From: Treponema sp.
GTDB lineage: Bacteria > Spirochaetota > Spirochaetia > Treponematales > Treponemataceae
DNA length: 64,000 bases
Direction of reading: 5' to 3'
NCBI GenBank assembly: GCA_014803985.1
Contig: JAAVAO010000014.1
Span: forward strand, 6,900-70,899
In this document: one piece after another, positions 1-64,000 of the stretch
Numbering within the stretch: the first letter of the stretch is position 1
Layout of the letters: every line of letters begins with the position of its first letter
Notes under the pieces: generated by a model
Seen by the model: the letters and a program-made list of their open reading frames with translations, nothing else
Told to the model about the DNA's origin: nothing
The model's database searches: none
Translations under genes and position numbers: made by a program

Positions 1-8
1 GTAATAAG

Positions 9-41
9 AAAAGACACTAATAAATATCAGTGTCTTTTTTT
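9..41 (+). terminator. Rho-independent terminator of an upstream repeat unit
   Basis: A hairpin with arms AAAGACACT and AGTGTCTTT is followed by a T run. It matches the terminator at 362-393 almost exactly. It therefore probably closes another unit of the tandem array that lies left of the window. Confidence 0.8.
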
Positions 42-59
42 GTTTTAAAGATGCTATTA

Positions 60-214
60 GGGAGTCGAACCCGTCAAGAGGATCTAGCAAGTTTGCCGTG
101 CAAACTTGAGGCGGCAGTGCACCAGTTGAAGTTTTCAAAACGATTATTCCCTGCCGCCCACTCCCGTAGAAGCTAAAATGGAGAAAAGGCACTAACATAT
201 ATTAGTGCTTTTTT
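60..214 (+). ncRNA. Putative structured RNA, array unit 1
   Basis: Closing stem GGGAGT (60-65) pairs with ACTCCC (160-165). Inside are hairpin A (CAAGTTTGC, three-base loop, GCAAACTTG) and hairpin B (GGCGGCAG pairing CTGCCGCC), giving a three-way junction. The unit ends in a terminator hairpin at 184-214. RNA status is inferred from structure alone. Confidence 0.5.
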
Positions 215-234
215 TATTTTAAAGATGTTTTATA

Positions 235-393
235 GGAGTCGAACCCGTCAAGAGGATCTAGCAAGTTTGCCATGCAAACGTGAGGCGGCAGTACACCGGT
301 TGAAGTTTTCAAAACGATTATTCCCTGCCGCCCACTCCCGTAGAAGCTATAAGTAATAAGGAAAGACACTAATAAATATAAGTGTCTTTTTTT
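235..393 (+). ncRNA. Putative structured RNA, array unit 2
   Basis: It has the same fold as unit 1: GGAGT (235-239) pairs with ACTCC (334-338). Hairpin A carries one mismatch and loop CAT, and hairpin B is intact. The terminator lies at 362-393. Confidence 0.5.
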
Positions 394-412
394 ATTTTAA
401 AGATGTTTTATA

Positions 413-570
413 GGAGTCGAACCCGTCAAAACGGACTAGCAAGTTTGCCGTGCAAACTTGAGGCGGCAGTGCACCAGTTGAAGTTTTCAAAAGGGATTGC
501 CCCCTGCCGCCCATTCCCGTAGAAGCTAAAATGGAGAAAAGGCACTAACATATATTAGTGTCTTTTTTTT
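413..570 (+). ncRNA. Putative structured RNA, array unit 3
   Basis: GGAGT (413-417) pairs with ATTCC (513-517); the changed base still pairs as G-U. Hairpin A is perfect. The inner part of hairpin B differs from units 1 and 2, with GGGATTGCCCC replacing CGATTATTCC, while the GGCGGCAG/CTGCCGCC stem is kept. The terminator lies at 537-570. Confidence 0.5.
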
Positions 571-586
571 GTTTTAAAGGTATTTA

Positions 587-691
587 GGGAGTCGAACCCG
601 TCAAAACGGACTAGCAAGTTTGCTTTGCAAACTTGAGGCGGCAGTACACCAGTTGAAACTTTCAAAAGGGATTGCCCCCTGCCGTCCACTT
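587..691 (+). ncRNA. Putative structured RNA, array unit 4 (degenerate 3' side)
   Basis: Hairpin A is perfect with loop TTT, and hairpin B pairs through one G-U. The closing 3' arm and the terminator are lost, so this copy looks decayed. Next to it, 695-730 repeats only the 3' half of hairpin B. Confidence 0.4.
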
Positions 692-731
692 CATCAGTTG
701 CATTTTTCAAAACGATTATTCCCTGCTGCCA

Positions 732-761
732 TTGCCCTGTCGCCATTTTTTTTGGTATACT
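732..761 (+). promoter_or_regulatory. Possible sigma-70 promoter for icd
   Basis: TTGCCC at 732-737 and TATACT at 756-761 are separated by 18 bases, about 55 bases ahead of the icd start. It overlaps the last fragment of the repeat array. Confidence 0.4.
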
Positions 762-815
762 GTGTTGTAGTGTTTGAGGCTTTCTCAGTGCTTTTTTATT
801 TGGGGGAAATTGATT

Positions 816-2021
816 ATGGCTAAAATTGAAATGAAAAATAAGATTGCTGAACTTGACGGCGATGAGATGACGCGAGTTCTTTGGCAAGTGGTTAAGGATG
901 AACTCTTAAAACCATATATTGACTTGAAGACAGAATATTATGATTTAGGTTTGAAAAACCGTGACGATTCAGGAGACAAAGTAACGTATGATTCAGCCGA
1001 GGCTATAAAGCGGCTTGGGGTTGGGGTAAAATGTGCTACCATCACTTCAAATGCTGCCCGTATGAAGGAATATAACTTAAAGCATTTAACCCCTTCTCCA
1101 AACGGTATTATTCGTGCAGAACTTGACGGAACTGTTTTTCGCACTCCGATTTTTGTGAAGAATATACAGGGAACGGTTTCTTGTTGGAAAAAGCCAATTA
1201 TCCTTGGACGACACGCTTACGGCGATGTATATAAATCGTGTGAGATAAAAACCTCTTCCGCGGGAAGGGCGGAGTTGGTGTTTACCGCAGATGATGGAAC
1301 GGAAATTCGCAGAACAATTATGGATATGAAAGGACCTGGAATTATTCAGGGAATGCATAATCTTGATAAATCAATAGAAAGTTTTGCACGCTGTTGTTTC
1401 ACGTATGCACTTGATCAAAATGTTTCCGTGTGGTTTGGAGCGAAGGACACAATCAGCAAGACGTATGACGGCAATTTCAAGGATATTTTCCAGCGTGTTT
1501 TTAACGAAGATTTTAAATCTCGTTTTGACGAGGCAGGACTTGAGTATTTTTACACATTGATAGATGACTGTGTTGCAAGGATTATGAAGCATGAAGGTGG
1601 CATTATGTGGGCGTGCAAAAATTATGATGGAGACGTGATGAGCGATATGGTTGCGTCTGCCTGTGGAAGCCTTGCTATGATGACGAGTGTTCTTGTTAGT
1701 CCCAACGGAAAATATGAATACGAAGCGAGCCATGGCACTGTTCAAAAGCACTATTACCGCTATCAAAATGGAGAAAAAACCTCTACAAACCCTGTCGCGC
1801 TGATTTTTGCATGGACAGGGGCTCTTGCAAAACGAGCGGAACTTGATGGCACAATGGATTTGGGGGATTTTGCAAAGCGTCTTGAAAAAGCGACTCTTTC
1901 CACGATTGAGGACGGAGAAATGACGGGAGACATTGCAAGAATTGCAAGCCCTGCGGCGAAAAAAGTTTTGAATTCTTGGGAATTTATTGATGCAATAAAA
2001 AGCAGGCTTGAAACTATTTAA
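816..2021 (+). CDS. icd: NADP-dependent isocitrate dehydrogenase
   Basis: This 401-residue protein matches the eukaryotic-like homodimeric IDH family over its full length. It oxidatively decarboxylates isocitrate to 2-oxoglutarate in the cytoplasm, yielding NADPH. Visible motifs are ELDGDEMTR near residue 12, the substrate segment with SPNGIIR near 95, the GRHAYGDVY loop near 130, and the YDGDVMSD metal-binding region with conserved aspartates. The ATG at 816 is chosen because GGGGGAAA lies seven bases upstream; an upstream in-frame ATG at 774 has no such site. The gene stands alone between the RNA array and its own terminator. The family assignment is secure. Confidence 0.96.
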   Translation: MAKIEMKNKIAELDGDEMTRVLWQVVKDELLKPYIDLKTEYYDLGLKNRDDSGDKVTYDSAEAIKRLGVGVKCATITSNAARMKEYNLKHLTPSPNGIIRAELDGTVFRTPIFVKNIQGTVSCWKKPIILGRHAYGDVYKSCEIKTSSAGRAELVFTADDGTEIRRTIMDMKGPGIIQGMHNLDKSIESFARCCFTYALDQNVSVWFGAKDTISKTYDGNFKDIFQRVFNEDFKSRFDEAGLEYFYTLIDDCVARIMKHEGGIMWACKNYDGDVMSDMVASACGSLAMMTSVLVSPNGKYEYEASHGTVQKHYYRYQNGEKTSTNPVALIFAWTGALAKRAELDGTMDLGDFAKRLEKATLSTIEDGEMTGDIARIASPAAKKVLNSWEFIDAIKSRLETI

Positions 2022-2061
2022 AGAAAGTCTCGAAAAACTTCAGCTTTTAGAGGCTTTCTTT
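2020..2061 (+). terminator. Terminator-like hairpin after icd
   Basis: AAAGAAAG.CTC pairs with GAG.CTTTCTTT around an A/T-rich loop directly after the stop codon. The U-rich tract is part of the 3' arm, so it is a reasonable intrinsic terminator. Confidence 0.6.
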
Positions 2062-2179
2062 GAAAATGCGATGTTCTGTCGTTGCGCTATTATAGCGATG
2101 ATAGAACTCGTTTGTACCTTGAGAAAATTGCCAAAAGCACGTTTTTCAAGGCGTCCTAAACTCTTGAAAGTGTTATAAT

Positions 2180-3205
2180 ATGAAGAAAATTGTTTTATTT
2201 GGGGAGCTTATGCTTCGCCTGAAATCTCCAGCAAAGGAGCGGCTTTTCCAATCTCCTGCTTTGGAGGCAGTTTTTGGGGGGAGCGAGGCAAATGTTGCAG
2301 TGAGTCTTGCTCTTCTTGGGAGAACTGCGCGTTTTGTGACCGCCCTTCCGAAAAATGCAATAGGAAATGCTGCCGTTTCCACTGTGCGGTCGTACAATGT
2401 TGAAGTTGTTTCAGTTCGCAAGGAAGGGCGAATGGGGCTCTATTTTTTGGAGGACGGCTCTTGTATGCGTCCTTCGACTGTGATTTATGATCGTGCCTCA
2501 AGTGTTTTTTCTCTTGCTTTGCCCGAAGACTACGATTGGAAGTCAATTTTTTCTGATTGCTCGCACTTCCATATCTCTGGAGTGACGCCAGCAGTGAGCA
2601 AGTCTGCCGCTGATTGTGCGCATTGTGCTGTTTTAAAGGCGCGTGAAGCGGGACTTACGGTTAGTCTTGACTTGAACTATAGAAAAAATCTGTGGAAATA
2701 CGGTTCTGAAGCAAGAGACTGTATGCCTTCCTTGTGCAAAGAAATTGATGTGTTGATTGCAAATGAGGAGGACATTCAAAAATGTTTGGGGATTCCTCTT
2801 TTTGACTTTGAAAATCCGTCCGATGCATACAGAGATTTGTGTATTCGAGTGAAAAATGAATTTCCCAATTTAAAATATATTGCCGTTACATTGAGAGAAA
2901 GTCATTCTGCCGATAAAAACGGATGGTCTGCATTTTTACTGGGAAAAAACGGTTTTTATGAAAGCCGTCGCTATGAAATTGACCATATTGTTGAGCGAGT
3001 TGGAGCGGGAGATGCATTTGCGGCGGGATTGATTTTCGCTTTGGGTGAATTTCTTGAAGAAAATGACGGGGAAAAGAAGGCTTTGGATTTTGCCGCCGCC
3101 GCAGGCTGTTTAAAGCATTCGGTTTCGGGGGACTTCAACCTTGTTTCACGAGACGAAATTGAATTTCTCATGAACGGAAATGCAAGCGGTCGAATTCAAA
3201 GATGA
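2180..3205 (+). CDS. kdgK: 2-dehydro-3-deoxygluconokinase (PfkB family)
   Basis: This 341-residue ribokinase/PfkB-fold sugar kinase has the N-terminal GE substrate motif, GGSEANVAV near residue 33, and the catalytic GAGD anion-hole motif at 275-278 with its aspartate base. The next gene is KDPG aldolase, so the expected reaction is phosphorylation of 2-keto-3-deoxygluconate to KDPG during uronate or pectin breakdown. The ribosome binding site is weak. A TATAAT hexamer abuts the ATG but has no matching -35, so it is not called a promoter. Another hexose kinase of the same family cannot be excluded from sequence alone, but the neighbour argues strongly for KDG. Confidence 0.88.
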   Translation: MKKIVLFGELMLRLKSPAKERLFQSPALEAVFGGSEANVAVSLALLGRTARFVTALPKNAIGNAAVSTVRSYNVEVVSVRKEGRMGLYFLEDGSCMRPSTVIYDRASSVFSLALPEDYDWKSIFSDCSHFHISGVTPAVSKSAADCAHCAVLKAREAGLTVSLDLNYRKNLWKYGSEARDCMPSLCKEIDVLIANEEDIQKCLGIPLFDFENPSDAYRDLCIRVKNEFPNLKYIAVTLRESHSADKNGWSAFLLGKNGFYESRRYEIDHIVERVGAGDAFAAGLIFALGEFLEENDGEKKALDFAAAAGCLKHSVSGDFNLVSRDEIEFLMNGNASGRIQR

Positions 3206-3253
3206 CTTTTGCGATTGAATAAAATGCATAATTGAAATGAGGAATATAGGGCA

Positions 3254-3847
3254 ATGCATTTGAAAAAAAATGTAAAAAATCAATGCGAAATGGACAAAAG
3301 AATTTCCGAAGCGGGATTTATGGCGGTTTCTCACTGCAAGACGGAGAATGAGTGTGTTCTTCTTGCAAAAAGACTTGTTTCAAAAGGAATTTTTTCAATG
3401 GAAATTCCGTATAGAGGAGAAGAGAATTTTAATGTGGCGGACAAGTGTATCCGTGCGGTGAGGGAATCTGTTCCAGAAATGCTGATAGGCGGAGCAACTG
3501 CTATAAATCCTGCGATTGCTCGCCGCGCTGTTCGTTCCGGGGCGCATTTTGTAATTTCTCCCGGTTTCAATATAAAGACGGTGCAATATTGCATTCATCG
3601 TGCAATTCCGATTTATCCAGGGGTTGCAACGCCCTCTGAAATTGAAAATGCACTTTTGTTTGGGTTGACTACTTTAAAATTCTTTCCAGCACACTGTTTG
3701 GGGGGCGTGAAAACGCTTTCTTCTCTTTTAGGACCGTTTCCAAATGTTCGGTTTATTGTGAGTGGCGGCTTGAATGCGGAAAATTACCAGGAATATAAAA
3801 ACTGCAAGAATGTTGCCGCGGTGAGTGGAAGCTGGCTTTCAGAATGA
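3254..3847 (+). CDS. eda: KDPG/KHG aldolase
   Basis: This 197-residue class I aldolase cleaves 2-keto-3-deoxy-6-phosphogluconate to pyruvate and glyceraldehyde 3-phosphate. The catalytic glutamate (E50 in MEIPYR), the neighbouring arginine R54 and the Schiff-base lysine K142 in LKFFPA are present, as are the IGGATA and GPFPNVRF phosphate-site segments. It is about 10 residues shorter at the C-terminus than typical Eda. A second in-frame ATG at 3290 lacks a ribosome site. It follows kdgK and overlaps the next gene by four bases (ATGA), so translation is probably coupled. Together kdgK and eda complete the lower Entner-Doudoroff or uronate route. Confidence 0.92.
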   Translation: MHLKKNVKNQCEMDKRISEAGFMAVSHCKTENECVLLAKRLVSKGIFSMEIPYRGEENFNVADKCIRAVRESVPEMLIGGATAINPAIARRAVRSGAHFVISPGFNIKTVQYCIHRAIPIYPGVATPSEIENALLFGLTTLKFFPAHCLGGVKTLSSLLGPFPNVRFIVSGGLNAENYQEYKNCKNVAAVSGSWLSE

Positions 3848-4542
3848 AACTTTTTTCGTTAATTGACAAAGCGATTTTTGAGTATAACCTCATTGAAAGC
3901 GGGGATCGGATTTTAATAGGGGCAAGCGGAGGAAAGGATTCTACTGCATTGATAGAATATTTTTCTGAGAGAATGAAAAGACCGAATCCCGGGTTTACTT
4001 TTTCTGCGCTGAATATTCAAACGGAATTTTCAGGCTCGCTTTCTGAAGAGATTGTTTCCTTGTTTAAGAATTGGAATGTTAATCTTATCACTTTAAAAGT
4101 TGATATGATGCAGCGAATTCGAGAGGGCAAAAAAATGAACTGCTATTGGTGCTCCACTCAACGGAGAACCGAATTGAAGAATTACGCTGTTGCAAACGGT
4201 TTCAACAAAATTGCGCTTGGTCATCATTTGGACGATGTGCTTGAAACTGCGCTGATGAATGCCTTGAACAAAGGAGAACTGTGCACGATGATACCGCATT
4301 TAAAATATGAAAAATATCCTGTTTCTGTGATTCGTCCGCTGTATTATTGCCCTGAATCTGCGATAATTGCCCACACAAAGGAACGTGGGTATAATGGCGG
4401 CACTTGCACATGCAATTATCAGGAGAACAGCGCGCGAAAAAGTGCCCGACAAAAACTTGAGTGTCTTACGGACGGAACTCCCCTTCAAAAACGCCGTCTG
4501 CTCTCCGCTTTAAAAAATGTGAATGTGCGTTATTTACCGTAA
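3844..4542 (+). CDS. TtcA-like PP-loop ATPase (tRNA 2-thiocytidine family)
   Basis: This 232-residue N-type ATP pyrophosphatase has PP-loop SGGKDS at 28-33, CxxC at 100-103, GHHLDD at 126-131 and a late cysteine pair (C188, C190). This is the layout of TtcA, which uses a [4Fe-4S] cluster held by three cysteines to thiolate C32 of certain tRNAs. It is shorter than E. coli TtcA (about 310). The four-base overlap with the KDPG aldolase is unexpected for a tRNA-modification gene and suggests only co-transcription. TtuA-like or other PP-loop sulfur transferases are possible alternatives, so no gene symbol is given. Confidence 0.8.
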   Translation: MKLFSLIDKAIFEYNLIESGDRILIGASGGKDSTALIEYFSERMKRPNPGFTFSALNIQTEFSGSLSEEIVSLFKNWNVNLITLKVDMMQRIREGKKMNCYWCSTQRRTELKNYAVANGFNKIALGHHLDDVLETALMNALNKGELCTMIPHLKYEKYPVSVIRPLYYCPESAIIAHTKERGYNGGTCTCNYQENSARKSARQKLECLTDGTPLQKRRLLSALKNVNVRYLP

Positions 4543-4606
4543 AGCATCGCTGTGAATCTTGTAAGGAAGTGGTAGGATATCCTATTTTGCTGTTTTTTTT
4601 CTTTAA

Positions 4607-4951
4607 TTATTCTTGAAAATTATTCACCGTTGAAATGATCATCGTTTCTATTGTCTTTTGAAAGGTCGGCGGTAATTTTTTAAAATTTTCTAAAAGCCTT
4701 TTGTAATGGAAATTCTCTGTTTTTTGGAATTCACTTTCATGCGAATCATTTCCAAAAACCAATTGTTCGGCGGAAGAATGCAGTGCGCGTGCAATTTTTA
4801 CTGCTGCGTCAACTGGTGGAATTGTTCTTCTATTGCTCAAATAGCAATCCAAGGTCGGCTTTGGAATTCCCGTTTTTGCTGAAAGTTCCTTTACGGTTAT
4901 TCCCTGATAGTCAAGTTCTGCTCGAAGATTTTCCCTAAATGAATTTTCCAT
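4607..4951 (-). CDS. XRE-family helix-turn-helix regulator
   Basis: This 114-residue protein has a Cro/CI-type helix-turn-helix at about residues 7-62: a GITVKELSAKTGIPK turn region, then a SNRRTIPP recognition segment. The C-terminal helix lacks an obvious ligand domain. It is convergent with the ttcA-like gene and divergent from the lipoprotein at 5124. The shared 170-base spacer carries the lipoprotein promoter, so it may control that gene; this is inference from position only. Confidence 0.8.
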   Translation of the reverse strand: MENSFRENLRAELDYQGITVKELSAKTGIPKPTLDCYLSNRRTIPPVDAAVKIARALHSSAEQLVFGNDSHESEFQKTENFHYKRLLENFKKLPPTFQKTIETMIISTVNNFQE

Positions 4952-4986
4952 ATCTTTGACTGTAATGAAATTTCACTATTTAAAAC

Positions 4987-5015
4987 TTGATAATAATGAC
5001 TTGTTATAGTATAAT
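4987..5015 (+). promoter_or_regulatory. Sigma-70 type promoter for the 5124 lipoprotein
   Basis: TTGATA (4987-4992) and TATAAT (5010-5015) are separated by 17 bases. The site lies about 110 bases before the lipoprotein start and just upstream of the divergent XRE gene. Confidence 0.65.
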
Positions 5016-5123
5016 TTTGTAAAAATATGTAGATGTCATTATTTATATGGTGTTTGCATAATTCATAGTAGGTTCATAAAAAATGCATTGCATTTTGCGT
5101 GGATTTTAAGAGGTATAGGTATT

Positions 5124-7334
5124 ATGAAAAAGTTTTCAAAATGTATGGCGCTTCTTGCAACGCTTTCACTGCTCTTTTCTTTGTTTTCGTGCAAACAAGA
5201 GCCTGATGACCCTGATCTTTCCGAAGTTTCAGTGGATTTAAAAGAGAAAGAAAAGGTTTTCTTTGAAGGAGACACATTGTCGAAGGAAGATGTTGTGGTT
5301 ATGGCATTTTATTCTGATAGAAGCACTAAAGATGTTACGAACAAAGCGAAATTTACGCCGGAACTTCCGTGTACGCTTACTACATCATTTGACTTAACGA
5401 TTGACTACGAAGAAAAAAAGGCTGCTCTAAAAATTGAAGTTGGCAAAAAAACTGATTATTATGAAGACGAAAGTGGAAAAAGGATTAAACTAAAAGAAAT
5501 TTCGCTTGCGTTAAAAGATTCAGACAAGCAATTTTTTGAAGGGGATGTGATTTCTAAAGACGATTTTGTTGTGACGGCAAAATATGAAGATGACACAACT
5601 AAAATTGTTACAGACGGCGTTACGTTTGAAGGATTAACAGATGAAAAGTTGACTGTTGGCAATAAAACAATTAGAGCAACTTACGGCTCTCAAGTCAAAA
5701 GCCTTGATATTGCGGTTCATGAAAGAGGTGCGAAAGTTACGAGTATTTTGCTTACTCTAAAGGCAGGAAGAACATTTTTTGTTGGCGACACCATTTCCAC
5801 GGACGATTTTACTGTAATTGCTACATATAGTGATGGCTCGACAATGGATGTGACATGGTATTCATCGTTTGAAGGACTTGGAAAGCAGACAGAGTCAGGG
5901 AACGTTAAAATTACAGCAACATATTCTTCAAAAACTGCGTCTATAACAGTTAAGGTTGTGATTCCCGAAACGCTTTATATATATGATTATAATGAAACTG
6001 TCGGGGACTGGGAATGGAATTCAATGCAGGTGGAGAAAGAGGGCAGTTGCTTTTATTATGAATTTCAAAATGTTGGCACAATTTACTTACAGATAAGTAC
6101 ATCAAAAAGTTGGTCTGGAAAGATTGGACGTGGAGTGGCGATTCCGCAGACAGGGGATTATGTTGTGTTAAATAACTATAATAGTGAAGATACTACAGTT
6201 GTCATTGCGAATTTAGAGGATAGGATTTATATTCGCTATGAAGAAGGAATTTACTATGCAAGATATGTGTCCCAAGATAAAATAACGGAGCTAGATCCTG
6301 ATGAACATATAGAGAGCGTGGCGAGCATTTTATTTGATATTGGATTTGATGATGTTGATGAAATTGGTTTTTCGTATATTCCTGAATATATGCTAGAGGG
6401 CGAGAAATTAGAGGTGGAGGTATATCCTTATTCTGAATCTGCTCCTTGTACTTATGAATATCAATGGTATAAGAATGGAAAAGAGGTTGTTGGTGAAACT
6501 TTAGTGACAAGTCCGAACTTTGAAAAGGGAAATTCCTATTGCTGTGTTGTTACTGCGATTTCAATTGATAATCCACAATATAGGATTGAAAAGTATAGTC
6601 CAGGCTTTTATGTTTGTAGCACAGATATGGATGAAGTGTCTCTTTCAGATACTAATATAAGCTTGAATGCTACAGACATAATAAGAGATTTAATGGTGAA
6701 GATTGATTCTACAAGATATTATGATTCTATAAAGTGGAAGACTTCCGATGCATTTGTGGTTGCACTTGATGGGTATGAGAATGCTTTTGATACGAAGACT
6801 GCTAGAGTGACCCTTCGCGCGATTGGTAATGGAGAATCAACAATTACAGTTACCATGACGAGGAGAGGTGTAGAGAAATCTTTCACTTGTACTGTAACGG
6901 TAAGCGGCTTAAATGTAGAGGAGGAAGAATATTCTTGGTGGTATTATGAACTTGATACTTCTGAAGCCTCTGATTCTCAACTAGTAAATTTGATTTTCAA
7001 TAATCCCGAAGGTAATCCCAATAGTCTCATTGGCGACTGTAAAACCAACGATATAGAAGATGTTCAATCCAAAGGAGAAATTTTTTACAAATGGAATGGT
7101 AAAGATACTTTTCTTTTTGCAGAAGTTGACAAGTCCACAGTTGACGAATCTATTCTGCAAGCTGGATTAGATACGGAAAATAAACTTGTTGTGTATGTTA
7201 GCGTTCCTGTTGGGTTTTCACCTGTTTACCTGTATGCATGGGATAAAACAAGTACTCTCATAAATCTTCCAAATACATGGCCTGGAGTTCTAATGAAGGA
7301 ATGTACAGCAAGCGATGAAAATCCTGCTGAATAA
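5124..7334 (+). CDS. Exported lipoprotein with tandem bacterial Ig-like domains
   Basis: This 736-residue protein has a lipoprotein signal (MKK start, hydrophobic core, LFSLFSC lipobox). Three repeated Ig-like modules of the group-3 type follow at about 5215-5430, 5480-5710 and 5745-5970. Each carries an F-F-x-GD-x-(I/L)-S-x-(D/E)-D pattern, then a Y-x-D-x-(S/T)-T pattern. The middle region resembles carbohydrate-binding folds. The C-terminus carries YLYAWD and NTWPG, reminiscent of starch-binding CBM26 modules but ending sooner after WPG than I would expect. The ATG at 5124 is chosen because of AAGAGG upstream and the signal peptide that follows. It is probably anchored on the cell surface or in the periplasm for adhesion or polysaccharide binding. 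No catalytic domain was seen. Confidence 0.75.
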   Translation: MKKFSKCMALLATLSLLFSLFSCKQEPDDPDLSEVSVDLKEKEKVFFEGDTLSKEDVVVMAFYSDRSTKDVTNKAKFTPELPCTLTTSFDLTIDYEEKKAALKIEVGKKTDYYEDESGKRIKLKEISLALKDSDKQFFEGDVISKDDFVVTAKYEDDTTKIVTDGVTFEGLTDEKLTVGNKTIRATYGSQVKSLDIAVHERGAKVTSILLTLKAGRTFFVGDTISTDDFTVIATYSDGSTMDVTWYSSFEGLGKQTESGNVKITATYSSKTASITVKVVIPETLYIYDYNETVGDWEWNSMQVEKEGSCFYYEFQNVGTIYLQISTSKSWSGKIGRGVAIPQTGDYVVLNNYNSEDTTVVIANLEDRIYIRYEEGIYYARYVSQDKITELDPDEHIESVASILFDIGFDDVDEIGFSYIPEYMLEGEKLEVEVYPYSESAPCTYEYQWYKNGKEVVGETLVTSPNFEKGNSYCCVVTAISIDNPQYRIEKYSPGFYVCSTDMDEVSLSDTNISLNATDIIRDLMVKIDSTRYYDSIKWKTSDAFVVALDGYENAFDTKTARVTLRAIGNGESTITVTMTRRGVEKSFTCTVTVSGLNVEEEEYSWWYYELDTSEASDSQLVNLIFNNPEGNPNSLIGDCKTNDIEDVQSKGEIFYKWNGKDTFLFAEVDKSTVDESILQAGLDTENKLVVYVSVPVGFSPVYLYAWDKTSTLINLPNTWPGVLMKECTASDENPAE

Positions 7335-7343
7335 ACATTGAAC

Positions 7344-7380
7344 GGGCTGTCACAAGGTCGCTTTTGACTTTGTGGCAGCC
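7344..7380 (+). terminator. Hairpin after the Ig-like lipoprotein
   Basis: GGCTGTCACAA pairs with TTGTGGCAGCC shortly after the stop codon. There is no T run directly after it, so it may be a weak terminator or an mRNA end structure. The rest of 7381-7605 shows nothing recognisable. Confidence 0.35.
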
Positions 7381-7605
7381 AATTCGTTATTTTACCCTTG
7401 CACTGGGCAAGGCAATCTATGATCTTGGGTAATGCAAAATCGTTTGTAATTGTGGCAATTATCCGCCTCCACTCCCTGCACATTGATATGAACAATTATC
7501 CTAAAAGACCTTTTGATGACTTAATAACCTGTCCATAGAAAAACAGTGTTGGATTGAAATGCTTTTGTCTGACATAATTGTCATTTATCCATTTTTATGA
7601 CAGGT

Positions 7606-8493
7606 TCAACGGACATTATAATTCTCTCGTTGTTTTTTGTTCGCCAGTTCTGCCCGCAACAATTCAATTTCACGCAATAGAGCGTCTTTTTCTGCTAATG
7701 CCGCTTGGCTTTCCGCAGTCTTTTCTGCAAGTTTTTGCGTGAGCTCTTCTATATAGTTCTTGGTTGAAAGTTGGTCACGCTCCCACAAGTCTATGCTCGT
7801 CTGTCTTGACCAGTTTATGTCGTCCTGACTTATCTTCGTTAATATTCCGCTCGCCGCCATAATTCCTCCATCGCTTTTGCATATCTCACTAACTAAACTG
7901 CGCCTTGCACTGTCGTCCGCATACAGTAGAAATTTACACCATTTTTCCGCCGCTGTCAAATTCTCAACGCGTTCCACAGATCCCTTGTACTTCGGCAGCT
8001 CTACGAACACTATCGCCATTCGCCTCGAAAGTGTGCGACCATCCTCCGTCCTCATTGTGTATACAGACACGCCATTGTCACTATCCCTGTCGTATATGAA
8101 ATTCAAAACGGACACTTGATACACTTCTGGCATATCCCTCCAGTTCATTCCCCTTTTGACCGAGTGGTTCAATAGGTGCGCCGCTTGGTATTCTGCCCTG
8201 CGGTCGTAGGCGTTGTCTATGTTCAATCCTTGTATCTCTATGTTAACAGGTCTATTCCCATCAAGCATACAGCTTATGTCGAATACGGACTGCTTGTCAT
8301 ACTCCGCCTCTATAGGTAGTTCGTTCTGTATCAACTGGATGTCGGAGACCTCTGTGTTTAGGATTGCCTGTAGGAACGACTTAAGTGCGAGCCGCCCTTC
8401 ATCTGAATCCTCGGTGAATATCGCCTTGAAGTTTGCGTCATAACGCGGGTTTAGTAATGCGTCTGGCGATGGGCGAAACGTTTGCTTTTTCAT
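7606..8493 (-). CDS. Rpn-family recombination-promoting nuclease / PD-(D/E)XK transposase-like protein
   Basis: This 295-residue protein has the typical Rpn opening (LNPRYDANFKAIF) and the nuclease core FDI...VNIEIQ, in which D, E and the hydrophilic Q serve as the PD-(D/E)XK residues. A YQAAHLL segment and a C-terminal coiled coil with a KLAEKTAESQ heptad pattern follow. Known Rpn proteins are DNA endonucleases linked to RecA-independent recombination and present in multiple copies in many genomes. AGAGAGG lies before the ATG. No terminal inverted repeats were seen, so it is not called an insertion sequence. Confidence 0.85.
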   Translation of the reverse strand: MKKQTFRPSPDALLNPRYDANFKAIFTEDSDEGRLALKSFLQAILNTEVSDIQLIQNELPIEAEYDKQSVFDISCMLDGNRPVNIEIQGLNIDNAYDRRAEYQAAHLLNHSVKRGMNWRDMPEVYQVSVLNFIYDRDSDNGVSVYTMRTEDGRTLSRRMAIVFVELPKYKGSVERVENLTAAEKWCKFLLYADDSARRSLVSEICKSDGGIMAASGILTKISQDDINWSRQTSIDLWERDQLSTKNYIEELTQKLAEKTAESQAALAEKDALLREIELLRAELANKKQRENYNVR

Positions 8494-8820
8494 AGTTGCC
8501 TCTCTATAATTTTCTGAATTGCTTGAGATGTATTTCTAAATATATATATATGATTTTTAGAGAGAAAAACTGAAGTTTTTTTGGAGGATTTTTAAATTTT
8601 TTTATTTTTTGTGTAGTTTTTGGATGGCGGAATTAAAAATGCGGTATATGCCACATAAAGCCACGAGTAGTTTCTTTTGCGTGATTTTATACTGCAAACA
8701 ATACAGGCTGTTCATCATTCCGATGTTGTGGTAATGGCTTTGGAAAATCTCTGTTAGATAACAATGCTTCTATAATATTGAGTTTTTCCATCTTAATTAC
8801 GCCATTACCTTTCAATCTCG
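8494..8820. other. Non-coding AT-rich spacer
   Basis: The spacer is 327 bases between the Rpn gene start and the dapL stop. It contains poly-A/T stretches but no open frame with a ribosome site, no strong hairpin and no clear promoter on either strand. Confidence 0.5.
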
Positions 8821-10053
8821 CTACAGTTTAAACCTCTTCAATCTTTCGCAGGCTTCCTTGATGTTTTCGCGGTGACCGAATGCGCTCACTCTGATGAAAG
8901 ATTCTCCTGACGGACCAAAGCCAGAGCCAGGTGTTACAACTACATTGCATTGGTTTAGAATTTCATCGAATATGTGCCAACTCATTTTTCCGGGGAATTT
9001 TGCCCAAATATATGGCGCGTTTCCTGTGAAATAAATTTCAACGCCGCACTTTTTGAAATTTTCGCCCTCAAACGCCTCTTTAATCAGCTTTCCGTTTTCA
9101 AGATAATAGCGGATAGTGGAATTCATTTCGTTTAAGCCTTCGTCATCAAGGGCGGCTAGTCCTCCTGCTTGTGCAATAATGGACGCACCGTTAAAGTTTG
9201 TGTTGGTGATTCTTTGCCATGCACTCTGAACGGAAGAGCCGTCTGCAAATTTCAAATTCTCTGGAACAACGCACCAGCCGAGTCGTATGCCTGTAAATCC
9301 TGCCGGCTTTGAGAATGACTGCATTTCAATTGCCACGTCTTTTGCTCCATCAATTTCGTAAATTGTCTTTGGAAGGGATGTGTCTTGAATAAATGCAGAG
9401 TATGCGGCATCAAAAAGAATAATGCAGTCGTTTGACTTTGCAAAATTCACGAGATGCTCCAAATTGTCTTTAGTTGCAACTGCGCCAGTCGGGTTGTTTG
9501 GAGAGCATATATAAATGAGACTGTTCTTTTTTACGATCGACAAATCAGGGAAAAATCCATTTTCGGGAAGGCACGGCATATAGGTTATGTCGGAAAAACC
9601 ATTTTCAGTTTGAGGTTCTTTTCCTCCCGCACCTGCCATAACAGTTCCGTCAACATAGACTGGGTAGGCGGGGTCCTGAAGCGCAACATTCACTTCCGAG
9701 CCGAACATCGCTTGTAGTCGCCCCAAGTCGCATTTTGCTCCATCGGAAACAAAAACCTCGCTCGCTTTTATTTTTGAGCCGTATATAACTGTTGCGATTT
9801 TTTCACGAAGTTCAGGCTTTCCTGCGCTGTCGTCTTGATAGCCCTCGTATCCTTCTGGAGTTCCAAGTCCAACAATAAAATTCTTCATCCCCTCAAGGAT
9901 GTGTGGTGTGATTGGCTCTGTGGTGTTGCCAATTCCAAGGCTTATAATGTTTGCATCGGGATGCGTTTTTTGAAATTCCTTTCGTCGTCTGGCAATTTCT
10001 GGAAAAAGATAGCCTTTTGCAAGGTTTGTATAGTTTTTATTTCGATTTATCAT
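8821..10053 (-). CDS. dapL: LL-diaminopimelate aminotransferase
   Basis: This 410-residue class I/II PLP aminotransferase matches DapL over its full length. DapL converts tetrahydrodipicolinate directly to LL-diaminopimelate for lysine and peptidoglycan synthesis, bypassing DapC/D/E. Motifs are LGIGNTTEPI near residue 39, GYEGYQDD near 68, SPNNPTG at 184-190 and the PLP lysine K249 in SFSKPAGFTG. The gene stands alone with its own promoter. DapL occurs in spirochaetes, chlamydiae and plants, which fits the suggested host. Confidence 0.95.
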   Translation of the reverse strand: MINRNKNYTNLAKGYLFPEIARRRKEFQKTHPDANIISLGIGNTTEPITPHILEGMKNFIVGLGTPEGYEGYQDDSAGKPELREKIATVIYGSKIKASEVFVSDGAKCDLGRLQAMFGSEVNVALQDPAYPVYVDGTVMAGAGGKEPQTENGFSDITYMPCLPENGFFPDLSIVKKNSLIYICSPNNPTGAVATKDNLEHLVNFAKSNDCIILFDAAYSAFIQDTSLPKTIYEIDGAKDVAIEMQSFSKPAGFTGIRLGWCVVPENLKFADGSSVQSAWQRITNTNFNGASIIAQAGGLAALDDEGLNEMNSTIRYYLENGKLIKEAFEGENFKKCGVEIYFTGNAPYIWAKFPGKMSWHIFDEILNQCNVVVTPGSGFGPSGESFIRVSAFGHRENIKEACERLKRFKL

Positions 10054-10062
10054 AGTAACTCA

Positions 10063-10092
10063 ATTATATCGCAAAACGGACATTGTTTTCAA
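10063..10092 (-). promoter_or_regulatory. Promoter of dapL
   Basis: On the minus strand TTGAAA (plus-strand TTTCAA, 10087-10092) is followed after 18 bases by TATAAT (plus-strand ATTATA, 10063-10068), just upstream of the dapL ATG. Confidence 0.6.
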
Positions 10093-10157
10093 TATCATGC
10101 TTTGACTTGCTAAAAATTGTTCTAAACCAACTATTATAAAATTCCGAAGATAGAAAT

Positions 10158-10688
10158 ATGAAAAAGATGGCGTGGGGTTTTAATATGGGGAGAAGAATTT
10201 TTGCGATGGCGATTGCGCTTTTTATGGGGGCGGCGGGATTTTGTGCGAGCGTTTCATTTCAAATTGTTCAGCATGATGAAAGTTTGGATGAAGTTTGTGT
10301 TTCCACGTTGATTATGGAAGACGAAATTTTAAATAGCTTTTATAATTTTGGGCATATTGTTTCAAATGTTCCTGCTGTTGTGTCGTCATCAAAAAATCAG
10401 GACAGTACATTTTGGAGCAAGGGCTATAAAGAGGCTTCTGATGGATTTTTTGACAACTTTATACAAGTGCATTTGTATTTAAATTCGGCATCTTCGTCAA
10501 ATCAAGGCAAGGCATCTTTGGGCATTATAAAAAAAGTGGCGTGGAAAGTTGCCTCCATTGCAACGGGAAATACAATTGACGAGGGAAGCAAAAATGTTTC
10601 TGTGCAAGCACAAAAGGATACGGAAGAAAATGTGAGGGGTTTTGCTGATGAACTTGCGTCCTATCTGCAAAAGACTATAAAAAAATAA
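10158..10688 (+). CDS. Exported protein of unknown function
   Basis: This 176-residue protein starts with a positively charged stretch and a hydrophobic core (about residues 11-30), with a probable signal-peptidase I site after GFCA. The remainder is mixed alpha/beta without a recognised motif. A C-terminal helix has DELASYLQKTIKK character. The next gene also encodes an exported protein, with 67 bases between them. I do not recognise the family. Confidence 0.55.
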   Translation: MKKMAWGFNMGRRIFAMAIALFMGAAGFCASVSFQIVQHDESLDEVCVSTLIMEDEILNSFYNFGHIVSNVPAVVSSSKNQDSTFWSKGYKEASDGFFDNFIQVHLYLNSASSSNQGKASLGIIKKVAWKVASIATGNTIDEGSKNVSVQAQKDTEENVRGFADELASYLQKTIKK

Positions 10689-10755
10689 AAATGACTTATG
10701 TACTGTGTAATCGTGGGCGTCAAAAGTACTGCGCTCACCTCATAAGGAAGGGGAT

Positions 10756-12393
10756 ATGAAAAAGAATTTTGCGTTGATTTTGGGATTTCTCTGTTGTGGA
10801 TTTATTTTTACGTCTTTTAGTCCGTCCATTGATGGAAGGGCGGTTGTTGCGGAAGATGGTATTATGCCTAAAGGAATTTTTGCAAAAACAGTTGGCTATC
10901 TTCCTGGTGACAGCATAAGCGTTACGAATCTTGCGAAAAAATCGACTGTTGATATTCTCGTTATTGGTGCGCTTGATCCTTCTGAAGGAATTGCAATTCT
11001 TTTGACTCCCGAGGCGGCGGATCTTTTGGGAATGGATAAAAAGAAAAACAATGTTGTGAAGGTTACAAAGCGTTCAGGGCAACTTGACGAAACGGTAAGC
11101 GGAACTGCGGTTATTGGCGATGTGATTGATGACGATTTTGATGTCGAAGAAACCGAACGCGTTGAGATTGCGGAAGTTACAGAAAATGCAGAAGTTACAG
11201 AAAGTGTGGAAGTGACAGAAAATACGGAAGAAGAAATTGAGTATGAGGAATCCCCTTTTGTAGCGGTTGCTGAAGAAACAGAGGCAGAATCAGAAGAAGA
11301 GGAGGACTTTGAAGAGGATTTGTATGTTCCCTTTGAAAGCGAAGAGTCTTTTGAATTTGAATATGTATATGAGCCATCTACCGAAGATACTGTTGAAGAA
11401 GAATTTGAAGAGATAGTTGAAATTTCAGCTGTGGAGAATACAGAAGAGCCTGTTTTTGAAAAGATCGAAGAGAATGATGACTTTGCTTCTGAAAAGTCGT
11501 ATGTGGCATCTGAAAAGGTGGACGGGGATGATCTTTTGGAGTATGGTTTTGTTCCGTATGAAAATTTTGATGAAGATGATGTTGTTGCTGCTGTTTACGA
11601 AGAAATAGAACCTGTTTTTGACGAGTATGTTGAAGAAGACTATATTGAATATATTGAAAGTGAAAAGAGTGAAGTTGCTTCAAAGAGTTTTGATGAAGAT
11701 GCTCCTCCCCAATATGTGAGGGTGGAAGATGATGTTGATGACTTTGATGAATCGGTTTCCTCTGTATTGTTTGAGGAAGTTGAAGAGGACGAAGAAATTG
11801 CGTATTCCCCTGAGCCTGTTTCAGATGTGTATGTCGTTGAGAATGAAAGTCCGGATGAAGAGTGTGAAATAGAAGAGAATGCCGAAAGTTATGATGCAAT
11901 TGTTCTTGTACCGGCAAATCCAAAGACCCCTGAAGAACCTGTTGAGTATGATGCAGAGGAATTGGTGCCGCTAAATGAAACGAGTGTAACCTTTGAAGCG
12001 GTTTCAGATGAAGCTGAAGTTGCACTCGTTGAAGAGGGGATTGTTCTTGTTCCTCTCGTGGATGAGGAAGTGAAGACGGAGAGCGCAATCGAAGAGAGTG
12101 GAGTAACTCAAATTGTGGAAGACTTTGCGTTTGATGCATATATGGTTTCTGATTTGAAGTTCCTTGAGAGCGGAAAATATTACGTGCAGATTGCAATTTA
12201 CAATGACAATGTGAATATTCGGGGTGTTTTGGACAAGTACAGTGAAAACTATCCAATGGTTATTGTTCCCACTGCAAGCGGCAAGGCGAATCAAGTTATG
12301 GTGGGACCTTTGAACATCGATGAATATGGCACAGTCTTAAATCGATTTAAGAGCTATGGCTATAAAGATGCATTCTTGCGTAAAATTCGCTAG
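10756..12393 (+). CDS. Exported acidic protein with C-terminal SPOR domain
   Basis: This 545-residue protein begins with a signal peptide. A globular N-terminal domain follows (about 25-130; GIFAKTVGYLPGDSISV, VLIPEA-type strands). Next is a long glutamate-rich low-complexity linker (about 130-460). The C-terminal SPOR domain (about 465-545) has YYVQIAIY and VMVGPLN strands. SPOR domains bind denuded glycan strands at the division septum. The N-terminal domain recalls double-psi or RlpA-like modules but key residues are not clear. GGAAGGGG precedes the ATG. The acidic linker could span the periplasm or bind cations; that is inference. Confidence 0.75.
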   Translation: MKKNFALILGFLCCGFIFTSFSPSIDGRAVVAEDGIMPKGIFAKTVGYLPGDSISVTNLAKKSTVDILVIGALDPSEGIAILLTPEAADLLGMDKKKNNVVKVTKRSGQLDETVSGTAVIGDVIDDDFDVEETERVEIAEVTENAEVTESVEVTENTEEEIEYEESPFVAVAEETEAESEEEEDFEEDLYVPFESEESFEFEYVYEPSTEDTVEEEFEEIVEISAVENTEEPVFEKIEENDDFASEKSYVASEKVDGDDLLEYGFVPYENFDEDDVVAAVYEEIEPVFDEYVEEDYIEYIESEKSEVASKSFDEDAPPQYVRVEDDVDDFDESVSSVLFEEVEEDEEIAYSPEPVSDVYVVENESPDEECEIEENAESYDAIVLVPANPKTPEEPVEYDAEELVPLNETSVTFEAVSDEAEVALVEEGIVLVPLVDEEVKTESAIEESGVTQIVEDFAFDAYMVSDLKFLESGKYYVQIAIYNDNVNIRGVLDKYSENYPMVIVPTASGKANQVMVGPLNIDEYGTVLNRFKSYGYKDAFLRKIR

Positions 12394-12615
12394 GTTTGTC
12401 TTATTGTAGTGCAGGCTTTGTATGCTGTGTTTGGTTTGAGTGTTGATTGTCAGCATAAACGCAACGCTTGCGCTCATAACAAAATTATGGTAGACTTAAT
12501 GAAATGTCACTGGTGTTAAAATCATCGCTGTAATGATTGTGTGCAGGGATTAACAAATATCCTTGCGAGACACTAGGCAAGTGTTAAAATTTGATATACG
12601 CTATTCTTAAATATC

Positions 12616-12650
12616 GTGAACTTGTGCATGCGTTGTGTTTGCAAGTTCAC
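12616..12650 (+). other. Hairpin upstream of the HD operon
   Basis: GTGAACTTG (12616-12624) pairs perfectly with CAAGTTCAC (12642-12650) in the 5' region of the gene at 12675. It has no T run and could be an operator or leader structure. Confidence 0.4.
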
Positions 12651-12674
12651 ATTGTTATTTTATGGGTGAAAATC

Positions 12675-13040
12675 ATGGGAAAAGTTTACATAGAAATGTT
12701 GGATTTGGTTGCCAATGCTTTGATTTTTTTATTGGACAACAACAAGGAAAAGAAAATCTCTTTTGCTATGCTTGATAAATATGGTGCTAAAGTTCGAGAG
12801 GTTCTTGCAAAAGAAAATGGCACTGATGTTTATCTTTATATGTCTAGAGAAAGTCAGGATGCTATTTTTGAAGATTATTCTGAATTCTTTGAACAATATA
12901 ATGATAATGGTACGAAAGGAATAAAATTAAAGGATGGCGTAACTTCTAAAGAACTTTGGGAAAAATTTTGCCTTTATTTATCTTTGGATGTTTTGAAAGC
13001 GTTTGAGGATTCTTCTGTAACAAATGTTTTGGCGGCTTGA
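12675..13040 (+). CDS. Small protein of unknown function, first gene of the HD operon
   Basis: This 121-residue protein is mostly helical and acidic, with no recognised motif. The ATG at 12675 is chosen because GGGTGAA lies just upstream; an upstream in-frame extension to 12591 covers a hairpin and has no ribosome site. The stop overlaps the ATG of the next gene (TGATG), so the two are translationally coupled. It probably acts with the HD protein. Whether it is a regulator, an inhibitor or a subunit cannot be told from sequence. Confidence 0.6.
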   Translation: MGKVYIEMLDLVANALIFLLDNNKEKKISFAMLDKYGAKVREVLAKENGTDVYLYMSRESQDAIFEDYSEFFEQYNDNGTKGIKLKDGVTSKELWEKFCLYLSLDVLKAFEDSSVTNVLAA

Positions 13041-14236
13041 TGGTTAAGCGAATAAAAGACCCTATCTATGGCTATATAGAAATACCAGATTTTGTACAAA
13101 AGATAATTGATACTTCTGTTTTTCAAAGACTACGAGATATAGTTCAAACGAGTTATATGTCATTATATCCTTCTGCAACTCATAATAGATTTGCGCATTC
13201 AATAGGTGTGTATTATTTGGGTACGCTAGCCTTGCATGGATTAAAAGAAAATCTGGATTTAAGAGTAATAGAAAATTTTGAAGTATATTTTAAGGTGTTT
13301 CAATTAGCCTGCTTATTGCATGATGTGGGTCATGCTCCATTTTCTCATACGGGCGAGCAATATTATTTAAAGAATAGTGATAGGGAATACTTACATAAAG
13401 AATTAGTAGAACTTGTAAAAGATGAAATCTTTGGAAAAGAAATTGATGAAAACGGATATAAAGCAGCTCCTCACGAATTGATAAGCGCGATTGTTGGAGT
13501 AAAAGAATTTGAAGATTGCTTGGAAAATGAGACGTCTTTTTTTGCTAGGTGCATCCTCGGATATAAATACACAATAGATTTAGATACTGAAAAAAAATTT
13601 CAGAACAGCCTTATCGAACTCTTGAATTCAAAAGTAATTGACGTGGACAAATTGGACTACTTGATTAGGGATGCTTATTGCACGGGTTTTGACACTGTGA
13701 AAATAGATTATCATAGATTGCTTTCTAGTTTGTGTTTTGTAGGGGACTGTTCTGAATATAAAATCGGATTTAGTAAAAACGCAATCAGTGTATTGGAAAA
13801 TGTTATTTATGCACATGATGCGGAGCGAAAATGGATACAAAACCATCCTTCCGTAATTTATGAAATGTATCTTATGGAGCGGATATTAGACAGAATTATA
13901 AGGAAATGCTTTAAAGAAGAATACTTGGACAGTTCTTTGTTATCGGAAACAGGAAAGGATATTTTAGGGGTTGGGAAAATTCGTTTGCTTAGCGATTCTT
14001 CGATTATCTATCTGCTTAAAACCATAGAAAGCGACAATTTCATAGATGAATTTCTCAGTAGGAATAAACGCAAAAAACCGCTTTGGAAGTCCGAATCAGA
14101 ATTTAATGCCATTTTTCAAGATGATGATGAAATTTCGATCGTTATAGATGAGTTTGAAAAACTTGAAAAATACATAAAAACATTGGGATTTCCTTTTGTG
14201 ATAAATAGTGGTGTTGAAAAAAAAGTGCAATTTTGA
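13040..14236 (+). CDS. HD-superfamily (SAMHD1/dGTPase-like) phosphohydrolase
   Basis: This 398-residue protein opens with IKDPIYGYI and FQRLRDI, followed by the metal-site residues H53 (FAHSIG), H94-D95 (LLHDVGHAPFSH) and H98. A later VDKLDYLIRD segment supplies the remaining aspartate. This is the pattern of dNTP triphosphohydrolases of the SAMHD1/YwfO group. The likely reaction is hydrolysis of dNTPs or another nucleotide. It sits in a tight three-gene operon, coupled to a small gene on each side. Such enzymes act in nucleotide homeostasis, and some deplete dNTPs as phage defence; the role here is open. Confidence 0.85.
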   Translation: MVKRIKDPIYGYIEIPDFVQKIIDTSVFQRLRDIVQTSYMSLYPSATHNRFAHSIGVYYLGTLALHGLKENLDLRVIENFEVYFKVFQLACLLHDVGHAPFSHTGEQYYLKNSDREYLHKELVELVKDEIFGKEIDENGYKAAPHELISAIVGVKEFEDCLENETSFFARCILGYKYTIDLDTEKKFQNSLIELLNSKVIDVDKLDYLIRDAYCTGFDTVKIDYHRLLSSLCFVGDCSEYKIGFSKNAISVLENVIYAHDAERKWIQNHPSVIYEMYLMERILDRIIRKCFKEEYLDSSLLSETGKDILGVGKIRLLSDSSIIYLLKTIESDNFIDEFLSRNKRKKPLWKSESEFNAIFQDDDEISIVIDEFEKLEKYIKTLGFPFVINSGVEKKVQF

Positions 14237-14636
14237 AATAACTGAATTGGAAAAAGATTCTAATGACTTGAAAAAACGCTCTCTTGTGGCAGAACGGAAA
14301 AAATATCTTGGAATGATTAAGATGATGCTTGATTTGATTGATGAAAATAAACGGGAATCTGGAATTGTGATTAGATTTACAGATCAGTTTATAAGCGGTT
14401 TTTCAAAGAAAGAATTTTCCGAAATAAAAATTTCTTTTCCAAATTTAGCAAATCCATGCAATTTTGGAACAGTAACTTCTCTATTAAAACCTCAATTTGC
14501 TATGAATCAGAGAAAGTTTTTTTATATTTTTTCACCTCAAGGAAGGACTGATATTGATATAAAAGACCTTCATGAAAAATTATTGCAGTTTGCTCAAAAA
14601 ATTAAGACTGAAAAATCGTCAGAGAAATTTAGGTGA
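14208..14636 (+). CDS. Small protein of unknown function, third gene of the HD operon
   Basis: This frame of about 142 residues overlaps the HD gene by 29 bases, so it is probably translated by coupling. The start is uncertain: GTG at 14208 or 14211, or TTG at 14214, none with a clear ribosome site; the next internal ATG would lose about 35 residues. Visible features are an N-terminal charged coiled-coil segment and a mixed C-terminal half. No family is recognised. Its consistent linkage with the HD enzyme would be the best clue to function. Confidence 0.55.
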   Translation: MVLKKKCNFEITELEKDSNDLKKRSLVAERKKYLGMIKMMLDLIDENKRESGIVIRFTDQFISGFSKKEFSEIKISFPNLANPCNFGTVTSLLKPQFAMNQRKFFYIFSPQGRTDIDIKDLHEKLLQFAQKIKTEKSSEKFR

Positions 14637-14816
14637 TATGCACTTTGCTCAGTAACTACTTTTGAAATAGTGTGAAATTTTGAAGTGCATCATGCCTGTT
14701 CGGGGAAAACGCGATATGTTCTTTCCGAAACGTGACTATGATTTGAACCGCATCACATTCAGTCAAATTACGATAAAATATCTTGAGAGCCGTGCTTGTG
14801 ATCACGAACATCGCTA

Positions 14817-14845
14817 TTGAAAAAAAAAGCCCTGTTGTGTATAAT
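14817..14845 (+). promoter_or_regulatory. Promoter of the polysaccharide operon
   Basis: TTGAAA (14817-14822) and TATAAT (14840-14845) are separated by 17 bases, about 50 bases before the Wzz-like gene. The remaining spacer 14637-14816 shows no other clear feature. Confidence 0.7.
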
Positions 14846-14896
14846 TACTTATATTCTTATATAAAGTATAAGGGAAAAACGCAATAGGGATTTTTT

Positions 14897-15904
14897 ATGG
14901 GCGAAAATAAAGAAGATGATGAGATTTCGTTGCTAGATTTGTTTGCAGTTCTTTTACGATACAAGGTTATGATTATAGTTGTTACTGTGGTTGCCGCTGT
15001 ATTTTCAATTGTATTTTCTATTATAACGATTGTACTTCCGCCGGACTCTTCCCCGCTTCCAAATGAATTTACACCTGTTGCTAATATGTTGATCAACGAT
15101 TCGTCTTCAGGTAATTCAGGGCTTTCATCTTTGATTTCTTCAAGCGGACTGGGCGCACTTGCTAGTCTTGCCGGCGTTGGAGGAGTGGGCGGATCATCTC
15201 ATAGTTCTCTTGCTCTTTTTCTTGCCACGTCAAATACGTTTTTGGATTCAGTTGTAGATGAGTTTGATCTTATTGAAAAGTGGGAGATTGAAAAGCATCC
15301 GCGCGCTGAAAGCCGAAAGGCGTTGCAAAAGGTTTTGAAAGCGTCTTATGATGATGAGTCGGGCATTTTTTCAATATCGTTTAAGGATACGGATCCTGAA
15401 TTTGCGCAAAGAGTGGTAAATTATGCGGTTGACTATATGGAGCAGCGTTTTACCGACCTCGGACTTGATAAATCTCTTCTTGAAAAGAAAAACCTTGAGG
15501 AAAACATTGATGCCAGTTACAATGAAATTATCCGATTGCAAAAGGAAATTTCAAAAGTTGAACAGTCCGTTTCCAATGTGTTTAGCGCGGCATCTGCTCC
15601 TTCGATTATGTTGGATGCATCTATGTTGAAACTTGAACTTTCCGCTCAAGAGCAAGTGTACACTCAGTTAAAAACTCAGTATGAAGTTTTGAAAATCAGC
15701 ATGGCAAGCGAAACTCCTGTTTTTCAAGTTATTGAGCGAGCTGAAGTTCCTGATAGAAAGTCCGCTCCTTCCCGTGGAAAACTGTGCATTATCATCACTT
15801 TTGCAGCATTTTTTATTTCGATTTTTATGGCTTTCCTTTTAAACGCTATCAAAAACATACAGTCAGATCCTGAGGCTATGGCAAAATTAACGGCTAAAAA
15901 TTAA
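14897..15904 (+). CDS. Wzz-like polysaccharide co-polymerase / chain-length determinant
   Basis: This 335-residue inner-membrane protein has TM1 at about 27-50, a serine/glycine-rich periplasmic loop, a coiled-coil region (about 190-260) and TM2 at about 295-318. A proline-rich ERAEVPDRKSAPSR motif lies just before TM2, which is characteristic of Wzz/PCP proteins. It would set polymer length in O-antigen-like or capsule export together with the Wza-like protein that follows 17 bases later. No tyrosine-kinase domain is fused. It is the first gene of a run of co-oriented genes reaching at least 23 kb. Confidence 0.85.
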   Translation: MGENKEDDEISLLDLFAVLLRYKVMIIVVTVVAAVFSIVFSIITIVLPPDSSPLPNEFTPVANMLINDSSSGNSGLSSLISSSGLGALASLAGVGGVGGSSHSSLALFLATSNTFLDSVVDEFDLIEKWEIEKHPRAESRKALQKVLKASYDDESGIFSISFKDTDPEFAQRVVNYAVDYMEQRFTDLGLDKSLLEKKNLEENIDASYNEIIRLQKEISKVEQSVSNVFSAASAPSIMLDASMLKLELSAQEQVYTQLKTQYEVLKISMASETPVFQVIERAEVPDRKSAPSRGKLCIIITFAAFFISIFMAFLLNAIKNIQSDPEAMAKLTAKN

Positions 15905-15921
15905 AAAGCAGGTACATTTTT

Positions 15922-17451
15922 ATGAAGAGAATTATTTTACAAATTGTTTTGGTTGCATTTTGTGTTGCCGCCTTTTCTCAGACAAATTCACAGACAAGAA
16001 TTGCTCGCTCTCAATCAACAACTGCTCAATCGCAGACAAATATGGATTCTTTACAAGATGAAGTTGGAAGTGCTGCGCTGCGTCCGTCTGCGCAAATTGC
16101 GATGAGTTCAATTGATTATCCAGTAACCGCAGGTGATATTTACACCCTTGCCTTTGCCGTTGGAACAAATATAGTGAGCTATGTGCTTTCAGTTGACACA
16201 ACATATAAAATTCGCGTTGCAAACCTTGCAGTTCTTGATGGTGCGGGGCTTACTTTTGTTCAATTGAAAAAGCAGGTGGAGGGAATTGTCACAAAAAACT
16301 ATCCGATGAGCGGAGTCCAGTTTTTTATTACAACGCCAGCGGTGTTCAATGTAATTGTGCAGGGCGAGGTTTTGCAGACAAAAGTTTGTCAGGCATGGGC
16401 TCTTACGAGAGTTGGCGATTTGCTTGAAAACTTGTACACCCCTTATTCATCAGAACGTTTCGTTGAAATTACATCCGCTTCTGGAGTAAAAAAGAACTGT
16501 GACTTGTTCAAGGCGTTGCGTTTTGGAGATATGGAAAATAATCCCTATCTTCGGCCTGGCGATGTGATTTCTGTAAAAAAAGCTGAAAGACGAGTTGAAA
16601 TTTCAGGTGAAATTGAACGCGAGGGTTTGTATGAACTTGCAGAGGGTGAAAATATTAAAGAGTTGGTGGAATATTATGGTGGCGGATTTACTTCGTTTGC
16701 AGACTCTATGCGAATTGAAGTAACGAGATATTTTCCAAAGCAAAGGGAGTCTAAAAGACTATATCTTACAGAAACAAATTTAGAGGAAAACTATCCTCTT
16801 GAAGATAGCGATGTGGTGTATGTCAATTCCTATTCAGATTTAAATCCTGTTGTGTTTATTGAGGGGGCAATTCAAAAGGCTTCAAATGTGGACGATACAA
16901 CAGAAGCGGCTGATATGAACAGGATTTCAATTCAATTTGAAGAGGGAACGTCTTATTCGTTTCTTATTCGGAAGAATAAAAATTTGTTTTCTATGCTTTC
17001 CGATCTTGAGAATTCCTATATATTGCGTGGCAATGACATTATAAAAATAGACATTTCAAAGATTTTATATGACAGCAATTACAATCTTGATGAAACAGTT
17101 CGTCCTTATGATATTCTTCGAGTTCCGTTCAAACAGTTTTTCGTTAATGTTGCAGGGGCGGTTAATATTCCTGGACGCTATCCGTATATTCCTGACAGAG
17201 GCTGGGATTATTACATAGGTCTTGCAGGTGGTTTTTCAGATACAAAAAATATTGGAGACAGAATAACAATTGTTGATAGTAATGGAAATAAGCTTAAAAA
17301 GGGAGATCCGATTACTCCTGAAACAACTATTACTGCAAAAGCAAATTCGTTCACGCATTATTGGGGAATTTATGCCCCTGTTATCACTACCATTTTGACG
17401 GCGGTTTCAACAACGATCAGTATTTTAGTTGCTGCTGATGTGATAAAATAA
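15922..17451 (+). CDS. Polysaccharide export protein with SLBB domains (Wza-like)
   Basis: This 509-residue protein has a signal peptide (residues 1-20) and a polysaccharide-export domain beginning near 68 ([14 protein letters not shown]). Several SLBB beta-grasp repeats follow, seen as [17 protein letters not shown] near 230 and [16 protein letters not shown] near 410. A hydrophobic C-terminal helix may insert in the outer membrane. It has no lipobox cysteine of the usual kind, unlike E. coli Wza. The role is export of the polymer made by the neighbouring genes. Confidence 0.85.
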
Positions 17452-17506
17452 AAACTATACTGATGGAAAATGCGCTAGTGAAAGTGATTTTATGGGAGGT
17501 GGACTT

Positions 17507-18382
17507 ATGAAGGGAATTATTTTAGCGGGTGGCTCTGGCACTCGTCTGTATCCTGTTACAAAGGCGGTTTCAAAACAGATTTTACCACTGTATGACAAGC
17601 CGATGATTTACTATCCTTTGAGCGTTTTGATGCTTTCCGGCATTCGTGAAGTGTTAATTATATCAACTCCTCGTGATCTTCCGCTTTTTGAAGAGCTTTT
17701 TGGGGATGGCTCTTGGCTTGGAATGAGATTTGAATATGCCGTTCAAGAAAAACCGAGAGGGCTTGCAGATGCTTTTATTGTCGGAGAGAAGTTTATCGGA
17801 GGCGATGATGTGGCGTTAGTTTTGGGCGATAATATTTTTTACGGACAAAGTTTTACCGCCACGCTAAAAAATGCTGAAAAAAAAATACGCCTTGAAAAAG
17901 GGGCGGTGATTTTTGGCTATTATGTGAAAGACCCTTCTGCGTATGGAGTTGTGGAATTTGATTCTGATGGAAACGCGCTTGGAATTGAGGAAAAGCCTGC
18001 TGCTCCAAAATCAAACTATGCAGTTCCAGGACTGTATTTTTATGACAACTCTGTTGTGCAAATTGCAAAAAATATAAAGCCGAGCGCACGGGGTGAAATT
18101 GAAATAACTGCCGTGAATAATGCCTATCTTGCAGAGAAGAAACTAAAGGTTGAACTTTTGGGGCGTGGAATGGCGTGGCTTGACACAGGAACGTATGATG
18201 GCTTGCTTGAAGCGTCTAATTTTATCGCCACAATTGAAAAGCGGCAGGGAATGTATGTGAGTTGCATAGAGGAAATTGCCTTTAAAAACAAGTGGATTAC
18301 CACGGAGAATATTCTTTCTCTTGCCGTTCAATATAAAACGGGCTATGGCGAGTATTTGAAATATGTTGCTGGCGAACGCTAG
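17507..18382 (+). CDS. rfbA: Glucose-1-phosphate thymidylyltransferase
   Basis: This 291-residue nucleotidyltransferase makes dTDP-glucose from dTTP and glucose 1-phosphate. It carries the signature GGSGTRLYP at about 8-16, [11 protein letters not shown] near 25, and GDNIFYG near 108. ATG 17507 is favoured because a strong GGAGGTGG lies directly before it. It starts the dTDP-sugar block rfbA-rfbC-rfbB. Confidence 0.95.
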
Positions 18383-18471
18383 GTTTTACGTTTCTCTGTA
18401 GTTTTGTTTTTTTAGGGTTTGCTATGGATCGCACTGATGGGGATGCGTCATTGCGTTTTATGGGGGTGAAT

Positions 18472-19056
18472 ATGTCTTTCGTTTTTAATGAATGTCCAAT
18501 TAAGGGGCTTTTTGAAATTGAGCCGAAGGTTTTTAAAGACCCCCGCGGATATTTTTTTGAATCGTATAGCGAAAAAGATTTTTTTGCGGCAGGGCTACAA
18601 ATGAAATTTGTGCAGGATAATCAATCTTTTTCAACTCGCGGAGTTTTGCGTGGCTTGCACTTTCAAAAAAAACATCCGCAAGGAAAGTTGGTGCGCGCTC
18701 TTGAAGGAAAGGTTTTTGATGTTGCTGTTGACTTGAGAAAAGGAACAGAGACGTTTGGAAACTATTACGGCGTTATCTTGGACAGCGAACGGCAGAATAT
18801 GTTTTATATTCCAGAGGGGTTTGCGCATGGTTTTTGCGTTTTGACGGAAAAAGCAATTTTCACTTACAAATGCACGGACTTTTATCACCCCGAAGATGAG
18901 GGGGGAGTTATGTGGAATGACCCAACGATTGCCATTGACTGGGAGCGTGTATTTCCTGGAATTATGGAGAATGCGCTTTTAAGTGAAAAGGATAAAAAGC
19001 ATCCTGCGTTTGACAAAAACGCTTCATATTTTAATAAAAATGGAAGGTGGGAATAG
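18472..19056 (+). CDS. rfbC: dTDP-4-dehydrorhamnose 3,5-epimerase
   Basis: This 194-residue cupin epimerase acts on dTDP-4-keto-6-deoxyglucose. The catalytic histidine is H63 in GVLRGLHFQ. The conserved tyrosine lies near 132 and the PEGFAHGF loop near 114. The start at 18472 follows GGGGGTGA; an upstream frame extension from 18424 has no ribosome site. It lies between rfbA and rfbB. Confidence 0.95.
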   Translation: MSFVFNECPIKGLFEIEPKVFKDPRGYFFESYSEKDFFAAGLQMKFVQDNQSFSTRGVLRGLHFQKKHPQGKLVRALEGKVFDVAVDLRKGTETFGNYYGVILDSERQNMFYIPEGFAHGFCVLTEKAIFTYKCTDFYHPEDEGGVMWNDPTIAIDWERVFPGIMENALLSEKDKKHPAFDKNASYFNKNGRWE

Positions 19057-19091
19057 GACAGCCTAACGCCCGATTTTTAAGAGGTGAAAAA

Positions 19092-20231
19092 ATGAAACGA
19101 AAATTACATAATATTCTTGTTACTGGTGGGTGTGGTTTTATCGGTTGTAATTTTATACATTATCTTTTTGGAGAGTCCACTTCAGGATCTTCTGTTTTTT
19201 GCGATTCTCATTTTGATGGACGAGTGGTGAATGTTGACTGTCTTACGTATGCAGGAAATATACAGAGTCTTTCCGACATTGAAGAAAAATACGGTTTGGG
19301 TGCGGACGAAAAAGACAGACGCTATTTTTTTGAAAAAGTTGATATTTGCGACCGCCCTTCAATAGAGCGGATTCTAAAGCAATATGACATTGACACAATT
19401 ATTCACTTTGCTGCGGAAAGCCATGTTGACCGATCTATACTGGGACCTGAAGCATTTATTCGCACGAATGTTTTGGGAACGTTTACACTGCTTGATTCTG
19501 CAAGAAATTTTTGGAAACAAGATGACGGAACAATGCGCGATGATGTGCTTTTTCATCATATTTCAACAGATGAAGTGTATGGTTCTCTTGGAGAGACGGG
19601 ATATTTTACCGAAGAAACGCCTTATGATCCGCGAAGCCCCTATTCATCGAGCAAGGCATCAAGCGATCACATAGTGATGGCGTATTTTCACACATATAAA
19701 CTTCCTATAACCTTGAGCAATTGTACGAATAACTATGGGCCGTTTCAGTTCCCTGAAAAATTGCTTCCGCTTATGATAATGAATATTTGCGATGGAAAAA
19801 ATCTTCCTGTGTATGGAGATGGAAAAAATATTCGCGACTGGATTTATGTTGAGGATCACAATAGGGGCGTTTGGCAGATTGTAAACAATGCTGAAAGCGG
19901 CACAAAGTGGAATCTTGGCGGTGAAAATGAATGGGAGAATATAACGCTTTTAAATACCGTGATAGATCTTGCTGCCGCTGAACTTGGTAAAAACGCTTCA
20001 GACGTAAAAAAGACAATCACTTTTGTAAAAGATCGCCCCGGTCATGACAGACGCTATGCAATTGACTGTACAAAGGCAAAGAATGAACTTGGTTGGGAGC
20101 GAAAAATGACTTTTGAGCAAGGGCTTTTGAGTACAATTAAATGGTATCTTTCACATTCTGAATGGATTGCAAATATTCAAAGTGGCGCATACAAGGACTG
20201 GATAAACAAGAACTACTCAAATAGAGCGTAG
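19092..20231 (+). CDS. rfbB: dTDP-glucose 4,6-dehydratase
   Basis: This 379-residue short-chain dehydrogenase-fold enzyme converts dTDP-glucose to the 4-keto-6-deoxy sugar. It shows TGGCGFIG at 11-18, STDEVYG near 165, and the YSSSK catalytic Y-xxx-K near 193. It is longer than the family average (about 350) because of an insertion after the first NAD-binding helix. GAGGTGAAAA precedes the chosen ATG. No rfbD (the final reductase for rhamnose) is found in the window, so the end product is uncertain. Confidence 0.95.
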   Translation: MKRKLHNILVTGGCGFIGCNFIHYLFGESTSGSSVFCDSHFDGRVVNVDCLTYAGNIQSLSDIEEKYGLGADEKDRRYFFEKVDICDRPSIERILKQYDIDTIIHFAAESHVDRSILGPEAFIRTNVLGTFTLLDSARNFWKQDDGTMRDDVLFHHISTDEVYGSLGETGYFTEETPYDPRSPYSSSKASSDHIVMAYFHTYKLPITLSNCTNNYGPFQFPEKLLPLMIMNICDGKNLPVYGDGKNIRDWIYVEDHNRGVWQIVNNAESGTKWNLGGENEWENITLLNTVIDLAAAELGKNASDVKKTITFVKDRPGHDRRYAIDCTKAKNELGWERKMTFEQGLLSTIKWYLSHSEWIANIQSGAYKDWINKNYSNRA

Positions 20232-20249
20232 TAGTGATGAGGCTTTTTG

Positions 20250-21740
20250 ATGAGTGGCGAGGAGAAAAAGTTATATATCATTGGTGCGGGGTTTGCGGGG
20301 CAGACGATTGCAGACGATATAAAGCGAAAAAAAATATTTGGCACGGTTGCGGCGTTTCTGGATGATGACAAAGAACTTATTGGAACGACAATAGACGGCA
20401 TTTCCGTTTTTGGACCGATTGAAAATATTGCATCGATTTTGCGCTTTAAAAAACAGGACGAAGCAATTATTGCAATGCCGAGTGTGTCTCCTGAAAGAAT
20501 AAGAAAAATTTATGAAGTTATAAAAAATGCTGGAGTGCCAAAGATAAAGATTCTTCCAGGCATTTCGCAAGTTGTGAGTGGAAACGCGCATCTTGTCCAA
20601 ACGAGGGAAATTGATCCTCTTGACATTTTGGGGAGAACTCCCGTTACAATTCCATTGAAGGAAAGCCTTTCATATTTGCGAGGAAAGCGCGTTCTCATTA
20701 CTGGAGCAGGCGGTTCAATTGGCTCTGAAATTTCACGACAGCTTCTTTCAGGCGGGGCGGAACGGCTGTATCTTTTTGGTCATGGCGAAAATTCTATATA
20801 TCACATTGATAGGGAGCTTCGACTATTGCAGTCGGAGGGAGTTGGTGAAAAAACTTCGATAGTTCCTATTATTGGCGATATGGTTGACAGGGCGTATATT
20901 GACTATATAGTTGGACAGACACGGTGCGATGTGATTTTCCACTGTGCGGCGTATAAGCATGTTCCTTTGATGGAGGAAAATCCCGTTTCGGCGATCAGTA
21001 ACAATGTGTTTGGTACAAAAAATCTTATTGATGCAAGTCTTTCGCACGGCGTAAAGCGTTTTGTTTTAATTTCAACGGACAAAGCGGTGAATCCTGCAAG
21101 TGTTTATGGGGCGAGCAAGTATATTTCTGAAAAACTCGTTCTTGCTGCTTCTGAAAAGGCTGAAAACGATGCAAAATTTATGTTCGTTCGATTTGGAAAT
21201 GTGCTTGGCTCTCGTGGCTCAATTCTTCCGCTTTTTATGGAACAAATAAAAAACGGCGGGCCTGTTACTGTTACATCAGACAAGATGGAGCGTTTTTTTA
21301 TGACGATTCCAGAAGCGTGTTCTCTTGTTTTACAGAGCGGAGGGGTTGGAAAAAACGGGGAGTCCTATATTTTAGATATGGGAGAACCAATAAGAATTAC
21401 AGAGCTTGCTGAACAAATTATAAAATTTTCAGGTCTCGAACCTTACAGGGACATTGATATAAAAATCATTGGAAAAAGAAAAGGGGAGCGAGAAACGGAA
21501 TGCCTTTGGTCAAATGAAGAAAGCGTTGAGAAAACGGACTTTCCCAAAATTTTGCGGCTAAAGCATTCTCACGATGACAAAAAATCTTTGTGCAGCCTTT
21601 TGGAGCGTTTACGTCCTGTTTGTGTTTTTAGTGAAAAATCCGAAGAGAAGAAACTGTTTAGGAACAAGGAATATCTTGTCCGCCTTCTTTGCGAGTATAT
21701 TCCATCTTTACAAGAGTTTTACGGCGAGCGTTCAAAATAA
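20250..21740 (+). CDS. Nucleotide-sugar 4,6-dehydratase (CapD/PglF-like, without membrane segment)
   Basis: This 496-residue protein has an N-terminal CoA-binding-like Rossmann domain (YIIGAGFAGQ, residues 8-17). A polysaccharide-biosynthesis dehydratase domain follows, with TGAGGSIGSE near 150, FHCAAYKHVPLME near 232, STDKAVNP near 275 and a YGASK catalytic pair. PglF/CapD relatives usually carry four N-terminal transmembrane helices; these are absent here, so it is probably soluble. UDP-GlcNAc to its 4-keto-6-deoxy form is the likely reaction. The aminotransferase downstream would complete a UDP-amino sugar. Confidence 0.88.
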   Translation: MSGEEKKLYIIGAGFAGQTIADDIKRKKIFGTVAAFLDDDKELIGTTIDGISVFGPIENIASILRFKKQDEAIIAMPSVSPERIRKIYEVIKNAGVPKIKILPGISQVVSGNAHLVQTREIDPLDILGRTPVTIPLKESLSYLRGKRVLITGAGGSIGSEISRQLLSGGAERLYLFGHGENSIYHIDRELRLLQSEGVGEKTSIVPIIGDMVDRAYIDYIVGQTRCDVIFHCAAYKHVPLMEENPVSAISNNVFGTKNLIDASLSHGVKRFVLISTDKAVNPASVYGASKYISEKLVLAASEKAENDAKFMFVRFGNVLGSRGSILPLFMEQIKNGGPVTVTSDKMERFFMTIPEACSLVLQSGGVGKNGESYILDMGEPIRITELAEQIIKFSGLEPYRDIDIKIIGKRKGERETECLWSNEESVEKTDFPKILRLKHSHDDKKSLCSLLERLRPVCVFSEKSEEKKLFRNKEYLVRLLCEYIPSLQEFYGERSK

Positions 21741-21809
21741 GTAAGAATGCTTTTGGTTTGGTATAGATACATATAGATGTGTGTCAGTGCGTTTTAGGGG
21801 TGAGGTAAT

Positions 21810-23054
21810 ATGAAGTCTTCAGATGCAGTAAAAGTTCCATTTTCACGACCGTCTATTTCTACGGAAGAGGAGCAGGCTGTTCTTGCTGTTTTGCGTTCAG
21901 GGTGGCTTACAACGGGAAAATATGCTTTGCAATTTGAAAAGGATTTTTCAGACTTTATGAATTGCGCTGATAAAACTGTTTTTGAGGAGCGAAACGCACT
22001 CGGCCTTTCAAATGAAAACGTTATGAGCCTTGCAGTTAATTCAAATACAAGCGGAATGATTTTGGCGATGGAGGCTTGTGGCGTGGGAAAGGGAACAGCT
22101 GTGATTACAACCCCATATACATTTGTTTCAACGGCGGCTTCTGCGCGGCATCTTGGTGCAGACGTTTATTTTGCAGACATTGAAAAGGATTCCTATAACA
22201 TAGATGTGAATCATGTTGAACGTATATTAAAGGCAGACAGAGAGTCTAAAAATCCAAAAGTGCGTGCGATTGTACCAGTTCACATTGCTGGAAATATGTG
22301 CAATATGAAAAGGATATGCGCGCTTGCAAAAGAATATGGAGTGAAGGTGATTGAAGATGCGGCGCATTCTTTTCCGTCAAAAACGTCTCTTGGCTACGGA
22401 GGAACGATAGGCGATGTGGGCGTGTTTTCATTTTATGTTACAAAGACAATGACAACTGCGGAAGGCGGAATGGTTTGCACTCGCAACAAGGCGCTTGCAA
22501 AGCGAATGACTGCTATGCGTCTCCACGGAATAGACAGAGATGCGTGGGATAGATATACGTCTCCATGCGCCTCTTGGGAATATGATGTTGTGGCTCCCGG
22601 CTTTAAGTGTAATCTTCCCGATGTTCTAGCCGCTCTCGGATGCGTACAGTTAAAAAAAGCTGAAGAATTTTTTGAACGGCGAAAAAAAATTGCTTTACAG
22701 TATAACGCTGCCTTTAAAAATCTTGATTTTCTTACGATTCCGCCCGATGGAGAGGGAAATGCATGGCATTTGTATCTTCTGCGCATTGTTCCTGAAAAAT
22801 TAAAAATCGACCGCACTGAATTTGCAAGAATTATGCAGCAAAGGGGAATAGGAATTTCCGTTCACTTTATTCCATTGTTCCGATTTACCTATTGGAAGAA
22901 TTTGTATCCTGATTTTACCGCTGAATCATTTCCCAATGCTGAAAAAAATTACTCCCAAACAATTACAATTCCACTATGGCCTGATATGACTTCTGAAATG
23001 GTGGATACAGTTATAGATGTAGTGATTTCAATAGGACGGGAAAATTATGCCTAA
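21810..23054 (+). CDS. DegT/DnrJ/EryC1-family sugar aminotransferase
   Basis: This 414-residue PLP enzyme uses a keto-sugar nucleotide as substrate. The PLP lysine lies in SFYVTKTMTTAEGG (near residue 214). Other family marks are the NSNTSGM PLP-phosphate site near 75 and the EDAAHSFPS segment near 182. It follows the 4,6-dehydratase, so 4-amination to a bacillosamine- or perosamine-like sugar is likely. Its last eight bases overlap the start of the molybdenum hydroxylase-like gene. Confidence 0.9.
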   Translation: MKSSDAVKVPFSRPSISTEEEQAVLAVLRSGWLTTGKYALQFEKDFSDFMNCADKTVFEERNALGLSNENVMSLAVNSNTSGMILAMEACGVGKGTAVITTPYTFVSTAASARHLGADVYFADIEKDSYNIDVNHVERILKADRESKNPKVRAIVPVHIAGNMCNMKRICALAKEYGVKVIEDAAHSFPSKTSLGYGGTIGDVGVFSFYVTKTMTTAEGGMVCTRNKALAKRMTAMRLHGIDRDAWDRYTSPCASWEYDVVAPGFKCNLPDVLAALGCVQLKKAEEFFERRKKIALQYNAAFKNLDFLTIPPDGEGNAWHLYLLRIVPEKLKIDRTEFARIMQQRGIGISVHFIPLFRFTYWKNLYPDFTAESFPNAEKNYSQTITIPLWPDMTSEMVDTVIDVVISIGRENYA

Positions 23055-25479
23055 AACAACAAGACAAAAAATAGCAGAAAAAAAGCCTCGGTATCCATAT
23101 CTGATGAGTGATTATTTGATTGACTGTTCAAAGGCGAATATGTTGTATGGAGCGTTGGTGCGGACTGTTGAAGATTCGGGCAAGATAACTAATATTGACG
23201 CAGAAAACCTTCCTGAAGGATATTTTTTATATACTGCACGAGATATTCCAGGGAAAAATTGTTTAAAAACGTTAGGGATTGAAACTGAAATTTTTTGTCA
23301 AAGTGAAGTGCATTACAAGGGAGAGCCTGTCGGTATTCTTGTTGGTCCTGATATACAGCGAGTGCGACAAATTGCCGCTGAAATTAAAATAACGATTTTA
23401 AATGAAAATGGAAAAGAAGATGAAAAAATAGCAGATGCTGATGAATTTAATGAAGAGGAATATAATAAGAATGTAATTCAGGAAAGAGACTCTGAGAATG
23501 CAGATGCCGTAGAAAAAGGAGGCAAGAGCGATCAAGCGGAGGCTGAAAAAAACAGCGGACAGAAAAAAAATGAACTGAAGGAAACAGAGGTAAAAGAAGC
23601 GTTTCAAGATGAAAAAACGGTGCCAGCAGAAACGATTCTTTCAGAGAGAAAAATTGCAACGGGATTTTTTAAGGATTTTCATACAGATGAAGAGATTGAT
23701 GCATTTTTTACATCTGAAAAATTTGACGTTTCTGATGAATGGCAATTTGCAGAAGCGTCATCGGATTGGATTGAAGCGAGCGGAGCATTTAGCTTTCTCG
23801 ATGGTTCAACAGTGACGGTAATGACTGCAACGCAATGGCCGTTTCACATACAAATGAATGTGGCATCTGCGCTTGGAATTGATGAAAGCCGTGTTGAAGT
23901 GAGAAAAACATTAAGTCAAATTAAAAACAACAACGGAGCGTGGAGAACGTCTATTTTGGCAGTTCAAGCGTCAATTGCAGCGTTTCTTTGTGGAATGCCG
24001 GTAAAACTTTTGCTTACACGGCATGAACAGACATATTTTATGAAGACTGGTATTTCTCTTGATATTTCACAAAGAACATCGCTTGACGCTGAAGGAAAAA
24101 TAAAGGCGATGCAAATTTGTATAGATGGAGATGCTGGATACGCAAATCCGTTTTCAGAGGAGATCGCAAATCGCCTTTCAATTGCCATAGTGAATCTCTA
24201 TTCTCCAGAAAATATAAGCGTTGTCACAAAAATTAAATCCAGTAAAAACGTTCCCACTTCTATGTCATTGGAAACTGTTGTTGCTGGTGCATTTTTTGCC
24301 ATTGAAAATCATATACATCATATTGCTGATGAAACAGGTATGCTGCCAGATGAAATACGCATTTTAAATATATGCGGAAATGGAGAGAGCGGTTCTCCAT
24401 TCAAATATAAGAATATAAAATATTCTGACGCTATACATGCCATTGCAAGCAAAAGTGACTTTCATAGACGATACACAACATTCCGAATGAATTCCTTGAA
24501 GAATTTTAAAGATGATGAAAAACTTTTTAAATCACTTCCGTTAAGGGGAATTGCCATTTCGTGTGCCACAGAGGGGGCGTATTTTTTGGGTAATCGACTT
24601 GCTGCGTCAAGTCAAAAAATTGAAATGACTTTGGAACTTGATGGAAGTTTAACGGTGAACACTTCTATTTACTCAGGCTCAATATATGAAATTTGGAAAA
24701 AAATCATTTCAGAGACCTTGCAAATAGATCCAGCTTTGATAAAGTTTACATTGGAATTTGAGGCGGGACTAAAAAATCGTGAAACGTTACCAGATGGACT
24801 GGTGAGCAATGTGAGTCTTATGACAATGCTTGTAAAAAAATGTTGTGCTGAAATTCAAAAAAAGCGGTTTCATGATCCTCTTCCCATCGTTGTTAAAAAG
24901 TCGCCTCCGTCTTCGATGTTCCGTGGATGGAATCGAGACAGTTTTTCGGGAACGCCATTTTACACGGCTTCTTTTGGCTCTGCAATTGTGGAAGTTGAAA
25001 TAAACCCGGACACATATTCACACAAAATTACAGGCATTTGGGTTGCCGTTGATTGTGGTGAAATTCTTTCGCTCAAGGCGGTTGAATCTACAATAAAATT
25101 GTGCATAGCGCAGGAATTGGAACATCTCTCTTCGGATATAGAAGTGTGCTATCCTGAAATCAAGATTTTTTTCGTGCAGTCAACAAATCCCCCAAGTCAA
25201 ATTAGCTCTCTTATGCATAACATAATTCCTGCCGCATACACATCGGCTCTCTCGCAAGCGGTTTCAAGCACGGTTCGTTCATTTCCTTGCGGTGAAAAGG
25301 AGCTTTTTGAATTGATTGAAGCGGCTAAAAAAGAAACGTCTGCAAATCGCACAGTGAAAGTAGAAAAGGACAGAGCAGAGGAATCTTCTTCCGAAGAGGA
25401 GGAAAATGAAAGTGAAAAGGCAGATAAGGAAATAAAAGATAAAAGCCAGACTGAAAGTCAAGGAGCGGGGGAAAAATGA
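23047..25479 (+). CDS. Xanthine dehydrogenase-family molybdopterin-binding subunit, divergent
   Basis: This 810-residue protein has the aldehyde oxidase/xanthine dehydrogenase architecture: an a/b hammerhead-like start (ALVRTVEDSG, YFLYTARDIPG), then molybdopterin-binding regions (ATQWPFHIQMNVAS near 260; VKLLLTRHEQ near 320). An active-site-like CGEKELFELIEA lies near the C-terminus. The oddities are a charged, low-complexity insertion (about 118-195), an E/K-rich C-terminal tail (about 765-810), and no GGGFGGK loop where it should be (the sequence reads KNNNGAWRTS). The [2Fe-2S] and FAD subunits follow. It would hydroxylate a purine, aldehyde or other heterocycle, but the substrate cannot be predicted and activity is uncertain. 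Confidence 0.8.
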   Translation: MPKTTRQKIAEKKPRYPYLMSDYLIDCSKANMLYGALVRTVEDSGKITNIDAENLPEGYFLYTARDIPGKNCLKTLGIETEIFCQSEVHYKGEPVGILVGPDIQRVRQIAAEIKITILNENGKEDEKIADADEFNEEEYNKNVIQERDSENADAVEKGGKSDQAEAEKNSGQKKNELKETEVKEAFQDEKTVPAETILSERKIATGFFKDFHTDEEIDAFFTSEKFDVSDEWQFAEASSDWIEASGAFSFLDGSTVTVMTATQWPFHIQMNVASALGIDESRVEVRKTLSQIKNNNGAWRTSILAVQASIAAFLCGMPVKLLLTRHEQTYFMKTGISLDISQRTSLDAEGKIKAMQICIDGDAGYANPFSEEIANRLSIAIVNLYSPENISVVTKIKSSKNVPTSMSLETVVAGAFFAIENHIHHIADETGMLPDEIRILNICGNGESGSPFKYKNIKYSDAIHAIASKSDFHRRYTTFRMNSLKNFKDDEKLFKSLPLRGIAISCATEGAYFLGNRLAASSQKIEMTLELDGSLTVNTSIYSGSIYEIWKKIISETLQIDPALIKFTLEFEAGLKNRETLPDGLVSNVSLMTMLVKKCCAEIQKKRFHDPLPIVVKKSPPSSMFRGWNRDSFSGTPFYTASFGSAIVEVEINPDTYSHKITGIWVAVDCGEILSLKAVESTIKLCIAQELEHLSSDIEVCYPEIKIFFVQSTNPPSQISSLMHNIIPAAYTSALSQAVSSTVRSFPCGEKELFELIEAAKKETSANRTVKVEKDRAEESSSEEEENESEKADKEIKDKSQTESQGAGEK

Positions 25480-25964
25480 ATATTTCACTAACGGTAAACG
25501 GAGAAAAAATTTTGTTGCAATCTCCTGCGGACTCATCACTTCTTTCCGTCTTACGAAAACAAAAACTATTGCAGGTAAAGAGGGGGTGTGAAAAGGGAAC
25601 GTGCGGTTCGTGCATTGTATTGATGAACAAAGTGCCAGTACCTGCATGCAAGATACCAGTTGCCTTTGCAATGGATAGCGAAATAGTGACTTTGGAATAT
25701 TTTTCAAGATCTGAAGTCTACTTTGATATGTATTCTGACATTATGAAAGGATTTTCAAGGGCGGGCATAAAACTGTGTGGATTTTGCAATTCAGGAAAGA
25801 TTTTTGCCGCTAAAGCAATTCTTGATTCATCGGTAAAGCCAACACGTGCGATGGTGTATGAACAAATAAAGACGCTTTCACCTTGTTGCACAGATTGCGA
25901 CACACTGACTAACGGAATACTGTATGCCTTTGAATTCCATATAAAGAGAAAAGGCTTGTCGTGA
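25476..25964 (+). CDS. [2Fe-2S] subunit of the molybdenum hydroxylase-like complex
   Basis: This 162-residue protein has a plant-ferredoxin cluster motif (GCEKGTCGSC, later C near 51) and a second helical [2Fe-2S] domain with CGFC near 102. The distal motif normally reads CRCTG; here it is CCTDC, and the usual glutamine before CGFC is leucine. Cluster II spacing is thus altered. Its ATG overlaps the stop of the large subunit by four bases. The small subunit would pass electrons from the Mo site to the FAD subunit. Confidence 0.85.
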   Translation: MNISLTVNGEKILLQSPADSSLLSVLRKQKLLQVKRGCEKGTCGSCIVLMNKVPVPACKIPVAFAMDSEIVTLEYFSRSEVYFDMYSDIMKGFSRAGIKLCGFCNSGKIFAAKAILDSSVKPTRAMVYEQIKTLSPCCTDCDTLTNGILYAFEFHIKRKGLS

Positions 25965-26032
25965 AAAGTTACAAACCACAATTTGCTAAGCAGGGCGTTG
26001 TTTTGCGGTGATTGCTTACAGGAGGAAAAAAT

Positions 26033-26836
26033 ATGGCAGGTGAATGCAAGGTTTTTTTTGCACGGAATTTGCAGGAACTCTTTTATCAAAAAAAGACTAT
26101 TTCAGGACTTTCAATAGTTGGTGCTTGCACGCATATTAGTCATTTGCCTGAAAAGTCAATTTCAAGCACGTTGATCCCTGAATTAACAAATATAGAAAAG
26201 CATGAACGTTTTATAGAATTCGGACCTGGAGTTACCCTCGGAAGAGTGTTAGGAATCGGAGAACATCATATTCCGCAAGTGATTTATAACGCACTGAAAA
26301 CAATATCAAATCCGTTTGTAAGAAATTGTGCGACTATCGGCGGAAATATTTGTGCAGGACCTCAACGCTTAACCCTTTTTTCACCGCTACTTGCACTGGA
26401 TGCAAAATTGGAGTTGAAGTCGCCATTTGAAACGCACTACATTTCACTGCAAAATTTCACAGAAATTGAAAAAGACTTTGTTTTGACAAAAATTCGTGTG
26501 CCACTTTCACATTGGGATATTGAATTGTATTCTCGGCTTGGTCCTGCCGGTCAAATAACAGAAGATTCAGGCGGATTTACATTTTTGATGAGTTTTGAAA
26601 AGGGCGTTATTACAAATATACGGATTGCTTTTGCAGGTTCAATAACGTTCCGTTGCACTGCGTTGGAAAACCGTCTTTTAGGTTTGCGACTTCCTATAAA
26701 TACAAAAGAAATTGACATCTATTTAAACGAAGCGGAATCTCAATTCATATATGCAGAAGAAGGAAGAACTCCAAACAAACTTCTCCGCTCCCAGTTTAAA
26801 AACCTCATGCGCACATCCCTCGAACAGTTGACATAA
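26033..26836 (+). CDS. FAD-binding subunit of the molybdenum hydroxylase-like complex
   Basis: This 267-residue member of the molybdopterin-dehydrogenase FAD-binding family (CoxM/XdhB type) has the family motif NPFVRNCATIGGNICAG near 100. IPEL and GPGVTLGRVL precede it, and a CO-dehydrogenase flavoprotein C-terminal region follows. GGAGGAAA lies six bases before ATG 26033. It is separated from the iron-sulfur gene by 68 bases, the only gap in the operon. It should take electrons from the [2Fe-2S] clusters and reduce NAD or another acceptor. Confidence 0.88.
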   Translation: MAGECKVFFARNLQELFYQKKTISGLSIVGACTHISHLPEKSISSTLIPELTNIEKHERFIEFGPGVTLGRVLGIGEHHIPQVIYNALKTISNPFVRNCATIGGNICAGPQRLTLFSPLLALDAKLELKSPFETHYISLQNFTEIEKDFVLTKIRVPLSHWDIELYSRLGPAGQITEDSGGFTFLMSFEKGVITNIRIAFAGSITFRCTALENRLLGLRLPINTKEIDIYLNEAESQFIYAEEGRTPNKLLRSQFKNLMRTSLEQLT

Positions 26837-27006
26837 GTTTTTTCTTGCATCGAAAAAATACTGCACAAACTCTCAAGACGTGTATTTCGTTGCAAAATGC
26901 ATCGCGAGATTTTTTATACAATTGTTGTATCGTGTCTTTTGTGATTTTATATTCGCTTTATCAGAGGCTGCTGTATTTCTTTTTAGAATTTTTTTTCAAA
27001 ATTATC

Positions 27007-27033
27007 TAAAGTCAAATTTCTAGTTTCCGATAG
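27007..27033 (+). promoter_or_regulatory. Sigma-28-like flagellin promoter
   Basis: TAAA (27007-27010), a 15-base spacer and TCCGATAG (27026-27033) match the flagellar sigma-28 consensus TAAA-N15-GCCGATAA in all but two -10 bases. The flaB start lies 80 bases downstream. A short GCGG-AAA-CCGC hairpin follows in the 5' leader. Confidence 0.8.
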
Positions 27034-27112
27034 TTTAAATAAGGGTGGCGGAAACCGCACAAAGATGGATTTGCTATTTTAAGGTTTCTAAATAACACCA
27101 AGGAGACATACT

Positions 27113-27973
27113 ATGGTAATAAATCACAATATGAGTGCAATGTTCGCTCAACGGTCACAGGGGATTCAGGATTTGAATCAGCAGAGAAGTATGGAAAAAC
27201 TTTCTTCTGGGATGAAAATTAACAAGGCTGGCGATGACGCATCAGGTCTTGCAGTTTCTGAAAAAATGCGTTCGCAAATTCGAGGCTTGAACAAGGCTTC
27301 TCAGAATGCTCAGAATGGCATTTCTTTTATTCAGACAACAGAAGGATATTTGCAGGAAACAACTGATATTATCCACAGACTTCGGGAACTTGCAGTTCAA
27401 TCGTCAAACGGCATTTACACTGCGGAAGACAGAATGCAAATTCAGGTTGAGGTTTCTTCACTTATCGCGGAAGTTGATCGCATTGCTTCTACAGCGCAAT
27501 TCAATGGTATGAATATGTTGACAGGTCGTTTTGCACGCCCAACAGGAGAAAATACCGTTACAGCCTCTATGTGGTTTCATATTGGCGCAAATATGGATCA
27601 AAGGACGCAGGTTTTCATCGGCACTATGTCGGCAATGGCATTGGGAATTCGCAATGTTGGAGACGAGAGCATTATGACTCTTGAAAATCCAGATGATGCA
27701 AACCGCGCGATTGGAACTTTGGACGAAGCATTGAAAAAGATTAATAAACAGCGCGCTGATTTGGGTGCATATCAGAATCGCCTTGAATTGACAGTCAAGG
27801 GACTTGATGTTGGTGCAGAAAATCTTCAGGCATCTGAAAGCCGCATTCGCGATACAGATATGGCTGCCGAGATGGTTGAATTCACAAAGGATCAGGTTCT
27901 TTCACAGGCAGGAACGGCTATGCTTGCACAGGCAAATCAAACTTCACAGAATGTGCTTTCATTGCTTCGCTAG
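27113..27973 (+). CDS. flaB: Periplasmic flagellar filament core protein FlaB
   Basis: This 286-residue flagellin of the spirochaete FlaB type has a D0/D1 N-terminus ([36 protein letters not shown]). The central domain is very short, as in spirochaetes. The C-terminus carries [23 protein letters not shown] and ends in NVLSLLR. It assembles into the core of the periplasmic flagellum, exported by the flagellar type III apparatus, so there is no signal peptide. It is transcribed alone from the sigma-28-like promoter, with AGGAGA before the ATG and a strong terminator behind. Other FlaB copies probably lie elsewhere. Confidence 0.97.
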
Positions 27974-27990
27974 AAAATTACAAGCAGCAT

Positions 27991-28021
27991 AAAAAATGCG
28001 TCCGTAGGGACGCATTTTTTG
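27991..28021 (+). terminator. Intrinsic terminator of flaB
   Basis: AAAAAATGCGTCC pairs with GGGACGCATTTTTT around a TAG-containing loop, 18 bases after the flaB stop. Confidence 0.9.
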
Positions 28022-28217
28022 TTTAACGAATAAAACTGATTGATGGGAGTCCACAATATAAGAGGGGAAAATAAATGAGCCTTCCATGCCGCCTTTGACA
28101 CTTCCACTAAAATATGATAATTTTATCAAAACAAACGAAATTTTTGCAGGAATCTTCAAAAATTGTTATCTTGAAATTCGCGTTTTCGTATGAACGTGCT
28201 TTTTATGGGGGAAGACT

Positions 28218-29978
28218 ATGAAAAAAACAGGTGCACAAATTATTACAACATTGCTTGAAATGCATGGAATTAAAATTGTCTCTGGAATTCCTGGTGGTTC
28301 TATTCTCCCTCTGTATGATGAACTTGTCAGAAGCAATATAAAGCATGTTCTTGTGCGTCAGGAGCAAGCGGGAGGTTTTATTGCGCAAGGAATGGCGCGC
28401 ACAACGGGAGTTCCTGCGGTTTGTCTTGCAACTTCAGGACCGGGCGCAATGAATTTACTTACTGCCATTGCCGATGCAAGGTGCGATTCAATACCAATTA
28501 TTGCAATTACAGGACAAGTAAACTCGTATCTTTTAGGAACAGACGCTTTTCAAGAGGCGGATACTTTTGGGCTTTCTCTTTCCATTACAAAACATTCTGT
28601 TATGGTAAAAAATGCAGAGGAGCTTTTAAAAGTGATTCCAGAGGCATTTAAAATCGCAATGAACGGTCGGCATGGACCTGTCTTAATTGATGTTCCTCGC
28701 GATGTGCAGCTTCAAGAAGTTGAATTTGATGAGTGGCCGGAAATAAGTCTTCCATTGAAAGATGATGACTCTTTTGCACGCTTTTTAACCGAAAAAAAAG
28801 AATATGATGTGTTGATAAAAAAGGCTTCGGAATTGATTTTGAATGCTGAAAAACCTGTTTTATATCTTGGTGGCGGGTGCAGTTCTCCGAAAGCGGCGGA
28901 ATATCTTCGTGAGTTTGTGAAGGTGTTTGACGTGCCTGTTGTGTCATCTCTTATGGGGCTTGGAGCAATTCCGTCTTCCAGCAAGAATTTTATTGGAATG
29001 GTGGGAATGCATGGAAGTTATGCCGCAAATGTTTCAATGTATGAAAGCGACTTGGTTTTGGCTTTGGGCGTGCGTTTTGATGACAGAGCAACTGGAGTGA
29101 TTGACAAGTTTTGTCCTTGTGCGGACATAATTCATATAGACATAGATGCTGCTGAAATAAATAAGATCTTGTTTGCAGATGTTGCAATTGTTGCAAAAGT
29201 TGAAGCCGTTTTGCCTGATTTGACAAGAATACTAAAAGAGAATACTGTGCTGCAAAAAAATGCAGAAACACGAAAAACGTGGTTTGAAAAAATAGCGCGC
29301 ATATCAGAAGAAACTGATTCTGTGCTCTGTGGAACTCCTGCGGATGGTGAAAAGCGTGTTGACTTTAAGGGAAGTGTAAATCCGCGTGCATTTATTGCGA
29401 ATGTTCCTGTTCTTGCAAAAAAGGCGGGGCTTAATCCTAAAGATTTGATTGTTACCACTGATGTAGGACAGCATCAAATGTGGGCGGCGCAATATTACCC
29501 CGTGGAAGATGTTCGCACTTTTTTAACTTCTGGTTCGCTTGGAACGATGGGCTTTGGTCTTCCAGCGGCGATTGGGGCGGCATTTGCAAATCCCGAAAAA
29601 CGTATTGTTTGTTTTTCAGGAGACGGTTCAATTTTAATGAACATTCAAGAGTTGGCGACTCTCGCTGAAAACAATGTGGCGGTGACGGTAATTGTTTTTG
29701 AAAACGGCACGCTTGGTATGGTTTATCAACAGCAAAAAATAATTTTTGAGAAAAACTATAGTGCATCGGAATTTATCGCTTGTCCTGATTTGCTCAAGAT
29801 TGCGGAGGGCTTTGGAATTGAAGTTGCGGATGCTGATATTGATAAAGACTGGTATAAAAAAGCCTTTGATTCCAACAGGAAGAACAAGCCTTTTTTTGTG
29901 AGGGTGAGGGTTGATCCAGAGGAAAATGTTTTGCCGTTTGTTATAGGCGGAAAGACAAATATTGATAGCATAAGATAG
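28218..29978 (+). CDS. ilvB: Acetolactate synthase large subunit
   Basis: This 586-residue thiamin-diphosphate enzyme has the catalytic glutamate in VRQEQAGGFIAQG (near 49) and the FAD/central domain. The TPP motif GDGSILMNIQELAT lies near 475, followed by the IVFENGTLGMV segment. It makes 2-acetolactate from two pyruvates, the first step for valine and leucine. No ilvN regulatory subunit follows, so the partner is elsewhere or this is a catabolic form. GGGGGAAG precedes the ATG. Other TPP enzymes such as glyoxylate carboligase are less likely given the strong N-terminal match. Confidence 0.92.
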   Translation: MKKTGAQIITTLLEMHGIKIVSGIPGGSILPLYDELVRSNIKHVLVRQEQAGGFIAQGMARTTGVPAVCLATSGPGAMNLLTAIADARCDSIPIIAITGQVNSYLLGTDAFQEADTFGLSLSITKHSVMVKNAEELLKVIPEAFKIAMNGRHGPVLIDVPRDVQLQEVEFDEWPEISLPLKDDDSFARFLTEKKEYDVLIKKASELILNAEKPVLYLGGGCSSPKAAEYLREFVKVFDVPVVSSLMGLGAIPSSSKNFIGMVGMHGSYAANVSMYESDLVLALGVRFDDRATGVIDKFCPCADIIHIDIDAAEINKILFADVAIVAKVEAVLPDLTRILKENTVLQKNAETRKTWFEKIARISEETDSVLCGTPADGEKRVDFKGSVNPRAFIANVPVLAKKAGLNPKDLIVTTDVGQHQMWAAQYYPVEDVRTFLTSGSLGTMGFGLPAAIGAAFANPEKRIVCFSGDGSILMNIQELATLAENNVAVTVIVFENGTLGMVYQQQKIIFEKNYSASEFIACPDLLKIAEGFGIEVADADIDKDWYKKAFDSNRKNKPFFVRVRVDPEENVLPFVIGGKTNIDSIR

Positions 29979-30080
29979 ACTTGCAATTTTCTGTTATTTT
30001 AAGTTTGCACTTTTATATAATGTGGGCGGCTTGTTGTTCCGTGCTCGTTTTTGTGAGGTGGCAAAACTGGGTAAGCGAGG

Positions 30081-30154
30081 CAAAGTCCTGCGACTGGAAG
30101 TCGAGGGATAAAAATGAAATATTGATGCAGCGTCCGTCACGGAACAGACTTTGT
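30081..30154 (+). ncRNA. Possible structured RNA element (three-way junction)
   Basis: In the 270-base spacer between ilvB and the helicase, CAAAGTC (30081-30087) pairs with GACTTTG (30148-30154). It encloses two hairpins: CGACT-GGA-AGTCG (30091-30103) and TCCG-TCA-CGGA (30133-30143). No T run follows. It could be a leader, a small RNA or a palindromic repeat. The rest of 29979-30247 shows no gene. Confidence 0.35.
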
Positions 30155-30247
30155 CAGCCCCTATAATCTTTACCGCAATAAAACGTACAATTTGATTTGT
30201 TATTATAAAACTGTTTGCACACAGGGCGATGACGGTGGTGGAAAAAT

Positions 30248-32419
30248 ATGGGCGTAAAAATGGACGGATTAAATGCATCTCAACTTGAAGCGGTTACTTC
30301 AACGGAAGGCTTTGTGCGCGTTATTGCAGGGGCAGGATCCGGGAAGACCCGCGCGCTTTCCCATCGGTTTGCCTATTTAGTGAACGAAATAGGGGTTTTG
30401 CCTGAAGCGATTTTGTGCGTAACATTTACAAATAAAGCCGCTGCGGAAATGCGACTTCGGATTAGAAAAATTGCCGGAATCAACAGCACAGGATATATTT
30501 CGACATTTCATAGTTTTTGTGTTTCAATTTTGCAAGAGGATTCTCACGCGATTGGGTATCCTAAAAGCTTTATTGTCTTGGATAACAACGACATTGATGC
30601 TATGCTCCACATAATTTACGAAGAACGAAAACTTACTCTGCGGGATAAAACGTTTTCAAATGCCCGCGATATGTTTGAAATGCGAAAGACACGCGATGTG
30701 CCGCTCTACTATGAGGATATGATTGCATTGCCGCTTGAAACGCTCAAACAAAAGTACGATGAGGCAACAGAAGTTGATGACATACTTTTTTACGGCTATC
30801 TCTATCAAGAGAAGAAAAGTTTTGCATTAGACTACAACGATTTGATTGTTTTCGTACTTCATATTTTTGAGAAAACTGAGGCTATTCGAAAAAAGTGGCA
30901 GCAGCGTATTGAATATATACTGATTGATGAGTTTCAAGATATAGACGACTTGCAGTACAGGCTTATGAAAGTTCTCTGTGAGTATCATAAAAATTTGTTC
31001 GTTGTAGGAGATCCAGACCAGACAATTTACACGTGGCGCGGTGCAAACATACGATACTTGCTTGACTTTGATAAAAACTTTGCACCTGCAAAAACGATAA
31101 TGATGAACGAAAATTATCGTTCGACAAAACCAATTCTTAACGTGGCAAATTCCCTCATTTCCAAAAATAAAAACAGAATGAAAAAGGAATTGACATTGCC
31201 GCTTGCAAATTTTAATTCGCCTGGCAGTGTGCATTTTCCTGTGTATAATCATTCAAAAAAACAAGAGGAAGAGGCAGATTGGATTGCAAGGCAGGTTTTG
31301 CAATTGCATAACGATGGTGAAAAATACTCTGATATGGCGGTTTTGTACCGTGCGCACTATGTTTCTCGCGTAATTGAAGAAATTTTTGCGGAGAAAAAAA
31401 TTCCGTTCACTTTGTATTCAGGCACCTCATTTTTTGACAGGGAGGAAGTTAAGGACGCGCTTTCATATTTGCGTCTTTGCGTGTACAAGGACGATCTTGC
31501 TTTCCGGCGGATAGTGAATAAACCCCGTCGAAACATCGGAAAGTCACGAATTGAACACATTGAAAGACGCGCCGAACAGTTAAGCACTGCATCTCTTTAC
31601 AACGCTCTTTGCACAATGGTTGATGAAGATGCGGAAATTCTTGCTGGAACAGGGGCAAAAAAATTCGTTGAAATGATTGAGAGGTTTTCACGGTTGATAA
31701 ATGACCTTCCTGCAAGCGAAATCCTTTCCGCGCTGATAAATGAATCGGGCTATGAAAAAATGTTGCGCACAGAGGGGAGCCAAACTCGACTTGACAATCT
31801 TGCAGAGTTAAAGCAATCTGTTCAGGAATTTGAAATTTCTTGTGGAGAAGAGTGCACGGCAGAATATTTTCTAAAAAGGGTGGCATTGTTTTCGGGATTG
31901 GATGCAGGTGGAGGAATTGATGCCGTAAAACTTATGACGGTTCACACTGCAAAGGGGTTGGAATTTCCGAACGTGTTTTTATGCGCTCTCAACGAAGGCA
32001 TTTTTCCTTCCCAAAAGACAAAAGACCCGTTTTCAATGGAGGAGGAGCGTCGGCTTTGTTTTGTGGCGATAACGCGCGCTCAAAAGCGGCTTTTTCTTTC
32101 TGACAGCGAAGGACGAACTGTAAACGGCTCTATTCGCTATCCATCACGTTTTATTTTTGATATAGATCGCTCTCTTTTAGAATATACAGCGCGTCTGCCC
32201 GAAAATTTTGTTGCTTTGGCAATGGATGCAATCTCTGATTTTGACAAGATTTTAGAGGCGCGGGAAAGAACATCCGCTCTGAAAACTGGCGATGCTGTGA
32301 CACATGCAATTTTGGGGCGTGGAGTGATTCTAGAAGTGAATGAAAAAGACGGCGCATTTTTAATAAAGTTTGACAATCTTCCAACCCCTCGAAAATTACG
32401 CGCAAACGCCGTGCAGTAA
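30248..32419 (+). CDS. UvrD/PcrA-type ATP-dependent DNA helicase
   Basis: This 723-residue superfamily I 3'-5' helicase shows Walker A AGAGSGKTRA (near 26), motif Ia FTNKAAAEM, motif II LIDEFQDI (near 225), GDPDQTIYTWRGA motif III (near 256), motif IV YRST, motif V TVHTAKGLEFPNVF (near 562) and VAITRAQKRLFL motif VI. It would unwind DNA in repair or replication restart. The C-terminal tail after 640 is a short Tudor-like UvrD/PcrA tail (GDAVTHAILGRG). ATG 30248 is used; an in-frame ATG four codons later is also possible. A run of ten Gs follows the stop immediately. Confidence 0.93.
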   Translation: MGVKMDGLNASQLEAVTSTEGFVRVIAGAGSGKTRALSHRFAYLVNEIGVLPEAILCVTFTNKAAAEMRLRIRKIAGINSTGYISTFHSFCVSILQEDSHAIGYPKSFIVLDNNDIDAMLHIIYEERKLTLRDKTFSNARDMFEMRKTRDVPLYYEDMIALPLETLKQKYDEATEVDDILFYGYLYQEKKSFALDYNDLIVFVLHIFEKTEAIRKKWQQRIEYILIDEFQDIDDLQYRLMKVLCEYHKNLFVVGDPDQTIYTWRGANIRYLLDFDKNFAPAKTIMMNENYRSTKPILNVANSLISKNKNRMKKELTLPLANFNSPGSVHFPVYNHSKKQEEEADWIARQVLQLHNDGEKYSDMAVLYRAHYVSRVIEEIFAEKKIPFTLYSGTSFFDREEVKDALSYLRLCVYKDDLAFRRIVNKPRRNIGKSRIEHIERRAEQLSTASLYNALCTMVDEDAEILAGTGAKKFVEMIERFSRLINDLPASEILSALINESGYEKMLRTEGSQTRLDNLAELKQSVQEFEISCGEECTAEYFLKRVALFSGLDAGGGIDAVKLMTVHTAKGLEFPNVFLCALNEGIFPSQKTKDPFSMEEERRLCFVAITRAQKRLFLSDSEGRTVNGSIRYPSRFIFDIDRSLLEYTARLPENFVALAMDAISDFDKILEARERTSALKTGDAVTHAILGRGVILEVNEKDGAFLIKFDNLPTPRKLRANAVQ

Positions 32420-32429
32420 GGGGGGGGGG
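32420..32429 (+). repeat. Homopolymeric G tract (10 G)
   Basis: Ten Gs start at the base after the helicase stop codon and lie about 110 bases ahead of the next gene, in an otherwise AT-rich region. Confidence 0.9.
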
Positions 32430-32542
32430 CAGAATCCTGTTGCGATGTGATGTACGGCTGTGCTTTAGGGTAGAGAAATGCGAGTGAATATGAGGTATGC
32501 TTTAATAATAATGTTTTGAAAATCATTTCAGAGGAAAATATA

Positions 32543-33223
32543 ATGATAAACTTGGAAAATACTAGTACTATTAGTTCAATTTTAAAAGACCTGACAAGTG
32601 TCCATGAAAATTTACTTTTGCTGTCTAATGATATTTGGATCAGCATTGACCATAACGATAGTGAAAAGCTTGAGGAATGCTATCAGTTTAAAAAAGAATT
32701 CAATCAACTTCTAGATATTTTTGAAAAAAACAAAGACAGTATCTGTACTTTGGTGAGTCAGTTTACTGGAGTAAAGGTTGAAGAACAGCCTAAAACAATA
32801 GAAAAGGACGCTGCTGAAAACGAGCGTCTGATTAAGAAACTTGACGAAAATACGCCTCATGAAATTACAGAAGATTTTACATTCAAACGTCCGACAGCTT
32901 TTGTATTCAATGGTTATGTATATTATGAACTGAATACTTGGATTGAGTTGTACATTCAGTTTGTTGCAACAGTTGCAAAAATCAATCCTGAAAAATTAAA
33001 GGACATGGCAAAAAAGTCTGATTTTATTTCAAAACACAATCGCAAATACTATTCTGCTGATAAAAAAGATTTGCGCAAGGCAAAAAAAATAATGGACGAC
33101 TTTTTTGTGGAAACGAATCTCAGCGCAAATGAATTTGCAAAACGCATATGCGAAATTATGAATTATCTAGAACTAAAAACATCAGATATTACAATTTATC
33201 TTAGACAGGACAGGAACACATAA
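32543..33223 (+). CDS. Protein of unknown function with conserved-looking C-terminal domain
   Basis: This 226-residue protein has a helical N-terminal half (1-65) and a charged linker. A C-terminal domain (about 105-226) contains FKRPTAFVFNGYVYYELNTW, RKYYSADKKDLRKAKKI and VETNLSAN, ending in a TIYLR strand. I have the impression that this C-terminal pattern recurs in unrelated bacterial proteins, but I cannot name a family. GAGGA precedes ATG 32543. The gene lies alone between the G tract and a 260-base spacer, at the border of the defence island. Confidence 0.6.
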   Translation: MINLENTSTISSILKDLTSVHENLLLLSNDIWISIDHNDSEKLEECYQFKKEFNQLLDIFEKNKDSICTLVSQFTGVKVEEQPKTIEKDAAENERLIKKLDENTPHEITEDFTFKRPTAFVFNGYVYYELNTWIELYIQFVATVAKINPEKLKDMAKKSDFISKHNRKYYSADKKDLRKAKKIMDDFFVETNLSANEFAKRICEIMNYLELKTSDITIYLRQDRNT

Positions 33224-33486
33224 ATATAGAAGAACGTTTTGCACAGAGGCAAACTGGCGTGAATTTCGCAAAAGCTACAAGGAGGCTTCGCTAAGTGCCG
33301 TCTTATGAAATCCAATGATTGTACTTTCGGCAAATTTGTGTTACACTTGACGGAGTGAAAATGAAAGGTGCAACCACGAGAACAATTTACCAGTGCTTGT
33401 CAAGAAATTGTACAGAAAAACTTATCTTGATTGGGAAAGTGTTTTATTTTATCTAGTCAAGCACCAAAATATTTTATGGTAAAAGA

Positions 33487-33654
33487 ATGGCGAAAAAAAT
33501 GGGTTTTGAAAATAACATGGAAGCTGCGAATTTAAAATTTTTGTCCGCCAATATTTTTTATTGCCATAATTGTAATATTCCTATAATTCAAAATTTTGAA
33601 GAAAATGGCAATTTTTGTCCACTCTGTACTTCAAAGGTGGTTGATATTGTTTGA
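33487..33654 (+). CDS. Small zinc-ribbon-like protein
   Basis: This 55-residue open frame has two CxxC knuckles, CHNC at 26-29 and CPLC at 44-47, the spacing of a zinc ribbon. The ribosome site is weak, only AAAAG. Small zinc ribbons bind nucleic acid or partner proteins. The spacer before it (33224-33486) shows no other clear feature. It could also be a remnant of a larger gene. Confidence 0.45.
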   Translation: MAKKMGFENNMEAANLKFLSANIFYCHNCNIPIIQNFEENGNFCPLCTSKVVDIV

Positions 33655-33748
33655 GTTTTTGTAATGGCGGTTGGCTATTTCAATGTGCATATTGTGTCAA
33701 TAGGATATTGGAGTTCACCTTATAAACTAATCTGCCTTATTTTCTTTT

Positions 33749-36346
33749 CTATTCCTTTGTTCCAGAATCAGCGACCATAAGAGGCAGATTGTCTTGTATC
33801 TTGTATTCAACTTCCGCTATATATTCGCTTCCAAGTTCCTTGTAATAATTTTTCAAATCTTCGTTCATTTGTTTTTCAATTTGCTCAAAATCCGCTTTAT
33901 TCAATTTTGAAAACAATGCGTGATTCATTGAAATCATTCCCAAATCTTTTGAATAATACATGAAACGCTTTCTCTCGAATTTTTCGAACGGGTTGGTAAG
34001 CATGCTACGTTGAATTTCCTTGCGGTTTTCCAAAAGCGTCTTTGTGTATGGGCAAGTACGTCTGTCTACAATCTGACCGCGCATAATTCGCAACTTGTAA
34101 AACCTTATGTAGTAGTCAAGGATGTCATCAATTTTTGCGTCGCCTATAGAATTCAAATTTTTAATAAAGCCGAGCAGAAAGGGCATTTTGTATGAAAGGG
34201 AATAGTCTCGTTCCGCAAGAAATTCAAAAAAATCATCGTGGATTGTATCATCGTTGTGTTCTTTTATTCCAAGTTTGATTTTTATTTTTTCAACATTTTC
34301 GGGACTGAAAAGGAAAATAGTCTTGCTTCCGAACTGAAAACGTGCGTCCGCTTTTATCTTGCCTTTGTTCAACCAACTTGTAACAGTTCCCGTGCTTACA
34401 AAATATTCGCGAGCCACTTGTTCCTGGCTTAAATAGTTCCCGTATTTTTCTTCAAATGATGTTGTGTCAATTTGAATTATCCGCTCAATTCTTTCGACAA
34501 GTCCTGAAACTTCAATAAAATCACCAACTTTATAATCATGCTTTATTATGCTTCCAAACGGCACATAATATTCACAATGGAAAATTGAATGCATTGAACA
34601 AGGAACAACAGCACATCCATATTCGTCAACAACATCAATGACAAATACATCATTTTTTGAAGGAGTTTTTCTTAAGCCCCGTCCTATTTGCTGCAAGTAT
34701 AAAACTTTTGAAAGCGTGGGACGAGCCATTACAAGAATTCCAAGTTCGGGATAATCCCACCCCTCGCTAATCATATTGCAACTGCACAAAAAGCGGATTT
34801 TCGTTTGCGTGAAATTCCGCATGATTTCTTCTGAATTAGAATTTCTGTTTGTATAAGGGGCGGCATTCAATCCGTGTTCGTTTAAGATTTTCGCCATTTC
34901 AATTGTGTGCTGAACGTTTACGCAAAAAATTACGCCTTGAAGTTTTTGCAGTTCGTCGCTTGAAAAATATTTTTTCAAAATTTGGGCAACCAGTTCGTTT
35001 CTGGAAGTGACTCGGATAGATTTTTCCAAGTCCGCGTTTATATAATCCTTGCCATTGATTCTCACTGTGCTTAAATTTATATTTGTCTCAATTCTAAAAA
35101 CGCGGGCAGTGGCGATGATTTTTTGTTTCATTGCCTCTTCAAGCGACAATCCTGTTTCGTATGAGCCGAATACATCTTCAAGTTTCTTTTTGTCTGGTCG
35201 TTTGTCTGTCGCAGTAAGTCCGACTAAAAAATCAGGCGTATAATATTGAATAACTCGGCGAAGCATCGTGGCGACTGCATGATGGGCTTCATCAACGACG
35301 ATGTAATTATAATGGCCGCTAGAATTTTCAGAATAGTGTCTCACCGCATAACTATATGTTTGAATTTCAATTTTCGACTTTAAGGCTTTGAGCGATTGTT
35401 TGATTCGGTTTGTCCAGTCGCATTTCACGGCATTGTTCGGAACAAGTATAAGGGCTGAAAAATCATTTTTGCTTTTTTCAAAATCTTTTATGTCCTCTTC
35501 AACAATTTTTGACTTTCCGCTTGCCGTTGGAAAAACAATTAAAAAACTTTTAATGCCACTTTTTCTTTTCTTCTGAATTTCTTTTAGCGTATTTTCTTGG
35601 TGTTCGTAAAGTTGGAATTGACGTGCACTCAACAAACTGTTCTCAATAAATACGTCTGATGTCATCCCGAAAAACGAGCGAATGTCATCTTGTATCCGTT
35701 CGGTAAATTGACAATCTTCCGTCGAGAACCTAAAAAGTTTTATCCCCCACAGCGCACATATATTTTGTTTGTGAAGCTGTTTCTTATATTTTTCTTTTCC
35801 GATAAATTGCGGATGATGGTAATGAATTCCGTTTTCTTCAACAGCCTTTGTCCAAGTCTTTGACTTTACAAGATAATCAAGGAAAAAAGAATTTCCGTTT
35901 GAATCGCATATCTCATATTCCTTAAAAAGATATTTCAAACTGTTTGAGCCATAAACTGCTGCAAAGTTGTCTTCGAATGAAAATTCCAAAGGCGAGGTGG
36001 AAGCATTTTCACGGACAACATGACTGGATTTTTGAAAATATTTTTCCATATCGAAATTGTCTGATTCATTCAAGACAGTGTTAATTTCAAGAATGTCATC
36101 GCTTAAAAATCGAAAAACGGTTGAATATCTGTTCATATAGAAATTTTGCTTTTCGGTGATTAAAAAGTAATCGAAGGCTTTTTCGTTGTGCAATGGCGGA
36201 TTGCAAATTCCAAAATCAATTATTATGGCAGTTTCATCTTTTTCATAGAACTCCGTCCTGCCTCCATTGGAATAGGTCATTGTTTCTATGTGAATGAAAT
36301 CGCCTGAGATTGTCTTTAGTTTTTTCGCAAAAACACGTTCAGCCAT
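33749..36346 (-). CDS. Nuclease-helicase of a restriction-like system (SF2, DEAD/DEAH)
   Basis: This 865-residue protein has an N-terminal region to about 235 ending in a PD-(D/E)XK-like fold (FFLDYLVKSKTW, HHPQFIGKEKYKKQ, GIKLFRFS). An SF2 helicase core follows (about 250-590: FPTASGKSK Walker A, VVDEAHHAV, GLTATDKRP, QQIGRGLRK). Next are a MerR-like helix-turn-helix (about 665-690, LSQEQVAREYFVSTGTV) and a C-terminal domain of unknown fold. The 5' end overlaps a SAM methyltransferase gene by 31 bases. This makes a nuclease-helicase plus methyltransferase pair. Phage or plasmid restriction is the likely role, but the usual type I or III subunits are missing. Confidence 0.8.
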   Translation of the reverse strand: MAERVFAKKLKTISGDFIHIETMTYSNGGRTEFYEKDETAIIIDFGICNPPLHNEKAFDYFLITEKQNFYMNRYSTVFRFLSDDILEINTVLNESDNFDMEKYFQKSSHVVRENASTSPLEFSFEDNFAAVYGSNSLKYLFKEYEICDSNGNSFFLDYLVKSKTWTKAVEENGIHYHHPQFIGKEKYKKQLHKQNICALWGIKLFRFSTEDCQFTERIQDDIRSFFGMTSDVFIENSLLSARQFQLYEHQENTLKEIQKKRKSGIKSFLIVFPTASGKSKIVEEDIKDFEKSKNDFSALILVPNNAVKCDWTNRIKQSLKALKSKIEIQTYSYAVRHYSENSSGHYNYIVVDEAHHAVATMLRRVIQYYTPDFLVGLTATDKRPDKKKLEDVFGSYETGLSLEEAMKQKIIATARVFRIETNINLSTVRINGKDYINADLEKSIRVTSRNELVAQILKKYFSSDELQKLQGVIFCVNVQHTIEMAKILNEHGLNAAPYTNRNSNSEEIMRNFTQTKIRFLCSCNMISEGWDYPELGILVMARPTLSKVLYLQQIGRGLRKTPSKNDVFVIDVVDEYGCAVVPCSMHSIFHCEYYVPFGSIIKHDYKVGDFIEVSGLVERIERIIQIDTTSFEEKYGNYLSQEQVAREYFVSTGTVTSWLNKGKIKADARFQFGSKTIFLFSPENVEKIKIKLGIKEHNDDTIHDDFFEFLAERDYSLSYKMPFLLGFIKNLNSIGDAKIDDILDYYIRFYKLRIMRGQIVDRRTCPYTKTLLENRKEIQRSMLTNPFEKFERKRFMYYSKDLGMISMNHALFSKLNKADFEQIEKQMNEDLKNYYKELGSEYIAEVEYKIQDNLPLMVADSGTKE

Positions 36347-36909
36347 TTTTCATTCTCTCGATTTTTCCGAACATCGGGTGTTACAAGAGTTTCAATTATT
36401 CTATAATCGCTTTCAAATGAATTCAAAAATTGCGAGAACCTTTTTTCAGTCATGTCAGTGAAAAAACGTCCGTCCACAATCCGATCGTTTTCGCCATACT
36501 TAAATGATGCGTATAAAATACCGTTGCTTTTTAATGCGATTTCCAGTTTTTTTAACACAATGGGCAAGTCTGTTGGGGGGAGGTGAAGGATGCTCGCGCA
36601 CGCCCAAACGCCGTCAAAACAATTTTCCTCGCATTCAAAATTTGAAAACTGCACGTGCTCAATGTCGATGCCTGTGTTCTTGCGAGCGAGTTCACACATC
36701 TTTTCAGAGCCATCAATTGCTTTTACTTTTAAATTTTTGGAAAGAAAGTATTTAGTGTCCCGCCCCGAACCACAGCCGAAATCCAGTACGAAAGAATTTG
36801 CCGGCAGATATGAAATGAATTTGTCCTGCAAGAAAGTCATGTCGGCGGTGAGTGTGTCAGTTGTAAAAGATGTGGCGTTTTTGTTGTAATACTGTATGGT
36901 TGTGTTCAT
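36316..36909 (-). CDS. Class I SAM-dependent methyltransferase paired with the helicase
   Basis: This 197-residue Rossmann methyltransferase shows motif I VLDFGCGSGRDT near 42, AIDGS near 65 and a motif-IV region FDGVWACASILHL near 97. It has no (N/D/S)PP(Y/F) motif, so it does not look like an amino-methylating DNA methylase. Substrates could be a small molecule, protein or nucleic acid. ATG 36909 is preferred because the homology begins there; an upstream extension to 37035 has no support. Being upstream of and overlapping the helicase, it is very likely co-expressed with it. Confidence 0.82.
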   Translation of the reverse strand: MNTTIQYYNKNATSFTTDTLTADMTFLQDKFISYLPANSFVLDFGCGSGRDTKYFLSKNLKVKAIDGSEKMCELARKNTGIDIEHVQFSNFECEENCFDGVWACASILHLPPTDLPIVLKKLEIALKSNGILYASFKYGENDRIVDGRFFTDMTEKRFSQFLNSFESDYRIIETLVTPDVRKNRENEKWLNVFLRKN

Positions 36910-37198
36910 AGTTTTGAATATTATTATAGCATAAAAATTATTTAAAAGACAAATAGAGGAAACACGGCTTTTGCATGAAACAGTAATACGGTATCTCGAA
37001 AGGCATTGCAACCTCCGAAATCGGTCATTGAGCATGTCGAAATGACTGTGTAGTAAGTAAACTGTGTTTCAAATGGTGTTTCCAATACGCTCAAATACCG
37101 TGTTTATATGTAAAAACGAACAACTTTCTTTTTATGCGTAAGCCTTGTGATAGAGGAAATTAGGTTATAAATATTACAAAAGTAATTTTTAGTAAGAG

Positions 37199-37228
37199 TT
37201 GAGAAAAATATGAAAGTTGTAGTATACT
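37199..37228 (+). promoter_or_regulatory. Promoter of the 37256 gene pair
   Basis: TTGAGA (37199-37204) and TATACT (37223-37228) are separated by 18 bases. GAAGGAG follows before the ATG at 37256. The rest of the spacer from 36910 shows no gene. Confidence 0.55.
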
Positions 37229-37255
37229 AAATATATTGAAGGAGTTAATGAAATT

Positions 37256-38299
37256 ATGGAAGAGGAATTGACAATTACATTTTATAAGATTCATAAATGT
37301 GGATATTATAAAAATGGTAAAAAAGAATTTGGTGATATATCACTTACTTTGAAAGACATAAGTAATTGGGCTGTTAATATAGATAGCTTTGTTAATACAA
37401 GACTTTGGAATGCAGAGGAAAACGGTAGCAAATTTGCTGATTTACGTCAGACCTATTTTTATAAATATGAAATTGATTCTCATCTAAAAGATTGTCTGCT
37501 GGTATTGTGGAATGAAATTCCCGATGTAAAGGGAGAAGTGGCGACACTTAGTAAAAATAAAAAGATAAATGACAATACACATTGTAAAATAACGAGACTG
37601 CCACAAGATGCTGTTCCAGGAACTGCATCGTATTTTTGGTTTTTACTTGATAAAGGGTATTATGCGACAGTTTGTAGAAAGGGGCGTTCTTCCGCTAATA
37701 ATGAGATGCGGTTGTATTTGAAACGGTTTTTAGAGATGGCGGCTTCATGCTGTGTTAGAGAAGACAAAAGTGATGGAACTTTTGTGTTAAAATATAAAAA
37801 CCCAAATAATGGAATAATTGATTCTAAGATAATGCCTTTTTTCCAATCTTCTAGGGCTTTTAGAAAAGGAGTGATTGAATATATACAATCGAATCGTGCA
37901 AGGATAAAAAAATTAATTAGAAAACAACATGTGAGTAATGAAGTTGAAGAGCGCATAACAGGTATGAAAAAAATGCTAATGGATTTGGGAATAAAAAAAG
38001 CGGAAATCCCTGAAGATGTAGATATTAATACGCGTTATGAATTGGAATATACTCCCAATGATGCAGAGTTGAATGACATTATAAATAATTGGAAGAGTGA
38101 TAGTCTAACAGAATATGATGACACTGGATTTGTATTTGAAGGGGAGCCTGATAAAATGCATTGGTTGAGCGGTGAAATTTCTAGGGTAAGGAAAACATTT
38201 GATTTGAATTTCATTGATAAAGAAATTGTTGCTCCTGTTGGTTTGTTAAAAGAATTGACAAATAATAGAGAAAGTCTTGTCAGTATTTTGGAAGAATAA
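37256..38299 (+). CDS. Soluble protein of unknown function, first of a two-gene unit
   Basis: This 347-residue cytoplasmic protein has no signal or membrane segment. A beta-rich N-terminal half (ITFYKIHKCGYYKNG, FWFLLDKGYYATVC) is followed by a basic helical region (RARIKKLIRKQH, about 220-250) and an acidic C-terminal third. No catalytic motif is recognised. The stop overlaps the ATG of a four-helix membrane protein (TAATG). A soluble plus small membrane protein inside a defence island recalls the organisation of RexA/RexB-type abortive infection, but sequence similarity to those is not evident. Confidence 0.6.
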   Translation: MEEELTITFYKIHKCGYYKNGKKEFGDISLTLKDISNWAVNIDSFVNTRLWNAEENGSKFADLRQTYFYKYEIDSHLKDCLLVLWNEIPDVKGEVATLSKNKKINDNTHCKITRLPQDAVPGTASYFWFLLDKGYYATVCRKGRSSANNEMRLYLKRFLEMAASCCVREDKSDGTFVLKYKNPNNGIIDSKIMPFFQSSRAFRKGVIEYIQSNRARIKKLIRKQHVSNEVEERITGMKKMLMDLGIKKAEIPEDVDINTRYELEYTPNDAELNDIINNWKSDSLTEYDDTGFVFEGEPDKMHWLSGEISRVRKTFDLNFIDKEIVAPVGLLKELTNNRESLVSILEE

Positions 38300-38817
38300 T
38301 GAGAATTTTGTTAAAAATATTAACAGTTATTTATGTTATTGTTGCTCTTTTATTATCAATATGGTTTGGCAGAAATTTAAATGTTTCTATATCTTTGCAT
38401 TATCTAGAAACTCTTACTACAATAGCGGCAATTATTTTAGGTATTATGGGCGTTTGGTTGTCTTTGATTTGGTCTGATAGAGGAAAATCAAGAAAGGAAA
38501 ATATATCTTATGTAAAAAATTCTATTATTTTGGCAACAATGGTTATCATTTGTTCTTTGCTTTTTAAATTACTATATCCAATTTTTTTACAAATACCTAT
38601 TTTTTTTACTCCTGCAATTTTAAAAATTACAAGAGTTCTTTCCTGTTTTTTATCTTGGATTTTCACATTATTTATAATAGAAGCTTTATTTTATGTAGTG
38701 TTTTCTTTTGATTTTTTTACATTTGATGATGAAATTCAAGAAATATTAAATAATAGCAAGAAGAAAGTTGAAAATAAATTTCTTAGTTTAACACAGAAAG
38801 ATATTGATCAAGAATAA
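38299..38817 (+). CDS. Small four-helix membrane protein, second of the two-gene unit
   Basis: This 172-residue protein has four predicted membrane helices at about 4-22, 36-58, 76-98 and 105-132. A short cytoplasmic charged loop (SDRGKSRKEN) lies between helices 2 and 3, and a charged C-terminal tail follows. No channel or transporter signature is seen. It starts inside the stop codon of the upstream gene, so the two are coupled. In defence modules of this shape the membrane part often acts as the effector that depolarises the cell. That is inference. Confidence 0.6.
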   Translation: MRILLKILTVIYVIVALLLSIWFGRNLNVSISLHYLETLTTIAAIILGIMGVWLSLIWSDRGKSRKENISYVKNSIILATMVIICSLLFKLLYPIFLQIPIFFTPAILKITRVLSCFLSWIFTLFIIEALFYVVFSFDFFTFDDEIQEILNNSKKKVENKFLSLTQKDIDQE

Positions 38818-38944
38818 CAGATTTGAAAATGTTGAATTGATGAAAAATGCCATTTTAGATCTAGGGATTTGTTTTTGTGTTAATATCAATAATTTTGTTC
38901 TATGATCTTTGAATGTCGTTATTATATTATGCTATACTTAAATA

Positions 38945-39146
38945 ATGGAGTTTTATTTGAAAATTACTGAACAACAAACGCTCGAATTCATAACATTCTG
39001 CATGGAGATGTACGCGGGAAAAAAGAACATAAGCAGCAGTGAGGTTACGAAACTGTTTTGTAATTCCGATGTGTTCGATTTTTTTGAAGGAAAACTACAT
39101 TGAGTTTCACACACAGGGCAGAGACTTTTTGAAAACGAGGTCAAAA
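38945..39146 (+). pseudogene. Broken DUF3791-family gene
   Basis: The first about 45 codons match the intact gene at 44655 closely (ITEQQTLEFITFC, MYAGKKNIS). A one-base insertion in GAAGG near 39088 shifts the frame and creates a TGA, and about 24 bases near the 3' end are missing. The same TATGCTATACTTAAA leader precedes both copies. It is a duplicated, decayed copy, joined directly to a foreign fragment at 39147. Confidence 0.75.
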
Positions 39147-39363
39147 TGTTCTCCTGCAAGACTTCACTCCAAACAGCGACATCAACTGGAACAAACCCGT
39201 CACAGACATTGACCGCCAGCTGTACAAAAAATATAATTTGAGCGAAGAAGAAATCGCATTCATAGAAGATGAGGTAAAATTATGGAAACAAATGTCAGGC
39301 TTTCTTGCGGCAAGGATTGTAGGGGCTGGCGAAGCCAGTTCCGAAGTTGGCACGAAGTGCTAA
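39147..39363 (+). pseudogene. 3' remnant of a restriction-modification gene (Eco57I-like C-terminus)
   Basis: The open frame from 39151 reads DFTPNSDINWNKPVTDIDRQ and then LYKKYNLSEEEIAFIED. This is the usual C-terminal signature of Eco57I/type IIG or type I methylase-nuclease proteins. No start or upstream part exists; the frame begins at the broken DUF3791 gene. It marks a former restriction gene deleted in the island. Confidence 0.6.
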
Positions 39364-39469
39364 CTTCGGAATGGAGCGATAGCGTAACCCCGAAAAGCCT
39401 GGTTGTTGCAGAGTGAAACGGAGCAACAAGCCGCCCAAATAATAAAGTGTAAAAGTCGATTTTCGACTT
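39326..39469 (+). repeat. Cluster of perfect hairpins
   Basis: There are four hairpins in 144 bases. CTGGC-GAA-GCCAG lies at 39326-39338. A 15-bp stem with loop GAA follows at 39339-39371 (one G-U pair). TTGTTGC pairs with GCAACAA (39403-39429), and AAGTCGA-TTT-TCGACTT lies at 39453-39469. It lies between the restriction remnant and the Fic gene and is not found at the second Fic copy. It is possibly a palindromic mobile repeat. Confidence 0.55.
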
Positions 39470-39491
39470 GATACCATATAAGGATTTCCCT

Positions 39492-40590
39492 ATGCAAAAC
39501 AAACACCCTTACGAACTGGATTTTGAGCAATATGTCCGCAACGCCGAGCCGTCAAAAAAAGAAAAATCTTATGCCTGGTCAACGGCGATTGGTCTGCAAC
39601 AGGTGGACGGTCTTACTCCGTCGAAATATCTTTTTGACACGGCACGGCGCAGCATCGACGGAGAAATCACCATTGCGGAGGCAAAGTCGCTTATCGACAC
39701 ATATTATGAATCAAAAACGGCGCGGACTGATGATTCGGAAGGGCGGACAGAAGAAGCCGATAAAGTTTCCGCAAGAATCGCCCAAATTTTGAGCGAAAAG
39801 TCCTTTAATTTTTCTCCCTCGCATTTGGTTGCTATTCACGGCAGGCTTTTTGAAGGGATTTTTGCATGTGCCGGAAAAATCCGCGATTATGATATTTTCA
39901 AAGCCCGAATGGGTCTTGGACGGCGATTCCGTCATATACGGCGCGGCATTTGAGTTGTGGGCGGCACTGGACTACGACTTTGAGCAGGAGCGGAAGTTCA
40001 GCTACAAAAACCTGAGCATGGAAGAATCCGTAAGGCACATCGCCTTTTTTGTCTCGCGGATTTGGCAGATTCATGCGTTCGGGGAGGGAAACACGAGGAC
40101 GGCGGCGGTCTTTGCCATCAAATATCTTCGCTCGCTCGGCTTTGCTGTCGATAACAACATTTTCGCCGAAAACGCCTGGTACTTCAGGAATGCCCTTGTC
40201 CGCGCGAATTATACGAACCTTCAGGCGGGAATTGAGGAATCCCTCGAATTCCTTGAAAAGTTTTTCCGCAATCTTTTGATGGGCGAGCGCAATGAACTGA
40301 AAAACAGGCTTTGCCATGTCCGCGCGGAAAGTCTGCCTGTAAATGCGGAAACGGCGGAAAAACCAAGTGAAATTCTGCCTGCAAATCTGCCTGCAAACAA
40401 AACGCAGCGGGCAATCCTTGCGCTTCTGCTTGAAAATAACCGCGCTACTTACGATGAGCTGGCCGAAAAACTTGGCAAGACACGGGAAACGGTTCGAGCA
40501 AACCTGCGTACCCTCGAAAAAAACGGCCTGATTGAGCGCGTCGGCGCAGACAAAAACGGCTGCTGGAACATATCGTTGTCGCGTGAGTGA
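39492..40590 (+). pseudogene. Fic-family AMP-transferase with single-base frameshift
   Basis: The N-terminal part (39492-39900) has a VbhA-like antitoxin helix (SIDGEITIAEAKSLIDTYY) and the Fic fold start. The remainder (frame of 39829-40590) has the catalytic loop IHAFGEGNTRTAA, which is the HxFxxGNxR motif, and a C-terminal winged helix (YDELAEKLGKTRETVRANL). One extra T in TTTT at 39895-39898 separates the frames; removing it restores DYDISKPEWVLDGD. Fic enzymes AMPylate target proteins and the antitoxin helix blocks ATP. The gene is either inactive here, error-prone or switched. The N-terminal quarter is repeated at 44283. Confidence 0.8.
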
Positions 40591-40723
40591 AGTCCGGTGT
40601 TGTCGGCAGTCTGCTTGAAACAGCATATATTTGTTTCGCATCCTTAAGTTCACTACTATTTGATATAATAGCGATGCATAATTTCTGCATACATAACCTT
40701 TGGCTTAAAAAATCGTCCCATTG

Positions 40724-41212
40724 TTACAGCAAGGACAATGCTTCTCGTATAAGAGAATCGCTGAGACGAATGTTACTGTTTTTGAGTTGGTCAAAGTACA
40801 TTTTTATTTCATCTGAAGAAATCATGTTTTCAGCATGGGCTTGAAGCATAATGCCGATTGTGCCTGTAATCTTTATGCCTAATTTTTGAGCGACTTTCCG
40901 GCCTTTCCGTTCATCAATTATGAGTGCATCAGAATGTAATTCATCGGCAAGAATAATCGCTTCGCTTTCTCCGTCATCCAAACCGCTGGCAGCCTGTAGA
41001 ACTTCCAGTGCTTTCCGATTCTGGACAGACGATGTTTTCAGAAAATCAGAGTCTTTTACTATATCTGCCTCATTCTTAAAGACAACATTTGTCGTAAGTT
41101 CCCTATAAACTGCTTCAGGAATAAGCACTTCTCCAAACAATTTTTGAAGCAAGTCCAAGCGGTTTACCTTTATGAGCGAAATAATCGGAGTTGTATCAGA
41201 AATTATGGTCAT
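40724..41212 (-). CDS. DUF3368 PIN-like toxin
   Basis: This 162-residue PIN-domain RNase-like protein has an N-terminal D6-T-T-P (ISDTTPIISL), the central GLDDGESEAI acidic pair (near 77) and DERKGRKVA (near 99) as the metal-binding acids. This is the DUF3368 family usually paired with UPF0175 antitoxins. The gene starts within the end of that antitoxin gene (four-base ATGA overlap). It probably cleaves RNA when released from the antitoxin. Confidence 0.85.
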   Translation of the reverse strand: MTIISDTTPIISLIKVNRLDLLQKLFGEVLIPEAVYRELTTNVVFKNEADIVKDSDFLKTSSVQNRKALEVLQAASGLDDGESEAIILADELHSDALIIDERKGRKVAQKLGIKITGTIGIMLQAHAENMISSDEIKMYFDQLKNSNIRLSDSLIREALSLL

Positions 41213-41490
41213 GCAGGACAGCTCCGAAGGTTTCTTATAACGGATATGTCATTTTCAAGCTCTTCTTTTGTCTGATTGAGATATGGAATTCCCAGCGTGC
41301 TATACAGGGATAGTAAATCCAGCTTGTTTATTCCGAGAATCTGAGCCGCCTTTCCGTGTGAAATAGTTTCATTTTGAATATAGGGATACAGAATCATTGC
41401 ATTACGCATAAGGGCTTCGCTTTCATTTTGGACTGCCGTGTATTCAACCATTGTGTCAGGAATCTTTATGGAAACATCCTGCATAGTCAT
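41209..41490 (-). CDS. UPF0175-family antitoxin
   Basis: This 93-residue protein opens with MTMQDVSIKIPDTM. An AQILGINKLDLL segment and GIPYLNQTKEELENDI near the end are characteristic of UPF0175 antitoxins. ATG 41490 is preceded by GGAGGT. An in-frame upstream extension to 41685 has no ribosome site. It overlaps the PIN toxin gene and is probably the autorepressor of the pair. Confidence 0.8.
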   Translation of the reverse strand: MTMQDVSIKIPDTMVEYTAVQNESEALMRNAMILYPYIQNETISHGKAAQILGINKLDLLSLYSTLGIPYLNQTKEELENDISVIRNLRSCPA

Positions 41491-41687
41491 AATGCCACCT
41501 CCATTCCTTACAGTATAGCATATTTTTAAGAGAAAAGCATCATTAAACATAGGTTGGTATTCAAAATAACCGCCGTTTCTTGTGACTTCAATGTTCTTAT
41601 CAGATGTCGTTTTCCAAAAACAGATTTCTTGCATATCTCCCATCTTGTCTGACAGAAAATGGCGCAGATGCGATGGCGGAAGCACTG

Positions 41688-41776
41688 CCTAAAAGTGAAA
41701 AAATCACTTTTACATATTGAATATTCTACCGATAATATAGTATATTACAAGAATTGGTGAAAAACTCACTTTTAGG
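41688..41776. promoter_or_regulatory. Inverted-repeat region between the TA pair and the RloA-like gene
   Basis: CCTAAAAGTGA at 41688-41698 is inverted as TCACTTTTAGG at 41766-41776, and a third arm TCACTTTT at 41704-41711 makes a local 8-bp hairpin. AT-rich TATAGTAT and TTTACA elements lie between. It could be an operator for the RloA/RloB promoter or the ends of a tiny mobile element. Confidence 0.5.
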
Positions 41777-41784
41777 AAAATGCC

Positions 41785-43200
41785 GTGTTAGTTAGATTCA
41801 ATGTAAAGAATTTTTTATCGTTTGATGAAAGGATTGAGCCAGATACTGGCAAAAGGTTAAGCCATGAGTTTTCCATGCTTCCTGGCAAGGTTCGGTTAAA
41901 CGCAGACCATGTGTTTCAGAATAAAAAACAGAATCTTTTGCGCATGGCCGCAATTTATGGAGCGAATGCTTCTGGAAAGTCGAATATTGTTAAGGCATTT
42001 GCTTTTTTTCAGAAAATGGTAACAACGGGCAGTTTCCCCATTGGTTCTACAGAAAAGTATTGTAAAATTGACATCAAAAACAAGGATAAGCCGAGTTATT
42101 TTGAAGTCGAAGTCCTTATTGGAGATGACTTGTATGCTTATGGCTTTGAAATCCTTCTTTCAGAGGGAGTAATTATTTCTGAATGGCTGACAAAGCTTTC
42201 AAAAGATTCCAGTGTTGATTTATTCTTTAAAGATGGCAAAGATGATAAATATCATTTTTGTGATTATTTTTCCGAAAATCAGGCTCTTGAAATATATCAG
42301 CAGGGAATTGCTGGCAGCAACACATTGTTCTTGTTTGAAATGAACAAGAATAAACAAGGGTTTTATCAAAGCAATCCTCATTTGTTGATATTGAGGCAAG
42401 TGTATGATTGGATTGCAAGTAATTTAGAAATAATAAATCCGACAAGTCCTACAAAAGACGCTTCTTTTTTAGTAAATTCTACCGCTCTTTCAAAAGTGGC
42501 AGAATTATTGAACTCTTTTGATACGGGCATTGTGTCTATAAACGAAATTAATGTTGACGCTGGGAAAGTTTTTGAAACCGTTCCAGATCCGATTCGCAAA
42601 AAACTTCTTGAGCAAATTGAATTTTTTTCAATAGCTTCAAAAAATAAAGAGAAGAAAAAAATAAAGCTTGAGAAGTGGAGCGTGCTTATAAGAAATCGAA
42701 ATGATATATTAGGATTTGAACTTGACTCGCAGTTGAGGGTAAAAGCCTATTCTGTGCAATTCCTGCATAAAAACATAGATTCAACGATACATTTTAAAAT
42801 TTCTGAAGAATCGGACGGCACGGCAAGGTTGTTTGAACTTATCGAAATTCTGCTTTCTGGAAAAGAGAAAACATATATTGTTGATGAATTGGACAGATGC
42901 TTGCACCCCTGTCTGACATATAAATTCATTCAGAATTTTTTTGAATACACAAAACAAAAAAGGGTGCAGCTTGTTATAACAACACATGAGTCGCGCTTGC
43001 TTGATTTTGACTTATTAAGGCGGGATGAGATATGGTTTGTCGATAAGGATAAAACTGGCAACAGCAATATTTACTCATTGGAAGAATACAACACCCGTTT
43101 CGATAAAAAAATTGATAAGGCGTACTTGGAAGGTCGTTACGGAGGTGTTCCCGTGTTCACAACCTTGTTTCCGATAGGAGAGCAAAATGAGGGAAAGTAG
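41785..43200 (+). CDS. AAA-family ATPase, RloA/AbiLi-like
   Basis: This 471-residue ABC/OLD-type ATPase has an N-terminal FNVKNFLSFDE segment, Walker A AAIYGANASGKSN near 52, a signature-like region with EESDGTARLFEL near 337, and Walker B TYIVDELDRCLHP near 362. A switch histidine follows in VITTHESRLLD. GTG is the start, with TTAGGA upstream. It overlaps the RloB gene by 14 bases. AAA_15/21 ATPase plus RloB is the layout of AbiL abortive infection, where the ATPase likely senses phage and triggers the nuclease-like partner. Confidence 0.88.
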   Translation: MLVRFNVKNFLSFDERIEPDTGKRLSHEFSMLPGKVRLNADHVFQNKKQNLLRMAAIYGANASGKSNIVKAFAFFQKMVTTGSFPIGSTEKYCKIDIKNKDKPSYFEVEVLIGDDLYAYGFEILLSEGVIISEWLTKLSKDSSVDLFFKDGKDDKYHFCDYFSENQALEIYQQGIAGSNTLFLFEMNKNKQGFYQSNPHLLILRQVYDWIASNLEIINPTSPTKDASFLVNSTALSKVAELLNSFDTGIVSINEINVDAGKVFETVPDPIRKKLLEQIEFFSIASKNKEKKKIKLEKWSVLIRNRNDILGFELDSQLRVKAYSVQFLHKNIDSTIHFKISEESDGTARLFELIEILLSGKEKTYIVDELDRCLHPCLTYKFIQNFFEYTKQKRVQLVITTHESRLLDFDLLRRDEIWFVDKDKTGNSNIYSLEEYNTRFDKKIDKAYLEGRYGGVPVFTTLFPIGEQNEGK

Positions 43201-44131
43201 GACATTTGGAGAACGTTGTAAAACAAAGCTTTCAGATGAGCCAAAGCGCAAATGCCTGTTTTTGTTTGAGGGAAAAGAAACCGAACCTATTTATTTTTCA
43301 AAACTGAAAGACTTTCGTGATGAAGTTGGTATTTCCCCTTTGATTGACTTTATCCAGATAGAAAAACCTCGTGGTGAAGATTGGAGCAATCCCAAAAAGA
43401 TAGTCGATGCTCTATGCTTGGATTTATCTGAAACTCCTACTTACAACACTTTGATCAATGCAATGGTAGACTGCCTGTACACGGACGCTTATCTTTTTCG
43501 CCATAGGAGCAAGATCAAAGAATTTGAAGATTTATTGATTTCCTTTATGAAAGACACTTTGCGAGTGAAAGAATCCGATTTGGTTGGCAATGTTGAGGTA
43601 ACTGTGAAAAATACGCTTGAGTATTTTCAGAAACAATGGCCGAATATTTGCAATATTATTCTTAATCATATCGAAGAAATGTTACAAAATTATAAAATCA
43701 CATACGAAAAAGATTTCGACATTTTGTGCATAGTGGTCGATAGAGACCCGGAGTCATTTTTTGAATGGCAATTTGACCGTGTTTTAGAAACTTGTGAAAA
43801 AAATGGCTTTAAATTCTTGCTCTCAAATCCTAATTTTGAATTTTGGCTGCTTTTGCACTTTGACGATGTTCTTGAACTCGACAGAGATAAAATCCGATTG
43901 AACGAAAAAATAAACAAAAATTCAAGCTCTTCAATCAGATTTGTTCCCGACGAATTACGTAAGCGGTTAGGAAAATATAAAAAGAGCAGTTATGATGCAG
44001 AATCTTTGATTCTAAAGATTGATACGGCTATATGCAATGAAAAACAATTTACAGAGGCGTTGCCTAGACTTAAAAATGAAATAGGATCAAACATCGGAAT
44101 CTTCATTGAAGAATTACGAAAAATAATATAA
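43187..44131 (+). CDS. RloB-family protein (AbiLii-like effector)
   Basis: This 314-residue protein has a TOPRIM-like core: CLFLFEGKETEPIYF near 23, ILCIVVDRDPESF near 181, and LLSNPNFEFWLLLHF near 222. These acidic positions form the expected metal site. The N-terminus is overlapped by the ATPase gene. As the partner of the RloA-like ATPase it is the probable effector that cleaves nucleic acid on infection. There is a helical insertion at about 110-175 relative to small RloB proteins. Confidence 0.85.
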   Translation: MRESRTFGERCKTKLSDEPKRKCLFLFEGKETEPIYFSKLKDFRDEVGISPLIDFIQIEKPRGEDWSNPKKIVDALCLDLSETPTYNTLINAMVDCLYTDAYLFRHRSKIKEFEDLLISFMKDTLRVKESDLVGNVEVTVKNTLEYFQKQWPNICNIILNHIEEMLQNYKITYEKDFDILCIVVDRDPESFFEWQFDRVLETCEKNGFKFLLSNPNFEFWLLLHFDDVLELDRDKIRLNEKINKNSSSSIRFVPDELRKRLGKYKKSSYDAESLILKIDTAICNEKQFTEALPRLKNEIGSNIGIFIEELRKII

Positions 44132-44282
44132 TTTCTAGACTAGTCAAATTGTAAGGGAAGCATTTGTATGAACATTAGGTATTCTACGGGAAAAATTCCG
44201 TTTTGTATGATGCTGGCTGAGGAAATCTGCAATGAATTTGGTGTAGGTAGTTAATTTATAAAAACAATATAAGGCTTCCCCT

Positions 44283-44552
44283 GTGCAAAACAACCACCCT
44301 TACAAATTGGATTTTGAGCAGTATGTCCGCAACGACGAGCCGGCAAAGAAGGAAAAGTCGTATGCATGGTCAATGGCGATTGGGCTGCAACAGGTGGACG
44401 GACTCACTCCATCGAAATATCTTTTTGACATAGCGCGACGCAATATCGACGGCGAAATCACCATTGCGGAGGCACAGTCGCTTATCGACACATACTATGA
44501 CTCGAAAACGGCGAGGACAAAACAGGCACTGGAAAATATTGTTGCCGCGTGA
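44283..44552 (+). pseudogene. Internally deleted Fic copy (antitoxin-helix part only)
   Basis: This 89-residue frame from GTG 44283 is nearly identical to the first about 77 residues of the Fic gene at 39492 (YVRNDEPAKKEKSYAW; NIDGEITIAEAQSLIDTYY). It then joins a short tail. The GCGTGAGTGAAGTCC sequence after it matches the end of the full-length copy. The Fic catalytic domain has thus been deleted, leaving only the VbhA-like inhibitory helix. It may still act as an antitoxin in trans, or be a dead remnant. Confidence 0.7.
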
Positions 44553-44654
44553 GTGAAGTCCGTCGTCGCTAGCAGCCTGTTTAAGCCGAATATAATTGTT
44601 TTGCGTCTTTAAAATTTACTACATCAACTCTACCTTTTATGCTATACTTAAACA

Positions 44655-44882
44655 ATGGAGTTTCATTTGAAAACGACGGAACAACAAACGCTTGAATTCA
44701 TAACATTTTGCACGGAAATGTATGCTGGAAAAAAGAACATAAGCGGCAGCGAGGTTGCGAAACTGTTTTGCGATTATGGCGTGTTCGACTTTTTGGAAGA
44801 AAACTATGTCGAACTTCACACGCAGGGCAGGGAATTTTTGATTCCGATGATTGATGAATTTCTGCAAGCGAGGTCAAGATGA
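44655..44882 (+). CDS. DUF3791-family small protein
   Basis: This 75-residue intact copy of the gene broken at 38945 is helical (QQTLEFITFCTEMY; SGSEVAKLFCDYGVFDFL). DUF3791 genes commonly sit beside DUF3990 genes in toxin-antitoxin-like modules, as here. Its stop overlaps the next ATG by four bases. It is the probable antitoxin or accessory factor. Confidence 0.75.
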   Translation: MEFHLKTTEQQTLEFITFCTEMYAGKKNISGSEVAKLFCDYGVFDFLEENYVELHTQGREFLIPMIDEFLQARSR

Positions 44883-45378
44883 ACATATACCACGGAAGCT
44901 TGGAAACAGTAAAGACTCCGAAAATAGTGCCGCGCAAGAATGGGCATACCTGCGATTTCGGTTTGGGATTCTACGCCACTACGGACTACAATCAAGCGGA
45001 GCGTTGGACTAGACTCAGAATGAAAGCGAACCAAAATAAAATGGCTTTGTAAATGAGTATATTATTGATGACGATTTGTTGCAGAATGAAGCACTCAAGA
45101 TTTTGAAATTTGACTGTGCAGATGCAAGCTGGCTCGATTTTGTGGTTCGGAACAGAAGCGACAGAAACTTCACGCACGACTATGATTTGGTCTTTGGAAA
45201 GGTCGCAAACGACAATGTGTACGCGACAATCGGTCTGTATGAGGACGGCTTCTTGAACAAAGATGAAACGATAAGCAGATTGAAAACGTTCGCCCTTGTT
45301 GACCAAATTCTTTTTCACACGGAAAAATCTTTGCAATATGTGACTTTTTTGGGGACGACAGAAATATGGCAGAAATAA
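44879..45378 (+). pseudogene. DUF3990-family gene with one-base deletion
   Basis: The frame starts NIYHGSLETVKTPKI and CDFGLGFYATTDYNQAERW, typical of DUF3990, an ADP-ribosyltransferase-like toxin family. It stops at a TAA near 45050. Adding one A to the AAAA at 45038-45041 restores the frame, giving NKNGFVNEYIIDDDLL and the rest to 45378. The gene is therefore disrupted, unless the sequence has an error. It lies between DUF3791 and another small gene. Confidence 0.75.
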
Positions 45379-45572
45379 CGCAGGACAATTTTAGAAGCCT
45401 CCTTCCGGTAAAAGAAGCGAACGTGATAATGAAAATAAAGCGGGACAAAAAACTCACGCTCAAAGAAGCCTACAGGACATTCTTTGCCTCGGAAATCTAC
45501 CGGCAACTGGAAACCGAAAAAACGAAAAGATGGTGGCAGAGCGCGGAAGAGATTTTTGAAGACGGAAAATAA
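45366..45572 (+). CDS. Small protein of the DUF3990 module
   Basis: This 68-residue basic, helical protein (KKLTLKEAYRTFFASEIYRQ) overlaps the end of the DUF3990 frame by 13 bases. Its position at the end of the DUF3791-DUF3990 unit suggests an antitoxin or chaperone. I cannot name a family with certainty. Confidence 0.6.
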   Translation: MAEITQDNFRSLLPVKEANVIMKIKRDKKLTLKEAYRTFFASEIYRQLETEKTKRWWQSAEEIFEDGK

Positions 45573-45786
45573 AAAATATGCTTATAATACAGGCATATCT
45601 TGTTGACAACATTCTAGGCAAGCGCATTTTCTTTTTGAGGGGTGTAAAATGCACGGAACACTTGCATTATGTAGATAGCATAGTATACTATCTATAGAGT
45701 ACAAAGTTGTTTGCAGGTATGTACGGAATCGACCATTATACATACAGCCGTATGCAACTTGTTATTGATAAATGAGGGGGGCAAAA

Positions 45787-47229
45787 GTGAAAAAAGTAGG
45801 TATATGCTTTGCATTAGTATCTGTGATTACGGTTTTTTGTTTTATAGGGGGGGGGTGTTCGCTTATTGATATGCTGAACAACGTGGGAGAGGAATATACT
45901 GACAACCAAGAGGAAGACAGTGATAACAACGGCGAAAATGGTGCTAACAAAAATGAAAATGTTACTAAGTCTGTGGAAATTACGCCACGAGGAATGCAAA
46001 CTGTCATTGTTGGCAAGGAATGTGTGTTTACTGCGAATGCATTGCGTGAAGACGGTAGCATAATAGCAGGAAAGTCCGTAACGGAACCAAAAAAATTTAC
46101 AGAAACTGGTAAGCATAGTTTTAGCATGACAGTTGATGGACTATTGGCAACAACAACTGTAAATGTAATTGAAGACGATATTACTTTACCAGTGGAATAT
46201 ATGGGAAAAACATATACTGGAATTGACATCTCAACAATGACTGGCAGTGTTGAGAATACAAGGTTTGATGCCGGAAGAAAACTTGAAGTGACTTATCCTA
46301 CAGGAAACTCGTTTGATGCCGATGGTTTTTTTCCACTCAAACTTTCAGTGAACAACCCGGCTATGCATCAGTTTTTCAGGGTTTCTATTTCTGGTGGTGC
46401 AAATAGAGAAGGAGCATCTTATATTTACCGAGGCAATCCAACTTCGGATTCTGGCGAACTTGAAATGCGCATTTGGCTGCGGTGGGGTAAAGGTTCTTAC
46501 ACGGTAAAAATCTGTGATATCACTGAAGCGAGATGGAATTATCAAGCGGTTGACGGTATGACTTCGACTGATGGAAAGATCACCTATTATGGTGATAATA
46601 TTCTTGCGTCTTATAGCTATTATCCATCAGTCACTTTTACTGTGAATAACACACGTGATGAAGATGGAACGTTCCTGTATCCTTCTTCTGTGGTTCAGAG
46701 CGATGACATTACAGTAATGAACAAGGCTGCAGATTTAACGGCGGGGCTTACCAAAACAGAGGACAAAATAAAGGCAATACACGACTGGATTGTAACGTCA
46801 AAATACTATGATCAAGATAGTTTTCCATCTGAAAGCAAAAGAAAGAGACAGGATGCTGTGGCGGTTATGGAATACGGAATGTGTGTATGCGAAGGATATG
46901 CGAACTTAACAGCCGCACTTTTGAGAAACTGTGGGATTCAGACGAAATTTATTTCTTCCAAATCCTTGAATCACGCTTGGAATCATGTCAATGTGGGGAC
47001 CGAGACTAATCCAGACTGGCGGCTTCTTGATACGTGTTGGGATGATCCTCTTATTGTGGACTTCGGTCCCGCGCACGATGGAGGTTCCGACTTTGTAGTA
47101 TATGAAAATTATCTGCTTAAAAATTTAGAAGGTGGAAACGATCCTCATACAGGTGGAGTTCCTAATATGGGAAGAGACGCATATCCTGGAATAGGTCATA
47201 TTGACGGCGTAGAAAGTATTGCATATTAA
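45787..47229 (+). CDS. Exported transglutaminase-like lipoprotein, poly-G in signal peptide
   Basis: This 480-residue protein starts from GTG 45787, chosen because GAGGGGG lies five bases before it; an in-frame ATG at 45772 has no ribosome site. The signal peptide ends in IGGGC, a weak lipobox. A beta-sandwich region (about 55-300) follows. A transglutaminase/cysteine-protease core comes next, with catalytic C in CEGYANLTAALL (near 362), H in NHAWNHV (near 393) and D in LLDTCWDD (near 412). It may process peptidoglycan or surface protein. Nine Gs encode the three glycines of the lipobox, so tract-length change would switch the gene off. Confidence 0.78.
   Translation: MKKVGICFALVSVITVFCFIGGGCSLIDMLNNVGEEYTDNQEEDSDNNGENGANKNENVTKSVEITPRGMQTVIVGKECVFTANALREDGSIIAGKSVTEPKKFTETGKHSFSMTVDGLLATTTVNVIEDDITLPVEYMGKTYTGIDISTMTGSVENTRFDAGRKLEVTYPTGNSFDADGFFPLKLSVNNPAMHQFFRVSISGGANREGASYIYRGNPTSDSGELEMRIWLRWGKGSYTVKICDITEARWNYQAVDGMTSTDGKITYYGDNILASYSYYPSVTFTVNNTRDEDGTFLYPSSVVQSDDITVMNKAADLTAGLTKTEDKIKAIHDWIVTSKYYDQDSFPSESKRKRQDAVAVMEYGMCVCEGYANLTAALLRNCGIQTKFISSKSLNHAWNHVNVGTETNPDWRLLDTCWDDPLIVDFGPAHDGGSDFVVYENYLLKNLEGGNDPHTGGVPNMGRDAYPGIGHIDGVESIAY
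45847..45855 (+). repeat. Homopolymeric G tract (9 G) in coding sequence
   Basis: Nine Gs encode Gly-Gly-Gly just before the lipid-accepting cysteine of the 45787 lipoprotein. Gain or loss of one G would shift the frame about 20 codons into the gene. Confidence 0.92.
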
Positions 47230-47440
47230 ATAAAACGGTGAGAGAAATATTCTTGCAGCGCGTTTTCATGTAGGGGATTTTCCAAATCAAATTTTGCAAC
47301 CAAACAAAGATAGAATTGTCGCTAAAACAGCATTGCAATTCTAACTGGAATGGTCTTTTCAATTTTGCTTGTCTCACCTAATACTGCCACATTTTTTGCA
47401 CGGAAATTCGAGTGGATGCAAAAACATCAGGGGTCGTCAA

Positions 47441-47474
47441 CGTAACGGGACTTGCCGATCCAAATCCCGTTACG
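47441..47474 (-). terminator. Hairpin after the flavin reductase gene
   Basis: CGTAACGGGA pairs with TCCCGTTACG directly past the stop of the minus-strand gene at 47480. There is no U run, so it may be an mRNA end structure. The rest of 47230-47440 shows no gene. Confidence 0.4.
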
Positions 47475-47479
47475 CCTGC

Positions 47480-48052
47480 TTACTGCTTCATCAGTCCCGC
47501 GCCGGTTTGCCATGCCTGCCCGACTTTTTCGCCAATTGCGTAGTAGCCGTTTTGGAACTGATCGAACACGAACGCGCTGAGCTTTGCGGGGACGACCTTG
47601 CCTTTTTCATCAAGCACGTTTTCATCCGCAAGTACGTTGAGGATTTCGCCGAGCACGCGGAATCCGTAGTCGGTGTGCTGGCATTCTGCGACCTTACATT
47701 CGAGCGTCAGCGGGAATTCTTCCACGATTGGCGCGTCCACCCTTGTGCTCTTTACGGCATGTAGTCCCGAACGCTCAAACTTGTCTTTCATCTTGTTGCC
47801 CGTCGCGATGCCGAAAAAGTCTGCCGCCTCAATGTGAGGAACATCGGCAATGCTCAATGTGAACGCCCCCGTGCGCTTTATGTTCTCCGCCGTCTTGTGG
47901 TCCTCGTCGATGTTCAGCGCGACCATGTTTTCGGCGCACACGCCGCCCCACGCCATGTTCATCACGTCAACACTGCCGTCTTCGTTGTAAGTCGCAATCA
48001 TCAACACCGGCATCGGAAATGTGTACGGCTTAACTCCCAAATCTTTTAACAT
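47480..48052 (-). CDS. Flavin reductase-like FMN-binding protein
   Basis: This 190-residue protein of the DIM6/NTAB flavin-reductase family has VLMIATYNEDGSVDVMNMAW, FTLSIADVPHIEAADFFGIATG and ECKVAECQHTDYG as the FMN-binding and dimer segments. It would reduce flavin or use bound FMN as an oxidoreductase. Base composition is clearly more GC-rich than the neighbours, which suggests acquisition by transfer. AAGGAG lies before the ATG, just after a GC hairpin. Confidence 0.88.
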   Translation of the reverse strand: MLKDLGVKPYTFPMPVLMIATYNEDGSVDVMNMAWGGVCAENMVALNIDEDHKTAENIKRTGAFTLSIADVPHIEAADFFGIATGNKMKDKFERSGLHAVKSTRVDAPIVEEFPLTLECKVAECQHTDYGFRVLGEILNVLADENVLDEKGKVVPAKLSAFVFDQFQNGYYAIGEKVGQAWQTGAGLMKQ

Positions 48053-48062
48053 AGTTTTCTCC

Positions 48063-48103
48063 TTAAATAAAAATTATTGCGCCGTTTGTTCGGCGTCGTT
48101 ATC
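48063..48103 (-). promoter_or_regulatory. Leader hairpin resembling element hairpin 4
   Basis: CGCCG and CGGCG pair just upstream of the flavin reductase ribosome site. The surrounding GCGCCGTTTGTTCGGCG resembles the tip of the fourth hairpin at 50310-50350 (GCGCCATTTGTGCGGTG), but the lower stem is degenerate. Confidence 0.35.
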
Positions 48104-48181
48104 TTACTTGGACTCTTTTCAATGAAATCCAATAAAAATCATGAGCACCATATATTTTTCAAGAAGTGTCATTAAACATTC

Positions 48182-48436
48182 CTATCTTGGTAACTTATAC
48201 TTGATTTTCAAAGTATGGCTTTGCCATGATTTTGTATGATAAAGAACCTCATCTGTCTCTGCCCTAAAATTGTCTTTCATTACCTTGCAACACATTGGAA
48301 TACAATCTCTATATTCAGGTTTTACTTCCATTTGGTCAAAAAAATCTTTTGACACAAGTGTTATTTCAGTTTTGCCTTCGGCAGTTGCTTTATCAAATAT
48401 TTTCTTTAATTCGGCTTCAACTTATTCAAAAGTCAT
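48182..48436 (-). pseudogene. Small gene downstream of DUF262, with stop at codon 5
   Basis: On the minus strand GGAGGAAGAT precedes ATG ACT TTT GAA TAA. After that TAA, the same frame continues for 79 codons (AELKKIFDKATAEGKTEITL ... KIKYKLPR) to a stop at 48182. A single substitution in codon 5 would open the whole 84-residue protein. It begins ten bases after the DUF262 gene, so it is the distal gene of that operon. No family recognised. A nonsense mutation, a sequencing error or suppression are possible. Confidence 0.55.
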
Positions 48437-48446
48437 ATCTTCCTCC

Positions 48447-50189
48447 TTACTTCAACAAATCATTTTGTTTCAAGAAACCAATGAAAGCGTCTATGATTTC
48501 ATTATGCCTTGCGGTAATATCCGCTTCCGTAAAATCGTTTTTATTTTTCGCAAAGTTCTGAAGTTCTATGATTTTTGATCCTTCTTTATTTTGACCTTTT
48601 GCGTTTGTGAAACCTTTATAGTATTTCTTTTTATCCCCAAACCTGTAATCAGAAGCACGGATATTTATCCTTTTCTCAAGTATTGATTTATTTCCCAAAG
48701 ATTCCAGCAAGTTTGTATTTGAAAGCGCATTTTCATGTTCCTGCCGTTTTCTTGCAAAGATATGTTCAATTTCAAACACTGATTCAAGGGAAAGCAAGGG
48801 TTGGTTTTTATCATTGAACGCCCACCATGTCAGCATTGACTTTGTAATCGGACGACCATTACTAAAATAATAGTTGTTAAACATTGATTTGACCGTCGCT
48901 GCCTCAAATTTGCATTCCGCAAATTCAATATCCTTCCCTTCTACAAGATTGACCATTTCTGCAAATACGGGAATACGAAGCGCGTTCACGCCTGGATTTG
49001 TCACCGCATAAGTCCAAATGAAAGCCGTGATTTTCGTTAAAAACGCGCAGAATTTCGTGTCGTCAAGTTTTCCGTTTGCGTCCTTATTCCGCATGAAATA
49101 AACTGACGTGAAATAGTTCCACATTCCGTTTGGCGCATAGTTCAACACATACAGGCGGCGGAGGACTTCATCACTAAATCTTTCTTTATCCTGATTTGAT
49201 ATGTCATTCCAAAAATCTGCTAACGCTTCCAAATTTTCCAATGTTTCATCTTTTTTCAGGAGCGCATAACTATCTTTTTCATAAAACTTTCGCAACGCTT
49301 CTGTCGTTGAGGATTTAATTTTACGACAAGCACGTTCATAATACATATAACGGGTAAAAAGTTCATCCATTGGAGTTCCCGTTATCGGATGAAAGATTTT
49401 TGCTGATTGTTCTTCAAGGGCTTTCCAACGCTTAATGAAATTGTCTTTCTCACCTTTATTTTTATAATACTTGTAGAACTGGGCTTTGAAAATATCTGCA
49501 TCCGAAAGCGGCAGTCCTCTGTCGTTCAATGTCGAAAAAATCCTTAATGCCGTGTCCTGGCTTTCCGCTTCAATGGGAAGAAGAATGCAGTTATTCAAAA
49601 TACGGGTCGGTAAGTAAGAAAAGTAACTGGGAAATTTTTGAAGAAATTCATTAATTTGCTTCTGGAAAAATCTGTAGTTAATCGCATATTTGCTTTTCAT
49701 ATTTTCAGGAGCAGAACCACTTTTCAAGATGTTCAAGAATTCATCTTTGTCATTGTCGGTGGCAACCTCCGAATCGATCTTCAATTTTGATTTATCGGGA
49801 GTGCCAAATTCATCTGTTTTCCAAATGCACTTTTCAAGATTCTCGCGGGTTTTCTTTGAATTCTCATCTTGCATCATTCCAAACTTTTCATAGAAAGCGC
49901 GGAGTAAAAGCATAAGTGTTGTCAAGCGTTGCTGACCATCAATGACTTCCATTTTGTTTGAGTCATTTTTGAAAGTGACAATCGAACCTAAAAAATATTC
50001 GTCACTGTCGCTGTCAAATTTTGAATAATCATTGTCGGGGAATGCAAAATTGAAAATATCTTCCCATAATGTTTGGCATTCTGCGTCTTCCCACGCATAA
50101 GGACGCTGATAGTCAGGAATTAAAAAATCTGATTTTTTGTCGGCGAACAACCCGGATATTGTTTTTTGATCGATGTTTAGTTTGGACAT
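48447..50189 (-). CDS. DUF262/DUF1524 protein (GmrSD-like restriction enzyme)
   Basis: This 580-residue protein has an N-terminal DUF262 ParB-like NTPase domain (IPDYQRPYAW near 24; EVIDGQQRLTTLMLLLRAF near 78, the DGQQR motif). A helical middle follows, and a C-terminal DUF1524 His-Me-finger nuclease with FEIEHIFARKRQ near 458 and NLLESLGNKSIL. GmrSD proteins use NTP hydrolysis to cut modified phage DNA (type IV restriction). AGGAG precedes the ATG. A four-hairpin leader lies immediately upstream, and a small broken gene follows. Confidence 0.88.
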   Translation of the reverse strand: MSKLNIDQKTISGLFADKKSDFLIPDYQRPYAWEDAECQTLWEDIFNFAFPDNDYSKFDSDSDEYFLGSIVTFKNDSNKMEVIDGQQRLTTLMLLLRAFYEKFGMMQDENSKKTRENLEKCIWKTDEFGTPDKSKLKIDSEVATDNDKDEFLNILKSGSAPENMKSKYAINYRFFQKQINEFLQKFPSYFSYLPTRILNNCILLPIEAESQDTALRIFSTLNDRGLPLSDADIFKAQFYKYYKNKGEKDNFIKRWKALEEQSAKIFHPITGTPMDELFTRYMYYERACRKIKSSTTEALRKFYEKDSYALLKKDETLENLEALADFWNDISNQDKERFSDEVLRRLYVLNYAPNGMWNYFTSVYFMRNKDANGKLDDTKFCAFLTKITAFIWTYAVTNPGVNALRIPVFAEMVNLVEGKDIEFAECKFEAATVKSMFNNYYFSNGRPITKSMLTWWAFNDKNQPLLSLESVFEIEHIFARKRQEHENALSNTNLLESLGNKSILEKRINIRASDYRFGDKKKYYKGFTNAKGQNKEGSKIIELQNFAKNKNDFTEADITARHNEIIDAFIGFLKQNDLLK

Positions 50190-50200
50190 TTAGAACTCCT

Positions 50201-50350
50201 ATGAAAAGTCAAGAAAGAAAGTTGAAACTTTCTTTCTTGACTTTTCATGCCACTTCGTAATGAAATGAGAAGTGGCATTTGATGTGCAAGTTTCCAACGG
50301 AAACTTGTCATGATAAAAGTACTGCGCCATTTGTGCGGTGCTTTTATCAT
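50201..50350 (-). promoter_or_regulatory. Four-hairpin leader element, copy 1 (upstream of the DUF262 gene)
   Basis: H1 50201-50248 has a perfect 23-bp stem. H2 50249-50276 is GCCACTTC, 12-base loop, GAAGTGGC. H3 50287-50307 is CAAGTTTCC-AAC-GGAAACTTG. H4 50310-50350 is 41 bases. The element ends where the DUF262 ribosome site begins. The same architecture recurs at 50965-51111 with compensatory changes. A further hairpin (CAAGTCCAAC pairing GTTGGGCTTG, 50414-50436) lies between it and the flavin reductase stop. An RNA leader is inferred. Confidence 0.7.
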
Positions 50351-50441
50351 AAATCCTTTTTTATTAGATTTTATTTTCTTGGATTTAAATAGTCAAGAGA
50401 TTTTTTGTCTCTGCAAGTCCAACTATGTTGGGCTTGATATT

Positions 50442-50951
50442 CTACTCCTCCGTCTTTTTTGCCGGGGCGATTTCGGCATAGCCGTTCCATGCGAACAGCG
50501 GCTTTTCCTGCTCGTCGGCGTAGACTTGCTCGACGTTGCAAATGTACAGGTAATGGTCGCCCGTCTCCACGAATTCTTTCAGGGTGCAGACGATGGCAAG
50601 CGCGCTGTGGAGTGGCACACGGATTTCGCTTTCAGGAAGCGACTGCATCTCGATGCCGAATTTTTCGATTTTGTCGGTGTTCCTGCCCGTTGTGCTTCCG
50701 CAGCCCAGCACGGCTTCCGCGATTTTTTCGCTAGGCACGGTGAGGACGACTTTTTTGTTCTGCCGCACCATTTCGCCGCTGAACGACGTTTTCGCCATCG
50801 CGTAGGCGATCATATTCGGGTTATAGGAAAGGTACGTCCACCATGAGACGGTCGCGAGGTTCGTGCCGCCGTCCATATTTTGCGTGCAGACAAGCGTTAC
50901 AGGATTGGGCGAAGTGACGCGCGCCGCTTTGGGCAATGTGATTTTGTTCAT
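50442..50951 (-). CDS. Flavin reductase family protein, second copy
   Basis: This 169-residue FMN-binding split-barrel protein has NPVTLVCTQNMDGGTNLATVSWW, NPNMIAYAMAKTSFSGEMVRQNK and VCTLKEFVETGDHYLYICNVEQVY. It is a different subfamily from the 47480 protein. The gene is GC-rich against AT-rich surroundings, which suggests transfer. It is divergent from an HxlR regulator, the common arrangement for redox- or aldehyde-responsive flavin reductases. Its leader holds the second four-hairpin element. Confidence 0.85.
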   Translation of the reverse strand: MNKITLPKAARVTSPNPVTLVCTQNMDGGTNLATVSWWTYLSYNPNMIAYAMAKTSFSGEMVRQNKKVVLTVPSEKIAEAVLGCGSTTGRNTDKIEKFGIEMQSLPESEIRVPLHSALAIVCTLKEFVETGDHYLYICNVEQVYADEQEKPLFAWNGYAEIAPAKKTEE

Positions 50952-50964
50952 GGAATTCTCCTAT

Positions 50965-51111
50965 AAAAAGTCAATTACAATTTTGAAAAATTATAATTGA
51001 CTTTTTTCCGCACATTCGCAACGCAGTGTGAATGTGCATTAAATATGCAAGTTTCCAACGGAAACTTGACATGAAAAAAAGTTGACGCTATTTCAGGCAA
51101 CTTTTTTTCAT
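50965..51111 (-). promoter_or_regulatory. Four-hairpin leader element, copy 2 (upstream of the flavin reductase gene)
   Basis: H1 50965-51006 has AAAAAGTCAATTA arms with one mismatch. H2 51010-51037 is GCACATTC, 12-base loop, GAATGTGC. H3 51048-51068 is identical to copy 1. H4 51071-51111 is again 41 bases. Spacers H2-H3 (10 bases) and H3-H4 (2 bases) equal those of copy 1. Three base pairs of H2 differ by compensatory change. It ends at the GGAG of the gene's ribosome site. Confidence 0.7.
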
Positions 51112-51131
51112 ATCTCCTTTGTATTTCGTTG

Positions 51132-51160
51132 TTGACAATAATTATATGACGGTATATAAT
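51132..51160 (+). promoter_or_regulatory. Consensus sigma-70 promoter of the HxlR gene
   Basis: TTGACA (51132-51137) and TATAAT (51155-51160) are 17 bases apart, a perfect consensus, about 70 bases ahead of the regulator start. Confidence 0.8.
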
Positions 51161-51231
51161 CGCCGTCAAGTACGCACATTTTTGTTATATACTTACAAAA
51201 AGTAGAGTAAGATTTTTTGAAGAGGCAGGTT

Positions 51232-51573
51232 ATGGAAAGACTAGACGAACGCTGCATCGGCAACGAAAAACTTTGCGAGACGGGATTCAGTTACACGCTG
51301 TCGCTTATCAGCGGCAAATACAAAATGACCATTCTTTACGCGCTCATGGAATTCGGGGTCGTGCGGTTCAACGCGCTACAACGGTACATCAAGGGCATTT
51401 CGTTCAAGACGCTGAGCCTTTCGCTGAAAGAACTTGAAGCCGACAAGTTAATTATCCGCACGGAATACCCGCAGATTCCACCGAAAGTGGAGTACAGCCT
51501 TTCCGAGCGCGGCAAGTCCCTCATGCCCATCCTCGACGGCATGTGCGAATGGGGCGAGAAGAATCGGATGTGA
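51232..51573 (+). CDS. HxlR-family winged-helix regulator
   Basis: This 113-residue winged helix has the HxlR signature: an N-terminal cysteine (C17), LSLISGKYKMTILYAL, VRFNALQRYIKGISFKTLS (recognition helix) and PPKVEYSLSERGKSLMPIL. Members sense redox or aldehydes through the cysteine. Divergent placement from the flavin reductase suggests it controls that gene. GC-rich codon use contrasts with its own AT-rich promoter region, a sign of transfer. AGAGGCAGG precedes ATG 51232. Confidence 0.88.
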   Translation: MERLDERCIGNEKLCETGFSYTLSLISGKYKMTILYALMEFGVVRFNALQRYIKGISFKTLSLSLKELEADKLIIRTEYPQIPPKVEYSLSERGKSLMPILDGMCEWGEKNRM

Positions 51574-51794
51574 TAGGGAAGTTGCAGGAATAGGATGACG
51601 CACTATAATTTTTCTTCGAATTATAGTATAATGATGAAAGGCATAAAAGGGTGGCGGACGACGGGCGTGGCTATCTGCACAAAGTTTGCCAGATGATGAA
51701 AGATACATTTAAAGGCAGCCTGATTATTTTACGGTAGGTATTAGATTTTTAGGTAATATAAAGAATTGGTTATGAAAGCTGAAAAGGATATATT

Positions 51795-54665
51795 ATGTTT
51801 TATCAGATGATAGAAAAACAACGGAATAAATGGTATGCGGAAAATTGCTCAGTCGCAGATCTTATCTCATATATGGGAAAAAACAATAAAATGCGTGATG
51901 CGCAAATAGACGCCATAAAGACTTATCTGTATCTCAAAATAGCTTGCAAAAATAAACCGCTCTACGAATTATTTACAAACGGCAAATTTAACTCGCTAAA
52001 TTTAGATGAACTGCCTGTTCCAACTGCTGTAAGGGAAACACTTAGCAATAATCCTGCGCTTGCGGCTTTGTATGAGTGCTGCTATCAAAAAGTTGCCGGT
52101 AAGAAAATATCCACAAACGGAATAGAAGCCATACAAGATAATCCCGCTACGATAAACGCTAACGAGTTTTTCAAGAATGTATTTTACGGCGTTACATATT
52201 CTGACTATCTTTTTAGTTTGCCAATGGGTGCGGGCAAAACGTATTTAATGGCTGCATTCATTTATCTTGATTTGTATTTTGCTATGAATGAACCAACAAA
52301 TAAAGCCTTTGCCCATAACTTTATCATATTTGCTCCTTCTGGCTTAAAATCTTCGGTTGTTCCAAGCCTTAAAACTATACAGAATTTTGATCCGTCGTGG
52401 ATAATAGCAGAGCCTGTTGCTTCAGAATTAAAACGCAAGTTGATATTTGAAGTATTGGATGAAAACAAGACGGCTAAAAAATCCAACAAGACAAGAAATC
52501 CGAACGCACAAAAAATTGCCAATCATCAACCGTTTGCGGATTTGTTTGGGTTGGTCGCCATTACCAATGCGGAAAAAGTAATTTTAGATAGAATACAGGA
52601 AAAGAACGGGCAAATATCCTTATTTGACGAAAGCGAAGATATACGAGATAAACAGGCAAACGAGCTTAGAAATCTAATTGGAAAACTGCCTAATCTTTCT
52701 ATATTTATTGATGAAGTCCATCACGCCGCAACCGACGAGAAAAAACTTCGTGCAGTCGTAAACAAATGGGCGACAAGTGGCACGGTTAATAGCGTTATCG
52801 GTTTTTCGGGAACTCCGTATTTGCAAAAAGCGGAACAGTTTTTCATAACCGATGAATCTGGAATAAAGACGGAAGAAATCTCCAATATCGTTTACTATTA
52901 CCGCCTTGTTGATGGTATAGGGAACTTTTTGAAAAAGCCAGTTGTTTACACTTCAAGCAGCAACAATCGTCTTGAAATAGTTGAAAGCGGCGTTCGTCAA
53001 TTTTTAGACGATTATAAAGATAAAATTTATCCAGACGGTACGTGCGCCAAATTAGGTATATATTGCGGAAGTATAGAAACATTGGAAGAACAAGTTTATC
53101 CGCTCATTGAAAAGATTGTCGCCGACTATGGATTAAATTCCGCAGAAGTGATTTTGAAATTCCACGGTGGGAATAAGAATTATCCCATTCCCACCGATAG
53201 CGAATATGAGTTTGCTTCTCTTGACAAACCTCTTTCCAAAAAGAAAATTATATTGCTGGTACAAATCGGTAAAGAGGGCTGGGACTGTCGTAGTCTTACA
53301 GGTATCATTCTTTCGCAAGAGGGCGATTGCTCCACGAATATGGTCTTGCAAACGTCATGTCGCTGTCTTCGTCAGGTCGAAAAGGGCGTTATCGAAAGTG
53401 CACTCATCTACCTCAATGAAGGCAATGCAAAAACATTGAATTTACAATTACAGCAACAACATAAAATCAACTTGGACGATTTCCAAAAAGGAACGCAAGC
53501 AACTTTTTATCCAATTAAACGCTATGACCGTACAAAATATTTAAAGTTGCCGAAGGTGGATTTTTATCAGTTGAAAATAAATTACTGCACATTTAATGAA
53601 GAAGAGCCTACCGATATTGCGGATAAGATCTTGCAATCACCCGCAGGCACAGAAATTCAGATGTTGAAAGAAAAAAACGAAATGTCAACCGAATTACGTA
53701 GAATTGACATTGATATAGATAGCACGGAACGAGGAACAATGATAGCGAATTTCAATACCTGGATGAATGAAATTTGTAAAGAGAGTTTTGGATTTGTCGG
53801 TTATGAAAGTTTAACGCCTTATATTACAGAATTGAAGAAAGTATTTGATAAGATAACTTTTGTCAAAGACGATAATTATTATTTTAGTTCTCTCTTTAAC
53901 CAAGTCGTTGTCAGAGAAAATATTCGAAAAGCTTTTTATGCGAAACGTTCTTTTAAAACGACGGAAGAACTGATTCCCGATGAAGCAAGTTTACTGCATG
54001 TCGAAAACTTTACCAACGAAATAATTACTTCTACGCCTAAAATATTTACGCCTGATGCGGATACAGTAGAAAAAATTATTGCGGATGACAAAGGGGTGTT
54101 AGGATTAAGCAAAGTCGAAAAACACATGCTTGAACTTGCAAAGGCAACGAATAATACAGAAATAATCAAACTTTTAAGTAATAAATCTTTTTCTCATGCA
54201 ATGAAAAACAATTCTTATCACTACTTGCCTTATAAAACGGACAGTGATTTTGAAATTAAATTTTTGGAGGAAATCCTTACATTTGATGTTGTAAAGGAAC
54301 TTAACCTTGAAGTATATTACAACGGTGACAGGGCATTGACCGAGTTCAAAATAAAATGCTATAAATCGGCAAATGGCAAGTTGAGATACATTGGTATGTA
54401 CACTCCCGATTTTTTGATAATCAAACGAAAAAATAGGGATATACATAAACTTATCATTGTTGAAACAAAAGGTAAAATCTATGCCAATGATCCCACTTTT
54501 GTTGATAAGCGGCAATTTACCGTAAATGATTTTATTTTGAAAAATAACGAAATGTTTGGTTACAATAAATTTGCTTATCTTTACTTGGAGGATTCTATTT
54601 CAGAAAATAATAGAATTATAAGGACAATAGAAACGGTTAAAGAATTTTTTACGGAGATAAACTAA
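51795..54665 (+). CDS. Type III restriction enzyme Res-like helicase-nuclease
   Basis: This 956-residue SF2 helicase has Walker A FSLPMGAGKTYLM (near 140), motif II IFIDEVHHAATD (near 308), motif III VIGFSGTPYL (near 336), and motif VI-like QTSCRCLRQ (near 520). The C-terminal PD-(D/E)XK endonuclease has YTPDFLI and IIVETKGK (near 870-895). It is the restriction part of a type III-like system. Unusually it precedes the methylase, with a membrane-protein gene between. AAAGGAT lies before the ATG. The 220-base spacer upstream holds an AT-rich inverted repeat near 51603-51624 and no gene. Confidence 0.9.
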   Translation: MFYQMIEKQRNKWYAENCSVADLISYMGKNNKMRDAQIDAIKTYLYLKIACKNKPLYELFTNGKFNSLNLDELPVPTAVRETLSNNPALAALYECCYQKVAGKKISTNGIEAIQDNPATINANEFFKNVFYGVTYSDYLFSLPMGAGKTYLMAAFIYLDLYFAMNEPTNKAFAHNFIIFAPSGLKSSVVPSLKTIQNFDPSWIIAEPVASELKRKLIFEVLDENKTAKKSNKTRNPNAQKIANHQPFADLFGLVAITNAEKVILDRIQEKNGQISLFDESEDIRDKQANELRNLIGKLPNLSIFIDEVHHAATDEKKLRAVVNKWATSGTVNSVIGFSGTPYLQKAEQFFITDESGIKTEEISNIVYYYRLVDGIGNFLKKPVVYTSSSNNRLEIVESGVRQFLDDYKDKIYPDGTCAKLGIYCGSIETLEEQVYPLIEKIVADYGLNSAEVILKFHGGNKNYPIPTDSEYEFASLDKPLSKKKIILLVQIGKEGWDCRSLTGIILSQEGDCSTNMVLQTSCRCLRQVEKGVIESALIYLNEGNAKTLNLQLQQQHKINLDDFQKGTQATFYPIKRYDRTKYLKLPKVDFYQLKINYCTFNEEEPTDIADKILQSPAGTEIQMLKEKNEMSTELRRIDIDIDSTERGTMIANFNTWMNEICKESFGFVGYESLTPYITELKKVFDKITFVKDDNYYFSSLFNQVVVRENIRKAFYAKRSFKTTEELIPDEASLLHVENFTNEIITSTPKIFTPDADTVEKIIADDKGVLGLSKVEKHMLELAKATNNTEIIKLLSNKSFSHAMKNNSYHYLPYKTDSDFEIKFLEEILTFDVVKELNLEVYYNGDRALTEFKIKCYKSANGKLRYIGMYTPDFLIIKRKNRDIHKLIIVETKGKIYANDPTFVDKRQFTVNDFILKNNEMFGYNKFAYLYLEDSISENNRIIRTIETVKEFFTEIN

Positions 54666-55220
54666 ATGAATTGGTGGCAAAGTTTATTGATAGCATTAGT
54701 TCCTGCGATAATAACTGCTTTTATTTCATGGTTAATTTCGCATACGCAAATAAAGAATGCAAAAAAAGAATTAAAAGAAAAGTATGAGAATGAGAACAAA
54801 CTATATATTTCAAAAATGCGGTTTAATTTAGAATTTGGTATTTACAAAGAAATTTCGGAAAGTTTGGTTGCATTAGCAATGAACACAATTACTTTGTTCC
54901 CTATAGATGATGATAAATCTATCGCTGGTGTTGACTATTTTGAAAAAACGGTTGTTTTATTAAATACGGCTACTGAAGTTAATAATAAATATGCTATATT
55001 TATTATTAACGAATGGTACGAAAAATTTACTTATATCACAAATTTATGTCGATTGCAAGTTGAAGCTTATAAAGATAAAATTATTAATCAGTTTCATATT
55101 TCAAACGAAAAAGAAAAAGAATGTTGCGAAAGAACCCAACAAATTAAAGATGCTTTTGACGAATTGGTTTTCGAACTTAGAACTCACATAAATACACTTG
55201 GCGTTAAGGAGAATAACTAA
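54666..55220 (+). CDS. Membrane-anchored coiled-coil protein inside the type III-like cluster
   Basis: This 184-residue protein has one N-terminal membrane helix (about 5-25, LLIALVPAIITAFISWLI). A charged coiled coil (NAKKELKEKYENENK) and a helical cytoplasmic domain follow. Its ATG follows the Res stop with no gap, and its stop lies just before the Mod start, so it is an integral gene of the operon. Type III systems normally have only mod and res. No family recognised. It could recruit the complex to the membrane or act as an effector. Confidence 0.65.
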   Translation: MNWWQSLLIALVPAIITAFISWLISHTQIKNAKKELKEKYENENKLYISKMRFNLEFGIYKEISESLVALAMNTITLFPIDDDKSIAGVDYFEKTVVLLNTATEVNNKYAIFIINEWYEKFTYITNLCRLQVEAYKDKIINQFHISNEKEKECCERTQQIKDAFDELVFELRTHINTLGVKENN

Positions 55221-55221
55221 T

Positions 55222-57057
55222 ATGCCGATTAAATACATACCGTTCTTCCCTGAACCGATTGAAGGACAAGCTATACTGGATAATTTTAAAAGGACTTTAC
55301 GCTATAAAGGTGCTTATGATGTGGCTGACAAGCTGCGTCGTGGTATGCCGTATTATGAAGTCGAAAAGCAAGAAACCGTTGGCGAAAATAAAGACGGCAA
55401 CTTGGTTATTCGCGGCGAATGTGTTTCTGCCTGCGCTTATTTGCGTGAGCAAGGAATAAAGGTGGATTTGGTTTATATTGACCCGCCCTTTGCAAGCGGA
55501 GCGGATTACGCCAAAAAAGTTTATATCCGCCGCAATCCTAAAGTTGCCGAAGCAATAGAGAAAACTGAAAAAGAACTTGACATAGATGAATTGAAAGCTT
55601 TTGAAGAAAAAATGTACGGTGACGTTTGGGATAAAGAAAAATATCTCAACTGGATGTACGAAAATCTTGTAGCCATAAAATCGGTTATGAGCGAAACCGC
55701 TTCTATTTATGTTCATTTAGATTGGCATATCGGTCATTATGTAAAAATTCTCATGGATGAAATATTTGGAGAGGATAATTTTAGAAATGAAATTGTATGG
55801 TACTATGATGATAAATTTGCAACTGGCGGTAACTCGTTGGATAAAAATCATGATTTGCTATATCTATATTCAAAAAGCGATAGTTCAATTGAATATCCAT
55901 ATTTAATTCCAAAAGATGAGGTTAGCAAGCGTGCCCTTAGGCAAAAAGTGAATGGAAGAACTGTTGATGTTTGTGATGAAAATGGAAATAAAATCATGGT
56001 GGAATATTCAGAGAAGAGAATTGATGACGTATGGTGGATTCCAAGAACTATTTCGAAAAATCTAAGCGAAAACTATGCTACACAGAAGCCTGAAGAAATT
56101 CTGAAGAGAGTCATTTCACATTCTTCCAATCAAAGGATGGTTGTTGCTGACTTTTTCGGCGGAAGCGGTGTCACTGCTGCCGTAGCGAATAAGCTCGACC
56201 GTAAATTCATTACGAGTGATATCGGGCTTAACGCAGTCCAAACCATACGTGACAGATTAAAAGGTGATGGCGCGGGATTTGATTTGTTAGAAATTAAAGA
56301 CGGCGTATCTCTCTATCGTAATCCTGTTCAAACAATGGACAAAATTAAGTCTTTAATACCAGGGCTTAAAAATGACGTTTCGCTTGATGAGTTTTGGGAA
56401 GGAGCAATATCGGATAGCAAACTTGGTACGATTCCTGTTTACGTTCCTAATTTAATGGATAGCTCAACTAAACTTTTAGACATTGTACTTATGAACAGAA
56501 TTCTGCACGAAGCAATTCCCGATTTGGACAGTGCTATTAAAAAGGTTGTTGTATACTATGTGGATATAACCGATAAGGCAGAAATCGAAAACTTTATCAA
56601 AGAAGATAACAGCACACTCGTTGAAATCGAATTGAGAGATCTAAAAGAAATTCTTGATGATGTTGTTATCAACGATTGTGTTGAATACGATTGTAAAGAA
56701 TCTAACGGAAATTATACTTTTACATTCAACAAATTTGTAAGCGATAGAGTAAACCAGAAAATTGACGAATTTAATCAGAAGGCTTTTATTAACTCTAGTG
56801 AAAAGAAACCGTATAAGCCGATTGTAATAAGCGACGAAGGTTTAGAACTGATTGAACTTATTTCTGTTGACTGCTCTGAACCTGATGGAGAATGGCACTC
56901 TGACAGTGAAATTAAAATCGATAAAAACGGTTTCGTCATCTTGAACGGCACAAAGACAAAACAGTTCTGGGACGGCAAAATAACTTGTGATAAAAAACCG
57001 TTGCGCTTAAAAATCCGCAATATTTGCGGTGATGAAAGCGTGATAAAAATTGATTGA
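55222..57057 (+). CDS. Type III DNA-methyltransferase (Mod-like, beta class)
   Basis: This 611-residue DNA methyltransferase has catalytic motif IV DPPF (LVYIDPPFASGADY near 90) placed before the SAM motif I FFGGSGVTAAVA (near 310). That is the beta order seen in Mod subunits that make N6-methyladenine. A target-recognition region lies between (about 130-300), and the C-terminal third (380-611) is of unclear role. AAGGAGA precedes ATG 55222. It should protect host sites from the Res protein encoded upstream. Confidence 0.9.
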   Translation: MPIKYIPFFPEPIEGQAILDNFKRTLRYKGAYDVADKLRRGMPYYEVEKQETVGENKDGNLVIRGECVSACAYLREQGIKVDLVYIDPPFASGADYAKKVYIRRNPKVAEAIEKTEKELDIDELKAFEEKMYGDVWDKEKYLNWMYENLVAIKSVMSETASIYVHLDWHIGHYVKILMDEIFGEDNFRNEIVWYYDDKFATGGNSLDKNHDLLYLYSKSDSSIEYPYLIPKDEVSKRALRQKVNGRTVDVCDENGNKIMVEYSEKRIDDVWWIPRTISKNLSENYATQKPEEILKRVISHSSNQRMVVADFFGGSGVTAAVANKLDRKFITSDIGLNAVQTIRDRLKGDGAGFDLLEIKDGVSLYRNPVQTMDKIKSLIPGLKNDVSLDEFWEGAISDSKLGTIPVYVPNLMDSSTKLLDIVLMNRILHEAIPDLDSAIKKVVVYYVDITDKAEIENFIKEDNSTLVEIELRDLKEILDDVVINDCVEYDCKESNGNYTFTFNKFVSDRVNQKIDEFNQKAFINSSEKKPYKPIVISDEGLELIELISVDCSEPDGEWHSDSEIKIDKNGFVILNGTKTKQFWDGKITCDKKPLRLKIRNICGDESVIKID

Positions 57058-57131
57058 CGGATAGTTTGCTGCTGTTGAAACTTTAGAAAATAGAGAATTA
57101 GATTTATAAAAAGTCTCACGGAATTATATTT

Positions 57132-58280
57132 ATGGACAAATACGACGAATTTAAAACACTATTATATCAAACGGTATATGACAACTTTTGTGATGAAACA
57201 TTTGCTTTATCACAATTAAAAACGCTTCGTGATTGGATAAAATCGAATTTGCCAAAAAGACTTTTCCGCTATAGGCAATTTAATGAAAACAACTTAAATG
57301 CCTTGCGTAATGATGAAATATGGGGAAGCCAAGTTACAAAATACAATGACCCCTATGAATATATTCCATGTTATGATATTAAGAAAGTAAATCAATTTCT
57401 AAATAACGAATTTGATGAGAATGTAATCGCACAACAATTAAGCATCCTAAAAGCTGGAGACAGTCCGCAAAAATTTAAAAATTTATTCAATGAAAAAACG
57501 TTTCATGCTTTGATTGAAAATGTTGCTAAAATAGAGGACATATCAGCGGTAGCAAAAGGAATAAGCGCACAGAAACCGTGTATTGTACAATATTTGCAGT
57601 CTAAACTTGATGCCATAATCGAAGACTTTTTTGTCAATGTTGCTCAGGCAGAAATGAAATATAATATTGCCTGTTTTTCTGAGAACAACAATTCTCCGTT
57701 AATGTGGGGACATTATGCTGATGGTCATAAAGGTTTTTGTTTAGAATACGATTTTACGGAAAATCTCACAGATTGCAACCAATCTTGTGGTAATATTAGG
57801 GCTTGCTCCAAATTTTTATTAGAAATTCCGATTGCTCCGATTTGCTATTCGGAACACAGGTTAGATGCAACAGCAGGTATTTTATCAATTATTCAACAAA
57901 GATTAAAAAATGAAATCGGATTAGGAATGAATGACTATTTCCCCGATATGCTTCTGTGTATAAAATGCCTTCTTACAAAAGCCAGTGACTGGCATTACGA
58001 AAAGGAATGGAGACTTTTTGACTACTTTTCAGATGAATTCAAACAGTATAGACCTATCATGAACAAAAAAGCAAAAGCGATTTATTTGGGAATCAGTATG
58101 TTTCAAGAGCATAAACAAAAATTATTGTCAATTGCAGAAGAAAAAGAAATTCCATGCTATCAAGTAGTGCCGAGTTATGAAACATCAGAATTTATATATA
58201 TCCCAATTCGTATTTTTGACGGAAAAAAGCATCTTTCAGAACTTTTAGAGGAGTGCGGCATAGAAAATACGCCTGTATAA
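57132..58280 (+). CDS. DUF2971-family protein
   Basis: This 382-residue protein matches DUF2971: FRYRQFNENNLNALRNDEIW near 39 (start of the family domain), ACFSENNNSPLMWGHYADGHKGFCLEYD near 178, and WHYEKEWRLFDYF near 292. The biochemical role is unknown; many members lie in defence or mobile regions. It follows the Mod gene by 74 bases on the same strand and may be the fourth gene of the type III-like cluster. No signal or membrane segment. Confidence 0.78.
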   Translation: MDKYDEFKTLLYQTVYDNFCDETFALSQLKTLRDWIKSNLPKRLFRYRQFNENNLNALRNDEIWGSQVTKYNDPYEYIPCYDIKKVNQFLNNEFDENVIAQQLSILKAGDSPQKFKNLFNEKTFHALIENVAKIEDISAVAKGISAQKPCIVQYLQSKLDAIIEDFFVNVAQAEMKYNIACFSENNNSPLMWGHYADGHKGFCLEYDFTENLTDCNQSCGNIRACSKFLLEIPIAPICYSEHRLDATAGILSIIQQRLKNEIGLGMNDYFPDMLLCIKCLLTKASDWHYEKEWRLFDYFSDEFKQYRPIMNKKAKAIYLGISMFQEHKQKLLSIAEEKEIPCYQVVPSYETSEFIYIPIRIFDGKKHLSELLEECGIENTPV

Positions 58281-58344
58281 CTCCGCCCTGTTTCAAAAAT
58301 AGACCCTTTGATCAAATCTATCAACTCTCCGTTAAAATCTTGCA

Positions 58345-58354
58345 GGGGGGGGGG
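58345..58354 (+). repeat. Homopolymeric G tract (10 G), intergenic
   Basis: Ten Gs lie in the 240-base gap between the convergent DUF2971 gene and the sensor kinase gene. No gene or other structure was recognised in the rest of the gap. Confidence 0.9.
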
Positions 58355-58520
58355 CTATCCTAAATGATACAGCCCTTTAAGCCGCTCTTTATCAATAGAC
58401 AAAAGTTTTTGTGCTTTTTATCAATTCTCCTTCCGTTTTATTGCGGTTGTAGGTCAAGAAAAATTCTATTTTTTTCAAAATACTCGGATGTGACGAGAAG
58501 AGTTTACGGACAACGCGCTT

Positions 58521-61500
58521 TTATTCATTTCGTACATTCTCATCCCCTTTCTCCAAAATATCCCTGAGAACGCTTATGAGTTCAGGGATGTTGACGGGCT
58601 TTGCTATGTGACCGTTCATGCCTGCTTCGTGCGTTTTTTTGCGGTCTTCCTCAAAGGCGTTTGCTGTCATTGCTACGATGGGAACAGTGGATTTTGCATG
58701 GTCTTGTAGGGCGCGGATTTGGCGTGTGGCTTCGTAGCCGTCCATAACAGGCATTTGAATGTCCATCAAAATTAAGTCGTAAGCACCAGCAGGAGCGTTC
58801 TTGACGGTTTCTACCGCTGTACTGCCGTTGTCCGCAATGGTGATGATTGCCCCTTCCTCTTCCAAAATTGTTTTTGCAATTTCTTGATTTAACTCAATGT
58901 CATCAACGAGGAGAATTTTTTTGCCGGCAAGGAATTCTAACGGCTTTTCTTCTTCAGGTGAGACATCTTCTTTTTTACGGTATGGGGATAACAGGGCTTC
59001 GCGCAACTCGGAGAGGAAAAGTGGCTTTGAGCAGAATCCAGTTACGCCTACTTTGCGCGCCTCGTCCTCAATATCTGTCCAGTCGTAGGCGGTCAGAATG
59101 ATGATAGGCGTTGTATTTCCGATGACTTGCCGTATTTGACGGACAATTTCTACTCCATTCATGTCAGGTAGAAGCCAGTCAATGATGTATGCGCTGTATG
59201 GGTCGTTCTGTTCAAGCGCAAATTCGGTGCGAATGATTGCCTCCTTGCCCTGACTTGTCCAGTCGGGGCGCATGCCAATTGATGTGAGCATTTTACTCAC
59301 GCTCATGCAAGTGTTCACATCGTCGTCCACAACAAGTGCGTGTAGATTTGCAAGTTCTTCCAGTCGCTCGGGTTTTATCTCTGTGTTGGAAATGCGGAAT
59401 TGGAACGATACAGTGAATTCTGTGCCTTTGCCAGACTCGCTTTCTACGGAAATCGTTCCGTTCATCATGTCTACGATGTTCTTGGTGATTGCAAGCCCCA
59501 GTCCTGTGCCTTGAATGCCACTCACCGTTGCGGTATGTTCGCGCTCAAACGGTTCAAATAAATGCTTTTGGAATTCTTCGCTCATGCCGATGCCAGTGTC
59601 CTTTATGATAAACTGGTAGGAAGCGTATCCTTCTGGCGCGCCAGGCAGTTGGATGATACGTATGCTAACCATACCGCCTGCCTTTGTGTATTTCATAGCA
59701 TTGCTAAGAATATTGAGCAGCACTTGGTTTAATCGGAGTTTGTCGCAGATGATATTTTCATTTGTAACGTCAACTGTGTCGATGAAAAATTCAAGTTGTT
59801 TTGCCTTCACATCGGCTTGCACAATTGTCTTGAGGTCGTGCATAATTTCTGGCAGATTTGCCTCATTTTCTTCGATTCTCACTTTTCCGCTTTCAATGCG
59901 GCTCATATCAAGCACATCGTTTATGAGGCTCAAAAGGTGATTGCTCGACGTAAGAATTTTTTCCAGGTAATTTTTTACTGTATCCTTGTTGTCGATGTGA
60001 GTGGCTGCGAGTGAGGTAAACCCAATGATTGCATTCATAGGCGTACGAATGTCGTGCGACATATTGTTGAGGAATGTTGTTTTTGCGTGGTTTGCGTACT
60101 GGGCTTCAGCAAGGGCCTCGGCAAGGGCAATTTTTTGCTCTCTCTCTTTGCGGACGATTTCATCAATGTTGCGGAATCCTCCTAAAACAAAACTACATTC
60201 TTTCTTATCGGGTGTGTCCACTCTTGCATAGATGAATTGGAACACTTGCTCCTCTTTGTCAACGAGTATTCGATAACTTCCTATATATTCCTGCTCTGTT
60301 GCTAGTTTCTCTGCTATGGTTGAAAGAGACAGCGCATTCGTAAGATACTCTTTGTCTTCAGGATGAACGCGTTCTTCTATATATCTATTCAAAAGCAATG
60401 TATACGGATAGAGCTGGTTGGAATCTTTTTTCAATCCTGTTGTCACATAGCCTTCCAATTTAATAATCTGTGCAGTGTCGTTTTTTATATCGATTGAATA
60501 GATATTCAAAAAGTCTCGACTGAGTGTGTCAACAATAGCGAATTCTTCCGTTAGTTTTTTATTTGACAGTTTTGTCATATACAGGGCTTTTTTATTCCAA
60601 TGCGCCCTAAGCAGCAATGACCAAATGATGGTGATAAACAAAATGAACAAAATGATAACAATAGCCAGAATTTGAGGATGTACACGCAAATATTGCATAA
60701 GCGTCATACTTGCAGGAGTGTAAAAAGTGTAGTTTGTAACAAATTGATTTAGTATGTCATTCGGCATATTTCGTACGCACTTGCTTAAGATTGTTGCAAG
60801 TTCGTGGTCGCTGCTGTTTCGCACATACAGGCAGAATTGAAAACGCGTTCCGTTTATAATGTCATATTGGAGCGTGTTGGTAAAATCATTGTTGATAAAA
60901 CTCTGTGCCATATAGGTGTAGACATAGGTTGCGTCCACTTTTTTATCCAAGACTGCCTGTAACGCTTCTTCATGTGTTGCATATTTTAAGATTTTTGCAT
61001 TTTTTGGAATGTCATTGCCAATTACGTTTTTGATTTTTGTATCTTCTTCTTGTGATTCCACTATTGCTATAGTCTTGAGAATTCCGATAAAGTTTTTCCT
61101 TGTAATTTTTGCAATCCCTGTATCCAAGTATTCATCCATGAAAAATCCTTTATCTTGGCTGAATGATTCAAGCATGTCTGTTCTTTTGTCTATAACAACA
61201 TCAACAACGTTGTCGGCAAGAATATAGTAGTCTTTGAGATTTTCTGGTGTTATGACGGTATAGGGAAGTCCTGCAAGATTCATCACTTCTGCAAAGTAGT
61301 CCAACATTATTCCTTTGAGAACGCCGTTTTCGACATACGAATAGGGCTTCCTGTCGTTGCTTGCAGTTACGGTAATTGTCTTTTTTCCCGATACGACTTT
61401 TTGAGCGTATGCTTTTTCTCGTTCGCTAAACATCAGACCAAATGTGCGAAGAGAACTATAATATTTATAATATAAATTATTTTTCCAGTCGCCTTCGTTG

Positions 61501-62195
61501 ATGTCTATTTGCGTTATCGCATAGTTGATTTCGTTCAAAAGTTCGGTGTCATCTTTGCGCACTATTGCATAAAAATTTTCAGTGGAAATCAGTTCAAGCG
61601 TTTTTTCGTTTTGTCTTTTGCGTAGATTACTGGAAAGTATTGCATCGATTTTACCGTTTTGCAAATCTGTGGCGAGATCGTTGGTGTCGGTATATTCTAT
61701 TACTTTATAGGTAAATCCATGCGTTCGAGCAAACTCTTCCAGCAAAGCGTTTTGGCTGTTTCCCGTAATGACTCCTACTGTCATTCCATCGTATGTGTTG
61801 TAGCGTCCGCCGTATAACGTTTTATTATCTGCCTTTATGGAAAGCAGCGTGCTGTTTCGTCCAATCGGAAGTGAAAAAGCAAAATCGCGTTCACGCTCGG
61901 GAGTTCTTCGTGCAGAAGTGGTGATATCAATTTCACCGTTTTTTAGCATAGTGAGCATTTCGCTCCATGTGTTGTCGTAACCAGCATACTCAAAGTTTAA
62001 GTGGGAATATTCTGAAATAAGATTTAAAAATTCAATGCCGTATCCGTATAAATCACCATGTTGGTTTTTGGAATGGTAGCCGTCAAAATTGAATACGCCT
62101 GCTTTGATCGTTTTATTGTTCGGCTTTTCCTGCGAGATCACTGTTGCCGATGCAACTAATGCCACTACTATACATATTGCAAAACACTTCTTCAT
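58521..62195 (-). CDS. Hybrid sensor histidine kinase with two periplasmic solute-binding domains
   Basis: This protein of about 1224 residues has a signal peptide, then two family-3 solute-binding domains (about 30-255 and 270-500). One membrane helix (about 520-545) follows, then a PAS-like region. HisKA has the phospho-acceptor in [13 protein letters not shown] (near 745). HATPase has [10 protein letters not shown] and GTGLGLAI. Two receiver domains follow ([43 protein letters not shown]). It resembles BvgS/EvgS-type kinases that bind amino-acid-like ligands. ATG 62195 is chosen because GGGAAAAG precedes it and a signal peptide follows. Output is probably by phosphorelay to a separate regulator. 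Confidence 0.9.
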
Positions 62196-62394
62196 GTACT
62201 TTTCCCATAAAAAGTCAAATTGTACAAACGGACAAACAAACTCCATAGCACAAGGCGAGATGTTTCGTCATTTATCCGAACAGACATACGCCTCATTTGC
62301 ACGAGTTGAGTTCCATTGCAACTTCTGAGCGTTTTGTTGATGTTATCAATATAACATTTCACTACAACCCTGTCAAGAAAAAATCCCATTCGCA

Positions 62395-62486
62395 AGTCGC
62401 AAGTCTTATGAGCAAGTGCCAATTCGTTGACGAATAAAGAGAGCGCACTTGAGCGAAGTGAATGCACAGGGCTTTGCCTTGCGACT
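62395..62486. other. Multibranched hairpin element between kinase and MCP
   Basis: AGTCGCAAG (62395-62403) pairs with CTTGCGACT (62478-62486). It encloses ATTCG-TTGA-CGAAT (62422-62435) and CACTT-GAGCG-AAGTG (62446-62460). This has the same three-way-junction topology as the array units at the left end, with unrelated sequence. Confidence 0.45.
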
Positions 62487-62514
62487 GGAACACCTATTAG
62501 AAGAGGAAATGTTG

Positions 62515-62523
62515 CCCCCCCCC
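62515..62523 (+). repeat. Homopolymeric C tract (9 C), intergenic
   Basis: Nine Cs (nine Gs on the minus strand) lie between the divergent sensor kinase and MCP genes, about 320 bases from one start and 225 from the other. Confidence 0.9.
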
Positions 62524-62748
62524 TCCAAAAAAAACGCAAAATTTGGACTGTTTTATGGTGAATGTCGGTTGTGTTGCAGTTTGTGGTTGGTGCATGCTTT
62601 TGTCTTGACGGCATTCTTTTTTTATTATACGCTTTTTATAGGCTGATATGCACAGCAGTAAAAATTCAACAAAAAGATTCTTGTCTTGCGTCTTTTATGA
62701 AAACACCGTTTCCGTAGATTGTATGCATTGAACGGGGAGGAGAGCCTT

Positions 62749-64000
62749 ATTTTTACTATACAAAAGAAATTGATTTCGTTTAGTTCTTGCATTATTCTTG
62801 TGCTTGTGTTGCTCGTTGTTTCCATTATTGGACTGCGGGTGAGGCGTTCTAGCATTAGGCAGTTTCATGAAAATATAGAGCGAGAAACAGCTCTTGTGGA
62901 ACACAGTGTCAATATGTTTTTTTTGGATACGATGAGAAATGTTGAAATGCTTGCAAGTCATCCAGATGTGCGTCTTGTAAATGAAGACATCAATTCGTAC
63001 GTTGACCGTTCCACGCTCACTGACTTGAAGACTGTTCAGCGCACTCCGCTTGAGAGAAGAATTTTCCAGCTCCTGCGCGAAATGTTCACGTCGCACCCCG
63101 ACTATGTGGAAGTGTTTCTTGGCACAAAATGGGGTGGCAAAGTTACCAGTTTTGACGGAAACCAAACTGCAAACTATGATCCGCGAAAGCGCGCTTGGTA
63201 TAAGGCTGCAACGGAAAATCCGAACAAAACGGTTGTTGCAAAAGCATATCAGTCCACGCTTAAAATAGACGGAAAACTTCCTATTGTCGTATGTATGACG
63301 CGCGCCATTTTTTCACCAGAAGGCGAGCATGTAGGGAATATGGCGATTGAAGTTTCTCTTGTAATGCTTTCGGACTTGCTCTCAAAGTTTTACATAGGAA
63401 AAACGGGCTTTATTATGATGGTGCAGGATGATGGCGTGATACTTGCAAATCCGCACGATGAATCGCTCAACTTCAAGAACATTGCGGAGATTGAAAATGC
63501 TGATATTGCATCTCTTTCATCGCTGAATGAGGGCGAAGCGACTGTTCGTATGGATGGAAAGAAATGGTTTGCAAAGGTGCATACTATCAAAGACTTGAAC
63601 TGGAAGCTCATTGCGTTTATGCAGGAAAAAGAGGCTCTTTCTGACTTCCACACGATTTTGGTGTGGATGTTGTTTATCGGGGCGGGATTGTTCCTATTTT
63701 TTACGCTTGTGGCGTTTGTGTTTGCAACTCATATTACAAAACCAATCCGTGCGATGAGTGCTTTGCTCAAGACTGCCGCAGGGAACGATTACACGGTGCG
63801 CATGAACGAGGACGGCAACGATGAATTCTCCTTGCTTGCCCGAGACTTCAATGTTACTTTTGACACCATTGCACGTTCTGTGAGTACGGTAAAAGGGAGT
63901 GCTGTTGAAATGGCAGAGGAAGGACGCTCGCTTGCAGAGCATACAACTTCCACGTCCGGCACGCTCGCACAGATAGATTCGGGAATAGCCGTGATTCAAG
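62749..64000 (+). CDS. Methyl-accepting chemotaxis protein, 3'-truncated by the window, non-standard start
   Basis: The open frame runs off the right end with about 417 residues visible. It has a membrane helix at about 10-30, then a dCache-type periplasmic sensor (LVEHSVNMFF, DPRKRAWYKAA, GKTGFIMMVQDDGVILANP). TM2 lies near 310-330, then a HAMP domain (THITKPIRAMSALLKTAAG) and the start of the signalling coiled coil. GGAGGAG at 62736-62742 sits six bases before an ATT codon. No in-frame ATG or GTG fits, though TTG at 62728 or 62770 is possible. It would signal to CheA for chemotaxis. Confidence 0.85.
   Translation, partial: MFTIQKKLISFSSCIILVLVLLVVSIIGLRVRRSSIRQFHENIERETALVEHSVNMFFLDTMRNVEMLASHPDVRLVNEDINSYVDRSTLTDLKTVQRTPLERRIFQLLREMFTSHPDYVEVFLGTKWGGKVTSFDGNQTANYDPRKRAWYKAATENPNKTVVAKAYQSTLKIDGKLPIVVCMTRAIFSPEGEHVGNMAIEVSLVMLSDLLSKFYIGKTGFIMMVQDDGVILANPHDESLNFKNIAEIENADIASLSSLNEGEATVRMDGKKWFAKVHTIKDLNWKLIAFMQEKEALSDFHTILVWMLFIGAGLFLFFTLVAFVFATHITKPIRAMSALLKTAAGNDYTVRMNEDGNDEFSLLARDFNVTFDTIARSVSTVKGSAVEMAEEGRSLAEHTTSTSGTLAQIDSGIAVIQ

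Follow-up and report, generated by a model that had tools for sequence, protein, structure and literature searches.

The window, the whole 64,000-nucleotide stretch analysed here, stems from the draft genome (2.56 Mb in 56 contigs, 90% complete) of a Treponema-type spirochaete. It contains two copies of an element of four hairpins, each of which lies directly in front of a gene on the minus strand.

48447-50189, minus strand: GmrSD (DUF262) gene, downstream of copy 1
50196-50200, minus strand: right end of copy 1, AGGAG, the working Shine-Dalgarno sequence (SD) of the GmrSD/DUF262 gene
50201-50248, minus strand: hairpin H1 of copy 1, a long near-perfect palindrome (covariation)
50249-50276, minus strand: hairpin H2 of copy 1, stem of 8 pairs and loop of 12 bases (covariation)
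50287-50307, minus strand: hairpin H3 of copy 1, CAAGTTTCCGTTGGAAACTTG, identical to H3 of copy 2
50310-50350, minus strand: hairpin H4 of copy 1 (sequence, fold and covariation over relatives)
50351-50359, minus strand: left (upstream) end of copy 1, AAAGGATTT, SD-like and, with one mismatch, a direct repeat of AGGAGTT at the right end (sequence and alignment of the ends)
50368-50396, minus strand: promoter-like TTGACT-17-TAAAAT directly upstream of copy 1 (consensus scan, 10/12)
50442-50951, minus strand: flavin reductase gene, downstream of copy 2
50958-50962, minus strand: right end of copy 2, AGGAG, which serves the flavin reductase gene as its working SD
50965-51006, minus strand: hairpin H1 of copy 2 (fold, covariation)
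51010-51037, minus strand: hairpin H2 of copy 2 (fold, covariation)
51048-51068, minus strand: hairpin H3 of copy 2, identical to H3 of copy 1
51071-51111, minus strand: hairpin H4 of copy 2 (sequence, fold, covariation)
51112-51120, minus strand: left (upstream) end of copy 2, AAAGGAGAT, SD-like, with AGGAGA common to the right end
51141-51169, minus strand: promoter-like TTGACG-17-TATAAT directly upstream of copy 2 (consensus scan, 11/12)

On the minus strand both copies read H4-H3-H2-H1, AGGAG and then the ATG of the gene. A preliminary description of this DNA had reported two elements with the same order of four hairpins, the coordinates of which hold to the base, as do the H2-to-H4 span of 102 bases in both copies, the spacers of 10 and 2 bases, the H2 loop of 12 and the H4 length of 41 bases, the sequence identity of H3, the three differing pairs of the H2 stems, each of them compensated, and the location of the copy ends at the ribosome sites of the minus-strand GmrSD/DUF262 and flavin reductase genes. 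Three features were missed at that stage: the upstream end of each window copy is SD-like as well (AAAGGAT or AAAGGAG), a good sigma-70-type minus-strand promoter lies directly upstream of each, and the genome contains dozens of additional copies. Each window copy is thus flanked by promoter and SD on one side and by SD and ATG on the other. A leader peptide starting from the upstream SD and an ATG (57 amino acids in copy 1) was considered and rejected, as the ATG is missing in relatives and the frame in copy 2 stops after 7 codons. At 51132-51169, two near-perfect sigma-70 promoters that overlap and diverge (TTGACA-17-TATAAT on the plus and TTGACG-17-TATAAT on the minus strand) separate the gene for an HxlR-type regulator from the flavin reductase gene, and GmrSD/DUF262 restriction-like and ResIII helicase-like genes flank both copies (48447-54665), possibly constituting a defence locus.

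In this genome, blastn with copy 1 as the query locates approximately 38 places at 80-96% identity, which precede unrelated genes and many of which are situated at contig ends, as expected of recent repeats. R1, a covariance model that spans the entire element and was built from the window copies, the copies hit by the Rfam TD models discussed below and relatives, recovers all of these and finds at least 49 copies in this genome, 49 being the number of candidates scored and hence a lower bound; the window copies, both included in the model, score 152.6 and 150.2 bits. R1 matches occur in 37 of 59 genomes of the genus, with 0 to at least 49 per genome, and include copies in T. berlinense, T. 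porcinum, T. ruminis, T. parvum, T. bryantii, T. zioleckii, T. vincentii and T. socranskii. Two further element-bearing contigs are assigned to a Lachnospiraceae MAG that is possibly mis-binned; the same study also yielded Treponema MAGs. A covariance search of Treponema genomes had been proposed as a check in the preliminary description, and its outcome is many covarying copies upstream of unrelated genes.

Two types of copies can be distinguished. Type A, to which both window copies belong, has an H3 of the AAGTTT(C/G)C kind and an H1 end TTTTTAT-RGGAG followed by the ATG, with H1 precisely missing in several copies (L024, L025, L026 and L071), where the SD directly follows H2. Type B has H3 GCGAGTTTT and ends in AAGGAAGG, is often arranged in tandem with a period of approximately 155, and is mostly located off gene starts. 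The tandem units have the RGGAG junction in common. On three contigs, C26 (L131), C30 (L132) and C40 (L133), one side of the copy is common at 98-99.9%, while the other side differs, with the break at the element end; gene-cassette shuffling was considered here and set aside, since the break may reflect strain variation or an assembly chimera at the repeat. A common gene that could serve as an autonomous partner was sought among the downstream genes and is not present among them.

When 23 diverse copies are aligned by hand according to structure, pairing in every hairpin amounts to 91-99%, versus 57-78% in column shuffles. In a MAFFT alignment of 16 copies (A1), with the structure taken from those same copies, 138 cells are double-changed versus 41 in shuffles, and the pairing of 90% falls to 36-51% once one arm is slid. 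Very strong two-sided covariation is thereby seen in all four hairpins, and the loops are well conserved as well, with an H4 core like TGAAATAGC, an H2 loop like TCAYTTCRTTRC and the H1 loop TGAA.

Such conservation raises the question on which molecule the structure matters. The preliminary description had taken selection on RNA or cruciform structure as the simplest explanation, and a cis-regulatory RNA leader, in which hairpins of the 5' UTR control translation at the adjacent SD and which has spread because it is useful, draws on the placement of the element within the 5' UTR, downstream of the promoter and upstream of the ATG and with H1 adjoining the SD, and on a very stable fold (-70.8 kcal/mol for copy 1 and -62.3 kcal/mol for copy 2 with short flanks; minimum free energy z-scores of -11.2 and -9.4, respectively, against dinucleotide shuffles). 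Were the pairs kept on one RNA strand, however, G-U should far exceed A-C. Of the 1006 cells of the element in 23 copies, 17 are G.T and 15 A.C, a count that rests on the alignment made by hand, whereas the SRP RNA of the same genus, used as a control, has 81 G.T versus 3 A.C in 981 cells from 30 genomes (Fisher p of approximately 1e-7, which is too small as cells of related sequences are not independent). With G.T about equal to A.C, the pairing is symmetric for both strands, as in palindromes that matter as DNA. The pairing is maintained as DNA palindromes and not on one RNA strand.

Beyond the lacking excess of G-U, the host genes are unrelated, most orthologous leaders are without the element and type B is intergenic and in tandem, mostly away from gene starts. 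Retention at dapA in three genomes (G008, G019 and G034) is the exception to the lack of conservation at orthologous or functionally linked genes; it speaks for an RNA leader and was counted against mobility. Overall, it is unlikely that the element is primarily an RNA leader; of the earlier interpretation the structural constraint stands, and the suggestion of a cruciform or mobile element was its better half.

The symmetry of the pairing has a second possible source. Two-sided changes without wobble intermediates or strand preference are also compatible with a palindromic repeat spread by copying errors, that is by quasi-palindrome correction (template switching) with microhomology at RGGAG and no dedicated enzyme, in which case the covariation would not reflect selection; the precise loss of H1 in several copies and the tandem arrays fit this scenario. 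Correction alone would nevertheless not keep the loops, spacers and four-hairpin order across species diverged by approximately 30%, and dispersal in one orientation to dozens of SDs needs a targeting step, which leaves copying errors as an improbable explanation.

The association with SDs was evaluated in a later set of loci, chosen by DNA pattern in named genomes and with a few from species also in the model. Type-A copies end in an SD 2-10 nt before an ATG in 57 of 64 cases versus 7% at random positions, an ATG being counted if it opens a frame of 60 codons or more, or of 25 or more where the locus end cuts it off. A second SD-like RGGAG is found at the opposite end of type-A copies. The downstream genes, named from their translations, have no common function and comprise frr, surE, serA, lexA, hisD, fabD and antitoxin genes.

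Comparison with orthologous leaders gives a view of the sites before insertion. Between tsf and frr the element is absent in 15 of 16 other species, and the frr leader of G006 has a different, four-hairpin-like insert. The dapA leader of G019 reads ..cgcactcAGGAGGAATA, the element and then AGGAGGAATATATG, while element-free G003 reads ..cgcactcAGGAGGTATGTTATG; in front of the element the leader of G019 is ..gcgcactcAGGAGG, to be compared with ..ccgcactcAGGAGGTATGTTATG in G003. Most of 30 dapA leaders read are without the element, G034 has it and G063 has one of different sequence. Upstream of the RAYT gene of G010 the element is placed between TATATATACAGGAGG and GGGAGGAAATTATG (TATATATACAGGAGG..GAAATTATG), while other RAYT genes have the ATG preceded by a promoter-like box and a single SD, as in TATATATAGGAGTAATTAATG. 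In all three cases (dapA, frr and RAYT) the leaders without element, which come from other species and not from near-identical strains, possess one SD at the insertion point. This observation suggests that the element has inserted at the SD, with two SD-like sequences present afterwards.

The two ends of a copy resemble each other beyond chance. After GGAG, the bases at the left and right ends agree better within one copy than between copies (permuted pairs, p < 1e-4), and in the later sample the mean flank match run is 6.8 versus 4.5 (permutation p < 1e-4). Match runs extend to 10-20 nt in some copies and often cover GGAG only; some of the long runs have their origin in a left flank formed by the tail of a preceding tandem copy. 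Of 19 copies in this genome, 16 have GGGAG as the right end and 15 an AGGAG-like left end, while GGGAG is found in 0 of 11 GGAG-type sites upstream of large open reading frames of the window, from which it follows that the right end belongs at least in part to the element itself. Counted against mobility was that in this genome left GGAGTT and right GGGAG occur nearly regardless of the target and that the ends are often non-identical beyond GGAG; a simple target duplication of fixed length is therefore not established. A second short repeat, approximately CTCGCCGCTAACGCGGAGTTTnnAAGGAGG, occurs just upstream of the SD in several Treponema genomes, with or without the four-hairpin element (L070, L109, L146, L147, L150, L152 and L175).

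The element's anatomy, copy number and patchy distribution are established, as are its SDs at the two ends, its position before the ATG, the empty orthologous sites with one SD, the flank duplication beyond chance and the absence of a wobble preference for either strand. The best explanation, to which we assign a probability of roughly three in four, is a non-autonomous mobile DNA element of approximately 160 bp that inserts at SD sites and leaves the gene an SD. The element of four palindromes (H4-H3-H2-H1) would join at the SD (A/G)GGAG, its left boundary presumably representing the original SD of the target and the right end carrying or duplicating one, whereby the ribosome site would stay 2-10 bases before the ATG and the gene would survive; one SD would derive from the target and the other from the element or from duplication. 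The fixed orientation would follow from the asymmetry of the target, and the tandem arrays with a common RGGAG junction from repeated insertion at the same SD. The palindromes would be constrained as DNA in the form of hairpins in single strands or of cruciforms, presumably because a putative recombinase acting at RGGAG recognises folded DNA. An end that restores the SD would explain why housekeeping genes, among them frr, surE and serA, tolerate insertions into their leaders. Counted against a mobile element were the type-B branch, mostly away from gene starts, and that no mover was found among the candidates examined, Y1/RAYT and the integron integrase.

As candidates for the mover, the Y1 transposase of RAYT type, acting on a REP-like element, and an integron integrase, acting on an attC-like site, come to mind in view of the hairpin DNA, the short GGAG tag at the hairpin foot and the lack of inverted repeats of the DDE type; RAYT genes are present in some element-rich genomes and the genus is rich in integron integrases. 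Y1_Tnp is, however, absent from this genome and from G021, G030 and G033, and the repeats at the boundaries of the RAYT genes are of the GGGGACAGACCCC type and not the four-hairpin element. One copy in G010 is located 46 bp from a Y1 gene, but as other Y1 genes are flanked by GGGGACAGACCCC and none occurs in this genome, this candidate was dropped. Integron integrase shows no link to copy number, as G001, G002 and G005 possess the integrase and 0 copies, and it is absent from G014, G030, G063 and G075, all with many copies; bounded cassettes associated with IntI, typical of attC sites, were not observed either. Both enzymes are largely refuted as movers by their distribution, which renders this alternative highly improbable. 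Treponema RAYT-like Y1 transposase genes with flanking GGGGACAGACCCC-type repeats are found at L095, L136, L137, L138, L140 and L142, and 20 of 59 Treponema-type genomes encode an integron integrase above the curated cut-off, truncated remnants being present in others.

The element had been described as matching no known riboswitch or attenuator, but it is a distant, sub-threshold relative of TD-1 (RF03155) and TD-2 (RF03162), uncharacterised candidate structured RNAs that form the Rfam clan CL00124 and of which TD-1 is typed as Cis-reg, a classification in line with an RNA leader. Copy 2 scores 42.5 bits with TD-2, the gathering cut-off of which is 48.7, and copy 1 matches neither family. TD-2 has 46 matches in this genome, 0 of them over the gathering cut-off, and the best TD-1 match in this genome reaches 64.4 bits at a gathering cut-off of 64.5, the window copies not being among those over the cut-off. 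Neither the copies of this genome nor the loci of Treponema isolates have a match at gathering level. In a TD-1 search over 59 relatives matches are confined to the genus and one relative exceeds the cut-off, G006 with 66 bits, where the TD-1 member is a full element with four hairpins, both SDs and the ATG. TD-1 spans H3-H2-H1 up to 'aggA' (UaUaggA end), TD-2 spans H2-H3-H4 of the opposite strand, and in a tandem array of this genome the two match the same units on opposite strands, which indicates that both families describe overlapping parts of one element. In the wide sense the element is a member of this clan, with the same order and kind of hairpins and homology by a shared model. Rfam lists the halves as separate RNA families, one per strand, whereas the present evidence favours a single DNA element, and it is more probable than not that TD-1 and TD-2 are the opposite strands of an SD-targeting, SD-restoring mobile class moved by a putative enzyme acting on folded DNA, and not RNA genes. 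A literature search, in which the source paper of the two Rfam entries was not covered, found no publication naming TD-1 or TD-2.

REP/BIME sequences are extragenic palindromes of many copies in which the foot of the hairpin carries a short tag (PMC3733652). The element shares these features, but it differs by its 160 bp, four different hairpins, RGGAG instead of GTAG, the location at SDs and the absence of a linked RAYT, as no dedicated Y1 transposase gene flanked by the element was found. Like MITEs and small repeats such as BOX, RUP and RU-1, it is short, non-coding, dispersed and non-autonomous, and it may duplicate its target; unlike MITEs, it lacks clear terminal inverted repeats and targets an SD, and inspection by eye spotted no parent insertion sequence with matching terminal inverted repeats. 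With integron attC sites it has in common a structure kept despite sequence drift, integrases in the genus and, presumably, folded single-stranded DNA as the substrate, whereas cassette arrays and a link between integrase and copy number are lacking and insertion is at SDs of chromosomal genes.

If this interpretation is correct, two RNA families of a database would have to be re-labelled as one DNA element, and a mobile element that targets ribosome-binding sites with the genes still translatable would be added to those known. Through the long hairpins that it brings into dozens of gene leaders, the element could rewire expression across the genus. The comparison of G.T and A.C with an RNA control provides a simple means to separate DNA palindromes from structured RNA among further orphan RNA families.

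The window harbours another repeat, a tandem array of 3.9 units of 174 bp at 7-690. ARAGORN detects no tRNA in this array and Rfam gives only tiny sub-threshold tmRNA matches. On the minus strand the unit consists of the hairpins GGCGGCAG..CTGCCGCC and CAAGTTTGC..GCAAACTTG, followed by GACGGGTTCGACTCC and a terminator-like hairpin, and the array looks like repeated small-RNA-like units.
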